Shown: positions 1 through 37,397 of the stretch, in pieces | Layout: each line of letters opens with the position of its first letter | Numbering within the stretch: position 1 is the stretch's first letter | Origin: Acidobacteriota bacterium | Lineage (GTDB): Bacteria; Acidobacteriota; Terriglobia; UBA7540 | Assembly: GCA_003225365.1 (NCBI GenBank) | Contig: QHZN01000084.1 | Span: 1 to 37,397, forward strand | Length of the DNA stretch: 37,397 bases | Direction of reading: 5' to 3' | The notes under the pieces: generated by a model | What the model was told of the DNA's origin: nothing | Database searches by the model: none | The model's input: only the letters and a program-made list of their open reading frames with translations | Translations under genes and position numbers: made by a program

Positions 1-452
1 GTCAATCCCGCGTCGCCCACCACGGCGACCACGTGATAATCCTCGCCTTTCAAGTCGCGCGCCACGGCCATGCCGAGCGCCCCGGAAATCGCCGTGCCCG
101 CGTGCGCGACGTTGAAGGCGTCGTAAGGGCTCTCGTCGCGAACCGGAAAACCGGAGAGTCCGCCGTATTGGCGGATGGTCGGAAAGCGGTCGCGACGCCC
201 GGTAAGAATCTTGTGGACGTAGGCCTGGTGGCCCACGTCCCAGACGATTTTGTCCCGCGGCGCGTCGAAGACGTAGTGGAGAGCGACGGTCAGCTCCGCC
301 GCGCCGAGGCTGGAGGCCAGGTGCCCGCCTACTTTCGAAACCACGGAGATCAGGTAGTCGCGGCACTCTTCGGCGACCTTGGACAGTTCTTCGCGCGGGA
401 CCTTCTTCAGGTCGGCCGGACATTCGATGTGGGAGATATATTGGTAGTCCAT
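1..452 (-). CDS. dxs: 1-deoxy-D-xylulose-5-phosphate synthase, N-terminal part (cut by window edge)
   Basis: The first 150 residues read as the N-terminus of DXS, the thiamine-diphosphate enzyme that condenses pyruvate and glyceraldehyde-3-phosphate in the first step of the MEP isoprenoid pathway. Visible family signatures are [20 protein letters not shown] and the segment [20 protein letters not shown], where the conserved His residues help bind substrate and cofactor, followed by [17 protein letters not shown] and the GDAGLT start of the ThDP-binding motif. The ATG at 452 overlaps the TGA of ispA by one base (TGATG), so the two are probably translationally coupled. The rest of the gene lies beyond base 1. 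The family is usually about 620-640 residues, so roughly a quarter is present. Identification is firm. Confidence 0.95.
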
Positions 453-1351
453 CACTTCTCCCTGGTTACAAGGTAGCGCGCGATTTCGTTGAGCCGGTGC
501 GCGCGATCGCCGTAAATTTCCAATGCCGCCTGGGCCTCGGCGACGAGTTCGGCGGCGATGCGGCGCGCAGCTTCGACGCCATGAACCGCCGGATACGTAA
601 GCTTCTTCTGCCGGCCGTCCTTGCCCGGAGTTTTTCCGAGCGAGGCCGCCGAACCCGAGACGTCGAGCAGGTCGTCGGCCACTTGAAAGGCCAAGCCCAC
701 GCGTTCACCGTAGACCGTGACGCGGTCAAGGTCGGCGTCCGCGGCGCCCGCGTAAATCGCGCCCGAGCGCGCGGCGGCGCGAATGAGCGCGCCGGTCTTA
801 GCCGCATGAATATATTCGAGCGTCGCGGGGTCGGGAGCGCGGCCGCTCGCTTCGAGGTCCACGACTTGGCCGCCAATCATGCCCCGCGTGCCGATGGCCG
901 TCGAAAGCCCGTGGAGGACGCGCAGCCGGCGCGCCTCACCGGTTACGGCGGGCGCCGAGAGGATTCCGAACGCCAGCGTCAGCAGGGCATCGCCAGCAAG
1001 GATCGCCGTCGCCTCGCCGAATGCCACGTGGCAGGTGGGTTTCCCCCGGCGCAGGTCGTCGTTGTCGAGCGCGGGCAGGTCGTCATGAATCAGCGAATAG
1101 GTGTGGATGAATTCGATGGCGCAGCCGAGTTTTAAAAGGCTCGCTTCGTCCCCACCGAAAAGGCGCCCCGCCTCCTGGCACAGGATCGGGCGGATGCGCT
1201 TGCCGCCGGCGAAAACCGAGTGGCGCATCGCCTGGTGAATCGAGGGAGGGAACTCGTTGGCGGGCGGCATCAGGCGATCGAGCTCCGCATCCACGCGCGT
1301 GCGCAGCTCTTCAAGGGAGCCTTGAATCGTCAGGCAAGCGGCAGCGGTCAA
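452..1351 (-). CDS. ispA: (2E,6E)-farnesyl diphosphate synthase / short-chain polyprenyl synthase
   Basis: A trans-isoprenyl diphosphate synthase that adds isopentenyl diphosphate to allylic primers in the cytoplasm. It has the GGKRIRP substrate-binding motif, the first aspartate-rich motif in [20 protein letters not shown], the GQVVDL segment, and the second aspartate-rich motif FQVADDLLD. The sequence around the first motif matches IspA-type enzymes, but product length (C15 or C20) cannot be fixed from sequence. I chose the TTG at 1351: it overlaps the xseB stop codon (TTGA), sits behind a GGAGG inside the xseB 3' end, and gives 299 residues, the usual length. An upstream in-frame extension to 1459 overlaps xseB and carries no family similarity. 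The order xseB-ispA-dxs is common in bacteria and indicates one transcript. Confidence 0.93.
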
Positions 1352-1611
1352 GGCTTCTCCCCCTCCTCGCTCTCGAAGGGCTCGGCGGCGAGCTTGCCAC
1401 CCGCTTTCTTCATCAGGATTTCGACCCGCCCCTCGGCCTCGGAGAGCTGCTTGTGGCAAACCTCGGAAAGTTTCATGCCCTCCTCGTAGAGTTGTAAGGC
1501 CTTTTCGAGCGGCAGCTCGGCGTCCTCGAGCTCGGCGACGATGGCGTCTAGCCGCTCGAGGTTCTTCTCGAAGGAGTCTTCTTTTCCCAATTTAGCGGGT
1601 GCGCTCATCAA
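1348..1611 (-). CDS. xseB: exodeoxyribonuclease VII small subunit
   Basis: An 87-residue protein with the typical XseB core: SFEKNLERLDAIVAELEDAE, then LPLEKALQLYEEGMKLSEVC and a charged helical end (LSEAEGRVEIL). XseB binds XseA to form the exonuclease that degrades single-stranded DNA to oligonucleotides. The C-terminal tail is Glu/Lys-rich and a few residues longer than usual. The stop codon overlaps the ispA TTG start, so it is the first gene of an xseB-ispA-dxs operon. xseA, often directly upstream, is not here; the upstream DNA is a heptanucleotide repeat region and then the metH/metF gene. Identification is firm. Confidence 0.93.
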   Translation of the reverse strand: MMSAPAKLGKEDSFEKNLERLDAIVAELEDAELPLEKALQLYEEGMKLSEVCHKQLSEAEGRVEILMKKAGGKLAAEPFESEEGEKP

Positions 1612-1614
1612 GTC

Positions 1615-1762
1615 TTGTCCTTTGTCCGTGGTCCACGGAAGACCGAAAAGTTGAAAGTCGGGGGTTGAAAGTCAAAGGTGAAGACTTCCGACTTTCAACT
1701 TTCGACCGCCCACGGGCAGCGGACAACTAACCACGGACAACGGACTACGGACTACTGACAAC
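1615..1762. repeat. nested inverted arrays of 7-nt degenerate repeats (heptad locus 1)
   Basis: Consecutive 7-nt units fill this gap. Outer left: ttgtcct, ttgtccg, tggtcca (1615-1635). Inner left: gttgaaa, gtcgggg, gttgaaa, gtcaaag, gtgaaga (1650-1684). Inner right: ccgactt, tcaactt, tcgaccg (1688-1708). Outer right: ggacaac, taaccac, ggacaac, ggactac, ggactac, tgacaac (1721-1762). The inner arms form a perfect 15-bp inverted repeat (1647-1661 with 1688-1702), and the outer arms are complementary in theme. The outer right array encodes the last codons and the TAG (1745-1747) of the minus-strand metH/metF gene. No gene is enclosed. Stem formation in RNA is inferred. Confidence 0.75.
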
Positions 1763-3604
1763 ATCCTTCTTCAGCACCTCTGCCACTTCCACGGCCAGGG
1801 CGTAGCGGCCGAAGGGAGATGCGATCTGGACGCCCTCAACGAATTCCCGGATTTCGGCCAGGATCTCTTGGGCGATGCGGACGCCCTCGGCGCGTGCGCG
1901 GTCGCCGGTATCGGCCTTCCGCATGCGCTCCATGACGGGCTGCGGGATGGTGACGCCGGGGACTTCGTTGTTCAGGAACTCGGCGTTGCGAAAGCTCGTA
2001 ATCGGCCAGAGGCTTGCGACGATGCTGAATTTGCCGTGTGTCATCGCGCGCACGGGTTTCAGGAACTCGCCCAGGCCTTGGGCGTCAAAGACCGGCTGCG
2101 TCAGGGCGAAATTTGCGCCCGCCTTTAGTTTGTATTCGAAGCGTCGCAACTCCTCGTCGAGGTTGACGGCCTGCGGATTCAGCGCCGCGCCGATCAGAAA
2201 CCCGGTCTGCGCGCCGAGGGGGTTCGCGCCGACGTCCAGGCCGCGATTAAGGCTGTTCAGAATGTTCACGAGACCGATGGCGTCCACTTCAAATATCGCG
2301 CTTTCCTGAACGGTCGAGTATTGCGCCGTATCGCGCGTCAAGGCAAGGATGTTCCGGAGGCCGAGCGCGTAGGCGCCGAGGAGTTCCGACTGAATCGTCA
2401 GCACGTTCCGGTCGCGCGTGCTGTAGTGGAGCAAAACGTCCACGCCGACCTGTTGCTTGAGGATGGCCGCGAGTGAGATGGCGCTCATGCGCGCCGTCGC
2501 GCCCGTGCCGTCGGGGATGTTCACCGCGTCCACGCCGTGGGCGGCCAGATACCGCGCGCCTTCGATTTCTTGCGCGGCGTCCGAGCCCTTCGGCGGAACG
2601 ATTTCGACGATTACGGGGAAGCCGCCGGCTGCCAGTTTTCGCCCCAGCGGCGAGCGTTGTTCGACCGGCGGCGGCTCGGGCGCTTCCAGGCGCCGGCCGA
2701 CGACTTCGACCACTGCGCGCGAGTCGCCGAGGGTCGCCGACTTGACGGCCGTCTTGATGGCCCGGATGTGCTCGGGCGTGGTGCCGCAGCAGCCGCCCAC
2801 CAGGCGCGCCCCCGCCTGAATGAACCGAGCGGCGTAGCTCGCCATGTATTCCGGCGAGCAAAGATAAATGGCTCGGCCCTCGACCGTGCGGGGCATGCCG
2901 GCGTTCGGCTGCGCGGAGAGTTTCTTCGCCGTCACGCGCGCCATGCGCTCCAAGGTCTCCAGCACCGCGGCCGGGCCGACGCTACAGTTGAGTCCGATGA
3001 CGTCCGTGCCCCACTCGTCGAGGAGGCGCGCGAAGTCTTCCGGCGGCGTGCCGGTGGGCGTCGCGCCGTCTTCCCGGATGGTCATCTGAACGACTACGGG
3101 AAGCCGCGAGGCGTCGCGCGCGGCGAGGAGGGCTTGGTGGGCCTCCTCGACGTCCACCATGGTCTCGATGATCACCAGGTCCACGCCGCCCTCGACCAGG
3201 GCTTCGATCTGCTCGCGAAACGACTGGCGGGCCTCTTCGCGCGAGGTAGGGCCGAGCGGCTCCAGGCGCAGCCCGAACGGGCCGACGGCTCCGGCCACCC
3301 AGAGGTCATCGCCAGCCACTTCGCGCGCCAGGCGCGCTCCGGCGATATTGATCTCGCGGACTTTGTCCCCCAAATCGAATTTCGCCAGACGCAGACGTGT
3401 GGCTCCAAAAGTATTCGTCTCGACAACCTCGGCGCCAGCCTTGACGTAGCCCAAGTGGACTTCTTTCACCAAGTGCGGCGCCGATAGGTTGAGCTCGTCA
3501 AAACAGCGGCTGAGGGAGATGCCCTTGGAATAAAGCATCGTCCCCATCGCGCCGTCGCACACAACCACCCGCTTTTCAAGCCTTTCGCCAAAGGGTTCTC
3601 GCAT
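1745..3604 (-). CDS. bifunctional homocysteine S-methyltransferase / 5,10-methylenetetrahydrofolate reductase
   Basis: A two-domain methionine-cycle enzyme of 619 residues, similar in layout to Bacillus YitJ. Residues about 1-290 are a homocysteine S-methyltransferase domain: VVCDGAMGTML near the start and the three zinc-binding cysteines in GLNCSVGP (about residue 204) and VGGCCGTTPEHI (about 270). Residues about 325-610 are a MetF-type TIM barrel: VEIVPPKGSD, VNIPDGTGATARMSAISLA, GLRNILALTRD and the late ALTQPVFDA motif. It would make methyl-THF with the C-terminal domain and methylate homocysteine with the N-terminal one. The ATG at 3604 gives the family N-terminus. The last residues (VVSSP and stop) are encoded by a heptanucleotide array. 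There is no cobalamin-binding domain, so it is not a canonical MetH. Confidence 0.92.
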   Translation of the reverse strand: MREPFGERLEKRVVVCDGAMGTMLYSKGISLSRCFDELNLSAPHLVKEVHLGYVKAGAEVVETNTFGATRLRLAKFDLGDKVREINIAGARLAREVAGDDLWVAGAVGPFGLRLEPLGPTSREEARQSFREQIEALVEGGVDLVIIETMVDVEEAHQALLAARDASRLPVVVQMTIREDGATPTGTPPEDFARLLDEWGTDVIGLNCSVGPAAVLETLERMARVTAKKLSAQPNAGMPRTVEGRAIYLCSPEYMASYAARFIQAGARLVGGCCGTTPEHIRAIKTAVKSATLGDSRAVVEVVGRRLEAPEPPPVEQRSPLGRKLAAGGFPVIVEIVPPKGSDAAQEIEGARYLAAHGVDAVNIPDGTGATARMSAISLAAILKQQVGVDVLLHYSTRDRNVLTIQSELLGAYALGLRNILALTRDTAQYSTVQESAIFEVDAIGLVNILNSLNRGLDVGANPLGAQTGFLIGAALNPQAVNLDEELRRFEYKLKAGANFALTQPVFDAQGLGEFLKPVRAMTHGKFSIVASLWPITSFRNAEFLNNEVPGVTIPQPVMERMRKADTGDRARAEGVRIAQEILAEIREFVEGVQIASPFGRYALAVEVAEVLKKDVVSSP

Positions 3605-3713
3605 CTTCCCCGTAGTTTAGCACGCCAGGGCCAGACTTTATCGTCGATTTGGTTACGAGCGCGGCTGGCGCGGGCGGCGAGGACATTGTAAATTGGAGGG
3701 CCAGGAGCCCCGC

Positions 3714-4172
3714 GTGGAAGCGCTTTACAACGTCCTCACGGATTTTTTCGCCCACTACGGCTACTGGGTGATTTTTTTTGGCGTGATGCTGGAGAACGGC
3801 GGCGTCCCGCTGCCGGGGGAGACCATTCTGCTTTTCGCCGGGTTTCTCGCCTACCATGGCGAAATCAACCTGGTGCGGGCCATGGCCACAGCGGCGGCGG
3901 GCGCGACGATTGGCGACAGCTTGGGATTCTGCCCACGCTTTCTCTTTTTCAATTTCACCGGGGCGGTCTTGTGGTCGTTGACGATTGGAAGCGTCGGGTT
4001 CCTGTTTGGCGGGAGCCTCCCGACGCTGGTCCACGTCGTCAAGCGATTCCACCAAGCGGTCTTCGCGGCTGCGGTGTTGGCGATAGCGGTTTGGGTGTGG
4101 TTTTACCTCAAGCGTCGCCACGCCAAGCGACGTGCGCCTAGTCTCCGGCGGGACGACGAACGTCCCCAATAA
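3714..4172 (+). CDS. DedA-family membrane protein with internal deletion
   Basis: The N-terminal half is a clear DedA (SNARE-associated/VTT family) start: YGYWVIFFGVMLENGGVPLP, then GETILLFAGFLAYHG and an Ala/Gly-rich helix ending GATIGDSLGF. The text then jumps to RFLFFNFTGAVLWSL, which in full-length members lies near residue 150 after the central block with the conserved F-x-GR-x-(I/V)-PG-x-R motif. That block is absent, so the protein is about 153 residues instead of about 210-220. The C-terminus has a last hydrophobic helix and a basic tail. I chose the GTG at 3714, with AGGAG six bases upstream; a TTG at 3693 is also in frame. DedA proteins act in lipid carrier or phospholipid transport. 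Lacking its central motif, this copy is probably non-functional or an assembly artefact. Confidence 0.75.
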   Translation: MEALYNVLTDFFAHYGYWVIFFGVMLENGGVPLPGETILLFAGFLAYHGEINLVRAMATAAAGATIGDSLGFCPRFLFFNFTGAVLWSLTIGSVGFLFGGSLPTLVHVVKRFHQAVFAAAVLAIAVWVWFYLKRRHAKRRAPSLRRDDERPQ

Positions 4173-4233
4173 GGTCTTTAGGGAAATAAAAAATTCGGTA
4201 GGGCCGACGAAAAGCAATTGAGGTCTGCGACGC

Positions 4234-4311
4234 CTTAAAGGTTGAAGTGCGGCTTAGCGGAGAAGGTTCTCCGTCGCAGGCCATTCAACCTTCAACCTTC
4301 ACCCTTAACAA
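4234..4311. repeat. short inverted 7-nt repeats without an enclosed gene (heptad locus 2)
   Basis: The left arm reads ttaaagg and ttgaagt (from 4235). The right arm reads ttcaacc, ttcaacc, ttcaccc, ttaacaa (4284-4311), complementary in theme. Between them is a small perfect palindrome, cggagaa-gg-ttctccg (about 4258-4273). The locus lies between the convergent DedA and M61 genes and is not adjacent to either stop codon. The rest of the 181-base gap (4173-4353) shows nothing else I can name. Confidence 0.55.
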
Positions 4312-4353
4312 TCCCCGCATTGCCCTCCGTCCCCAGCACCTAACGCGTGGCCC

Positions 4354-6222
4354 CTACCGCCCACCCAGCCACCCCTGGCGGATGGCACGCTGGTTCGGCG
4401 TCGCGTCCGGCGATTCGACAATGGAATAATCGCGGCTGGAAGGCGGATCGAGCTTTACGGTAATGCGGTCGCGGCGGCCGTGGCGCTCGACCGTAAAGGG
4501 GACATCGGCGCCGGGAGGATAAATCTTGAGCCGGTCCGTGAGGGGAGTATTCGCGAGCGAGGCGCCGTCCACCGCGACCAGGAGATCGTCCCGGGAGAGG
4601 CCGGCGCGGTCCGCCGCCCCGCCCGGGTTGATTGCCGTAATCTTCACCCCCAAATCTTCCGCCCGGCTGAAGATCCCGAGGCTCGGAGGCGCGTCCGAGG
4701 GTGTGGTCACACGCTGGGCCAGACCCGCCTTCGCCAGCGTCTCCGCGTAGGGAAGGGGAGCCGTCCCTTGCACGTATTTTCCGAAGAAGTCTGTGAAGTC
4801 GTTTCCGGAGACGGCTTTGAGGGCGTCCAGAATGTCCTTTTCCTCGTAGCCGCGGCCGGGGCCGTAGTAAGTGGCCGGGGGCGCCTCATAAAACTTCTGA
4901 TACATCACCCTCAGAATATCGTCGAGCGACTTTGCGCCGCCCGTGCGGCTGCGGAGTTCAAGGTCCAGGAGCATCGCGAGTAGAGCGCCCTTGTTGTAAT
5001 AAGAGACGGTCGTATTGGCGAAATTCGTTTCCTGCATTTGAGGCGAGCGGTCATAGAACCAGGCGTGGAAGCTCGAGCTCTCCGCCGACATCATCAGCCG
5101 CCCCGGCTCGATTTCGAGCTGCGCGATTTCATTCGCGAGGTGTTGGAGAAACTCTTCGCGGGTCCACAGGCCCGCGCGCAACAGATGGATGTAAGCGTAA
5201 TAACTAGTGACGCCCTCGGCAAACCAGAGGGAGGGCGTGTAATCTTCGCGCGAGTAGTCGAAGGGGCCGAGCGCCAGAGGCCTGAGCCGCTTCACATTCC
5301 AGACGTGAAAGAATTCGTGTGCGGCAGTCTCCAGGGCCTCGCGCGCGCCGGAGGAGTCGAGCGCCCTGCTCATAATGATTTGAGTGGAATTCAGATGCTC
5401 CATGCCGTCCCCGGCCGGGATGTCCGGCGCGAAATGAAAGAGAAAAGTGTAGTGATCGAAATCCGGAGCGGGCATCATGGCCAACTCCGAGCGCACGATT
5501 TTCCTCACGCCCTCTTCCAGTTCCCCCCGCCCCCCCGGCGACTCCGAATAGGAGTGGACCGCGATGCGGAAGGTTTTGCCGGCTTCCTGGAACTCGGTCA
5601 CTGTGGTTTCGGGGGAGATTTCCATCGGGGTGTCAATCAGGCGGTCGTAGTTGGGGGCTGCGAACGAGCGGTCGCCGGTGGAAAGCGAAAACCCGCCGAC
5701 GATCTTCCAGTCGCGCGACGGCGGCTCGATATCGAGCGCGACCCCGTCCTGTTTGTGTCCCGCGACGTACATGAAAATAGAAGCGCCGTTCAGGTTGGCG
5801 TGGGTGGAATCGTATTCGGAGAACGAGCCGTTCAGGTCGTTCGCGAAGACCCGATAGCGGACGCTGACCGTACCGCCCGAGTCGCGCGCGTCCACCCTCC
5901 AAGTCTGCTTGTCGGGCTCGGACCAGGGGAGCGGCCGGCCGTCGGCCCCGGACGCGGAGAATTCCTGGACGTTCTTCGCGAAGTCGTAGATGGCGTAGCG
6001 GCCCGGCGACCAAGCCGGGAGCACGAGGTCAATCGCGGGCTCTTTTACAGGATTTGCGTCAATTTGGACGTCCAGGAGATGTGCCGAAGGGTGCGTGAGA
6101 CGAAGGTGATAATGAATTACGAGGGGGCTGGGCGCCGCCACTTGCCCGGCGGCGAGCGTTCGAGCTGCCAGGAAGACTAAGAGCCCTGTCGCGAGGGCCG
6201 CCTTCCGATCGTGGAATTGCAA
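4354..6222 (-). CDS. M61-family metallopeptidase (glycyl aminopeptidase-like) with PDZ domain
   Basis: A 622-residue secreted peptidase. It has an N-terminal signal-like segment (ATGLLVFLAARTLAAG), a long beta-rich N-domain, and the zinc motif AAHEFFHVWNVKRLRP (HExxH near residue 302) followed by WFAEGVTSYYAY, whose Glu is the expected third ligand. A C-terminal PDZ domain holds DLGVKITAINPGGAADRAGL and DDLLVAVDG. This order is that of M61 enzymes, which prefer N-terminal Gly or Ala. The start is taken as TTG at 6222, in frame and preceded by GGGAGG four bases away; the ATG at 6226 is out of frame. It follows the penicillin-acylase-like gene by about 40 bases on the same strand, so they are likely co-transcribed and both act on exported substrates. 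Confidence 0.88.
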   Translation of the reverse strand: MQFHDRKAALATGLLVFLAARTLAAGQVAAPSPLVIHYHLRLTHPSAHLLDVQIDANPVKEPAIDLVLPAWSPGRYAIYDFAKNVQEFSASGADGRPLPWSEPDKQTWRVDARDSGGTVSVRYRVFANDLNGSFSEYDSTHANLNGASIFMYVAGHKQDGVALDIEPPSRDWKIVGGFSLSTGDRSFAAPNYDRLIDTPMEISPETTVTEFQEAGKTFRIAVHSYSESPGGRGELEEGVRKIVRSELAMMPAPDFDHYTFLFHFAPDIPAGDGMEHLNSTQIIMSRALDSSGAREALETAAHEFFHVWNVKRLRPLALGPFDYSREDYTPSLWFAEGVTSYYAYIHLLRAGLWTREEFLQHLANEIAQLEIEPGRLMMSAESSSFHAWFYDRSPQMQETNFANTTVSYYNKGALLAMLLDLELRSRTGGAKSLDDILRVMYQKFYEAPPATYYGPGRGYEEKDILDALKAVSGNDFTDFFGKYVQGTAPLPYAETLAKAGLAQRVTTPSDAPPSLGIFSRAEDLGVKITAINPGGAADRAGLSRDDLLVAVDGASLANTPLTDRLKIYPPGADVPFTVERHGRRDRITVKLDPPSSRDYSIVESPDATPNQRAIRQGWLGGR

Positions 6223-6262
6223 TCATCCTCCCTTGGAGCCGGCTCCCCTTACGCCCTCGGGC

Positions 6263-8779
6263 TTATTGCGGCTCGAGGGTAAGCCGGTGCACGGCGCCTT
6301 GCTCGACGGCCTGGGGGCTGAAGAGCATCGGGAAGCTCGTGCCGTGATACCAAGCTTCGAATTGGTCTTTGTAATGAGGACTCAGGAAATTGCCGGCCTC
6401 CCCGAGCGTAAGGTTTTGGACGGAATGGTCGAAATCGGAGAAATCCACAACCATGCGCATGGAGGGCCCATGGCCGGCAGTCGTGGCCTTGATGGTGTTG
6501 GCGGTCCCGGCCTGGGGAAACGGTCCGATGTCGAGAAACCTTGACAGGAAAGGAAGCCGCCCGGAAATGCGGTTGCGAAACGTGAGGCGAATCGTATCCC
6601 CCCACTTCCAGGCGGCGTGGTCGGGCGAGCCCACCAGGCCCGAGATGCGCGCGACGGCCTCCTCGAGGCTTTTCATGAGCGTCATGTTGAAATCCGCGTC
6701 CCCGGGTGGCAGCCACCGCGCCCAGCGATTCTTGAGCACGTTCTGGAGAAAACCCGTGCTCAAGCCCCAATGATAATTCGGAGCATCTGCGCCGAGCTTC
6801 GGCCCGAGGACGCGCTGGAGGAGAGCCTGGCGCGTGAGCTCGAGGACGAGCGTGGCGCCGGAATCCGCGCGCGCTTCACCGTCCCATGCCCGAACAAGCG
6901 CGAGGGCATATTGCGCGTCGGCGCTTACGGGCGGCGAAGCCTGGGCGGCGCCCACGAGCTCCTTGGCCAGCCACTGGTCGTCGAGCGGAGCAATGTCCAT
7001 CTGAATGCGCAGCATGTCGCGAACTTCGAATTCGCGGCCCGACTCGAGCAGTTGAAAGATTCGCGCGGTGCGAAAAGGCGGCGCCCACTCATGCGTGATG
7101 AAAAACCGGTAGCCGTCCGGAACCACCCGCCCGTTCGCCGTGGCGATGAGGCCGCTCGGCGGATTGAACGCGTGCGGGAGGTCTTCGAAGGGCACGTAGC
7201 CGGTCCAATCGTAGTCGTCCGAATCGCCGGGCTCCGGCACGCTCCCCTCCCCCTGCTTGCGGAGAGGAATCCAGCCCGCGGCGTAATAGCCGATGTTGCC
7301 GTCCATGTCCGCGTAGACGACGTTCTGCATCGGGCCGGAATAGTCCCGGAGGGCTTCGGTAAAACCCTGCCAGTTCGCGGCCCGATCGAGCTTCAAGAGC
7401 ATGAATCGGAGCGAATGCGGCTCGAGCGCCGTCCACTCGAGGGCCAGTTCGCGGTGCTGGTCGCCTGATATCACCGGCCCGTGCCGCGTAGTCTTGACCG
7501 TCAAGTGGAAGTCCGGCCCGTCACGTACATGGATGATTTCCTCGCGGACCTCGGCGTTTTCCCACTGACCGTTGTGCAGGTACTGGTTCGCGTTCGCGGG
7601 ATTGAAATGCTCGATGAAGAGGTCGGCGACGTCGGGGCCGGTGTTGGTCATGCCCCAGGCAATTCGCTCGTTATGCCCGATCACCACGAGCGGCAGGCCG
7701 GGAAAAGTGGCGCCGGCAACGCTGAGCCCCGGCGCAACCAAGTGCGCCATGTACCAAATGCTCGGCACGGAATGGCCCAGATGCGGGTCGTTGGCGAGCA
7801 GCGGTTTGCGCGAGCGAGTGTGCGCGCCGCTCACTACCCAGTTGTTGCTGCCGAGACCCGATCGTGCCGTGGGCACAGCATCGAGAAATCCCTCCGCTTC
7901 GCCTTCCGGAAATCCGATGTTAAGGAGGGGCGGTCGAAGACCCTGCCGAAGGCCCTGAGCCGAGTCGAAGGGAGCGCGGCCGAAGGGCGGAGCGAGCAAC
8001 TCTCTGGCATTGGGCGGCGACGGACCGAAAGTTGAGCGGTTCGAAGATGGCGTTGTGGCCCGCGATGGCTCGGCGACCGGATGGTCGAGGTCCGAATGGT
8101 CGGGAAGAAGGTCAGCGTAAAGCTCGGGGCTAATCTTCGCCTTCAAGCGCTCTCGCATCAAGTCCTCCGGCCACGATGTTCCGAGGTTCCTCGCCATATT
8201 TAAAGCGACCTGAAGCGAGTCAGCTTCTTCCCACGGGCGGGGCTTGATGCCGAGCAGGGCAAATTCGATGGGCAGGCGGTCATGGTGCGAAGCGATGTAG
8301 GCGTTGACCCCGCGCGCGTAGGCGGCGAAGACGGTGCCCGACTCCGGGTCGAGCTCGGCAACCGCGCGCTCAACGGCTTGGCGGGACCCGAGCCGACGGG
8401 TTTCGATATCCACGTCGAGCGCCGCGCGCCCAACGATTTCGGAAAGCTCTCCGCGCCCCAGACGCCGGCTGAATTCCATCTGCCAGAGGCGGTCTGAAGC
8501 GGTGACGTAGCCTTGAGCCATGGCCGCATCTTCAAGCGACTTTGCGTAGATGTGCGGCACTCCGCGCGCGTCGCGCAGGATTTCCACCGGCGCTGCGAGG
8601 CCCGCCACGCCCAGACTGCCGTCGAGCTCGGGGAGATTGGCTCTCTCCTTCCAGTAAAACCACGTCCCCGCTCCCCCTGCCGTGACGAGGGTGAGAATGA
8701 TCAAAACCCCAAAGGCGCGAACAGCTTTGCGGGCGGTTTGCGGGCGTGGAGTTCGGACTTCGCTGACCACGCTGGCCAT
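6263..8779 (-). CDS. penicillin acylase family (Ntn-hydrolase) protein
   Basis: An 838-residue precursor of the S45 penicillin acylase/acyl-homoserine-lactone acylase superfamily. An N-terminal membrane or signal segment (FGVLIILTLVTAGGAGTWFYW) is followed by PVEILRDARGVPHIYAKSLE and DRLWQMEFSRRLGRGELSEI, typical of the alpha chain. The autoprocessing nucleophile is the Ser of GLGSNNWVVSG (about Ser311), followed by PLLANDPHLGHSVPSIWY of the beta chain. The linker before the nucleophile carries a palindromic repeat translated as PFDSAQGLRQGLRPP (bases about 7938-7975), which would probably be tolerated because this linker is normally removed. The substrate cannot be inferred; these enzymes hydrolyse amides of beta-lactams, AHLs or related compounds. 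No convincing ribosome site precedes the ATG at 8779. Confidence 0.9.
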   Translation of the reverse strand: MASVVSEVRTPRPQTARKAVRAFGVLIILTLVTAGGAGTWFYWKERANLPELDGSLGVAGLAAPVEILRDARGVPHIYAKSLEDAAMAQGYVTASDRLWQMEFSRRLGRGELSEIVGRAALDVDIETRRLGSRQAVERAVAELDPESGTVFAAYARGVNAYIASHHDRLPIEFALLGIKPRPWEEADSLQVALNMARNLGTSWPEDLMRERLKAKISPELYADLLPDHSDLDHPVAEPSRATTPSSNRSTFGPSPPNARELLAPPFGRAPFDSAQGLRQGLRPPLLNIGFPEGEAEGFLDAVPTARSGLGSNNWVVSGAHTRSRKPLLANDPHLGHSVPSIWYMAHLVAPGLSVAGATFPGLPLVVIGHNERIAWGMTNTGPDVADLFIEHFNPANANQYLHNGQWENAEVREEIIHVRDGPDFHLTVKTTRHGPVISGDQHRELALEWTALEPHSLRFMLLKLDRAANWQGFTEALRDYSGPMQNVVYADMDGNIGYYAAGWIPLRKQGEGSVPEPGDSDDYDWTGYVPFEDLPHAFNPPSGLIATANGRVVPDGYRFFITHEWAPPFRTARIFQLLESGREFEVRDMLRIQMDIAPLDDQWLAKELVGAAQASPPVSADAQYALALVRAWDGEARADSGATLVLELTRQALLQRVLGPKLGADAPNYHWGLSTGFLQNVLKNRWARWLPPGDADFNMTLMKSLEEAVARISGLVGSPDHAAWKWGDTIRLTFRNRISGRLPFLSRFLDIGPFPQAGTANTIKATTAGHGPSMRMVVDFSDFDHSVQNLTLGEAGNFLSPHYKDQFEAWYHGTSFPMLFSPQAVEQGAVHRLTLEPQ
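7938..7975. repeat. intragenic palindromic repeat, copy in penicillin acylase gene
   Basis: The core CCCTGAGCCGAGTCGAAGGG (7953-7972) is a copy of the dispersed palindrome CCCTTCGACT-N2-GCTCAGG. A partial second copy (ccctgccgaagg) lies just upstream. It is in frame on the minus strand and encodes FDSAQGL in the linker ahead of the catalytic serine. Confidence 0.8.
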
Positions 8780-8978
8780 GGGAGAATCAATGCGTGTCCG
8801 CGGGACTTTTCAGGCGCCCGGCGGCAGCGCGACATCGTACTAAAGAAACCCAGGCGCGGCAACTTGCGCCCTCACGCGCCTTCTCGCAGAGATCTTTCGG
8901 CGTCGAGGCGGCGACCCCTGACGGGGAAGTTTCGTGTTATCTTTCCGCCCAGCCACAATTACGCTTGATGACCGCACT

Positions 8979-11900
8979 ATGTCGAACCGAGCCGTGAAGG
9001 ACATCCTTGGAGGGGCGGTTACCGTGGTCGCCGGAGCCCTCGCGATCCTTCTGGTGGGGTTTCTCTCCTGGGCGGGAATTCACCTTCCCTTGAACGTTCG
9101 CTTCCCCGTTCCGTCGCCGGACAGTCATTATCTTGCGTACTTCGACAGGGTGCCCAGCGACCAATCGCAAGGCGAAAGGAGCGACGAATTGGTAATCGCC
9201 ACCCGCGAGGGCGAGCGTGTGGCGGAATTCCCCTTATCGCCCGGGCCGCTCGTATGGTCGGGCGCGGACCATCTGGTTGCTGTCAACCCCCAACATCACT
9301 TCGCCACTCTGCTGCCGAATCTCCGCGGTCAATTCCTAATCCTCGCCACTCTGCCCATCGCTCCGGGCAGCTCGCCCGCCTGGTCGCGTGATGGAACCAA
9401 GCTGGCGTATGTTTCGTCGAGCCCCCGAGGCGACGAATTGAGGGTCTATTACGTCCAGCAGGCCGAGGAGAAGCAGGTTCCCTTGGGGCCTGGATTCCAT
9501 CTCTCCCAGGCGGACCCGCTTTTCTGGTCCCCGGTCGGCGACGAGCTCTATCTGCTGAACGCGGAAGCGGGGGGAATCGTCCTGGACAGAGTTCAGATTC
9601 AAACGGGAGATGTCCAGACGCTGGCTCGGGCGAATTACGGCTGGGAATCCCCCCACCTTCGCGTGCCGCAAGCGTCGCCGGAGGGCAGCCGAATCTATTT
9701 GCCGGCGCCTCTCAATTCCGTCATCAGCGCTTCGACCGGAGAGGTCCTTTGGACTCTTCCCCCGTCGTCGTCGGCGCTCTGGTCTGTGTGGTCGGCGAAT
9801 GACCGGGTGTTGTACGCAGGGCAGGATGGCCGGATTGAAGCCCACGATTTCACCACCCAAACCGACCAACCCCTCCTCTGGCGGGTTCCCTCGAACGGCT
9901 TCTTTTCCGCCGACCTGCGCAACTATTTCTTTCGAACCGAGGATGGGTTTTCGGCCGCCGACAATCGCCGTCGGCTGCGCTTTTGGATGAGTCTCCACTG
10001 GGGATGGCAGCATCTGGACGTGCCGGCCCAGACCGCCCAGCCACTCGGTCGCGTGGAGTTATGGCCCTGGGCTCAGACCCAAGACGGCTTGATCGAGGCG
10101 CGGGAGGACGACTACACGGGCGTTCGCTACGGCCTATACGACCCGAACGCGCGGTCGTTCTCCGCGTATGTTTTGCCTACCGCCGAGGAAGACTTCGCGC
10201 GCGAAGTGAAATCGCGAAGTGTGATCCTCGTGACCGTGGCGCTGTATGGCGCGCTTGGCTTCTTCGTCTTCCTCCGCCTCCCCAAGAGCTCGTCGGCCCG
10301 CGCTCTGGCGCTCATTTCGTTTGTCCTGATGGCGTCTTTCTCGAGTGCGGACACGTTTTCCCGCTGGGTCTCATTCGAGGGCGCGGCGTACCTGGCTGCG
10401 CAGACGGGACTTCCGGGAGTGGTGTCGAGTTACCTTGCGCGTGGATGGCTCGCATGGCCCGACATGAGTTGGCTTCCCCTTTCGGACACTCTCCTGTCGC
10501 TGACACTGTTGGCGCTTTCGCTATTTCCCCCCGCCCTGCTGCATTTTGCGGTGGTCTTCCCGGAAGGCAACCACTTCCTCGGGGCGCGGCGGAAGCTGGC
10601 CGCTTGGCTTTGTGTTGTGGCCTTCCTGCCCTTCGCCGTGACTTTGCTCGAGTTGAGCCGGGCGAACAGCTTGGCGTCGGTCCGACCGGCGATCCAACTT
10701 TTTTCTTTGCTCGTCGGCACTCTCGCGCTTTGTCTGGTGCTTGCGGCTCTTCTTTACAACTTCCGGCATCCACTTGACCGGCGGGCCCGCCTTCAAGTTC
10801 GATGGGTGGCGTTGGCCATTGCAGTGCCTCTCGCCGGGTTGGGGGTCTTGATGCTGACTGTCGTTGCCCTCAACTGGATTCGGAGCGGAGTCGAGCTCTC
10901 GCCTCTTAACGTTTTCGACTCGGTCTTCACCTCATCGGTCCTCGCGCCCCTCGGCCTCTTCACCCCAGCGGCCATTGGATATGCGCTGGCCGCACCGAAG
11001 TTACCCAATCTCGGTCGTCTCCTTCGCCGCGTTTTGTGGTTCGCGGCCATGTCGGCCCTGGCGGTGGCGGTCTATCTGCTTTTAATTGCCGGCCTAAGCT
11101 GGCTGAACGGTGGCTCGTTCAGCCGGCCTTCCACATGGGTGGTGGTCGTAGCAGCGCTGGTTACCGCGAGCGCCCTCTTCCCTTTGCTGGGGCGGGTGGG
11201 GCCTTCTCTGGAACAGGCTTTCGACAGGCCGCGGATGGAACTTCGCGATGCGATTGAAAAGTTCGGCGAAGGACTCCCGAATATTCTGGACCGGGCTACA
11301 CTGGCCACCCGCATCCAGGAAACTCTCCGGCTAGTCCTGAAATTCCGCGCGTCCTATCTGCTGACGCTCGACCGGGCGAGGCGCTGCCTGAGACCGCAAC
11401 CCGCAATTGGGCCCGCGGGCACGCGTCAGGCCCTTCCTCGCCAAGTCGCCGAGGTAGCATTCGACCCCTCCGAACCCCTGTGCCGTTATCTGGTTGAAGA
11501 CAAGCGGGCCTTCGAAGTGGAGGTCTCTCCTTACCACCCCAAGCTCATCCCCATACTGCGCGGCGCCGGCGACCGGCTTGCGCGCCTCGAAGCCGAGATC
11601 GTGCTCGGCCTCGTCCATCGCGGAGAGTTGCTCGGGATGATGACGGTGGGAGGAAAGGAATCGGATGACTACTTGAGCTCTGAAGAAATTGCCTTGCTCG
11701 AGTTCATCGCCCGCCAGGCGACAGTGGCCGTGGAGTATACGGACCTTTTCGAGGAAGTGGCCCACGACCGCGAGGTCATGAAAGAATTGGAAGTCGCCTC
11801 CGAGGTGCAGGCCCACCTTTTTCCGACCAGCGTTCCCCGCTCCCTGACTTGCCAAATTGCCGGCCGTTGCGTCCCCACGCGCTCCGTCAGCGGCGATTAC

Positions 11901-12536
11901 TACGATTTCCTGGAGCTGCCGGGAAAGAAGATCGGCCTGGCCATTGCCGACGTTTCCGGCAGAGGCGTCCCCGCCTCCCTCCTGATAGTCAACCTTCAGG
12001 GCGTTCTGCGAGCCCAGGCGCCCACCGTCGAAAGCCCCGCAGAACTCACCCGGCGAATTAACCGCCAGTTATTCGTTTCTTTCCCCGGCGCAAAATACTG
12101 CTCGTTCTTCTATGGCGTCTACGACGAAGCCTCCAGGCATTTGGATTTCGTCAACGCGGGACACAACCCGCCGCTGGTCCTGCCTGCCGAGGCAGGCCTG
12201 CCCGCCCAGGCAAGCCTGAATCCCGGTGCGATGCGATTATTGGAGTCCACGGGCGTGCCTTTGGGGCTATTCCCGGAGGTGAGCCACGAAGTTAAGACCG
12301 AAGCTTTGGATCCCGGGACGCTGGTGGTCCTCTACTCGGATGGAATCACGGAAGCGCGAAATAGCGGCGGAAACGCCTACGGTGTGGACCGCCTGGTGGG
12401 TCTTGTGTCACGAGAGCGTGAAAAGCCCGCTGAGGAATTGGTGGACCGAATCCTCGAAGATGTTCGGGCTTTTTCCGGCGACACACCCAGCGACGACGAC
12501 CAAACACTGGTTGTGCTAAAGGTTAATCCGGCTTGA
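8979..12536 (+). CDS. large membrane sensor with C-terminal SpoIIE/RsbU-type PP2C phosphatase
   Basis: A protein of about 1185 residues. In order: one N-terminal membrane helix (about residues 8-32); about 370 residues resembling a TolB/WD-like beta-propeller (repeated W-S-x-D-G-style blades such as SPAWSRDGTKLAYVSS), likely outside the cytoplasm; a helix near 410-430; several more hydrophobic helices up to about 745; a GAF-like domain (about 766-925); and a SpoIIE/PP2C domain (about 940-1180) with SVSGDYYDF, IADVSGRGVPASLL, NAGHNPP, LYSDGITEA and DDDQTLVVL metal-binding motifs. Such phosphatases usually dephosphorylate an anti-sigma-factor antagonist; no partner is encoded nearby. A GC palindrome (12180-12218) adds about 13 residues (AEAGLPAQASLNP) inside the phosphatase domain. 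The ATG at 8979 fits the first helix; an upstream start at 8934 is possible. Confidence 0.85.
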   Translation: MSNRAVKDILGGAVTVVAGALAILLVGFLSWAGIHLPLNVRFPVPSPDSHYLAYFDRVPSDQSQGERSDELVIATREGERVAEFPLSPGPLVWSGADHLVAVNPQHHFATLLPNLRGQFLILATLPIAPGSSPAWSRDGTKLAYVSSSPRGDELRVYYVQQAEEKQVPLGPGFHLSQADPLFWSPVGDELYLLNAEAGGIVLDRVQIQTGDVQTLARANYGWESPHLRVPQASPEGSRIYLPAPLNSVISASTGEVLWTLPPSSSALWSVWSANDRVLYAGQDGRIEAHDFTTQTDQPLLWRVPSNGFFSADLRNYFFRTEDGFSAADNRRRLRFWMSLHWGWQHLDVPAQTAQPLGRVELWPWAQTQDGLIEAREDDYTGVRYGLYDPNARSFSAYVLPTAEEDFAREVKSRSVILVTVALYGALGFFVFLRLPKSSSARALALISFVLMASFSSADTFSRWVSFEGAAYLAAQTGLPGVVSSYLARGWLAWPDMSWLPLSDTLLSLTLLALSLFPPALLHFAVVFPEGNHFLGARRKLAAWLCVVAFLPFAVTLLELSRANSLASVRPAIQLFSLLVGTLALCLVLAALLYNFRHPLDRRARLQVRWVALAIAVPLAGLGVLMLTVVALNWIRSGVELSPLNVFDSVFTSSVLAPLGLFTPAAIGYALAAPKLPNLGRLLRRVLWFAAMSALAVAVYLLLIAGLSWLNGGSFSRPSTWVVVVAALVTASALFPLLGRVGPSLEQAFDRPRMELRDAIEKFGEGLPNILDRATLATRIQETLRLVLKFRASYLLTLDRARRCLRPQPAIGPAGTRQALPRQVAEVAFDPSEPLCRYLVEDKRAFEVEVSPYHPKLIPILRGAGDRLARLEAEIVLGLVHRGELLGMMTVGGKESDDYLSSEEIALLEFIARQATVAVEYTDLFEEVAHDREVMKELEVASEVQAHLFPTSVPRSLTCQIAGRCVPTRSVSGDYYDFLELPGKKIGLAIADVSGRGVPASLLIVNLQGVLRAQAPTVESPAELTRRINRQLFVSFPGAKYCSFFYGVYDEASRHLDFVNAGHNPPLVLPAEAGLPAQASLNPGAMRLLESTGVPLGLFPEVSHEVKTEALDPGTLVVLYSDGITEARNSGGNAYGVDRLVGLVSREREKPAEELVDRILEDVRAFSGDTPSDDDQTLVVLKVNPA
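12180..12218. repeat. intragenic GC-rich palindrome in SpoIIE domain
   Basis: The motif tgcctgccgaggcaggc followed by ctgcccgcccaggcaagcctg forms an imperfect palindrome within the phosphatase gene. It is translated in frame as extra residues between HNPPLVLP and the GAMRLLESTG segment, where RsbU-like proteins normally have a short loop. Confidence 0.65.
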
Positions 12537-12552
12537 CTATGAGGCGATATCG

Positions 12553-12613
12553 TTATGCCCGCCCTTCGGCAGGCTCAGGGTCCTGAGCGAAGTCGAAGGA
12601 CGAAAGCGGGCAT
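12553..12613. repeat. palindromic repeat, possible terminator region
   Basis: Outer arms atgcccgc and gcgggcat enclose CCTTCGGCAGGCTCAGG and CCTGAGCGAAGTCGAAGG, two facing copies of the dispersed palindrome family. The block lies 17 bases after the phosphatase stop and before the M20 peptidase start. It could fold as a long hairpin or cruciform, but no T-run follows, so a Rho-independent terminator role is uncertain. Confidence 0.65.
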
Positions 12614-12666
12614 CCAGACAGAAGTTTGGCCGTCATGGCCGCGAGGGCCAACTTTCAGCGAAAAAG

Positions 12667-13860
12667 ATGATCGAGCGTTCGAGAATCGAAAGCCTCCTCG
12701 CCGACCTAGTGAGGATTGAGTCCATCAATCCCGACCTCGTGGAGGGGGGAAGCGGCGAGGGGGAAATCGCCCGCCTCGTCGCCGACTTCTTATCGCGAGC
12801 GGGGCTCGAATCCTCTTGCCGGGGAATCGGGCCCGCCAGCCGCGCGAAGCCTAGCCCTGAGCGAAGTCGAAGGGCGAGCCGCGCCAACGCGGTGGGAATT
12901 CTCAAAGGCAGCGGGGGCGGGCGGAGCCTGATGTTCAACGGGCATCTCGACACGGTGGGTGTGGCCGGGATGGCGGAACCTTTTTCGGGGCGCGTCGAAG
13001 GAGGGCGGCTTTACGGCCGCGGCTCCCAAGACATGAAAGGGGGCGTCGCCGCCGCGCTCCTGGCGGTAGAGGCCCTGGCGCGTGGCGCGCGCTTAAAAGG
13101 CGACGTCGTTTTCGCGGGCGTCGCCGACGAGGAATACGAAAGCAAGGGAACGCGCGCGCTCCTCAAAGAGTTCCGCACCGATGCCGCAGTGGTCATGGAG
13201 CCGACCGGGTTGGAAGTGGTCACTGCGCACAAAGGCTTCGTGTGGGCGGAAGTCCGCACCCTGGGCCGCGCCGCGCACGGCAGCCGCCCCGAAGAAGGCT
13301 TGGACGCTATCGCATTCATGGGGCGCGTGCTGGGCGGAATTGAGCGCCTGGAAAATGAGCTGGCCAGGCGGCGTCATCCCTCGCTCGGCGGCGGCTCCGT
13401 CCACGCCTCCACGATTTCTGGCGGCCAGGAGTTCTCAAGCTATCCGGCGGAGTGCAAATTGAGGGTCGAACGCCGCCTCCTGCCCGGAGAGAACTCTCAA
13501 ACCTTCGAGCGCGAGCTTCAGCAGATTCTCTCCGAGCTTTCGGCAGCGGACGAGGCTTTTCGAGTCAAGCTCGAAATAGGCTATTCGGCGCTGGCTTTGG
13601 AAACGCCTCCCGCGACGAGCATCGTGCGGGCATTGATGGCTTCCGCCGAGAAGGTTCTCGGCCCCGAGGTGAGGCTCGGCGCACAAAGCTTTTGGACGGA
13701 TGCCGCCCTTCTGAGCGAGGCGGGAATTCCAAGCGTTCTGTTCGGCCCCGGGGGCGAGGGGCTTCATTCTGCCGAAGAATATGTTTTGGTTGAGCAGGTC
13801 GCCCAATGCGCCGAGGTCTTGGCAGAATGCGCCCGCGAGTTTTGCAATGCAAGGGCTTGA
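12667..13860 (+). CDS. M20-family metallopeptidase (ArgE/DapE/CPG2-like)
   Basis: A 397-residue cytoplasmic zinc amidohydrolase. Metal and catalytic motifs in order: FNGHLDTVG (first His and Asp), RGSQDMKGGVAAAL (bridging Asp), GVADEEYESKGT (catalytic and metal Glu), VMEPTGLEV, and GPGGEGLHSAEEYV (final His). A central dimerisation domain begins near AHKGFVWAEVRTLGRAAHGS. The exact substrate, an acyl-amino acid, succinyl-diaminopimelate or dipeptide, cannot be set. A palindromic repeat at 12854-12875 is inserted in frame near residues 60-72 (AKPSPERSRRASRAN), between the first helical segment and the first metal-binding strand. All metal ligands are retained, so the enzyme may still be active. 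It stands alone between repeat-containing gaps. Confidence 0.88.
   Translation: MIERSRIESLLADLVRIESINPDLVEGGSGEGEIARLVADFLSRAGLESSCRGIGPASRAKPSPERSRRASRANAVGILKGSGGGRSLMFNGHLDTVGVAGMAEPFSGRVEGGRLYGRGSQDMKGGVAAALLAVEALARGARLKGDVVFAGVADEEYESKGTRALLKEFRTDAAVVMEPTGLEVVTAHKGFVWAEVRTLGRAAHGSRPEEGLDAIAFMGRVLGGIERLENELARRRHPSLGGGSVHASTISGGQEFSSYPAECKLRVERRLLPGENSQTFERELQQILSELSAADEAFRVKLEIGYSALALETPPATSIVRALMASAEKVLGPEVRLGAQSFWTDAALLSEAGIPSVLFGPGGEGLHSAEEYVLVEQVAQCAEVLAECAREFCNARA
12854..12875. repeat. intragenic palindromic repeat in M20 peptidase
   Basis: A near-perfect copy of the dispersed palindrome (GCCCTGAGCGAAGTCGAAGG plus gc) lies in frame and encodes SPERSRRA in a surface region before the first metal-binding motif. 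Confidence 0.85.
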
Positions 13861-14030
13861 ATCCCATCAAGCGCCCTTCAAGAGTAGCCCCGGTTCATCC
13901 AAAAACGCACGACATTAGCCTGGCGAAACTTGGGTAAAAATGTAACAACTTGGAAGTGCGCCCAGGAGTTGAAACCCCACCCTTCTCTAATAAGTCATTT
14001 ATGTTCAAAGGGTTGAAATGGAGTTTAAGG

Positions 14031-14046
14031 TGGTCATGCGATTGCT
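14031..14046 (+). promoter_or_regulatory. candidate sigma-54 (-24/-12) promoter ahead of the pilin operon
   Basis: TGGTCATGCGATTGCT has the GG and GC doublets separated by exactly ten bases and matches TGG and TTGCT of the TGGCACG-N4-TTGC(A/T) consensus. It lies about 220 bases before the fimT-like start in an otherwise gene-free stretch (13861-14266). Pilin genes use sigma-54 in several bacteria. The -24 box matches only in its TGG, so this is a moderate candidate. Nothing else is recognisable in this stretch. Confidence 0.4.
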
Positions 14047-14266
14047 CAATTCAATATGCGGTGAGTTGTCTTGTGCGGGGCTTGCCGAGGCAGTTTCAGG
14101 GGCCTTGAAGTCGAGCCCGCTCTCGTTTAATATCTGTGCAGAGGGGAAGTTTCCGCCCTGATCATTCGCAGATGAGTGCCGAAAAGCCCTGCCTCGGTTC
14201 GCGTGAGGAGCGAGGGCAGAGTCCAATGGTTTCTTCCTCGTGGTGGTCTGTGGGAGGCCGAGTTTG

Positions 14267-14887
14267 ATGATGAAAAGAGAGTCCGGATATTCTATGGTCG
14301 AGCTGCTCGTGGTTATCCTCATTCTTGGGATTGTTGTCGCCTTTGCGATACCTTCGGCCTCGACCGCCATCCGTGATTACAGGCTTCACTCCGACGCTAA
14401 TGTGGTGGCTGGCCAATTGAACGTAGCTCGAATGAGAGCCGCCTCCCAATACGCTCCCTACCGTGTGGTGGTTAACATCGCCGCGGGAACATACTGGATG
14501 GAAAAGCTTTGCGGTTTGACGACCAGCACCGCCGATCCATCTTGCACTACTTCGTACATGCCTCGCTCGGTCCCCGAAGCCCAAATCGAGGGAGGGACGC
14601 AATACGTGGGGACCAATGACGCATATTCAAGTTGTCGGCCGTCCGGGGTGACCGCATATCCCGGCTCAATTCAGGCGGATCTCAGCCCTTGCCCGGACCC
14701 TCTCTACATTTACTTTAATACGAGGGGATCTCCAGTGGACAGCACGGGCAATCCCCTGGGAAACGGCGGCGCCGTTCTTTATATCAAAAACACGAACGCC
14801 ATGGCGGACGCGGTCACGGTCTCCGTCGGCGGAAACGTTACCCGATATCAGTGGAGCAAGGCAAGTTCGACGTGGAAGGCCCGGTAG
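14267..14887 (+). CDS. GspH/FimT-type minor pilin
   Basis: A 206-residue prepilin. The leader MMKRESG is followed by the cleavage context G^YSMVELLVV with Glu at +5, then a hydrophobic helix (LLVVILILGIVVAFAIPSAS) and the typical FimT/GspH continuation AIRDYRLHSDANVVAGQLN and ARMRAASQ. It would be cleaved by PilD-type prepilin peptidase and placed in the tip or priming complex of a type IV pilus. The start is the ATG at 14267, with GGGAGG nine bases upstream; the ATG three bases later is equally usable and a GTG at 14240 would give an overlong leader. Unlike the next three genes its leader carries no repeat. It is first in a four-gene pilin operon. The C-terminal globular part contains several cysteines. 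Confidence 0.88.
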   Translation: MMKRESGYSMVELLVVILILGIVVAFAIPSASTAIRDYRLHSDANVVAGQLNVARMRAASQYAPYRVVVNIAAGTYWMEKLCGLTTSTADPSCTTSYMPRSVPEAQIEGGTQYVGTNDAYSSCRPSGVTAYPGSIQADLSPCPDPLYIYFNTRGSPVDSTGNPLGNGGAVLYIKNTNAMADAVTVSVGGNVTRYQWSKASSTWKAR

Positions 14888-14965
14888 GGCATGCGACGCC
14901 GTCGGCGCGGCCCGGGTGGATGGCGAGGCCCTGCACCATACGATACAGCGCAAAGGAGGGACCCC

Positions 14966-15586
14966 ATGAGGAAATTGATCCACGTCGAAGACACTGAGCG
15001 AAGCCGAAGTGAGGCTCATGGCGTGAGCCTGATCGAGACCATGATCGCGGTATTCATTGCCCTCATCGGTGTTTTCAGCCTCGGACAGGTGGTCTTCCTT
15101 TCGATGGTTCAGGACAAGAACCAGGGGTCGGAGGTAACGCGCGCCACCATCTACGCCCAGGATAAGATGGAAAAGCTCCTGTCGCTCGACTTCACGAGTT
15201 GCACTCTGGCCGCGGCCTCTCAGCCTGCCACGTGTAACACCACCAACATCAGCGCCAGCGGTTGGACGCAGGGGTTGCTCCAGGGCGGAGCGACGGGCCC
15301 GCCGCTCGTAGCCAGTTGTCCGACAACGGGAGCCTCCATCGGGTACATGGATTACCTGGACCCCAACGGGATTCAAGTGCCTGGAGCCACGCCAGCGACG
15401 TCTTGCTCCGCGATCGCGTCGAATCCGGTGGCTTACATCCGAATGTGGCAAGTAACGGACTTGGCCTCGACCGGGGGGCCCGCCATCAAGAAGATTGCCG
15501 TGTCGGTCTATGCTCAAAGCGCGGTCAGCGCTCCCGGAGGCAAACCCATCGTTCAAGTGACCAGCTATTTATCTAACCCGAATTAG
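14966..15586 (+). CDS. pilV: PilV-type minor pilin with repeat-bearing leader
   Basis: A 206-residue prepilin with the PilV signature G^VSLIETMIAVFIALIGVFSL, Glu at +5, followed by QDKNQGSEVTRATIYAQDKM, where PilV proteins have A-x-x-LAQxxME. The strong ribosome site AAGGAGG precedes the ATG at 14966. The leader is 19 residues and includes EDTERSRSEAHG, encoded by a half-palindrome (14992-15013) of the dispersed repeat family, immediately before the cleavage glycine. The rest is a globular domain with several cysteines. It follows the fimT-like gene by 78 bases and precedes pilW by 15. Family assignment is good; whether the altered leader is still processed is unknown. Confidence 0.85.
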   Translation: MRKLIHVEDTERSRSEAHGVSLIETMIAVFIALIGVFSLGQVVFLSMVQDKNQGSEVTRATIYAQDKMEKLLSLDFTSCTLAAASQPATCNTTNISASGWTQGLLQGGATGPPLVASCPTTGASIGYMDYLDPNGIQVPGATPATSCSAIASNPVAYIRMWQVTDLASTGGPAIKKIAVSVYAQSAVSAPGGKPIVQVTSYLSNPN

Positions 15587-15601
15587 CGGAGGGGAGCCGA
15601 C

Positions 15602-16816
15602 ATGCGAGCAGCTACAACTCAACCCGGCGCGTCAGGTCGAGGTAGGAATACGGTCGTTCCCGCGAAAGCGGGAAACCAGGGCGGCAAGCAGTGGATCTCC
15701 GCCCCTCGGCAGGCTCAGGGCAGGCTTTCCGCGGGGACGACAAGAACCGCCCTTCGACTTCGCTTAGGGTCTTCGACATTCGGAGCGGGGTATTCTCTCC
15801 TGGAGCTGTTGATCAGCGTGGCGATCATCCTCCTCCTGATGTCGGCGGTCTTTCCATTCATTGCCCAATCGCAGAAAACCTTTCAGGGCAATCAGGTGAC
15901 GGCGGAAGCGAACCAGAGCGCCCGCGCGGCGCTGGAGGTCATTTCCCAGGAAATCGGACAAGCGGGTTACAACTCAAACTTCAACAACAATCGCACCTCT
16001 TCCGCCAACGTGACTGCTTCGGCGTCCGCTCAATGCATCACCCTGAATAACATTAACAAGATTAATGCGGGCGACTGGCTGTACGTGGATACGGGACCAA
16101 ACGAGGAGCTTGTCCAGGTTCTCTCCACCTCTGCGATTCCGAGCAGTCCGTGCTCCGCTTCAAATAACGTTCAGGCCGTCTTCTCCTTTAATCACACGGG
16201 CGCCACCACCGCTTTCCCGCTCATCAGCTACAAGATGCCCTACGGGGTAGGCATTATCCAAGGGTCAGGGACCTCGACCGACCAGCGGCTGGAATTTTTC
16301 GGCGACCTCAATCAGGACGGCGTGATTCGATACGTCGTTTACAGCTTGAACCCCGTCAGTCCCGCCTCCACGGTGACCATCAACGGCACGGTGTATACGC
16401 TCTACAACCTGTACCGCTCGATAACGCCGGTGACGTACGCGAACCTTCCTCCTTCCGGAACGATAACGCCTTCCGTGAACAACCCCGCGTCGGTATTGGT
16501 CTCGAACGTTCTTTACAACATCGCGAATGCCAGCGGGCCGACCGGTCAGCCGATTTTCGCCTATCCCAATGAAGTCACGATTGGCGTGGTGCCGAACGTC
16601 ATCACGGTGGTCGGAACCATCGTGATCACGATCAGCGTGGATGTCGTACCGTTGAATCTCGCGACCGGCCAAGTGCAGTGGGCCACCATGGCGACCCAGA
16701 TTCGTCCGATAAACCTGGCGGCCGCCATTGCGGTGAACTATGCTGGAGGGGCCATCTACCTCCCGCCTTTGCCCAAGACCCTGCCCATGACCAATCCGAC
16801 GAATTACTATCAATAA
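15602..16816 (+). CDS. pilW: PilW-type minor pilin with a 63-residue repeat-derived leader
   Basis: A 404-residue protein. The prepilin helix G^YSLLELLISVAIILLL, with Glu at +5, begins only after 63 residues, far beyond the usual 6-25. The only in-frame ATG, GTG or TTG ahead of the cleavage site is the ATG at 15602, behind GGAGGGG. The long leader is built of repeats: an inverted element from about 15653 to 15742 (gtcgttcccgcg paired with cgcggggacgac), a GC palindrome nested in it, and a third copy (CCCTTCGACTTCGCTTAGGG) at about 15750. After the helix comes NQVTAEANQSARAALEVISQ and then EIGQAGYN, as in PilW. The remainder is beta-rich and Asn/Thr/Ser-rich. It is third in the pilin operon. 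Confidence 0.85.
   Translation: MRAATTQPGASGRGRNTVVPAKAGNQGGKQWISAPRQAQGRLSAGTTRTALRLRLGSSTFGAGYSLLELLISVAIILLLMSAVFPFIAQSQKTFQGNQVTAEANQSARAALEVISQEIGQAGYNSNFNNNRTSSANVTASASAQCITLNNINKINAGDWLYVDTGPNEELVQVLSTSAIPSSPCSASNNVQAVFSFNHTGATTAFPLISYKMPYGVGIIQGSGTSTDQRLEFFGDLNQDGVIRYVVYSLNPVSPASTVTINGTVYTLYNLYRSITPVTYANLPPSGTITPSVNNPASVLVSNVLYNIANASGPTGQPIFAYPNEVTIGVVPNVITVVGTIVITISVDVVPLNLATGQVQWATMATQIRPINLAAAIAVNYAGGAIYLPPLPKTLPMTNPTNYYQ
15653..15779. repeat. nested palindromic repeats within the pilW leader
   Basis: The arms at about 15653-15664 and 15731-15742 form an inverted repeat with one wobble. A small hairpin ttcccgc-gaaa-gcgggaa lies at 15657-15674. A second element (cctcggcaggctcagggcaggc) sits between the arms, and a copy of CCCTTCGACTTCGCTTAGGG follows. 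The whole block is translated in frame. Confidence 0.8.
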
Positions 16817-16828
16817 GGAGCGGCCGAT

Positions 16829-18604
16829 ATGACCAACCGAAAAGCAGACCGAACGAAACGGCAACCCTTCGACCCTTCGACTGCGCTCAGGGCCTTCGGC
16901 TGCGCTCAGGGCCTTGGGCCTGGCAGAAGGGAGGAGGGAGTGGCTCTGATTCTGGTCTTGCTCGCCATGTTGGTGATGAGCGCATTGGCGGCGGCGATTG
17001 TTTATACGGCTCGAGCGGAAACCTTCGCCAGCAACAACTATAAACTGGAGACAGAAGCGGACTACCTGGCCAAGGCAGGAATCCAGCGTGCCGTCAACTG
17101 GTTCCGCAGCAACCACTACCAGACAGTTCAGCAGGCGCAGGCCAGCACTTATTATGCTGTGACTTCCACGGGCACGCCCTACAACCTTTACACTTCCAAC
17201 AACTCGCCCGTGAACTGCGCCTCGGGCTGTTCTTCATCGAATTCGGCCGTGCAGTTTATTGGATACGGGTCGGGGTCCACAAATTTCCCGAGTATCTCCA
17301 ACACGGCAAGCCCTTCGACCGCCGTGACCTCGGCGTTCGCGTCGGATTTGGTGAATGTTCCGGTGACGGCTTCAAATGGAAACAATCTGGGATCTTTTTC
17401 GATTCGGGCGACGTTGATCAATTATCAGACGGTGGGTTTGGGCACGGACCCTCCCTACACGATAGTTCCAGTGGAAACCTGGTCGGTGACGTCTCTCGGC
17501 ACCTACACGGGAGGACAAGGATTAACCTTGGCCACGGCCGAGGAGTCAGCAATCGTTCAGCCGGTATTCATACCAACATGGGGGAACGCCCTTTATGGCT
17601 TTTGCGGGGTCACCATGACCGGCAGTGCGGGGACCTGCACCGATGCCTTCAATTCAGCTTTCGGCGCTTACGGCGGCGGCAGCAACGCGACCGCCGCGGG
17701 CGCGTGCGATTCGACGACGGCGACTAACGTCATCGCCGCCGGCGCCAACGTTGGCGCCAACGGCGGCGTGACACTCGGCTCGAACGTCACGGTGGCCGGG
17801 AACGTCGTCATCGGCAGCGGCTCGACCTCGGGTTGTACCGCCAACGGGTACAGCGGGAGCACCACCTCGGTTAGAGGCCAAGTGATTAACGGGCCGCATA
17901 AATCAGCGCCTCCGGCGCCTTCGTTTCGCTCGGGTTTCCCCGGCACCTCGCCGAGCTACCCGCTGGGGGTGGGCGACGTGCTGACGTTGCCGGTTAACGG
18001 GACTTGGTCTAACACCCCTTTCCCCGAAACCGGTGGTCTCCCAAGTCCGCCAACCAACTCCCCCACCTGCATGAATAACGACGGCACATGCAACGGTACG
18101 TCGGCGCATCCTTACGAAATCAGCAGCATTTCCATGACCGGCGGCGGCAATGGCCCCAATTCGCCGATTCTTAAATTTGTGGGCAGCAACAATCCAGCAG
18201 CCCCGATTTATTACGACATCGACAGCTTGTCGCAGAACCAGGGTCAGATCAACGTTTCGGGCTACGTCGTTCTGAACATTCAATCCGGGCTCAGCATCGG
18301 GGGTCTGGGAGTCTCAAACGGCATCAGCAACGACATTCCTCCCGAGTACCTGGAGATGAACTACGCAGGAACCTCGGCGGTGAGCATTAACGGCAACGGA
18401 GCGGTTTCAGCCGTGATCAACGCGCCGAATGCAAGTGTAGACTTGGGGGGCGGCGGGAGCGGCGGGTACTTCGTCGGTGCAATCCAGGCCAATAACGTCA
18501 GCGTCGTGGGGGGCTACCCTGTTCATTATGACCTCCAACTCTCGCGCATGGGGGGATTGTTGGGCGTTATCACCACCACCGCTTTCTCGCGGCAAAAAAT
18601 GTAG
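16829..18604 (+). CDS. PilX-like pilus assembly protein with repeat-bearing leader
   Basis: A 591-residue protein whose N-terminus matches PilX proteins: REEG^VALILVLLAMLVMSAL, a hydrophobic helix, then AEADYLAKAG-like text (ETEADYLAKAGIQRAVNWF). It lacks Glu at +5, as PilX members often do. The leader is 37 residues and contains two tandem copies of the dispersed palindrome (16866-16925), read as PSTALRAFGCAQGLGPG. The start ATG at 16829 has AAGGAG nine bases upstream, 12 bases after the pilW stop. The rest is low-complexity Gly/Asn/Ser/Thr-rich with regular GSNVTVAGNVVIG-like strands, compatible with a beta-solenoid, and ends without a second membrane segment. It closes the pilin operon; no PilY1 adhesin gene follows. 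Confidence 0.75.
   Translation: MTNRKADRTKRQPFDPSTALRAFGCAQGLGPGRREEGVALILVLLAMLVMSALAAAIVYTARAETFASNNYKLETEADYLAKAGIQRAVNWFRSNHYQTVQQAQASTYYAVTSTGTPYNLYTSNNSPVNCASGCSSSNSAVQFIGYGSGSTNFPSISNTASPSTAVTSAFASDLVNVPVTASNGNNLGSFSIRATLINYQTVGLGTDPPYTIVPVETWSVTSLGTYTGGQGLTLATAEESAIVQPVFIPTWGNALYGFCGVTMTGSAGTCTDAFNSAFGAYGGGSNATAAGACDSTTATNVIAAGANVGANGGVTLGSNVTVAGNVVIGSGSTSGCTANGYSGSTTSVRGQVINGPHKSAPPAPSFRSGFPGTSPSYPLGVGDVLTLPVNGTWSNTPFPETGGLPSPPTNSPTCMNNDGTCNGTSAHPYEISSISMTGGGNGPNSPILKFVGSNNPAAPIYYDIDSLSQNQGQINVSGYVVLNIQSGLSIGGLGVSNGISNDIPPEYLEMNYAGTSAVSINGNGAVSAVINAPNASVDLGGGGSGGYFVGAIQANNVSVVGGYPVHYDLQLSRMGGLLGVITTTAFSRQKM
16866..16925. repeat. tandem palindromic repeats within the pilX-like leader
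   Basis: The unit CCTTCGACTGCGCTCAGGG is followed at once by CCTTCGGCTGCGCTCAGGG and a partial third start. Both are copies of the dispersed palindrome seen in other genes here. They lie between the start codon and the prepilin cleavage region and keep the reading frame. Confidence 0.85.
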
Positions 18605-18895
18605 CCGCCAGCGGGGCCGAACCGGCGCGGGCGACGTCCCGTTGGCACGATTCGGCCTAACGGCGAGTCGCCTGTTCTTTTCGCCGCCCATCATGAGTCT
18701 TTTCGCGATATGAGACCTCTCCTATTTCCCTTTCTGTTTCTTGCCCAAATTCAGGTCTGGTTTTTCGTTTCCGGGTTATCCGCCTTGCCGCTCCCCGAAG
18801 CGTTCGGCCAAATGGCCAGGGGATTTCGAAAGGCCTATTCAAACCCTGCTCGGGAACGCCTGGCAAAGGCTCCCCCGATTGACCTCATCCGGGAG
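18605..18895. other. gap between pilin operon and cyclase gene
   Basis: No supported gene. A possible 80-codon reading frame from 18710 has a hydrophobic start but no clear ribosome site and runs over the promoter of the next gene. A GC-rich inverted block lies around 18605-18660; I see no T-run and call no terminator. Confidence 0.4.
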
Positions 18896-18924
18896 TTGCT
18901 AGCTTGGCAATCCCGAGGTATAGT
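18896..18924 (+). promoter_or_regulatory. sigma-70-type promoter for the cyclase gene
   Basis: TTGCTA (18896-18901), a 17-base spacer, and TATAGT (18919-18924). Transcription would start near 18931, about 40 bases before the ATG at 18970. This supports that start over the in-frame ATG at 18904. Confidence 0.6.
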
Positions 18925-18969
18925 AGCGGCGAATTTCGCGGCCCGCACCTGACCCGGTTTGGAGTGAAG

Positions 18970-20934
18970 ATGGAAGACGAACGCCAGGCGACGAAGAGCT
19001 CGACCGAAGCGGCAATCCCACTGGTTCTCTCCGGCGAGTGGCCGGTCAAAGTACGCGATCTTTTTGTCCGCCACGCCGAGCTTTTCTTTATCGCGGTCAT
19101 TCTGATCACGGTGACGGTAGTCTTCTTTTACATCCCCTTCTACAAAGTCGCGTTCTTGAATTTCTTTTACTTGCCCGTCCTGGCGGCCGCCTATTTCATG
19201 GGGAAGCGACAGGCCGTCCTGGGGGCGACCCTGTGCATTCTTCTGGTGGGTTTCTTCGCCTTTATCCGCCCCAGTTGGTTCACGGAGATAGGCAATCGTC
19301 CCATTGACACTTACCTATTGATCGGCATTTGGGGAGGCTTTTTGATTCTCGCCAGCGCCGGTGTGGGAGCGCTTCAAGAGCGGCTCGCCAAGGGTTTCGA
19401 AGAAACTCGCCAGCTTCTGGAAGAGCTCAAGCGCAGCCGCGTGATGGAGGATATGAAGGAAAAGGTCGAGAAGACGCTCTATTCGACCATGGACCCGGTG
19501 GTGGCGAAGCTGGCGACGGAAGGGAAGCTGCGATTCGAGAAACGCGAAATCAGCATCATGTTCACGGACTTAACCGAGTTCACACGCTACTCCGACCAGC
19601 ACCGGCCCGACGTGGTGCTCGAAGAGTTGAATTCATTCCTGGCAGAGATGGAGCCGGTAATCGAGCTCTTCCGCGGCCACATTGACAAATACATGGGCGA
19701 CGGAATGATGGTCGAGTTCGGCGCCCCGATTGATTACGACCGCCATGCTCTGATGGCCGTGCTGGCCGGCTGGAAGATGCAAGAGAAGGTGAAGAAGCTC
19801 ACCTTGCCCTGGCAGTTGCGCGTTGGGGTCGCCTCCGGCAGCGCCATCATTGGAATGATGGGTGCGCGCCGACAGGCGTATACGGCGCTTGGAGACCGCG
19901 TCAACCTGGCCAAGCGGCTGGAGGAAGTCTGTCCGCCGGGAAAGGTTTGCATTGATGAGAATACCTACCAGGCGGTCAAGCCTTTCTTCCTCGTCACCAA
20001 GTTGCGGAACTCCAGTTACTCCCGTCGAGCCGACCAAGAACTCCTCGAGCGCTTGGAAACCCTGGAGACGAAGCTGGCCGACCAGGGAGAGTCTTCCCAG
20101 CTCTTGTACGATTTAGGGAGAATCTACTTTCAGTTGAACGATGCAGTGCCCGCCATCCGTAATTTCCAACGCGCTCTGGAGCTCGACCCGAATTCCACTG
20201 AGATCAAAGTCGCGTTTGCCGACGCGAACATGCGCAAGGATGAAATGGAAAAGATCCAGATCAAAGGCATATTGCACAAGGTCACCGTGTACGAGATCAC
20301 CCATCTGAAGGACCGCTGGAGCGACGTGACGACCATCCCGCCCCACGTCGCCGAAAAGTATCGGTCGGTGGCGAAGCTGATTGAAATTCCAGAGGAAGTG
20401 GTGCTGGGCGTCGAAGCGCTGGACGGCGCGCTGGGCCACTCCCGCATGACGGCTTTGCTCTCCTACGCCATCGCCGACCACCTGGGGTTGAACGAAGCCC
20501 GGAAAAAGACGATTCTCGTGGCCGCGTACCTCCAGGACATCGGGAAGGAAGCCGTTCCGCACCACATCCTGAACCGCGGGGGAAGTCTCACCGAGCAGGA
20601 GACTAAGTTGACGGAGAAGTATGTCCCCGAGAGCATCGCGGCCTTGAAGCGGATGGGCTACGTGGATCCCGCTCTGCTCGATATTGTGCAACATCATCAC
20701 GAATGGTGGGCCGGAGGCGGGATCCCAGACGGTTTGAAGGGCGAGGCGATTCCCGTAGGGGCGCGAATCTCCTCCGTTGCCGAATCCTACGCCGCGATGA
20801 CATCCTGGCGGCCTTACCACGAACCCTGGGATGCCCGCATCGCTCTCTCCGAGCTTCAGAAGGAAACCCAAAAGGGGCGGTTCGATCCCAAGGTGGTTGA
20901 GGTGCTTTCGAACCTCCTCAAGCCCCCTTCTTAG
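18970..20934 (+). CDS. membrane class III adenylate cyclase fused to TPR and degenerate HD-GYP domain
   Basis: A 654-residue protein. Residues about 35-135 hold several membrane helices. A coiled linker leads to a class III cyclase domain (about 190-345): IMFTDLTEFTRYS (metal Asp about 200), DKYMGDGMMVEFGAP (Lys and second Asp about 244), and YTALGDRVNLAKRLE with the transition-state Asn and Arg. Lys with Thr at the specificity positions suggests ATP. A TPR-like unit (IYFQLNDAVPAIRNFQRALE, about 383-402) follows. The last 190 residues match HD-GYP: GHSRMTALLSYAIADHLGL, AAYLQDIGKEAVP and HHHEWWAGGGIPDGLKGEAI. The HD dyad reads QD and GYP reads GIP, so phosphodiesterase activity is doubtful and this part may only sense ligand. 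The start ATG follows GGAG by five bases. Confidence 0.85.
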   Translation: MEDERQATKSSTEAAIPLVLSGEWPVKVRDLFVRHAELFFIAVILITVTVVFFYIPFYKVAFLNFFYLPVLAAAYFMGKRQAVLGATLCILLVGFFAFIRPSWFTEIGNRPIDTYLLIGIWGGFLILASAGVGALQERLAKGFEETRQLLEELKRSRVMEDMKEKVEKTLYSTMDPVVAKLATEGKLRFEKREISIMFTDLTEFTRYSDQHRPDVVLEELNSFLAEMEPVIELFRGHIDKYMGDGMMVEFGAPIDYDRHALMAVLAGWKMQEKVKKLTLPWQLRVGVASGSAIIGMMGARRQAYTALGDRVNLAKRLEEVCPPGKVCIDENTYQAVKPFFLVTKLRNSSYSRRADQELLERLETLETKLADQGESSQLLYDLGRIYFQLNDAVPAIRNFQRALELDPNSTEIKVAFADANMRKDEMEKIQIKGILHKVTVYEITHLKDRWSDVTTIPPHVAEKYRSVAKLIEIPEEVVLGVEALDGALGHSRMTALLSYAIADHLGLNEARKKTILVAAYLQDIGKEAVPHHILNRGGSLTEQETKLTEKYVPESIAALKRMGYVDPALLDIVQHHHEWWAGGGIPDGLKGEAIPVGARISSVAESYAAMTSWRPYHEPWDARIALSELQKETQKGRFDPKVVEVLSNLLKPPS

Positions 20935-21181
20935 CCTGCGCGAAAGTACCTGATCAATTCTGTCGAAACAAAAGACTGGAACCCGCTCCTCGAGGTTCGC
21001 TTGATTTGGCCCGGAGGGCCAGTCAATGTGTGCGAGCCTCAGGACGGACACGAATTCGGCAAGATGAGACTGAGGCGCGGGAAGGAGAGTCAACTTCAAC
21101 ACCGGCGAGTTTTGAATGGATCAGTCCAAAGGAATCTCCGAAAGATGGTCGCCCAAGTGTCGGAGGGCATTTTAGAAGGGC
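20935..21181. other. gap after the cyclase gene
   Basis: Nothing I can name. A short hairpin tggcccggagggcca (near 21008) is the only structure seen. Confidence 0.4.
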
Positions 21182-21432
21182 GATGAAGAATTGCCCCCAC
21201 TGTCATGCCGAGCCCATTCGCTTGTCATTCTGACCCCGATGCAGTGAACCGGGGGAAGAATCCCCTTCATTTCGCGCTCAGGGTAAACTGCGCGAAGCAT
21301 CTCGCACTGCTTTAAAATCAACAACATAGATTCTTCGCGGAGTTTACTCTGAGCGGAACTGCTGAGATGCTTCGCTCCGCTCAGCATGACAAGAGAAGGG
21401 CTCAGAATGACAACGTAAGACAATTCTTCATC
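21182..21432. mobile_element. non-autonomous inverted-repeat element, copy A
   Basis: Perfect 12-bp ends: gatgaagaattg (21182-21193) and caattcttcatc (21421-21432). Inside are nested inverted arms (TGTCATGCCGAGC with gctcagcatgaca; gtcattctga with tcagaatgac) and an inner pair gctcagggtaaact (21276-21289) and agtttactctgagc (21341-21354, one mismatch). No coding capacity. A related copy lies at 30295-30464. The layout is that of a MITE or large hairpin repeat; no transposase is present. Confidence 0.65.
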
Positions 21433-21534
21433 AGCCTCCTAGACGGCTGGAAAGATCCAGCCATGATGCCTATTTGTCACGCAATCAAGGTCCACCCGCA
21501 GCAGGCTCGCCGGGACTTCCGGGAGGGCGTCACC

Positions 21535-21564
21535 TTGTTTTTAACAGCCTCGCCGCGCTATATT
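21535..21564 (+). promoter_or_regulatory. candidate sigma-70 promoter for the PilZ gene
   Basis: TTGTTT (21535-21540), 18-base spacer, TATATT (21559-21564), about 130 bases before the ATG at 21702. The -10 box is good and the -35 moderate. Confidence 0.4.
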
Positions 21565-21701
21565 ACTGAAGTCGAATCACCCGTTAACCGCATGCCAGGC
21601 AGGGCAGCATTCCCCGGGGCGCGAGGAGTCTGGGGGATTCCGGTTCCGCTTCGCTCATAGGACATGCATGAAGTTCTCCGCGTGACGACAGGGGACTCCC
21701 A

Positions 21702-22589
21702 ATGGAAGAACAACACAAGCGGCGCGGAAACCGCATCGAGCTCATGATGAAGATTCAGGTCATTGGCAGCGACACGGCGGGACAACAGTTCATGGACGAT
21801 GCGCACACCGTGGTGATCAGCCCCTATGGCGCCATGATTGTCCTGGGCCGCGGTCTCACCCCTGAGGACGAAATCATTGTCCGCTGCATGACAACAAAAA
21901 AAGAGGCAGCGGCGCGCGTGGTGGGGCAAGCGGGGGCGTCGCCCGAAGGTTTCTTGTACGGAACTGAGCTGCTCGACCCGAGCATCAACCTCTGGGGCAT
22001 CGAGTTCCCGCCTGTGGACGAATCTGAGCTGGCGGCGGGCCGCGTGTTGGTCGAATGCATGTCGTGCCACACCCGCGAGCTGGCGCTGCTGAATGATCTC
22101 GAGTTGCAAGTCTATCAATCGTCCAACCGACTTACACGGGACTGCCAACGGTGCGGCGGCTCGACGATCTGGCGCGAATCCCTTCATGAAACCCCGCCGA
22201 AAGAACTTGCCCCCATGCCGGCGAGCAGTCGTTCAGCCTTCGATCCCCCTCCGAACCCGTACGCTCTCGAAGAGGGTATCCGGACTCGAAATGAGCGCAC
22301 CTCGCCGCGCCTCGACATCAAAGCCCGATTCTCGGTTCGAACCACTCTTTACGGAGAGGATACTGGGATCACCGAGGACGTGTCTCGCGGAGGTTTCCGT
22401 TTCACAAGCTCGAAGAAGTATGTCGTGGGGTCTCAGGTCGAGGCTTCCGTCCCGTACACGAAGGGAGGGGTTAACATCTTCGTTCCTGCTTGCATTGCCT
22501 GGTCGCGAGGCATGCCGGACTTCGGAGCCACGGAGTACGGAGTTGCTTACACGGGCCGTCTCAGGGAGAAGGCCCGGCAAAAGGGTTGA
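21702..22589 (+). CDS. PilZ-domain protein with N-terminal PilZ-like half and cysteine motif
   Basis: A 295-residue soluble protein. The C-terminal domain (about 195-290) has PilZ signatures: RNERTSPR as the RxxxR motif and TEDVSRGGFRF as (D/N)xSxxG, both contacts for cyclic di-GMP. The first 110 residues look like a diverged second PilZ domain (RRGNRIELMMKIQV, then VISPYGAMIVLG) lacking the Asp. Between them CMSCHTRE and CQRCGGSTIW form a CxxC-x(n)-CxxC pair, possibly a small zinc site. Two PilZ-like halves around a cysteine motif suggest a ligand-responsive adaptor. It lies close to the pilin operon and cyclase but is transcribed alone. The start ATG at 21702 has AGGGG about eight bases upstream. 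The partner is unknown. Confidence 0.8.
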   Translation: MEEQHKRRGNRIELMMKIQVIGSDTAGQQFMDDAHTVVISPYGAMIVLGRGLTPEDEIIVRCMTTKKEAAARVVGQAGASPEGFLYGTELLDPSINLWGIEFPPVDESELAAGRVLVECMSCHTRELALLNDLELQVYQSSNRLTRDCQRCGGSTIWRESLHETPPKELAPMPASSRSAFDPPPNPYALEEGIRTRNERTSPRLDIKARFSVRTTLYGEDTGITEDVSRGGFRFTSSKKYVVGSQVEASVPYTKGGVNIFVPACIAWSRGMPDFGATEYGVAYTGRLREKARQKG

Positions 22590-22815
22590 GGTACTGCGTC
22601 CCCCGGTGTCCCCGCGTGCTACGGTTCGCACTCGAGGCCTGAACTCAGGAAGCTCTCGACGGATTGGCATTCTTCACCCATCCAGCGGCCACGGAAAAGG
22701 CTCCTGCGCCCCCTCAGGTTTCCACATGTCCTCGCGCGGCGGGTTCCTTCTAGGCGGGTAACCTTGCTGTTCGGTCCGACATCCAATGAAATGCTGGTGG
22801 CGGTTTCGCTACCAA

Positions 22816-22844
22816 TTGGCAATGTCTGCGCGTCATAATAATAG
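22816..22844 (+). promoter_or_regulatory. candidate sigma-70 promoter for htrA
   Basis: TTGGCA (22816-22821), 17-base spacer, TAATAG (22839-22844), about 40 bases before the ATG at 22887. It lies in the 297-base gap 22590-22886, where nothing else is recognised. Confidence 0.45.
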
Positions 22845-22886
22845 AGCGATGAGACGAACGCATCGGATTGAAGGAGGAGGTGTGCG

Positions 22887-24431
22887 ATGAGGCCAATTGA
22901 CAGGCGGTTTTTTCGCGACAACTTCTTGGGGCTGAGTTTGACACTGGTGGGGGTTCTTTGTCTGGTTCTTTCCGGAATCTCGTACCTGAACCATCGTCAA
23001 CTGGGGCGATTCGCCCTGGCCAGTGGGGGGGGCTTGGACGGGGCGGATATCGAGATGCTCGAGCGTCAGAACAAGGCGTACGAGCGTATCGCCGAGTCCG
23101 TCACGCCGGCAGTGGTTTCCATTCAGTCCACATCAGTTGTCAAGGTCCAGCAGTCGCCCTTTTCCATGGACCCTTTGTTCCGCCAATTCTTTGGGGATAT
23201 GATCCCTCAATTCAACATCCCGCGGCAATACCGGGAACACGCGCTCGGCAGCGGCGTGATCGTTTCCCCGGAGGGCTACCTATTGACCAACAATCACGTC
23301 ATCCGAAACGCGAGTTCGATTGACGTGCTGCTCTCGGACAAACGAAATTTCAAAGCCAAGGTCGTCGGCGCGGACCCGCAGACCGATTTGGCGGTTCTCA
23401 AAATCGATGCGCGGGAACTGCCCGCGGCGTCGCTGGGCGACTCCACAACCCTCCACGTCGGCGATACCGTGATGGCGTTCGGCAACCCCTTCAATCTGAG
23501 CTTCACCGTGACGCGCGGGACCGTGAGCGCGCTGGGGCGTTCGCAATACCAGATTGAAGATATTCAGAATTTCATCCAGACCGACGCCGCCATCAACCCC
23601 GGCAACTCCGGCGGCGCGCTCGTGGATGTCCGAGGCCAGGTCGTTGGCATCAACACAGCGATTCTAAGCGGGAACTCCGGCCCGGGCGGAGAGGGCGGCT
23701 CGATAGGCATCGGCTTCGCCATCCCCATCAACATGGCCAAGCACGTGATGCAGGATCTCATCAACTCCGGCAAAGTGACGCGCGGCTACCTCGGCGTCTC
23801 GATTTATCCGGTGACCGATGATTTCGCCAAGGAGTTCCACGCGCCGGATACCTCGGGAGCATTCGTGCAAGATGTCACCGCGGGCAGTCCGGCCGACAAA
23901 GCCGGTGTCAAATACGGCGACATCATCCGGAAGCTGAACGGCCAATCCATCGCAGATAGCGCGCAGTTGAGGGTGATGGTTACAGAGATGAATCCCCGGA
24001 CCGCAGTGACCCTCGACATCCTCCGCGACGGCAAGCCCATGACTGTTCGAGTGACCCTGGGAGAGCTGCCGGCGAACCTCGCGGCGCAAGGGGGCTCGCG
24101 GGGGACGTCGCCCGGACCTACAGAAGGCACGCTGAAGGGTATCGAGGTGCAGAACCTGACGCCTTCCATCCGCGACCAATTACAATTGCCCGAAAATGTA
24201 AAGGGTGTGGTCATCAGCCAGATTGACCCGAATAGTCCGGCCGCACAGGTGGGGCTGCAGGGGGGTGACGTCATCGAGAGCATCAACCGCCAACCGGTGA
24301 GTAACGTCATTGAGTTCAACCGCCTGGCAGCGCAGGCGAAGGGCCGGACCTTGCTGCGAGTCAACCGCCAGGGTCAAGGTCAATACGTCCTTATCAACCC
24401 GAGCGGAGACGACGGCAGCGACAATCAATAA
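22887..24431 (+). CDS. Do/DegQ-type serine protease with two PDZ domains
   Basis: A 514-residue envelope protease of the HtrA/DegP family. An N-terminal membrane anchor (LGLSLTLVGVLCLVLSGISY) is followed by a trypsin-like domain with the catalytic triad: His in LLTNNHVIRN (about 137), Asp in QTDLAVLKID (about 167) and Ser in NPGNSGGALVD (about 241). Two PDZ domains follow: TSGAFVQDVTAGSPADKAGV with YGDIIRKLNG, and VKGVVISQIDPNSPAAQVGL with GGDVIESINRQPV. It should degrade or refold misfolded periplasmic proteins. Length and order are normal for the family. The start ATG at 22887 has a strong AGGAGG site. It is monocistronic, with a terminator-like hairpin just downstream at 24473. Confidence 0.92.
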   Translation: MRPIDRRFFRDNFLGLSLTLVGVLCLVLSGISYLNHRQLGRFALASGGGLDGADIEMLERQNKAYERIAESVTPAVVSIQSTSVVKVQQSPFSMDPLFRQFFGDMIPQFNIPRQYREHALGSGVIVSPEGYLLTNNHVIRNASSIDVLLSDKRNFKAKVVGADPQTDLAVLKIDARELPAASLGDSTTLHVGDTVMAFGNPFNLSFTVTRGTVSALGRSQYQIEDIQNFIQTDAAINPGNSGGALVDVRGQVVGINTAILSGNSGPGGEGGSIGIGFAIPINMAKHVMQDLINSGKVTRGYLGVSIYPVTDDFAKEFHAPDTSGAFVQDVTAGSPADKAGVKYGDIIRKLNGQSIADSAQLRVMVTEMNPRTAVTLDILRDGKPMTVRVTLGELPANLAAQGGSRGTSPGPTEGTLKGIEVQNLTPSIRDQLQLPENVKGVVISQIDPNSPAAQVGLQGGDVIESINRQPVSNVIEFNRLAAQAKGRTLLRVNRQGQGQYVLINPSGDDGSDNQ

Positions 24432-24472
24432 TCCTTTGCGGCCTGCCAGCAGCTAAGCGGGCGTATCCATGG

Positions 24473-24518
24473 GCGCGACGCCGTCTCCCTTTGCGGGACG
24501 GCGCCGCGCTCTTTCTTT
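24473..24518 (+). terminator. Rho-independent terminator candidate after htrA
   Basis: Arms gcgcgacgccgtc (24473-24485) and gacggcgccgcgc (24497-24509) pair over 13 bases with one mismatch and an 11-base loop, followed by the T-rich tctttcttt. It lies 42 bases after the protease stop. Confidence 0.65.
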
Positions 24519-24618
24519 ATGGAGCGCGATAGTTGTCCGAAAGCACGCCTGCTCGATTATTTCATCTCCGTTGCTTAGAATGAAACCCGTGCGCGCCGCC
24601 GCGCTGGCGGGGGTGCGG

Positions 24619-25530
24619 ATGAATAAGGGTCGCCTCGGCCGACCTCTGAAGCGCCTCGTGGAACTGGCTCTCACCCTCGTCGCCGCGATGATCGTAGTGG
24701 TCGTTTTTTTCCGCGCCTTCGAAAACCGCTTTGTTTATTACCCGCCCCATTATCCGGACGGATTTGACTCACCCAAAGTTTACGGCCTCGCGCCGGTAGA
24801 AGTTTGGATTGAGGCTCGGGACGGCGCGAAGCTTAACGCCTGGTTTCTCGCGGCGCCGTCGAGTGCGAAGGTCCTCTTGTGGTTTCACGGCAACGCGGAG
24901 AACATCGGGATGGGCCTGGAGCAGATGAAGGCCTTCGCGCGGCTTGGAGTCAACATCCTGGCTCTTGATTACCGCGGCTACGGAAAGAGCGAAGGGTCTC
25001 CGGACGAGGCGGGCGTCTATCGCGACGGCCAGGCGGCGTATGAATACCTTGTCCAGACGCGCCGTTTCGAGCCGAAGAATATCATCCTCTACGGCCACTC
25101 GCTGGGTGGCGCGGTGGCCGTTGATGTGGCCTCCAAGAACCCGTGCGGCGGGTTGATTGTAGAAAGTTCTCTCTCCTCCGGCCGCGAAATGGCGCGGTTG
25201 ATTTTCCACGTTCCGGGAATCGGATATATTTTCAAGAGCCGATTCGACTCAGCCGAGAAAATACCCAGCGTCCGGGCGCCCGTCCTGATCATTCATGGGA
25301 CACGCGACCGCGTGATTCCATTTTGGATGGGGCGGAAACTGTATGACGCGGCTCGAGAGCCGAAATCGTTTTTCGCCGTCGAGGGCGCCGGCCATAATGA
25401 TGTCTTGGCCGTGGGGGGCGAACCTTATCTGGCACGGCTCGGCGCCTTCCTCGAGACGCCCGAACGAGTCCGGGCGGAGCCTGCTCGCCCAAGCGGGCCT
25501 GCCCGTCCCGCGGGATACTCGAAGGTGTGA
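24619..25530 (+). CDS. membrane-anchored alpha/beta hydrolase (BEM46/ABHD13-like)
   Basis: About 303 residues. An N-terminal helix (LALTLVAAMIVVVVFFRAF) is followed by FVYYPPHYPDG, typical of BEM46/ABHD13-like hydrolases. The fold motifs are LLWFHGNAENIG (oxyanion region), LDYRGYGKSEG, the nucleophile elbow YGHSLGGAVAVDVA, IHGTRDRVIPFWMG (acid) and EGAGHNDVL (His). The substrate is unknown. The start is uncertain: ATG at 24619 (GGGGG about six bases upstream) is preferred, ATG at 24580 is possible, and an ATG at 24469 lies ahead of the terminator. The C-terminal tail (EPARPSGPARPAGYSKV) is encoded by a GC palindrome like the one in the SpoIIE gene and is probably an extension. The next gene starts three bases after the stop. 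Confidence 0.85.
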   Translation: MNKGRLGRPLKRLVELALTLVAAMIVVVVFFRAFENRFVYYPPHYPDGFDSPKVYGLAPVEVWIEARDGAKLNAWFLAAPSSAKVLLWFHGNAENIGMGLEQMKAFARLGVNILALDYRGYGKSEGSPDEAGVYRDGQAAYEYLVQTRRFEPKNIILYGHSLGGAVAVDVASKNPCGGLIVESSLSSGREMARLIFHVPGIGYIFKSRFDSAEKIPSVRAPVLIIHGTRDRVIPFWMGRKLYDAAREPKSFFAVEGAGHNDVLAVGGEPYLARLGAFLETPERVRAEPARPSGPARPAGYSKV

Positions 25531-25533
25531 AGC

Positions 25534-26082
25534 ATGAAATTCGTCGAAGCCTTTCGCCACTCGAAGCGCGGCGAGTCGAAAGGGCTGAACGAAGAGGGTC
25601 GAGAACTCGCCCGGCGCGCCCGTCCGCTCTTGGCGCCGCGCTACGACCTGTGCGTGTCCAGTCCCAAGGAGCGCGCCCGCGAGACCATGGAGGTTTTTGG
25701 CTTCCCCAGCTACGATGTGGACGAGGCCTTCACGGCCGTCAATCCCTGGGAGCCCTTCGACGAGGCGGTCACAAAGCTGGCCAAGGAAAAAGGCATCACC
25801 CCGCTCGCCGCCTGCTGGTTCGTTCCCGAGGCCCTCAAATACCTGCGCTTCCAAGGAGAAACATTGCTCGGGGCTATCCATCGCATCGCGCGCAAGCTTC
25901 CGGAAGGCGGCCGGGCCCTGGTCGTCACGCACGGCGGCATTCTCGAAGCGGCGGCGCTCTTGGGCGGTCCGCGCTATGAACTCGATGAGCTGGGCGGCGA
26001 AATCAGTTTTGCCGAAGGCGTCGTGTTCAAGTTCGACGGAGAGAAACTGACCGGCGTGGATGTCAAAAGGCTTGTGGAATAA
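25534..26082 (+). CDS. histidine phosphatase superfamily protein (SixA-like)
   Basis: A 182-residue protein of the phosphoglycerate-mutase/SixA superfamily. The N-terminal nucleophile motif is VEAFRHSKRGES, in place of the usual RHG; then comes LNEEGRELARRARPLL, with CVSSPKERARETME (second Arg) and VVTHGGILEA (second His). The catalytic His and Arg residues are present. It probably removes phosphate from a small molecule or phosphohistidine; the exact target is unknown. It starts three bases after the hydrolase stop, so the pair is one operon. Its TAA stop is immediately followed by the left heptad array (26083), with no space for a terminator. Confidence 0.8.
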   Translation: MKFVEAFRHSKRGESKGLNEEGRELARRARPLLAPRYDLCVSSPKERARETMEVFGFPSYDVDEAFTAVNPWEPFDEAVTKLAKEKGITPLAACWFVPEALKYLRFQGETLLGAIHRIARKLPEGGRALVVTHGGILEAAALLGGPRYELDELGGEISFAEGVVFKFDGEKLTGVDVKRLVE

Positions 26083-26131
26083 GGATGAAGTGTGAAGGAT
26101 GAAGGGTGAAGGATGAAGTACGAAGGATGAA
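26083..26131. repeat. left arm of heptad locus 3
   Basis: Seven consecutive 7-nt units: ggatgaa, gtgtgaa, ggatgaa, gggtgaa, ggatgaa, gtacgaa, ggatgaa. The array begins at the first base after the phosphatase stop. Its theme is the reverse complement of the right arm at 26533-26620, with the S23 gene between. Confidence 0.9.
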
Positions 26132-26141
26132 ATGGCGCTGT

Positions 26142-26537
26142 TTATTCCTCGCTCCTGCGCCCTTCGGGTTGCCTCTTGATCTTGACGATAATTGCAGTGA
26201 TGATAGCGACGAGCTCGTCTCTTTCCTGGATGATGGAATTCAGCCGCTCATTGGAAAGAATTCTTGATTCCGCGAGAAGACGTAACCAATACAAGCTTTC
26301 ACGCGCCTCCTTCTGAGCGATGCCGTACTTATGGATGAAGTCCGCTCGACTCTCGCCTGACTGCGCCTCCTCGATGTTTGCGCCAATTGAGGTAGCGCTC
26401 TTGAGGTATTGCCGGCCGAGCGCCCACCCGGCCCCATCCTTTCGTTTCACCAACGCCTGGTAGAGTTTTATCGCTCTCAGGGCATAGGCGAACGACCTTT
26501 GCCTTATGTCTTGGGCATTTCCCCCTTCAAACTTCAT
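26142..26537 (-). CDS. four-helix-bundle protein (S23/bIVP family), first copy
   Basis: A 131-residue all-helical protein of the S23 family, named after ORFs in 23S rRNA intervening sequences and related to Avd of diversity-generating retroelements. The core is SFAYALRAIKLYQALVKRK, then LGRQYLKSATSIGANIEEAQ with the family N-(I/V)-x-E pattern, SRADFIHKYGIAQKEARESL and YWLRLLAESRIL. The function of stand-alone members is unknown; basic pentamers that bind nucleic acid are known for relatives. The ATG at 26537 lies inside the first unit of the right heptad array (ggATGAA on its strand), and the preceding GAAGG of the array would serve as the ribosome site. The gene is thus bounded by inverted arrays and is not in rRNA. 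Confidence 0.85.
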   Translation of the reverse strand: MKFEGGNAQDIRQRSFAYALRAIKLYQALVKRKDGAGWALGRQYLKSATSIGANIEEAQSGESRADFIHKYGIAQKEARESLYWLRLLAESRILSNERLNSIIQERDELVAIITAIIVKIKRQPEGRRSEE

Positions 26538-26620
26538 CCTTCAGCCTTCATACTTTAACCTTCACCCTTCATCCTTATCATTTCATACTTTAACCTTCAC
26601 CCTTCATCCTTATCATTTCG
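26533..26620. repeat. right arm of heptad locus 3
   Basis: Twelve 7-nt units: ttcatcc, ttcagcc, then the block ttcatac, tttaacc, ttcaccc, ttcatcc, ttatcat twice. The two 35-nt blocks (26547-26581 and 26582-26616) are identical, showing recent tandem duplication by whole units. The array includes the S23 start codon and ends ten bases from the secA stop. Confidence 0.92.
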
Positions 26621-26629
26621 TCGGATGGA

Positions 26630-29845
<3,216 letters not shown>

Positions 29846-29930
29846 CGGATCCTGTAGGATGCGACTGGCACCCCTCTTGACTATTGTACCTGTCCCCCGG
29901 CGGATTTGGCAAAGCGTGTCTCATCACACG

Positions 29931-30060
29931 AAAAAATTTCGGTAGTGGGTCAGTTTGCTGTAGCGGCGCTCTATGAGCGCCGAAGATGCCGTCGAATCAA
30001 CACCGGCGGTCATAGACCGCCGCTACAGAAACTCAAATTGACCCACTACGAAAATTTCCG
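29931..30060. mobile_element. MITE-like palindromic element
   Basis: A long imperfect inverted repeat: aaatttcggtagtgggtcag near the left end faces gacccactacgaaaattt at the right. Inside, ctgtagcggcg and cgccgctacag pair over 11 bases, and each arm carries its own small hairpin (cggcgctc-tat-gagcgccg and cggcggtc-ata-gaccgccg). About 130 bases, no coding capacity. It lies upstream of secA on the divergent side. Confidence 0.75.
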
Positions 30061-30114
30061 AGGGGTTGCATCGAAGGGGGCGAGTGTGGAAAATAGTCGC
30101 GAGGAATTCCTTTC

Positions 30115-30270
30115 ATGATGGCTTTCTTGTGCGGGGGGACCGAGTACGCACCCGAGGGCGGGCGCGCTTGGCGGAGCCGGCTACGCGCCTGGCTCGAGGA
30201 GAACCTGAACCATCACGTTTACGACTCCACGCTCGAAGCCAGACGGGGGCTCCGCAGAGCGGGGCGAAGG
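30115..30270 (+). pseudogene. truncated N-terminal fragment of an unidentified protein
   Basis: A short frame starting MMAFLCGGTEYAPEGGRAWR continues with LRAWLEENLNHHVYDSTLEA and then loses protein-like character where repeat-derived sequence begins (the frame stays open to 30429 but reads repeat). The start resembles the opening of nucleoside-2-deoxyribosyltransferase-like proteins (a Gly-Gly strand, then a helix with W-x-x-x-L), but the piece is too short to name. It seems to be the surviving 5' end of a gene whose remainder was replaced by element copy B. It could also be a chance frame. Confidence 0.35.
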
Positions 30271-30294
30271 GGGATCGGATTAAAACCGCCGAGC

Positions 30295-30464
30295 TGTCAT
30301 GCTGAGCCCGTTGGCCATTCCGCTGCGAACGGCCCTGAGCACAGCGAAGGGGCTCAGGGTAAACTTCGCGAAGCATCGCTGTATTACCTTGAAAATAAAT
30401 TCCGGGGTCCTTCGAGGAGTTTACCCTGAGCGAAGCCGAAGGGCTCAGGACGACAAACGGAGGG
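30295..30464. mobile_element. non-autonomous inverted-repeat element, copy B
   Basis: Starts TGTCATGCTGAGCCCGTT, nearly as copy A. It holds the perfect inverted pair gctcagggtaaact (30352-30365) and agtttaccctgagc (30418-30431), plus copies of the CCTTCGNNTTCGCTCAGG palindrome (about 30340 and 30428-30450). The inner arm spacing is 79-80 bases in both copies. It ends a few bases before the ribosome site of the next gene. Confidence 0.65.
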
Positions 30465-30468
30465 GACG

Positions 30469-30852
30469 ATGAAGACAGCGGGCGCAATACTAGGTCTGGT
30501 GCTGGCGCTGGCGGCCGGCTACTTCGTTTTTAAGTATGAGTTCAGTCAAGGTCCCGCGGGCACGGCCTCTCCCAAAGTAGCGATCGACGTCACCGGCGTG
30601 AAAAGCGATTTGCTGACGATCGGCCAGGCCGAGCGCGCCTACATGGTGAGCAAGGGCAGCTACGGCTCGCTCGACCAGCTCCAGCAGGACGGCGACCTAA
30701 CTTTCTCCGGCGGCGACCGCCGCGGCTACCACTACGACGCCACGGCCGATGACGGGACGCACTTCAAAATCACCGCCACACCCTCCGACCCCGCTAAACA
30801 GGGATGGCCGACGCTGAGCATTGACGAGACCATGCAGATCCAACAGCAATGA
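30469..30852 (+). CDS. small membrane-anchored pilin-like protein
   Basis: A 127-residue protein: one N-terminal helix (MKTAGAILGLVLALAAGYFVFKY), a short linker, then LLTIGQAERAYMVSKGSYGS, LDQLQQDGDL and a compact C-terminal domain ending IDETMQIQQQ. The segment TIGQAERAYMVSKGSYGSL resembles the first globular part of type IV pilins and pseudopilins, which read as T-x-x-A-x-x-x-Y-x-x-x-x-G-x-(Y/F). There is no prepilin cleavage motif, so it would remain anchored. The ATG at 30469 follows a GGAGGGG site. The TGA stop overlaps the first base of the heptad array at 30852. Function unknown; it may be a lipid-exposed pilus-related or scaffold protein. Confidence 0.65.
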   Translation: MKTAGAILGLVLALAAGYFVFKYEFSQGPAGTASPKVAIDVTGVKSDLLTIGQAERAYMVSKGSYGSLDQLQQDGDLTFSGGDRRGYHYDATADDGTHFKITATPSDPAKQGWPTLSIDETMQIQQQ

Positions 30853-31049
30853 GAAGTCAGAATTCAGAAGCTAGAAGTCAGAAGGTCGCAGTGAACGGTG
30901 GGAAGCCAAGCAATCAAGCGCTGGAAGCCACAAGCAAGGGGCAGATGCAAGGACGCAGAGCTGAGCGGTGCGGCATGCTAATCTTCCTGACAGATGAACA
31001 TGAGGTTTCCTTCCCTTCTGGCTCCTGACTTCTGGCTTCTGACTTCTCG
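30852..31049. repeat. inverted 7-nt arrays without an S23 gene (heptad locus 4)
   Basis: Left array: agaagtc, agaattc, agaagct, agaagtc, agaaggt (30852-30886), starting with the A of the preceding TGA stop. Right array: cttctgg, ctcctga, cttctgg, cttctga, cttctcg (31015-31049), complementary in theme. The 128 bases between them have no convincing gene but contain diverged gaagccaag/gaagccaca units. It looks like a heptad locus with no gene, or one that has lost it. Confidence 0.85.
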
Positions 31050-31081
31050 CGCATCGCTCGTCACTTGCCACTAAGGTTCTT

Positions 31082-32110
31082 ATGAAGGTCGAAGCGCGAG
31101 CGCCGACGCGAGTGGACCTGGCTGGCGGCACGGTGGATATTTGGCCGCTTTACCTGTTTCATCCCGGAGCGCAAACGGTGAATCTCGCCCTCCGCCGCTA
31201 CGCCACTTGCGAAATAACCACGCGCGCCGACCGCCGGGTCGTCCTGGTCTCCCATGACCAGCAGGAGCATGAAACCTACGAATCGCTGACCGACTTGGCG
31301 CTGAAGCGCTCGAGGCTGCCGCTCCTGCGCGAGCTGGTCTTGTTCTTCGAGCCTCGCCGCGGCATCACGGTGAAGACGGGCGCGCAGGTGCCGGCGGGGG
31401 CGGGCCTGGGGGGGTCCTCGGCCCTCAACATCGCGCTTTGTGGCGCGCTCGCCCGCGTGACCGGAAAGCATTATTCCCGGCCGCAACTGCTCGAAATCGC
31501 CAAAAACGTCGAGGCCATCGTCATCCGCGTGCCCACCGGCTGGCAGGACTATTTCCCGGCGCTTTACGGCGGCGCCAGCGCCGTGCACCTGGACTGCGAC
31601 GGCGTGAAGCGCGAGAAACTCCCCCTCCCGTTTTCCGACCTCGAGAAGCGCTTCGTCCTCTGCTATACCGGCCTGCCTCACAATTCCGCCATAAACAACT
31701 GGGAAGTGATGAAGGCCCACATTGACGGCGACCCGAAGGTGCGGCGGAATTTCGACCAGATTTCGATTATCGCCAGCCAGATGCGCGAGGCGCTGCTGGC
31801 CCACGACTGGAACGACGTCGCGGAACTGCTGGCGCTGGAGTGGGAAAATCGCAAGCACAATTTCAAGGGCATCTCGACTCCCAAGATTGACCGCATGATC
31901 GAGCGCACCAAGAAACGCGGCACCCTCGCCGCCAAGGTCTGCGGGGCGGGGGGAGGCGGCTGCGTCGTGTTTCTGGTCAAGCCCGGCACCAAGCCCGCCG
32001 TCGAGGCCGAGCTCGCACGGCTGGGCGGCGAGGTCATCCCTTTTGCCGTCGCGCGGGTGGGCCTGGAAGTGCGCTCGGACGGCATGCCGCCCCTCGCCGA
32101 TGCCCGCTGA
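31082..32110 (+). CDS. GHMP-family sugar kinase (heptose-7-phosphate-kinase-like)
   Basis: A 342-residue kinase. The opening APTRVDLAGGTVDIWPLYLF is the N-terminal substrate motif of GHMP kinases; VPAGAGLGGSSALNIALCGAL is the ATP-binding motif 2, and AKVCGAGGGGCVVFLVKPG is motif 3. IRVPTGWQDYFPALYGGASAV corresponds to the segment with the catalytic Asp in HddA/galactokinase-like enzymes (here GWQDYF). The closest naming is D-glycero-D-manno-heptose-7-phosphate kinase or another sugar-1-kinase; the substrate is not certain. No LPS genes are adjacent. The ATG at 31082 starts the family N-terminus directly, 32 bases after the heptad array; no clear ribosome site is visible. An inverted repeat at 32139-32201 follows the gene. 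Confidence 0.82.
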   Translation: MKVEARAPTRVDLAGGTVDIWPLYLFHPGAQTVNLALRRYATCEITTRADRRVVLVSHDQQEHETYESLTDLALKRSRLPLLRELVLFFEPRRGITVKTGAQVPAGAGLGGSSALNIALCGALARVTGKHYSRPQLLEIAKNVEAIVIRVPTGWQDYFPALYGGASAVHLDCDGVKREKLPLPFSDLEKRFVLCYTGLPHNSAINNWEVMKAHIDGDPKVRRNFDQISIIASQMREALLAHDWNDVAELLALEWENRKHNFKGISTPKIDRMIERTKKRGTLAAKVCGAGGGGCVVFLVKPGTKPAVEAELARLGGEVIPFAVARVGLEVRSDGMPPLADAR

Positions 32111-32138
32111 ACGCGCGCTGCCGCCTTCCGGTGTAGGA

Positions 32139-32201
32139 CCGAGGCACTCCAAGAGCGAAGGGGTCTCGATCGGGGTGCTTCGCTCAGCAGGAGTGCCTCG
32201 G
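32139..32201. repeat. nested inverted repeat downstream of the GHMP kinase
   Basis: ccgaggcactcc (32139-32150) and ggagtgcctcgg (32190-32201) are a perfect 12-bp pair; gagcgaag and cttcgctc (32153-32160, 32178-32185) pair within. No T-run follows, so it may be a repeat-family member or a Rho-assisted end. Confidence 0.65.
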
Positions 32202-32292
32202 CTTCCCGCGGGCAGGCGGCGCGGCTCTGTTCGAGTGTACGAAGGCTCGAATCCGGTTTAGAATAGAGGGACCGGGAGAGCGGGCCGCAACG

Positions 32293-33084
32293 ATGCGCGA
32301 CGAGAGGCTGGGTTTCTCGAACCATCGCCAACCGAAGCGCTTCAAAATGGCGCTTCTCGTGGGAGTGTTGGCGGGCGCGGCAGGTCTGGTTCCGGCGGCG
32401 GGCAAGGAAGAGGCCATCAACCGCGACGCACGGATGGGCCTCATTCGCGGGCTTTCGAGCGAAATCGCAGTGGCCAAGGTGGCTTTCCCGCGCGGCCGGA
32501 AAGGGCTGCTCCTTGATTCCAAAGGCGAAGTTATCAAAGACCGCGCCGAGGAGGAGTTCAAATCCAACGGCGTCGCCATCCGGCCCGGCACACCGGTGGA
32601 AATCACCAAGATTACCTTCAAGTCGGAGCGCATCGTTTTCGAAATCAACGGAGGGGGAAAGCGCCGGAAATGGTACCAGCACATCGAAGTGGGAATGGGA
32701 AACGTCCTCTCGCCCATCGCCCCCGACGAGCCTGTCGTGGCTTACGGCTCCTGGGTTTCGCTGACCTTTCCAAATAAGGTCCCGGAAATGACGGTGGCCC
32801 AGGCCAAGCAGTTGCTCGCCTCAGTCCTCGATTTCGAGCGCCACTCGCCGACCGTTCTCTACTCGCCCTCCGTCCCGCCGGAATTTAAAGAGGCCATTAA
32901 GAACCACCAGGCCCTGGTCGGGATGAACCGGGACGCGGTGCTCTCCTCCAAGGGGCCGCCGGACCGCAAAATCCGCGAAGTGCGCGATGGAAGCGAGCAG
33001 GAAGACTGGCTCTACGGCCTCCCGCCCCACGTCCTGTTTGTCACCTTCGACGGCGACACCGTCGTCAAAGTCCAGCAAAACTAG
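32293..33084 (+). CDS. conserved secreted or membrane-anchored protein of unknown function
   Basis: 263 residues, not recognised. The N-terminus has basic residues then a hydrophobic stretch (MALLVGVLAGAAGLVPAAG) like a signal peptide. Then come RGLSSEIAVAKVAFPRGRKG, a strand-rich middle (PVEITKITFKSERIVFEING), VVAYGSWVSLTFPNKVPEMT, and a C-terminal domain with VGMNRDAVLSSKGPPDRKIR and LFVTFDGDTVVKVQQN, which resembles the SmpA/OmlA-like pattern G-M-x-x-x-x-V-x-x-x-x-G-x-P followed by V-x-F-x-x-x-x-V. The ATG at 32293 is used; an ATG at 32347 would start right at the hydrophobic segment. The last 37 bases of its coding end are repeated at 33774-33810. Confidence 0.6.
   Translation: MRDERLGFSNHRQPKRFKMALLVGVLAGAAGLVPAAGKEEAINRDARMGLIRGLSSEIAVAKVAFPRGRKGLLLDSKGEVIKDRAEEEFKSNGVAIRPGTPVEITKITFKSERIVFEINGGGKRRKWYQHIEVGMGNVLSPIAPDEPVVAYGSWVSLTFPNKVPEMTVAQAKQLLASVLDFERHSPTVLYSPSVPPEFKEAIKNHQALVGMNRDAVLSSKGPPDRKIREVRDGSEQEDWLYGLPPHVLFVTFDGDTVVKVQQN
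33044..33080. repeat. direct repeat, left copy, at the 3' end of the secreted-protein gene
   Basis: A 37-base stretch encoding FDGDTVVKVQQ is identical to 33774-33810, exactly 730 bases downstream; both copies end in a TAG-containing tail (ctag or ttag). The toxin-antitoxin pair lies between. A 3'-end duplication of this kind is expected when an element integrates at a gene end and restores it, or by unequal duplication. Confidence 0.92.
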
Positions 33085-33101
33085 AATTTCGGTAGCTTCT
33101 C

Positions 33102-33125
33102 ATTACGCTTGACGTAACGCGTAAT
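33102..33125 (+). promoter_or_regulatory. palindromic operator and -35 box ahead of the toxin gene
   Basis: attacgc (33102-33108) and gcgtaat (33119-33125) form a perfect 7-bp inverted repeat around TTGACG (33109-33114). With a 17-base spacer a weak -10 (TACCGT, 33132-33137) follows, which would place the transcript start at or near the GTG at 33144. This is the usual position for HigA autorepression. Confidence 0.55.
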
Positions 33126-33143
33126 TATTGGTACCGTTAGCTG

Positions 33144-33428
33144 GTGATTGTCAGCTATCGGGACAAGCGGACCGGAGACTTCGCCGCAGGGAAAAGGGTC
33201 AAAGCGTTCTCTGGGTTTGAACGCTCCGCGCGACTGAAGCTTGACCGACTGGAGGCGGCAACGTCACTGAAAGATCTTGCCGTGTTGCCCGGCAATCGTT
33301 TTGAGGCCCTCGTCGGCGACCGCAAAGGCCAATTCAGCATCCGTATTAACGATCAATGGCGGATTTGTTTCGAATGGCCGGACCGATCGCCGGGACCATC
33401 AAACGTGGAGATCGTTGATTACCATTAG
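33144..33428 (+). CDS. higB: HigB/RelE-type toxin
   Basis: A 94-residue toxin of the HigB branch of the RelE/ParE superfamily. The C-terminal half is typical: LKDLAVLPGNRFEALVGDRK, then GQFSIRINDQWRICFEW and VEIVDYH at the end, as in plasmid-maintenance HigB (L-x-x-P-x-x-R-x-x-x-L-x-G, Y/F-S-I-R-(I/V)-N-x-Q-W-R-I-x-F). These toxins cleave mRNA on the ribosome. The start is a GTG at 33144 without a ribosome site, close to the predicted transcript start, so translation may be leaderless. The order toxin first, antitoxin second is that of hig operons. The antitoxin starts ten bases after its stop. Confidence 0.88.
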   Translation: MIVSYRDKRTGDFAAGKRVKAFSGFERSARLKLDRLEAATSLKDLAVLPGNRFEALVGDRKGQFSIRINDQWRICFEWPDRSPGPSNVEIVDYH

Positions 33429-33438
33429 GGGGACCGTC

Positions 33439-33741
33439 ATGAGACTTACTGCAATCCATCCCGGTGAACACTTGGCCACGGAACTGGAAGCACTCGATAT
33501 GAGCGCGGCAGAACTGGCTCGAAAGGTCGGTGTGCCCACCAATCGCATCACGCAAATTTTGAATGGGAGGCGCGGCATTACAGGCGACACCGCTTTGCGC
33601 CTCGCTCATTTCTTTGGCACAAGCGCGCGGTTTTGGCTCAATCTACAGAGCCTCTATGATCTGAGAATCGCCGAGGAGAGAGCCGGGAAATCTATCCAAG
33701 CACTTCCCAGACTAAAAAGGCAGGAGCCTCTGCAAGTATAA
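33439..33741 (+). CDS. higA: HigA-type antitoxin, XRE-family DNA-binding protein
   Basis: A 100-residue protein: AIHPGEHLATELEALDMSAA, then ELARKVGVPTNRITQILNGR, RGITGDTALRLAHFFGTSARFWLNLQSLYDL. The helix-turn-helix and the F-W-(L/M)-N-L-Q end are diagnostic of HigA. It neutralises HigB and represses the operon through the palindrome upstream. A strong AGGGGGA site precedes the ATG at 33439, stronger than that of the toxin, which fits the antitoxin being made in excess. The pair is bracketed by direct repeats of the upstream gene's 3' end (33044-33080, 33774-33810). Confidence 0.92.
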   Translation: MRLTAIHPGEHLATELEALDMSAAELARKVGVPTNRITQILNGRRGITGDTALRLAHFFGTSARFWLNLQSLYDLRIAEERAGKSIQALPRLKRQEPLQV

Positions 33742-33773
33742 AGGCTTCAGATGATTGATTCCGGGAGACCCGC

Positions 33774-33810
33774 CCTTCGACGGCGACACCGTCGTCAAAG
33801 TCCAGCAAAA
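33774..33810. repeat. direct repeat, right copy, isolated gene 3' end
   Basis: Identical over 37 bases to 33044-33080, followed by ttag instead of ctag. Here it is not attached to a gene: upstream of it is the antitoxin's 3' flank. It marks the right border of the toxin-antitoxin segment. Confidence 0.92.
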
Positions 33811-33902
33811 TTAGGGCCTCCCTCGACGATGAGTTCGAAGGGAAAGACTATTCGCGCTCAAGACATTTTGGTTCGCGCAGGTCTAAGCCGCGGACTTTTG
33901 GT

Positions 33903-33931
33903 TTGACATCAATTCAAGTGGACTTTAACAT
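33903..33931 (+). promoter_or_regulatory. sigma-70 promoter of the gapA operon
   Basis: TTGACA (33903-33908), 17-base spacer, TAACAT (33926-33931). The -35 is perfect and the -10 close to consensus. Transcription would begin near 33938, about 40 bases before the gapA ATG. Confidence 0.75.
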
Positions 33932-33973
33932 TGTTGGCCTGCAAATCAACTTGCGGAAACCGTGGAGGATTGA

Positions 33974-34981
<1,008 letters not shown>

Positions 34982-35021
34982 AAATCGTGCCCAGGGCGCG
35001 AGCAGGCCGGCCGACCGAGCC

Positions 35022-36209
35022 ATGAACAAGCTGACTATCCGTGACGCGGAGCCGGCGGGCCGGCGGCTCTTCCTCCGCGTGGACTTCAACGTCCCGCTCG
35101 ACTCGAAAGGAGCGATCAGCGACGACACGCGCATCCAGGCCTCGCTCCCCACAATTCGTTACGGCATCGAGCACGGCGCCAAACTGATTCTCGCCTCGCA
35201 CCTCGGCCGCCCCAAGGGCCAGCCGGTAGGCTCCATGACCCTCCGTCCGGCGGCGGAACGGCTGGCGGAGCTCGTCCGTAGCCCCGTCGCCTTTGCGAAC
35301 GACTGCGTGGGGCCGGAAGTCGAAGCGCAGGCGCGGGGGCTTGCGGCGGGCGGCGTTCTGCTACTCGAAAACCTTCGCTTTCATCCTGAGGAAGAGAAAA
35401 ATGAGGAGGGATTCTCGCGCCGGCTCGCCGCGCTCGCCGATTTGTACGTCAATGACGCGTTCGGCTCCGCGCACCGCGCGCACGCTTCGACCGTGGGCAT
35501 CACCAAGTACCTTGCGCCGGCCTTGGCAGGGTTCCTGATGGAGCGCGAAATCAATTACCTCTCGAAAGCCGTGGAGAACCCGGCGCGGCCTTACACGGCC
35601 ATCGTGGGAGGCGCAAAAGTTTCCGACAAGATGGAATTGCTCCAGAACCTGATGAAATTCGCCGACAACGTGCTGATCGGCGGCGCGATGGCGTACACGT
35701 TCTTGAAGGCGAGAGGGGTCGAGGTGGGAAAGTCCAGGGTTGAAGACGACAAGCTCGAGCTCGCGCGCAACATATTGAGCTTTGGCGAACGCCGCAGCAT
35801 CCGTATCCGGCTGCCCGAGGACCACGTCGTGACCGAAAAGCTCGAGGCGAGCGCGCACGGTGAAATCTCGGCCGGCGGCATTCCCGCCGGTCGGCTGGGG
35901 GCGGACATCGGCCCGGCCACGCGCGCCCAATACGCCGCGGTCATCGCAGATTCGAAGACCATCGTCTGGAACGGGCCCCTGGGGGTTTTTGAAATCCCGC
36001 AGTTTGCCGAAGGCACGCTCGCCGTGGCGCGCGCCGTGGCCGCCTCCTCCGCTGTTTCGATTGTTGGTGGAGGCGATTCCGCAGCGGCCGTCCATTTGGC
36101 GGGGGTTGGAGAAAAAATCACGCACGTCTCGACCGGCGGCGGCGCCACGCTCGAATTCCTGTCGGGGCGGAAACTGCCCGGAGTCGAAGCCCTTACGGAC
36201 AGGGAGTAG
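35022..36209 (+). CDS. pgk: phosphoglycerate kinase
   Basis: A 395-residue glycolytic kinase that transfers phosphate from 1,3-bisphosphoglycerate to ADP. Motifs: FLRVDFNVPLD, RIQASLPTIRYGIEHGAKLI, SHLGRPKG, ENLRFHPEEEKN, DLYVNDAFGSAHRAHAS, AIVGGAKVSDKMELLQNLM, and the C-terminal nucleotide site VWNGPLGVFEIPQFAEGT with GGGDSAAAVH and VSTGGGATLEFLSG. Length is typical. The ribosome site is weak. It starts 40 bases after gapA. The last codons (DRE and TAG, 36201-36209) lie inside the left heptad array of the S23 cassette, so the normal 3' end has been replaced by repeat units with little change to the protein. Confidence 0.97.
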   Translation: MNKLTIRDAEPAGRRLFLRVDFNVPLDSKGAISDDTRIQASLPTIRYGIEHGAKLILASHLGRPKGQPVGSMTLRPAAERLAELVRSPVAFANDCVGPEVEAQARGLAAGGVLLLENLRFHPEEEKNEEGFSRRLAALADLYVNDAFGSAHRAHASTVGITKYLAPALAGFLMEREINYLSKAVENPARPYTAIVGGAKVSDKMELLQNLMKFADNVLIGGAMAYTFLKARGVEVGKSRVEDDKLELARNILSFGERRSIRIRLPEDHVVTEKLEASAHGEISAGGIPAGRLGADIGPATRAQYAAVIADSKTIVWNGPLGVFEIPQFAEGTLAVARAVAASSAVSIVGGGDSAAAVHLAGVGEKITHVSTGGGATLEFLSGRKLPGVEALTDRE

Positions 36210-36229
36210 GGAGTCGGGAATGGCGAGTC
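36202..36229. repeat. left arm of heptad locus 5
   Basis: Units gggagta, gggagtc, gggaatg, gcgagtc. The array contains both the pgk stop (TAG 36207-36209) and the S23 start (ATG 36220-36222), and its GGGAG units would serve as the S23 ribosome site. The theme is complementary to the right arm at 36662-36689. Confidence 0.88.
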
Positions 36230-36645
36230 GCGGAGAAACCGTGGAGAGGGAGGCACATGCCCTTACACACTCAGGAAGTGCGATCCGGTCTTACCGCGAT
36301 TTGCGCGTTTGGCAGAAGGCAATGGAACTGGCCGAGCGCTGCTATCGTGCAACTCAATCCTTCCCCAAAGAAGAGCTCTACGGCGCAGTTACACAAATTC
36401 GGCGGGCGGCGGCTTCAGTTCCCGCTAACATCGCCGAGGGAAACGGTCGCGAGAATCGTGGCGAATACATTCAATTTCTTCGAATTGCCCAGGGGTCGTT
36501 GAAAGAGCTCGAGACGCACGTCCTGCTTTCCCAGAGGGTTGGCTTGGCCACTGGACCAGCCGCAGAGCCGATCCTTGCCGACTGCGAGCTGGTCGGGAAG
36601 ATGCTCCGAGCCCTCATACGGTCTCTACAGGAAAAGGGGAGATAG
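36220..36645 (+). CDS. four-helix-bundle protein (S23/bIVP family), second copy
   Basis: A 141-residue member with the textbook core: SYRDLRVWQKAMELAERCYR, then FPKEELYGAVTQIRRAAASV, PANIAEGNGRENRGEYIQFL and RIAQGSLKELETHVLLSQRV. The first 22 residues (MASRGETVEREAHALTHSGS) are array-derived or non-conserved; no other in-frame start precedes the core. The family is linked to 23S rRNA intervening sequences and to Avd of diversity-generating retroelements; the role of lone copies is unknown. It sits between pgk and tpiA on the operon strand, so it should be co-transcribed with glycolytic genes. It is only distantly similar to the copy at 26142-26537, so the two are not a recent duplication. Confidence 0.92.
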   Translation: MASRGETVEREAHALTHSGSAIRSYRDLRVWQKAMELAERCYRATQSFPKEELYGAVTQIRRAAASVPANIAEGNGRENRGEYIQFLRIAQGSLKELETHVLLSQRVGLATGPAAEPILADCELVGKMLRALIRSLQEKGR

Positions 36646-36661
36646 CGGTCCGGCCCTTGGC

Positions 36662-36689
36662 GACTCCCTACTCCCCACTCCCTATCTCC
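36662..36689. repeat. right arm of heptad locus 5
   Basis: Units gactccc, tactccc, cactccc, tatctcc, the reverse-complement theme of the left arm. In addition ctatctccc (36682-36690) pairs perfectly with gggagatag at the S23 stop (36637-36645). The array ends 18 bases before the tpiA start. Confidence 0.88.
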
Positions 36690-36707
36690 CGTTTTCGAGT
36701 TTTTCCG

Positions 36708-37397
36708 ATGCGTCGTGCGATCATTGCGGGAAACTGGAAGATGTATAAGACCATCGCGGAGGCGGTGGACTTCATGAGCGGGCTGAAGCCGCGGGTGGAG
36801 GACGCCGGCCACTGTGAGGTCGTGGTCGCGCCGCCCTTCACGGCCCTCGGCGCCGTGGCGGATGCCGCGCGCGTCTCGCGCATCCAAGTCGCGGCGCAGG
36901 ACATCCATTGGGATCCGGAAGGCGCGCATACCGGAGACGTTTCCCCGCGCATGGTGCTCGATGCGGGCGCGACGTACGTCATCATTGGCCATTCCGAGCG
37001 GCGGCGCGACCACGGGGAGACCGACGAGCAAGTGAACCGCAAAGTCGGCGCGGCGCTTGCGGCAGGGCTCACGCCCATCGTCTGCGCAGGCGAGACGCTC
37101 GAAGAGCGCGAAGCGGGCCGCACCGCCGCCGTGCTCGAGCGCCAGTTTGCGGGCGGGTTCCGCGGATTGACCCCGCCGGATTTTTCCCGTATCATCATTG
37201 CTTACGAGCCGGTTTGGGCGATTGGCACGGGGCGCACGGCGACCCCGGAGATGGCCGCCGAAAGCCATGCCAAGTTGCGTTCGCTGGCGCGTGAAAGGTT
37301 CGGCGCGGAATTCGCCCAATCGTTACGAATTCTTTACGGCGGAAGCGTCAGGCCGGAAAATGTTCGCGGCTTAATGGCCCAGGAAGAAATCGACGGC
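36708..37397 (+). CDS. tpiA: triosephosphate isomerase (3' end cut by window edge)
   Basis: The first 230 residues of TIM, which interconverts dihydroxyacetone phosphate and glyceraldehyde-3-phosphate. AGNWKMYKT has the substrate Asn and Lys, YVIIGHSERRRDHGETDEQV the electrophilic His, and IIAYEPVWAIGTGRTATPEM the catalytic Glu and loop 6; RILYGGSVRPEN near the end binds phosphate. About 20 residues are missing at the window edge. No Shine-Dalgarno sequence is visible in the 18 bases between the heptad array and the ATG (ttttcgagtttttccg precedes it), which suggests that the array displaced the original leader and that translation may be weak or coupled to S23. Confidence 0.96.
   Translation, partial: MRRAIIAGNWKMYKTIAEAVDFMSGLKPRVEDAGHCEVVVAPPFTALGAVADAARVSRIQVAAQDIHWDPEGAHTGDVSPRMVLDAGATYVIIGHSERRRDHGETDEQVNRKVGAALAAGLTPIVCAGETLEEREAGRTAAVLERQFAGGFRGLTPPDFSRIIIAYEPVWAIGTGRTATPEMAAESHAKLRSLARERFGAEFAQSLRILYGGSVRPENVRGLMAQEEIDG

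Follow-up and report, generated by a model that had tools for sequence, protein, structure and literature searches.

Dispersed palindromic repeats within the prepilin leaders of three minor-pilin genes of a soil acidobacterium

Three consecutive minor-pilin genes of a soil acidobacterium carry copies of a dispersed palindromic repeat between their start codon and the prepilin cleavage glycine. We consider it likely that these are selfish, REP-like palindromes that landed in frame in cleaved prepilin leaders and have been kept there, the leaders serving as a tolerated landing zone. Most simply, the repeats survive where they are harmless, since the leader is cut off and absorbs extra sequence.

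The genes lie in a stretch of 37,397 nucleotides (the window) from a metagenome-assembled draft genome of 5.16 Mb in 421 contigs (91.7% complete), which has Acidobacteria MAGs as its close relatives and a gp13 soil genome as the nearest of them. The minor-pilin operon (14267-18604) has four genes, fimT/GspH-like, pilV-like, pilW-like and PilX/GspK-like, arranged in the same order as in relatives and tightly spaced, with 15 bases before pilW and 12 before pilX (Table 1); several of these assignments score under curated cut-offs. The host genes show the type IV prepilin layout: a leader whose last residue is Gly, then a hydrophobic stretch of about 20 residues. Glu5 is missing in the pilX-like protein, as it is in PilX/GspK.

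Table 1. Genes, leaders and palindromes, in window positions.
Feature	Position	Strand	Remarks
fimT/GspH-like minor pilin, operon gene 1	14267..14887	+	PF07963 8.9e-7; leader MMKRESG
pilV-like minor pilin	14966..15586	+	TIGR02523 7.4e-5, under curated cut-off; orthologues in relatives
pilW-like minor pilin	15602..16816	+	PF07963 0.003, under cut-off; TIGR02532 17.3 bits, above its cut-off
PilX/GspK-like minor pilin, without Glu5	16829..18604	+	PF14341 E 0.013 and GspK model 2.5e-5, both under cut-off
pilV prepilin leader	14966..15022	+	19 codons including cleavage Gly
pilW prepilin leader	15602..15790	+	63 codons including cleavage Gly
pilX prepilin leader	16829..16939	+	37 codons including cleavage Gly
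Class-B palindrome in pilV leader	14984..15010	-	ACTTCGGCTTCGCTCAGTGTCTTCGAC; 2 differences; + strand reads VEDTERSRS
Class-B palindrome in pilW leader	15751..15777	+	reads LRLRLGSST
Class-B palindrome in pilX leader	16874..16900	+	0 mismatches; reads PSTALRAFG
Second class-B copy in pilX leader	16893..16919	+	overlaps the first (19-nt period); 1 mismatch; reads FGCAQGLGP
CGTC-type palindrome, unit 1	15652..15679	+	GGTCGTTCCCGCGAAAGCGGGAAACCAG; perfect stem; exact match to a pattern found at 36 genome places
CGTC-type element, unit 2, inverted	15692..15741	+	TGGATCTCCGC ... TTTCCGCGGGGACGAC; compared with intact and nested copies
Third palindrome, splitting CGTC-type unit 2	~15703-15725		CCCTCGGCAGGCTCAGGGCAGG
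Class-B core in M20 peptidase gene (12667-13860)	12854..12874	-	in frame; comparison case
Class-B palindrome in penicillin-amidase gene (6263-8779, minus)	7945..7971	-	in frame; comparison case

Prepilin leaders are of variable length and are cleaved on the cytoplasmic side by prepilin peptidase (PMC10191384). The first-pass annotation of this DNA had given leaders of 19, 63 and 37 residues for pilV, pilW and pilX, and these lengths are exact. Each leader has one plausible start, an ATG with a strong Shine-Dalgarno sequence: ATG 14966 with AAAGGAGG for pilV (leader peptide MRKLIHVEDTERSRSEAHG), ATG 15602 with GGAGGGGAG for pilW (MRAATTQ...GSSTFGAG), and ATG 16829 with AAGGAG for pilX (MTNRKAD...GRREEG). 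None of the three genes has an ATG, GTG or TTG from the repeat to the cleavage Gly, and all three reading frames remain open across the repeats. A prepilin requires both leader and Gly, and no later canonical start is available; the reading frames thus imply that the repeats in all three leaders must be read as protein, provided that prepilin is made. All leader repeats fall in the first 190 bases of their gene, right after the gene junction. The interval originally proposed for them, 14992-16925, does hold repeats, although its start falls inside the pilV leader of a gene that begins at 14966. The mature helices were said to be intact, and the repeats do end before the mature helix.

The repeat common to the three leaders is class B, an imperfect 27-base palindrome, CCTTCGRCTNNGCTCAGGGYCTTCGRC. 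About 40 places in the genome match it with at most two mismatches, against none for a reversed control allowed up to three, and its core 21-mer has 178 copies in the genome against one in the control; the class-B copies in the leaders are not due to chance. The pilV copy has nine matches elsewhere in the genome sample. Five of the six class-B frames are free of stops, compared with three to four for class A. The sequence is abundant only in the genus of the host and in scattered outsiders, shows no preference for gene junctions genome-wide, and forms clusters on other contigs (four copies on C354 and two each on C116, C108 and C82). We derived these genome-wide figures by pattern searching and from some 0.56 Mb of genome stretches, many of them picked for holding a repeat. 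The leader of the first operon gene gave no repeat matches, in agreement with its earlier description as repeat-free.

That annotation had placed copies of one dispersed palindrome in all three leaders. Class B is indeed in each, but pilW holds three types: class B, a CGTC-type palindrome, and a third palindrome nested in the CGTC-type element. Copies of the CGTC-type family read ATTCCCGC-GAAA-GCGGGAAT-CCA, frequently with an inverted partner, and have an 8-9 bp stem beginning A-T, a 4-5 base loop, a CCA tail and HH dimers, as CGTC REPs do. The tag itself, which in CGTC REPs is CGTC or else TGTC or CCTC, varies among 29 family copies (CGTC 8, TGTC 8, GGTC 10, AGTC 3), and the pilW copy has GGTC.

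We surveyed orthologous leaders in 19 genomes for pilV and pilW and in 17 for pilX, the host genome included. Median lengths are 9, 18 and 19 residues for pilV, pilW and pilX; the host has the longest pilW leader of the 19, and in pilV and pilX its leaders are roughly double the median. As orthologous leaders in relatives are short, the expansion is derived. Across orthologues, leader lengths range from 7 to 67 residues and have no sequence in common. In the sister species the pilV leader has 11 residues and is repeat-free, and the pilX leader has 62 and carries two different palindromes (CCCTGGTCTCCCCGTCAGCCGACGGGGACCAGAGGG and GGGTCCCCGCTTCCGCGGGG), both of which recur in that genome. The pilW leader of the sister species probably also contains a different palindrome; there, a TTG downstream of the palindrome is in frame and the ATG is not. 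Genus g6 and genome G014 also have long leaders, of 36-67 residues, in pilV or pilX. The pilX leader DNA of G006 and G014 is single-copy in the respective genomes, and we therefore rejected a repeat origin for those leaders. Since long leaders occur both with and without repeats in relatives, leader length is free to grow either way. The first-pass annotation had named relatives with the same long leader but no repeat similarity as evidence against its reading; the only long leaders of that kind were non-homologous, an outcome that weighs against the repeats having a role and not against their tolerance.

We then compared the leaders with the rest of the window and with other proteins of the genome. 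When the full 37 kb was cut into 100-base tiles and compared with some 0.5 Mb of host genome, only eight repeat spots were flagged, three intergenic and five in genes, the latter being penicillin amidase, M20 peptidase and the leaders of pilV, pilW and pilX. The three leaders total about 0.36 kb of the window, and no tile lying wholly inside a mature pilin was flagged; the leader count is post hoc, and since its three events are possibly non-independent we attach no formal probability to it. In the sampled stretches, 30 of 38 class-B copies lie in open frames of at least 120 codons, 22 of the 30 with coding-type codon usage. In-frame hosts include IleRS, LysRS, GlnE, AcrB, NuoC/D, Lnt, LptE, glycosyltransferases and others. 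The copy sits in the linker preceding the zinc finger in IleRS, at the N terminus in Lnt, immediately before the lipoprotein signal in LptE, and between the two domains of a double glycosyltransferase. Of 15 scorable hosts, five have class B within a Pfam domain; domain coverage would predict 9.1 (P 0.014). The penicillin amidase of the window is a further inside-domain case, beyond these 15. Class B is mildly depleted from genes, with 58% of copies in coding frames against 74% of random positions; depletion is strong for its relative class A (28%) and for the CGTC-type element (17%). We considered whether genes are enriched in class B relative to background and rejected this; its depletion is just weaker than in its relatives.

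The mechanism that we favor is one in which selfish palindromes would insert widely across the genome, perhaps by some transposition or template-switch process. Copies hitting essential domains would be lost, and those in discarded leaders, termini and linkers would survive; selection has presumably purged copies that landed in mature domains. Leader length and sequence would be nearly unconstrained because prepilin peptidase cuts after the last Gly and leaves the mature pilin unaltered, and the repeat-bearing leaders are probably still cleaved normally. The class-B element would be readable as protein by virtue of its five stop-free frames. The suggestion of a tolerated landing zone, already made in the first-pass annotation, gains support from repeats that are additional relative to orthologues and are predicted to be translated, from different palindromes in the sister species, and from the same element at termini and linkers of many other proteins. 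A broader version strikes us as doubtful: that several unrelated palindrome families of the genus have independently colonized cleaved export leaders (prepilin leaders, but also the n-regions of Sec and lipoprotein signals, LptE being an example) as a safe harbor in general, with class B a stop-free variant adapted to reading frames.

Other scanned prepilins of the host genome have no leader repeats, and none turned up in the prepilin leaders identified in G042 and G060, two further REP-rich genomes; on these sampled prepilins we rejected the idea that prepilin leaders are a general repeat hotspot. With three insertions in a single operon and none elsewhere among the scanned prepilins of the host genome, the clustering exceeds what independent landing predicts. 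This counts against our preferred explanation, as do the repeat-free leaders of G042 and G060 and the result that no mobilizing enzyme could be linked to the repeat. With no general leader preference, the clustering in one operon requires a local history, either local spreading or chance plus tolerance. Y1_Tnp genes are present, two of them in the host genome. None at the 12 loci examined, which include one of those two, is flanked by the repeat, and mobilization by a RAYT was rejected on this ground. The sole host-genome Y1_Tnp copy checked sits near other palindromes.

Several known systems resemble this one in part. Rickettsia palindromic elements (RPEs) comprise several families found in frame in unrelated protein genes and read as extra peptides (PMC10969869). 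Here too, several palindrome families lie in frame in unrelated genes and are read through as peptides, and class B, a many-copy dispersed family with a palindromic core, does so in conserved ones. Unlike RPEs, which are about 150 bp and belong to Rickettsia, the present units are about 27 bp with dimers of about 50-90, in an acidobacterium, and three occupy cleaved leaders encoded by a single operon. REPs of the GTAG and CGTC kinds occur inside genes in many phyla (PMC3733652). The second palindrome of pilW resembles the CGTC REPs of Di Nocera (2013) in its 8-bp stem, 4-base loop, CCA tail, head-to-head dimers, lack of a linked transposase and partly intragenic copies, but has GGTC for CGTC and a broken unit 2, with exact CGTC in 8 of 29 family copies. 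Like GTAG REPs and REPINs mobilized by RAYT (TnpA-REP), the elements are short dispersed imperfect palindromes with intragenic copies in a genome that has Y1_Tnp genes; unlike them, class B has no GTAG tag in aligned copies and the examined Y1_Tnp genes are not repeat-flanked. Long-leader type IV prepilins (T4bP and those of Streptococcus sanguinis) also have leaders far beyond the usual few residues (PMC10191384), but in them a long leader characterizes the family, whereas here it is built from dispersed repeats and is not common to orthologues. In the open-access papers searched, we found no earlier account of repeats within prepilin leaders.

Among other explanations, a single insertion into the operon followed by spread to adjacent leaders through gene conversion, slippage or short-range transposition is compatible with the landing-zone reading, as only the copies' route of arrival differs. 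The class-B clusters on other contigs and the overlapping tandem pair in pilX favor such spread, but we think it unlikely: the pilV copy is opposite in orientation and a different sequence variant, and the best listed matches of each leader copy, in a genome sample with the pilin region masked, are on other contigs. It is improbable that the palindromes are RNA or DNA elements of gene junctions (acting in mRNA stability, attenuation or differential expression) that tight spacing pushes into the next leader. Their position just inside each gene and the hairpins predicted in the pilW and pilX leaders would fit, as would the mostly intergenic and transcribed nature of REPs (PMC3733652). Yet the region appears to be translated, class B lacks a junction preference, the sister species has different or no repeats at the same junctions, and folding energies are no better than those of shuffles (z 0.12, -0.62, -1.21 and -1.36). 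Regulation by RNA structure was rejected, as folding gave no signal.

We give little credence to the proposal that the repeat-coded long leaders are functional, slowing or redirecting membrane targeting or tuning how the tip minor pilins, compared with the first pilin, are processed. The pilV, pilW and pilX genes are expected to act in small, balanced amounts, long leaders also arose in genus g6 and G014, and major pilins of S. sanguinis have very long ones (PMC10191384). Set against this, orthologue leaders scatter in length without shared sequence, the inserted peptides differ by gene and species as set by the reading phase of the repeat, and identical repeat peptides are found in cytosolic enzymes. 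The alternative in the first-pass annotation that long leaders tune export or processing accordingly finds no support in lengths that follow no pattern, tested long leaders of other lineages that are repeat-free, and ordinary RNA folding. Mis-called starts, with translation beginning downstream and the repeats extragenic, are very improbable. Di Nocera et al. cautioned that annotation errors account for many intragenic REPs at N termini (PMC3733652), and the in-frame TTG past the palindrome of the sister species' pilW would suit that view; in the host, the strong Shine-Dalgarno sequences at the ATGs oppose it, and the usual objection is avoided because no downstream canonical start yields a prepilin. 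An assembly or binning artifact seems scarcely credible: a draft of 421 contigs may have weak points at repeats, but three frames are open through them, the operon order is that of relatives, and the copies differ from one another.

For gene callers and prepilin predictors, the finding means that leaders of at least 60 residues can be real. More broadly, the locus offers a natural experiment on which parts of proteins tolerate random insertion, with genic repeats of the 37-kb window found mainly in discarded leaders and never in mature pilins.

Leaders of pilV or pilX, counted up to and including the cleavage glycine, reach 36-67 residues in genus g6 and the related genome G014 (fetched stretches L125, L126, L007 and L131), and the pilX leader DNA of G006 and G014 is single-copy. 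For pilW of the sister species (G001, stretch L120), we found that the ATG with a Shine-Dalgarno sequence lies 88 bases from the cleavage region and so does not share the pilin's reading frame, and that the sole in-frame start is a TTG located 3' of a palindrome. This mismatch may reflect a frameshift, a sequencing error or a genuine late start.

The class-B palindrome, a dispersed repeat of about 27 bases, occurs within other coding sequences. In LysRS it falls within the catalytic-domain match, and in the LptE homologue it encodes a charged stretch, VADPEPGRR, immediately before the lipoprotein signal AVLISAFCFLASSC. A YfhO-like membrane protein (L149, near 2592) holds a tandem pair of class-B variants (VEDTERSRSVEDAERSRS), the variant found in the pilV leader.

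Coordinates of genes with class-B palindromes and of nested-palindrome sites
Feature	Location	Strand	Content
LysRS gene	L145:1269-3050		class-B palindrome in frame
IleRS gene	L138:2303-4999	minus	class-B palindrome in frame
LptE homologue	L151:1067-1705	minus	class-B peptide
Nested palindromes	window 15692-15741		
Nested palindromes	window 12580-12640		
Nested palindromes	L158, L163, L164, L168, L172, L084, L087		

Two intergenic stretches of the window (21151-21500 and 29951-30500) are made of dispersed repeats common to many contigs. On contig C113 of the same genome, a Y1 transposase gene (L118:1-700) adjoins other palindromes, of CCATGGCTTACGCCATGG type, which are possibly its cognate repeats.

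In CGTC-type palindromes (the type of the second palindrome in the pilW leader) or others, one arm repeatedly has a REP-like palindrome within its loop; this recurrence suggests that hairpin loops are insertion targets.

Follow-up and report, generated by a model that had tools for sequence, protein, structure and literature searches.

How does a small gene come to lie between two opposite-facing arrays of one heptad, with its start codon inside one of them, and what gives rise to the arrays? The question is raised by positions 26081-26619, minus strand, of the window, the 37,397-nucleotide stretch of DNA analysed here, which is one contig of the 5.16 Mb draft genome of an Acidobacteriota bacterium. 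The locus, about 540 bp in size, consists of an S23 gene (26142..26537, minus strand), encoding a four helix bundle protein of 131 aa, between two period-7 arrays. In profile searches the gene scored above the curated cut-offs of TIGR02436 (E=5.9e-25, 87.6 bits, cut-off 24) and PF05635 (E=3.6e-20, 72.6 bits, cut-off 33.8), which was the sole match in the search that gave it, and there was no match to DivGenRetAVD. In the sense of S23, the 5' arm (26524..26619, minus strand) is built of GAAGGAT/GAAGGGT heptads, for which TRF reports 12.6 copies at period 7 and, in addition, a higher-order repeat of 35 bp (5 units) in 2.7 copies. The 3' arm (26081..26131, plus strand) carries the reverse complement of this theme in 7.3 copies at period 7, with the 14-mer AAGGATGAAGTGTG at 89% matches (TRF). 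Smith-Waterman alignment of arm with arm scores 64; the 99th percentile between different loci of the same genome is 26.8. The sole in-frame ATG (CAT on the plus strand, 26535-26537) lies inside a GGATGAA unit. An S23 gene with inverted heptad arrays, a GGATGAA/GGGTGAA theme on both arms in opposite orientation and a start codon within an array unit had all been proposed in a preliminary description of this DNA, and all three hold.

To the left of the element is an ORF convergent with S23 (25534..26082, plus strand), which from its sequence we take to be a SixA-like phosphohistidine phosphatase; its TAA stop codon (26080-26082) overlaps the first unit of the array. To the right, secA (26630..29845, minus strand; a 14-residue SecA C-terminal metal-binding motif is present) is co-directional with S23 and ends just short of the 5' arm. 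The element is located between these two genes, and an Rfam search found no rRNA genes within the window.

A second S23 gene (36220..36645, plus strand; PF05635 E=4.7e-37) is found between pgk and tpiA, again with its ATG inside its array. Its 5' arm (36201..36232, plus strand) has the theme AGGGAGT, with one array TAG doubling as the pgk stop codon, and its 3' arm (36663..36690, minus strand) has ACTCCCT, both arms being defined by TRF and by sequence. The protein also matches bAvd below the cut-off, and scores 22 bits for DivGenRetAVD (cut-off 80). The two loci do differ in theme (GAAGGAT/GAAGGGT versus AGGGAGT), as had been noticed, and local generation of heptads had been deduced from this difference. 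That deduction fails, because the two S23 proteins are only 23% identical and are of different lineages. Elsewhere in the window there are, by eye, a cluster of type IV pilin-like and pilus assembly ORFs (14240-18604) and two neighbouring ORFs resembling a HigBA-type toxin-antitoxin pair (33144-33741).

Matching arms across phyla

The genome to which the window belongs has 17-19 S23 matches, and nearly all of the intact ones have inverted period-7 arms with one theme each; among the genomes examined there are up to about 20 S23 copies per genome. A scan of GTDB genomes yielded a named set of 80 S23 loci, representing many phyla and including one archaeon, which, combined with loci of the same genome and its relatives, gave 144 distinct loci for comparison. 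At each, the upstream arm was aligned with the reverse complement of the downstream arm. Median arm scores were 36 within and 18 between loci of the genome itself, where 15 of 16 loci exceeded the 99th percentile, and 37 and 17, respectively, in the named set. Over all 144 loci the median was 38.5 within loci, 16 between loci and 17 for 2205 control pairs, and a score of at least 28 was reached by 116 loci as against 0.5% of control pairs. The prediction that arms within a locus resemble each other more than arms of different loci was thus strongly borne out.

Self-similarity of the S23 flanks peaks at lags of 7, 14 and 21 bases. In a heptad census covering 0.79 of the 5.16 Mb of the genome, 33 inverted array pairs were found at period 7 but no more than one at any of periods 5, 6, 8, 9, 10 and 11, which excludes a chance origin of the period-7 pairs. 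The locus at 26081-26619 exemplifies an arrangement that is general, being found in many bacterial phyla.

The S23 arms in the flanks of L102 (3001-3357) and L108 (3001-3318) have a unit of 8, not 7 (CAGTAGGG and GAGTAAGG); both occupy one site, which Mesorhizobium and Brucella share, so that the period varies inside one S23 lineage. The sample from genome G040 (L255-L264, L266) contains 8 inverted pairs at period 9 next to 20 at period 7, as well as very long heptad arrays of over 300 bp. S23 genes occur on 30 of 72,556 plasmids, mostly cyanobacterial, and in none of 50,697 phage records, and carriage by phages or plasmids was rejected on these counts.

Heptad theme and S23 lineage

When pairs of loci at different sites were compared, the themes could be aligned in 6%, 5%, 9%, 26% and 71% of pairs with S23 identities of <35, 35-45, 45-55, 55-65 and >=65%, respectively. 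The association holds between sites of the one genome (0/400 permutations), where themes are shared by L005 and L011 (AGAAG..), L006 and L008 (AGGTG..), and L012 and L013 (AGG.T.A); L014, with 65-66% S23 identity and no theme match, is an exception. It holds equally between Acidobacteriota and other phyla (0/400 permutations), for example between L003 (GGGAGT) and an S23 of Phormidium (GGGAGTC). The heptad theme tracks the S23 protein lineage, not the site or the host. Since it does so across sites, genomes and phyla, gene and arrays travel together, and the earlier idea that each theme is generated at its site is not upheld.

The themes of 117 loci, rotated into a common frame, read A(69%) G(90%) G/T N A/G N C/T. 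The resulting grammar, [C/T]AG[G/T]N[A/G]N, has an alignment score of 225, compared with 151 +/- 3 for position-shuffled heptads. The preliminary description was right to argue against copies of one fixed transposon end. Fixed ends were rejected because the lineages have only this grammar in common, and the conserved terminal inverted repeats of classical IS elements and MITEs are not seen, the ends varying by S23 lineage.

The protein encoded at 26142-26537 has a predicted fold (pLDDT 93) that matches the four-helix bundles 2RLD (E=1.1e-6, TM 0.80) and 2GSC (TM 0.76). These are the closest solved structures to S23 and contain five chains each, so that the protein probably belongs to the family of pentameric four-helix bundles; Avd of diversity-generating retroelements is a weaker structural neighbour. 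Two methods, mutual information and sliding-window partial correlation, link residues in the turn between helices 2 and 3 (52-66, numbered on the L003 fragment) and in a stretch of helix 4 (99-107) to theme beyond overall identity. The effects are modest, with a partial r of 0.15 and a mutual-information Z of 5.2 where the null maximum is 5.05; one residue-theme pair is stronger (Z 8.5). With phylogeny partly controlled they are suggestive only.

Insertion sites and hairpins without S23

In G001, a genome of the same genus, the SixA-like gene and secA adjoin with no insert, and the site is likewise empty in G017. In Mesorhizobium the nuoC-nuoD junction is either empty (about 30 bp) or filled by an S23 element of lineage F1 (TGAATGG) or F2 (GTGAGTA), while Bosea and one Rhizobiaceae genome have a third lineage (GGCAGTC) there. 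On a nuoD tree of 42 species these states require at least 17 changes, the minimum possible being 3, and this is hardly below the 19.0 obtained with shuffled labels; the count is approximate because 4 of the 42 species were filled but not typed by the script, and were scored as a state of their own. F2 genes (>=82% identity) appear restricted to this junction. At least part of the presence and absence at nuoC-nuoD probably reflects allelic exchange by homologous recombination plus loss, and much of it may. Comparison of empty and filled nuoC-nuoD alleles revealed no clear target duplication and no exact junction, the sequences there being too diverged. The empty alleles at both sites lack arrays: S23 gene and arrays are one insertion unit, present or absent at a given site.

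Near-identical S23 copies at different sites were not found in the genome, the best cross-site match being about 83% over 82 bp, which indicates that transposition is rare or old. A stretch of 380 bp and a piece of S23 occur twice, at about 95% identity, in L015/L019 (contig C54) and L009/L018 (contig C57), with unlike sequence between; one of the S23 copies is truncated by a contig end.

Inverted heptad pairs also occur without S23. At a threshold slightly looser than that of the 33-pair census, 26 short-gap pairs of this kind were found in the same 0.79 Mb. Their median gap is 19 bp, the purine arm comes first in 23 of 26, and many adjoin stop codons. Their themes score 42.7 against the resident S23 arms, compared with 31.0 +/- 2.3 and 25.0 +/- 1.6 against equal-sized sets from relatives and from other phyla, respectively. 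Similarly, pairs without S23 in G040 match the S23 arms of G040 (62.8) better than those of the window's genome (29.4), scores of this type not being comparable across genomes because arm lengths differ. With only seven arm sets the window genome's pairs score 32.3 +/- 3.7 against their own arms, no better than against those of G040 (29.6). The S23-less hairpins carry the themes of resident S23 genes. One inverted pair in the window (30845..31047, gap 130 bp) has the AGAAGTC theme of the resident S23 genes L005 and L011, and is best explained as a non-autonomous derivative. At 1615-1762 the window also contains mixed heptad arrays (TTGTCCT / ACGGACA / ACTTTCG) with the pyrimidine-rich arm first, opposite to the usual polarity.

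Explanations and known systems

An S23 gene and its heptad blocks look like a small selfish insertion unit that has so far gone unrecognised. We suggest, with a probability of roughly two in three, that 26081-26619 represents a small selfish element of wide distribution, in which the S23 pentamer recognises the heptads at the element's own ends. The pentamer would read the heptads of its own lineage by a common [C/T]AG core and lineage-specific letters, in RNA or in single-stranded form with the arms clasping the gene into a long stem, and recognition would mark the element's own ends for transfer. To our knowledge S23 has no catalytic domain or residue set and no assigned activity, and although structures of four helix bundle proteins have been solved since 2006 we know of no function for them. 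Because a known catalytic domain is lacking, cutting and joining (or copying) would probably be carried out by enzymes of the host or of other elements. The hairpins without S23 would be non-autonomous derivatives, spread in trans. On a broader proposal, that S23 proteins are a phylum-spanning class of repeat readers and that gene plus arrays form a minimal mobile element spreading gene-less hairpins too, our judgement is evenly divided. Each S23 lineage would then read a putative heptad of its own, [C/T]AG plus four lineage-specific letters.

The strongest rival, which we nevertheless consider rather unlikely, is a non-mobile module for RNA processing or regulation, in which the stem formed by the arms is cut by RNase III or serves as a terminator or stabiliser, and S23 binds and controls its own mRNA. 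RNA folding of the window's S23 transcript predicts a long arm-arm stem enclosing the ORF (z=-4.65). Position fits as well, in that 110 of 138 S23 genes (80%) follow a gene of the same direction, at whose stop codon the array begins (at a median distance of 0 bp, and between -15 and +25 in 70 of 86). The same gene is also found in the intervening sequence (IVS) of Coxiella burnetii 23S rRNA, an element of 428-444 nt with a 28-bp terminal stem that is cut by RNase III and has been called selfish (PMC4990558). The module, however, leaves unexplained both the theme-matched hairpins elsewhere and the frequent presence or absence at one junction, and a stem requires no common [C/T]AG grammar. It is not exclusive of the selfish element that we prefer, with which it is compatible.

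It is improbable that a Y1 (HUH/RAYT) transposase or a reverse transcriptase moves elements and hairpins in trans, with S23 as cargo or accessory. S23 and Y1 counts do correlate over 41 relatives (rho 0.57; 0.43 as a partial correlation for genome size), and S23 is structurally close to Avd, the partner of a reverse transcriptase. Yet four genomes have S23 and lack Y1, and 11 genomes with at least 5 S23 genes had no detected reverse transcriptase, these drafts being incomplete. The whole genome of the window has one reverse transcriptase, on contig C250. Mobilisation by a linked Y1 transposase was rejected, none of 10 Y1 loci having its Y1 gene between paired heptad arrays, as was dependence on a reverse transcriptase, S23 and reverse transcriptase counts being uncorrelated in relatives.

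More doubtful still is the origin favoured in the preliminary description, in which heptads are produced and made alike separately at every site, by slippage together with inversion or templated repair. The likeness of arms within loci is as it would predict, and the duplicated 35 bp of one arm agree with slippage or equalisation. At one fixed Mesorhizobium site arms are slightly more similar within a locus than between species (44.5 versus 40.2, p=0.02); a second such site shows a within-locus excess at p=0.02-0.07, and a third shows none. Against it, likeness of theme goes with that of S23 at different sites and in different phyla, a single theme is retained at a site across species while its units vary, and the empty alleles have no array. 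Beyond the theme, unit order is essentially unshared between the arms (mean z 0.36), so neither arm is an inverted copy of its partner; this speaks against one arm having arisen from the other by inversion or by templated copying, and an exact palindrome upheld by inversion was rejected by shuffling unit order. As the main cause local generation is largely refuted, and slippage or local equalisation contributes no more than a minor, secondary part. That arrays pre-exist as hot spots into which S23 genes insert is scarcely credible, for although many arrays lack S23, the theme depends on S23 lineage and the empty alleles at both sites examined have no arrays, which refutes the idea there.

If mobility of the selfish element is confirmed, it would represent a class of about 0.5 kb with a single protein unlike an enzyme. 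The putative reading of heptads by S23, with specificity mapped to a short protein turn, is a testable claim, and if S23 is a sequence-specific repeat binder, natural S23/heptad pairs would offer hundreds of ready specificity variants. The repeat-reader proposal, if true, would account together for the S23 family and for bacterial intergenic heptads, among which the STRR of cyanobacteria also belong. Such heptads have been described piecemeal and without a maker, and the present data join them to S23. In the parts of the published accounts consulted, GGGAATC in Xanthomonas and GGGGA(C/T)T in Nostoc are intergenic heptads for which the authors report no general association with mobile elements, Xanthomonas having 70-75 convergent inverted pairs near stop codons (PMC4692102), and TAACTGA heptads are found in Beggiatoaceae (PMC4679880); those parts draw no link to S23. 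The convergent pairs of Xanthomonas are probably the S23-less form of the class described here. We found no S23-heptad link in open-access text, and an earlier description elsewhere is possible. The view that the unit is categorically new is based on this limited check and on two features that it lacks, a place in rRNA and a Y1 transposase; on a stricter view it could be called an S23-bearing IVS of a new, intergenic kind.

Avd binds nucleic acid. It is a related pentameric four-helix bundle, but the S23 element has no reverse transcriptase, template or variable repeat, and S23 falls below the Avd family cut-offs. The S23-bearing IVS is similar in its small size (428-444 nt versus about 540 bp), in the S23 ORF inside it and in complementary ends that, in the predicted fold, form a long stem around that ORF. 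Whereas an IVS is situated in rRNA helices and excised by RNase III, the heptad elements are found between protein genes (the 23S motifs searched for were absent from all 144 S23 loci), and they differ in having heptad arrays as ends, a protein-linked theme and S23-less derivatives. REPIN/RAYT (TnpA-REP) systems likewise combine a protein gene flanked by palindromic repeats with many dispersed hairpins, and here too the dispersed, S23-less hairpins are of the same type as those flanking the gene. Unlike RAYT, S23 is a pentameric four-helix bundle without a Y1 domain, the ends are tandem 7-mers and many themes coexist within one genome. By these analogies the S23 element seems most like REPIN/RAYT in its logic and most like the S23-bearing IVS in its anatomy.

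Follow-up and report, generated by a model that had tools for sequence, protein, structure and literature searches.

The window, meaning the whole stretch of 37,397 nucleotides that was analysed, originates from an Acidobacteriota bacterium and carries near its end, all on the forward strand, pgk (35022-36209), an S23 gene (36220-36645) and tpiA (36708-37397, running past the end of the window). The S23 gene encodes a four-helix bundle protein of 141 aa that matches PF05635 (23S_rRNA_IVP, 4.7e-37). It is bounded on the left by an array of four heptanucleotide units (36202-36229; GGGAGTA GGGAGTC GGGAATG GCGAGTC) and on the right by an inverted array (36662-36690; units GACTCCC, TACTCCC, CACTCCC and TATCTCCC). 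This arrangement, an S23 gene between pgk and tpiA enclosed by inverted 7-nt arrays, had been proposed in a first-pass annotation and was confirmed in the sequence, by TRF, by inverted pairing and by flank alignment. TRF assigned a period of 7 to both arrays, and in a repeat search they paired as inverted arms of 23-27 nt with 81-87% complementarity. Smith-Waterman alignment of the left flank to the reverse-complemented right flank gave a score of 17.0; 30 dinucleotide shuffles did not exceed 12.5, and pairings with the flanks of other elements did not exceed 11.5. As the annotation had also stated, the left array holds both the pgk stop codon (TAG, 36207-36209) and the S23 start codon (ATG, 36220-36222). 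Its placement of the element was correct, while the end had to be moved from 36689 to 36690, the fourth unit of the right array being 8 nt long and not 7. The Pgk C-terminus, the stop codon of which is supplied within the left array, reads LTDRE* in the window versus LTDK*, LTEK* or LTDR* in relatives. S23 is the only protein encoded between the arms, with neither a transposase nor a recombinase present. The element lies between pgk and tpiA, hence not inside an rRNA gene.

A second element of the same layout is located behind secA on the reverse strand (26081-26619). It contains an S23 gene of a different subfamily (26142-26537, 131 aa; PF05635, 3.6e-20) with AAGGATG-type arrays on both sides, of which the 5' array (26522-26619) begins about 11 nt past the secA stop codon and the 3' array (26081-26131) is inverted relative to it. 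Within the 5' array a 35-nt higher-order duplication was seen. The window further harbors a heptad pair without S23 on the forward strand, consisting of a left array of the AGAAGTC type (30852-30884) and a right array of the CTTCTGA type (31015-31047), which are separated by a 130-nt core and share their heptad type with an S23 element elsewhere in the genome (L005). Nested heptad hairpins occur at 1617-1764, where a GTTGAAA-type pair lies within a GTCCGTGG / CCACGGAC pair whose pyrimidine-rich arm comes first, the reverse of the usual order, and a weak heptad hairpin (AAGGTTGAAG / CTTCAACCTTCACCC) is present at 4239-4310. Tandem CCTTCGACTGCGCTCAGGG units at 16864-16915 represent a further dispersed repeat, and similar-looking pieces (cttcgctcaggatgaca) were found in the loops of heptad hairpins of the relative G042. 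A HigB/HigA-like toxin-antitoxin pair (33144-33741) lies immediately upstream of gapA.

S23 genes are known mainly from insertions in rRNA genes. Structures of the family have been available since 2006 and, to our knowledge, no function is known; nor do we know of a catalytic domain in S23. Both proteins of the window scored above the curated PF05635 cut-off of 33.8 bits (126.9 bits for 36220-36645, 72.6 bits for 26142-26537). The AF2 model of S23 is a four-helix bundle (pLDDT 96) that superimposes on 2gsc with a TM of 0.89-0.93 and on 2rld with a TM of 0.85-0.88. Its fold also matches bAvd (4dwl) and chains of the RNP of diversity-generating retroelements (DGR; probability 1.00, E about 0.1), and the bAvd profile gave a weak hit of 20.1 bits at a cut-off of 40. 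The 2gsc entry contains five chains and is described, in the passage of PMC4990558 that cites it, as a homopentameric torus. By homology, S23 forms a ring of five four-helix bundles and is a relative of the Avd of DGRs. The arms comprise a median of 5.7-5.9 units. Binding of heptads by S23, one per subunit, is an inference.

To determine how general this arrangement is, 203 S23 genes with both flanks in hand were assembled from the same genome, its relatives, named genomes of many phyla and cyanobacterial plasmids; genome contigs were searched with a single protein as query, and most of the genomes compared are draft assemblies. Inverted heptad arms were present around 145 of the 203 genes and a one-sided array around 30 more, so that about 29% failed the two-arm criterion. 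When the same criterion of arms plus period was applied to random 420-nt cores, it was met by only 2 of 1500 in the own genome, 0 of 1500 in a relative and 3 of 1500 in the named loci. Mean autocorrelation in S23 flanks was highest at lag 7 (0.35-0.41) and lag 14 (0.34-0.38), compared with 0.23-0.30 at the remaining tested lags. Lack of period-7 or inverted-flank enrichment around other S23 genes would have refuted the first-pass annotation, and the opposite was found. Both the criterion for arms and the heptad profiles were set with the data in view, against which random cores, mismatched pairings and permutations guard only partly.

The own genome encodes 17 S23 genes. For 16 of these the flank-to-flank score exceeded the mean of mismatched pairings, and for most it exceeded every mismatched pairing; nearly each element had a distinct heptad. 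Lag-7 arrays occurred at about 100 per Mb in this genome, versus 0-18 per Mb for periods 4-6 and 8-13 (period 14 being a harmonic). As tandem, intergenic and dispersed 7-nt units they meet the criterion for STRR or heptanucleotide repeats. The named loci include Hyphomicrobiales, cyanobacteria, Planctomycetota, Acidobacteria, Bacteroidetes, Treponema, Armatimonadetes, Latescibacterota, Omnitrophota and Chloroflexia, among others. In three relatives of the own genome, S23 loci were identical to named Acidobacteria records, from which an acidobacterial host of the window is inferred. Plasmids also bear S23 elements, nearly all of these copies being cyanobacterial, and no S23 relative was detected in viral-contig or phage collections. 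An exact-match motif test found no conserved 23S motif in any of the S23 loci that it covered. The heptad-flanked S23 arrangement is thus real and general.

The heptad sequence varied among elements and agreed between both arms of one element, with an arm profile similarity of 0.91 within elements, 0.44 between elements and 0.29 when the right arm was taken in direct orientation. At orthologous junctions the score between the arms of one element was 12.1, and it fell to 8.0 when arms from the same site were mismatched (p=7e-5), i.e. the two arms change together. Among elements at different insertion sites, mean heptad similarity climbed steadily from 0.37 to 0.83 with S23 identity, a correlation that none of 500 permutations reached. 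With only cross-phylum pairs considered, 1 of 1000 permutations made within phyla reached the match between heptad and S23 lineage. Elements whose S23 belongs to the same clade as the window gene come from Alphaproteobacteria, cyanobacteria, Planctomycetota, Armatimonadetes, Latescibacterota and Acidobacteria, and their heptads mostly read N[GC]A[GA]TNG. The count of one heptad pattern per genome (1564 matches in contrast to 40 of its reversed control) followed the number of S23 genes (rho 0.79 in the family; partial 0.72 after size, reverse transcriptase and Y1 transposase).

Elements were found at tight operon junctions, the genes of which were named from translated flanks. In this lineage pgk-tpiA, sucC-sucD, sdhA-sdhB, prfA-prmC, pdhB-E2 and metG-tatD are used, in Hyphomicrobiales nuoC-nuoD and nuoK-nuoL. 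The upstream neighbour was co-directional in 61 of 91 cases, and for these 61 elements the distance from the upstream stop codon to the start of the left arm had a median of 2 nt (interquartile range -15 to +7). Selection of heptads for stop codons in all frames was considered and rejected, left arms showing no enrichment (0.52 versus 0.49 in shuffled sequence). Both occupied and empty sites, which the first-pass annotation had proposed to compare, were found: pgk-tpiA and four other operon junctions were occupied or empty depending on the relative. Across relatives, sucC-sucD, pdhB-E2, sdhA-sdhB and prfA-prmC were empty, hairpin-only or S23-bearing, and the heptads differed while being matched in both arms. 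For instance, G017 and G002 had nothing at sucC-sucD, where G020 and G009 had only a hairpin. At pdhB-E2, the own genus carried S23 with AGTGGC heptads, G020 had an S23 from a different clade and with different heptads, three genomes had hairpins and G012 was empty. At sdhA-sdhB, the sister genome retained an apparent right-arm remnant. Other genes were observed in the slot downstream of pgk at eight loci of relatives, which, named from sequence only, comprise a DUF433-like/DUF5615-like pair, a Y1-transposase-like ORF, a DUF6544-like ORF and an ORF followed by S23.

Several pairs of elements were homologous from array to array, the homology ending at the arrays. The S23 elements of the cyanobacteria Nodosilinea and Phormidium share 86.5% identity over this extent and occupy two different positions within the same methylase-like gene (about 80% identical); the host frame is uninterrupted across the element, and S23 is read in another frame. 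At the site where Nodosilinea carries its S23 element, locus L131 has another kind of insert, which is palindromic, about 100 nt long (1722-1815; ccccctcatcccccaacccc...gggtgaggg) and in frame. Elements on plasmids of Trichormus and Nostoc were 78.3% identical over a 419-nt array-to-array block with unrelated flanks, and additional, weaker array-to-array pairs exist. Visual comparison of sites, none of which had near-identical flanks, revealed no evident target-site duplication. As judged from these alignments, the array-to-array blocks mark a mobile unit that moves with defined ends. S23 itself is under purifying selection, with dN/dS values of 0.04-0.39 in pairs with measurable divergence. 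Lineage-specific heptads, these moving blocks and the abundant hairpins without S23 described below go beyond what the first-pass annotation had recognized.

Arrays without S23 were more numerous than arrays that bear it. In G042 (L209-L224), 106 matches of the CAGRAGT heptad pattern were counted in a genome with one S23 gene, which has a different heptad type. In G042 and three other genomes the loops of hairpins lacking S23 formed no common family, and a MITE family with a conserved loop was rejected on this basis. Because S23-free arrays prevail and the single S23 of G042 does not match them, arrays may outlive S23 or may in part not depend on it. These observations would suit heptad hairpins that are independent intergenic repeats, generated by slippage and by fold-back copying of one arm onto the other, with S23 as a passenger in tolerant slots like other cargo; the other genes in the pgk-tpiA slot of some relatives would be such cargo, and copying from arm to arm would account for the matched changes. 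A mere passenger, however, would be expected without lineage match, count correlation and unit movement, and it is disfavoured since heptads track the lineage of S23 at different sites and in different phyla, heptad number can be predicted from the number of S23 genes and array-S23-array blocks travel as units. We regard this explanation as unlikely, without being able to set it aside.

RNA folding paired the arms, with a z-score of only -2.2 for the whole element, and G-U mismatches did not significantly outnumber A-C mismatches (91 versus 70, p=0.11), a bias that would indicate pairing as RNA. That the arms pair as an RNA stem and that this stem is processed is inferred; neither cleavage nor IVS-like excision has been shown. 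A purely regulatory role at the RNA level is conceivable, in which the S23 ring binds mRNA heptads, comparable to TRAP, which binds spaced triplets, and regulates both its own translation and how the host operon genes are coupled, with the complementary arm as competing strand and without any mobility. The overlap of the left array with the S23 start codon in the window, the position within housekeeping operons (nuoC-nuoD, sucC-sucD, pgk-tpiA), the predominance of co-directional upstream neighbours and the approximately 5-6 units per arm set against five chains in the homologous structure are in line with this. Presence is patchy among close relatives, though, with the same junctions also found empty, some elements reside inside coding sequence, a significant G-U bias is lacking, and regulation alone leaves array-to-array movement unexplained, so that we consider such a regulator rather improbable. 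A retroelement, in which S23 as a relative of Avd helps a reverse transcriptase to copy element RNA into DNA, is hardly credible despite the fold match to bAvd and DGR RNP chains and the weak bAvd profile hit, as RVT_1 genes (PF00078 matches, partly counted in draft assemblies) track neither heptads (rho 0.08) nor S23 (0.18) in the family, eight genomes without an RVT_1 match contain more than 40 heptad matches and up to 23 S23 genes, and the single reverse transcriptase of the own genome is on contig C250, the window being C258; dependence on reverse transcriptase is thereby mostly refuted by genome counts. Dependence on a Y1 transposase/RAYT was also rejected, there being no correlation with heptads in the family (rho 0.10).

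We therefore favour small mobile elements, and the S23 unit of the window would be one copy of an element of about 430-540 bp with the structure heptad array, S23, inverted heptad array. Copies would insert mostly at the extreme 3' ends of operon genes and be read through by host transcription. S23 is proposed to recognise the heptads of its own lineage, probably with about one heptad per subunit and 5-6 units per arm, and through this recognition the two arrays would serve as the element's termini. The arms may form a stem of RNA (or DNA) around S23, as in the intervening sequences (IVS) of 23S rRNA, which would keep the insertion tolerable to the host, and S23-free hairpins could be deletion derivatives or derivatives mobilised in trans. 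As S23 has no catalytic domain known to us, the mechanism of movement remains open. If S23 does bind heptads, which is an inference, movement must use host enzymes, which is a further inference. Overall, these elements probably constitute one family that is small, mobile and IVS-like but located outside rRNA, with S23 as the heptad reader and the arms as the stem.

The closest known counterparts are the 23S rRNA IVS of Coxiella and Leptospira (428-444 nt), which likewise have an S23 ORF in the loop and complementary ends as a stem. In the Coxiella IVS, three GACAGAT heptamers are located at the RNase III site in the stem enclosing the S23 ORF, and these tandem heptamers vary in number (PMC4990558). 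This strengthens the comparison with IVS drawn in the first-pass annotation, the reading of which is supported; the complementary ends hold, and RNA excision has not been shown. In contrast to 23S IVS, the elements of this study lie outside rRNA, in most cases at the ends of genes within protein-coding operons, and number many per genome, and their S23 is under purifying selection, whereas that of Coxiella is described as decaying and probably not expressed. Since the criterion of lying in rRNA is not met, we do not class them as IVS, only as IVS-like in layout. The annotation had further supposed that heptad-bounded S23 units were undescribed. No paper joining S23 with heptad arrays as a general rule was found (subscription papers and preprints were outside the search), the only published link being the heptamers in the stem of the Coxiella IVS (PMC4990558).

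Heptanucleotide repeats, being tandem, intergenic 7-nt units like the arrays here, are known as STRR of cyanobacteria, as GGGAATC arrays in Xanthomonas (PMC4692102) and as TAACTGA in Beggiatoaceae (PMC4679880). Those of Xanthomonas also lie close to stop codons and form 70-75 convergent inverted pairs per genome (PMC4692102); XCC0516, an S23 homolog of solved structure, comes from Xanthomonas campestris. A text search found S23 unmentioned in PMC4692102 and PMC4679880; the earlier heptanucleotide-repeat papers thus name no protein partner, whereas the arrays described here are tied to S23 and follow its lineage in sequence. The Avd of DGRs (bAvd, PF22296) shares the four-helix bundle pentamer and fold (4dwl, 8ub7), but S23 genes have no reverse transcriptase beside them and remain under the bAvd cut-off. 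REP/REPIN with RAYT similarly combine a gene between inverted short repeats with many gene-free hairpin copies; unlike these, our elements contain no Y1 transposase and their heptads vary from element to element in one genome.

These results point to a widespread, so far unnamed kind of mobile DNA element. More tentatively, with the odds slightly against it, it may form a separate pan-bacterial class of transposable elements, the sole protein of which is a non-enzymatic ring that reads, at either end, a 7-nt code specific to its lineage; rRNA IVS with S23 would then be members that landed in rRNA, and many bacterial heptanucleotide repeats would be non-autonomous debris. If true, this would join three loose ends, namely the role of S23, the origin of S23-bearing 23S rRNA IVS and the heptanucleotide repeats that lack an explanation in cyanobacteria, Xanthomonas and other bacteria. 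The S23-heptad system is testable with small purified proteins and synthetic oligonucleotides, and if S23 reads a heptad code, a small ring protein would be recognising sequence in a new manner, and an element would have a novel means of marking its ends.
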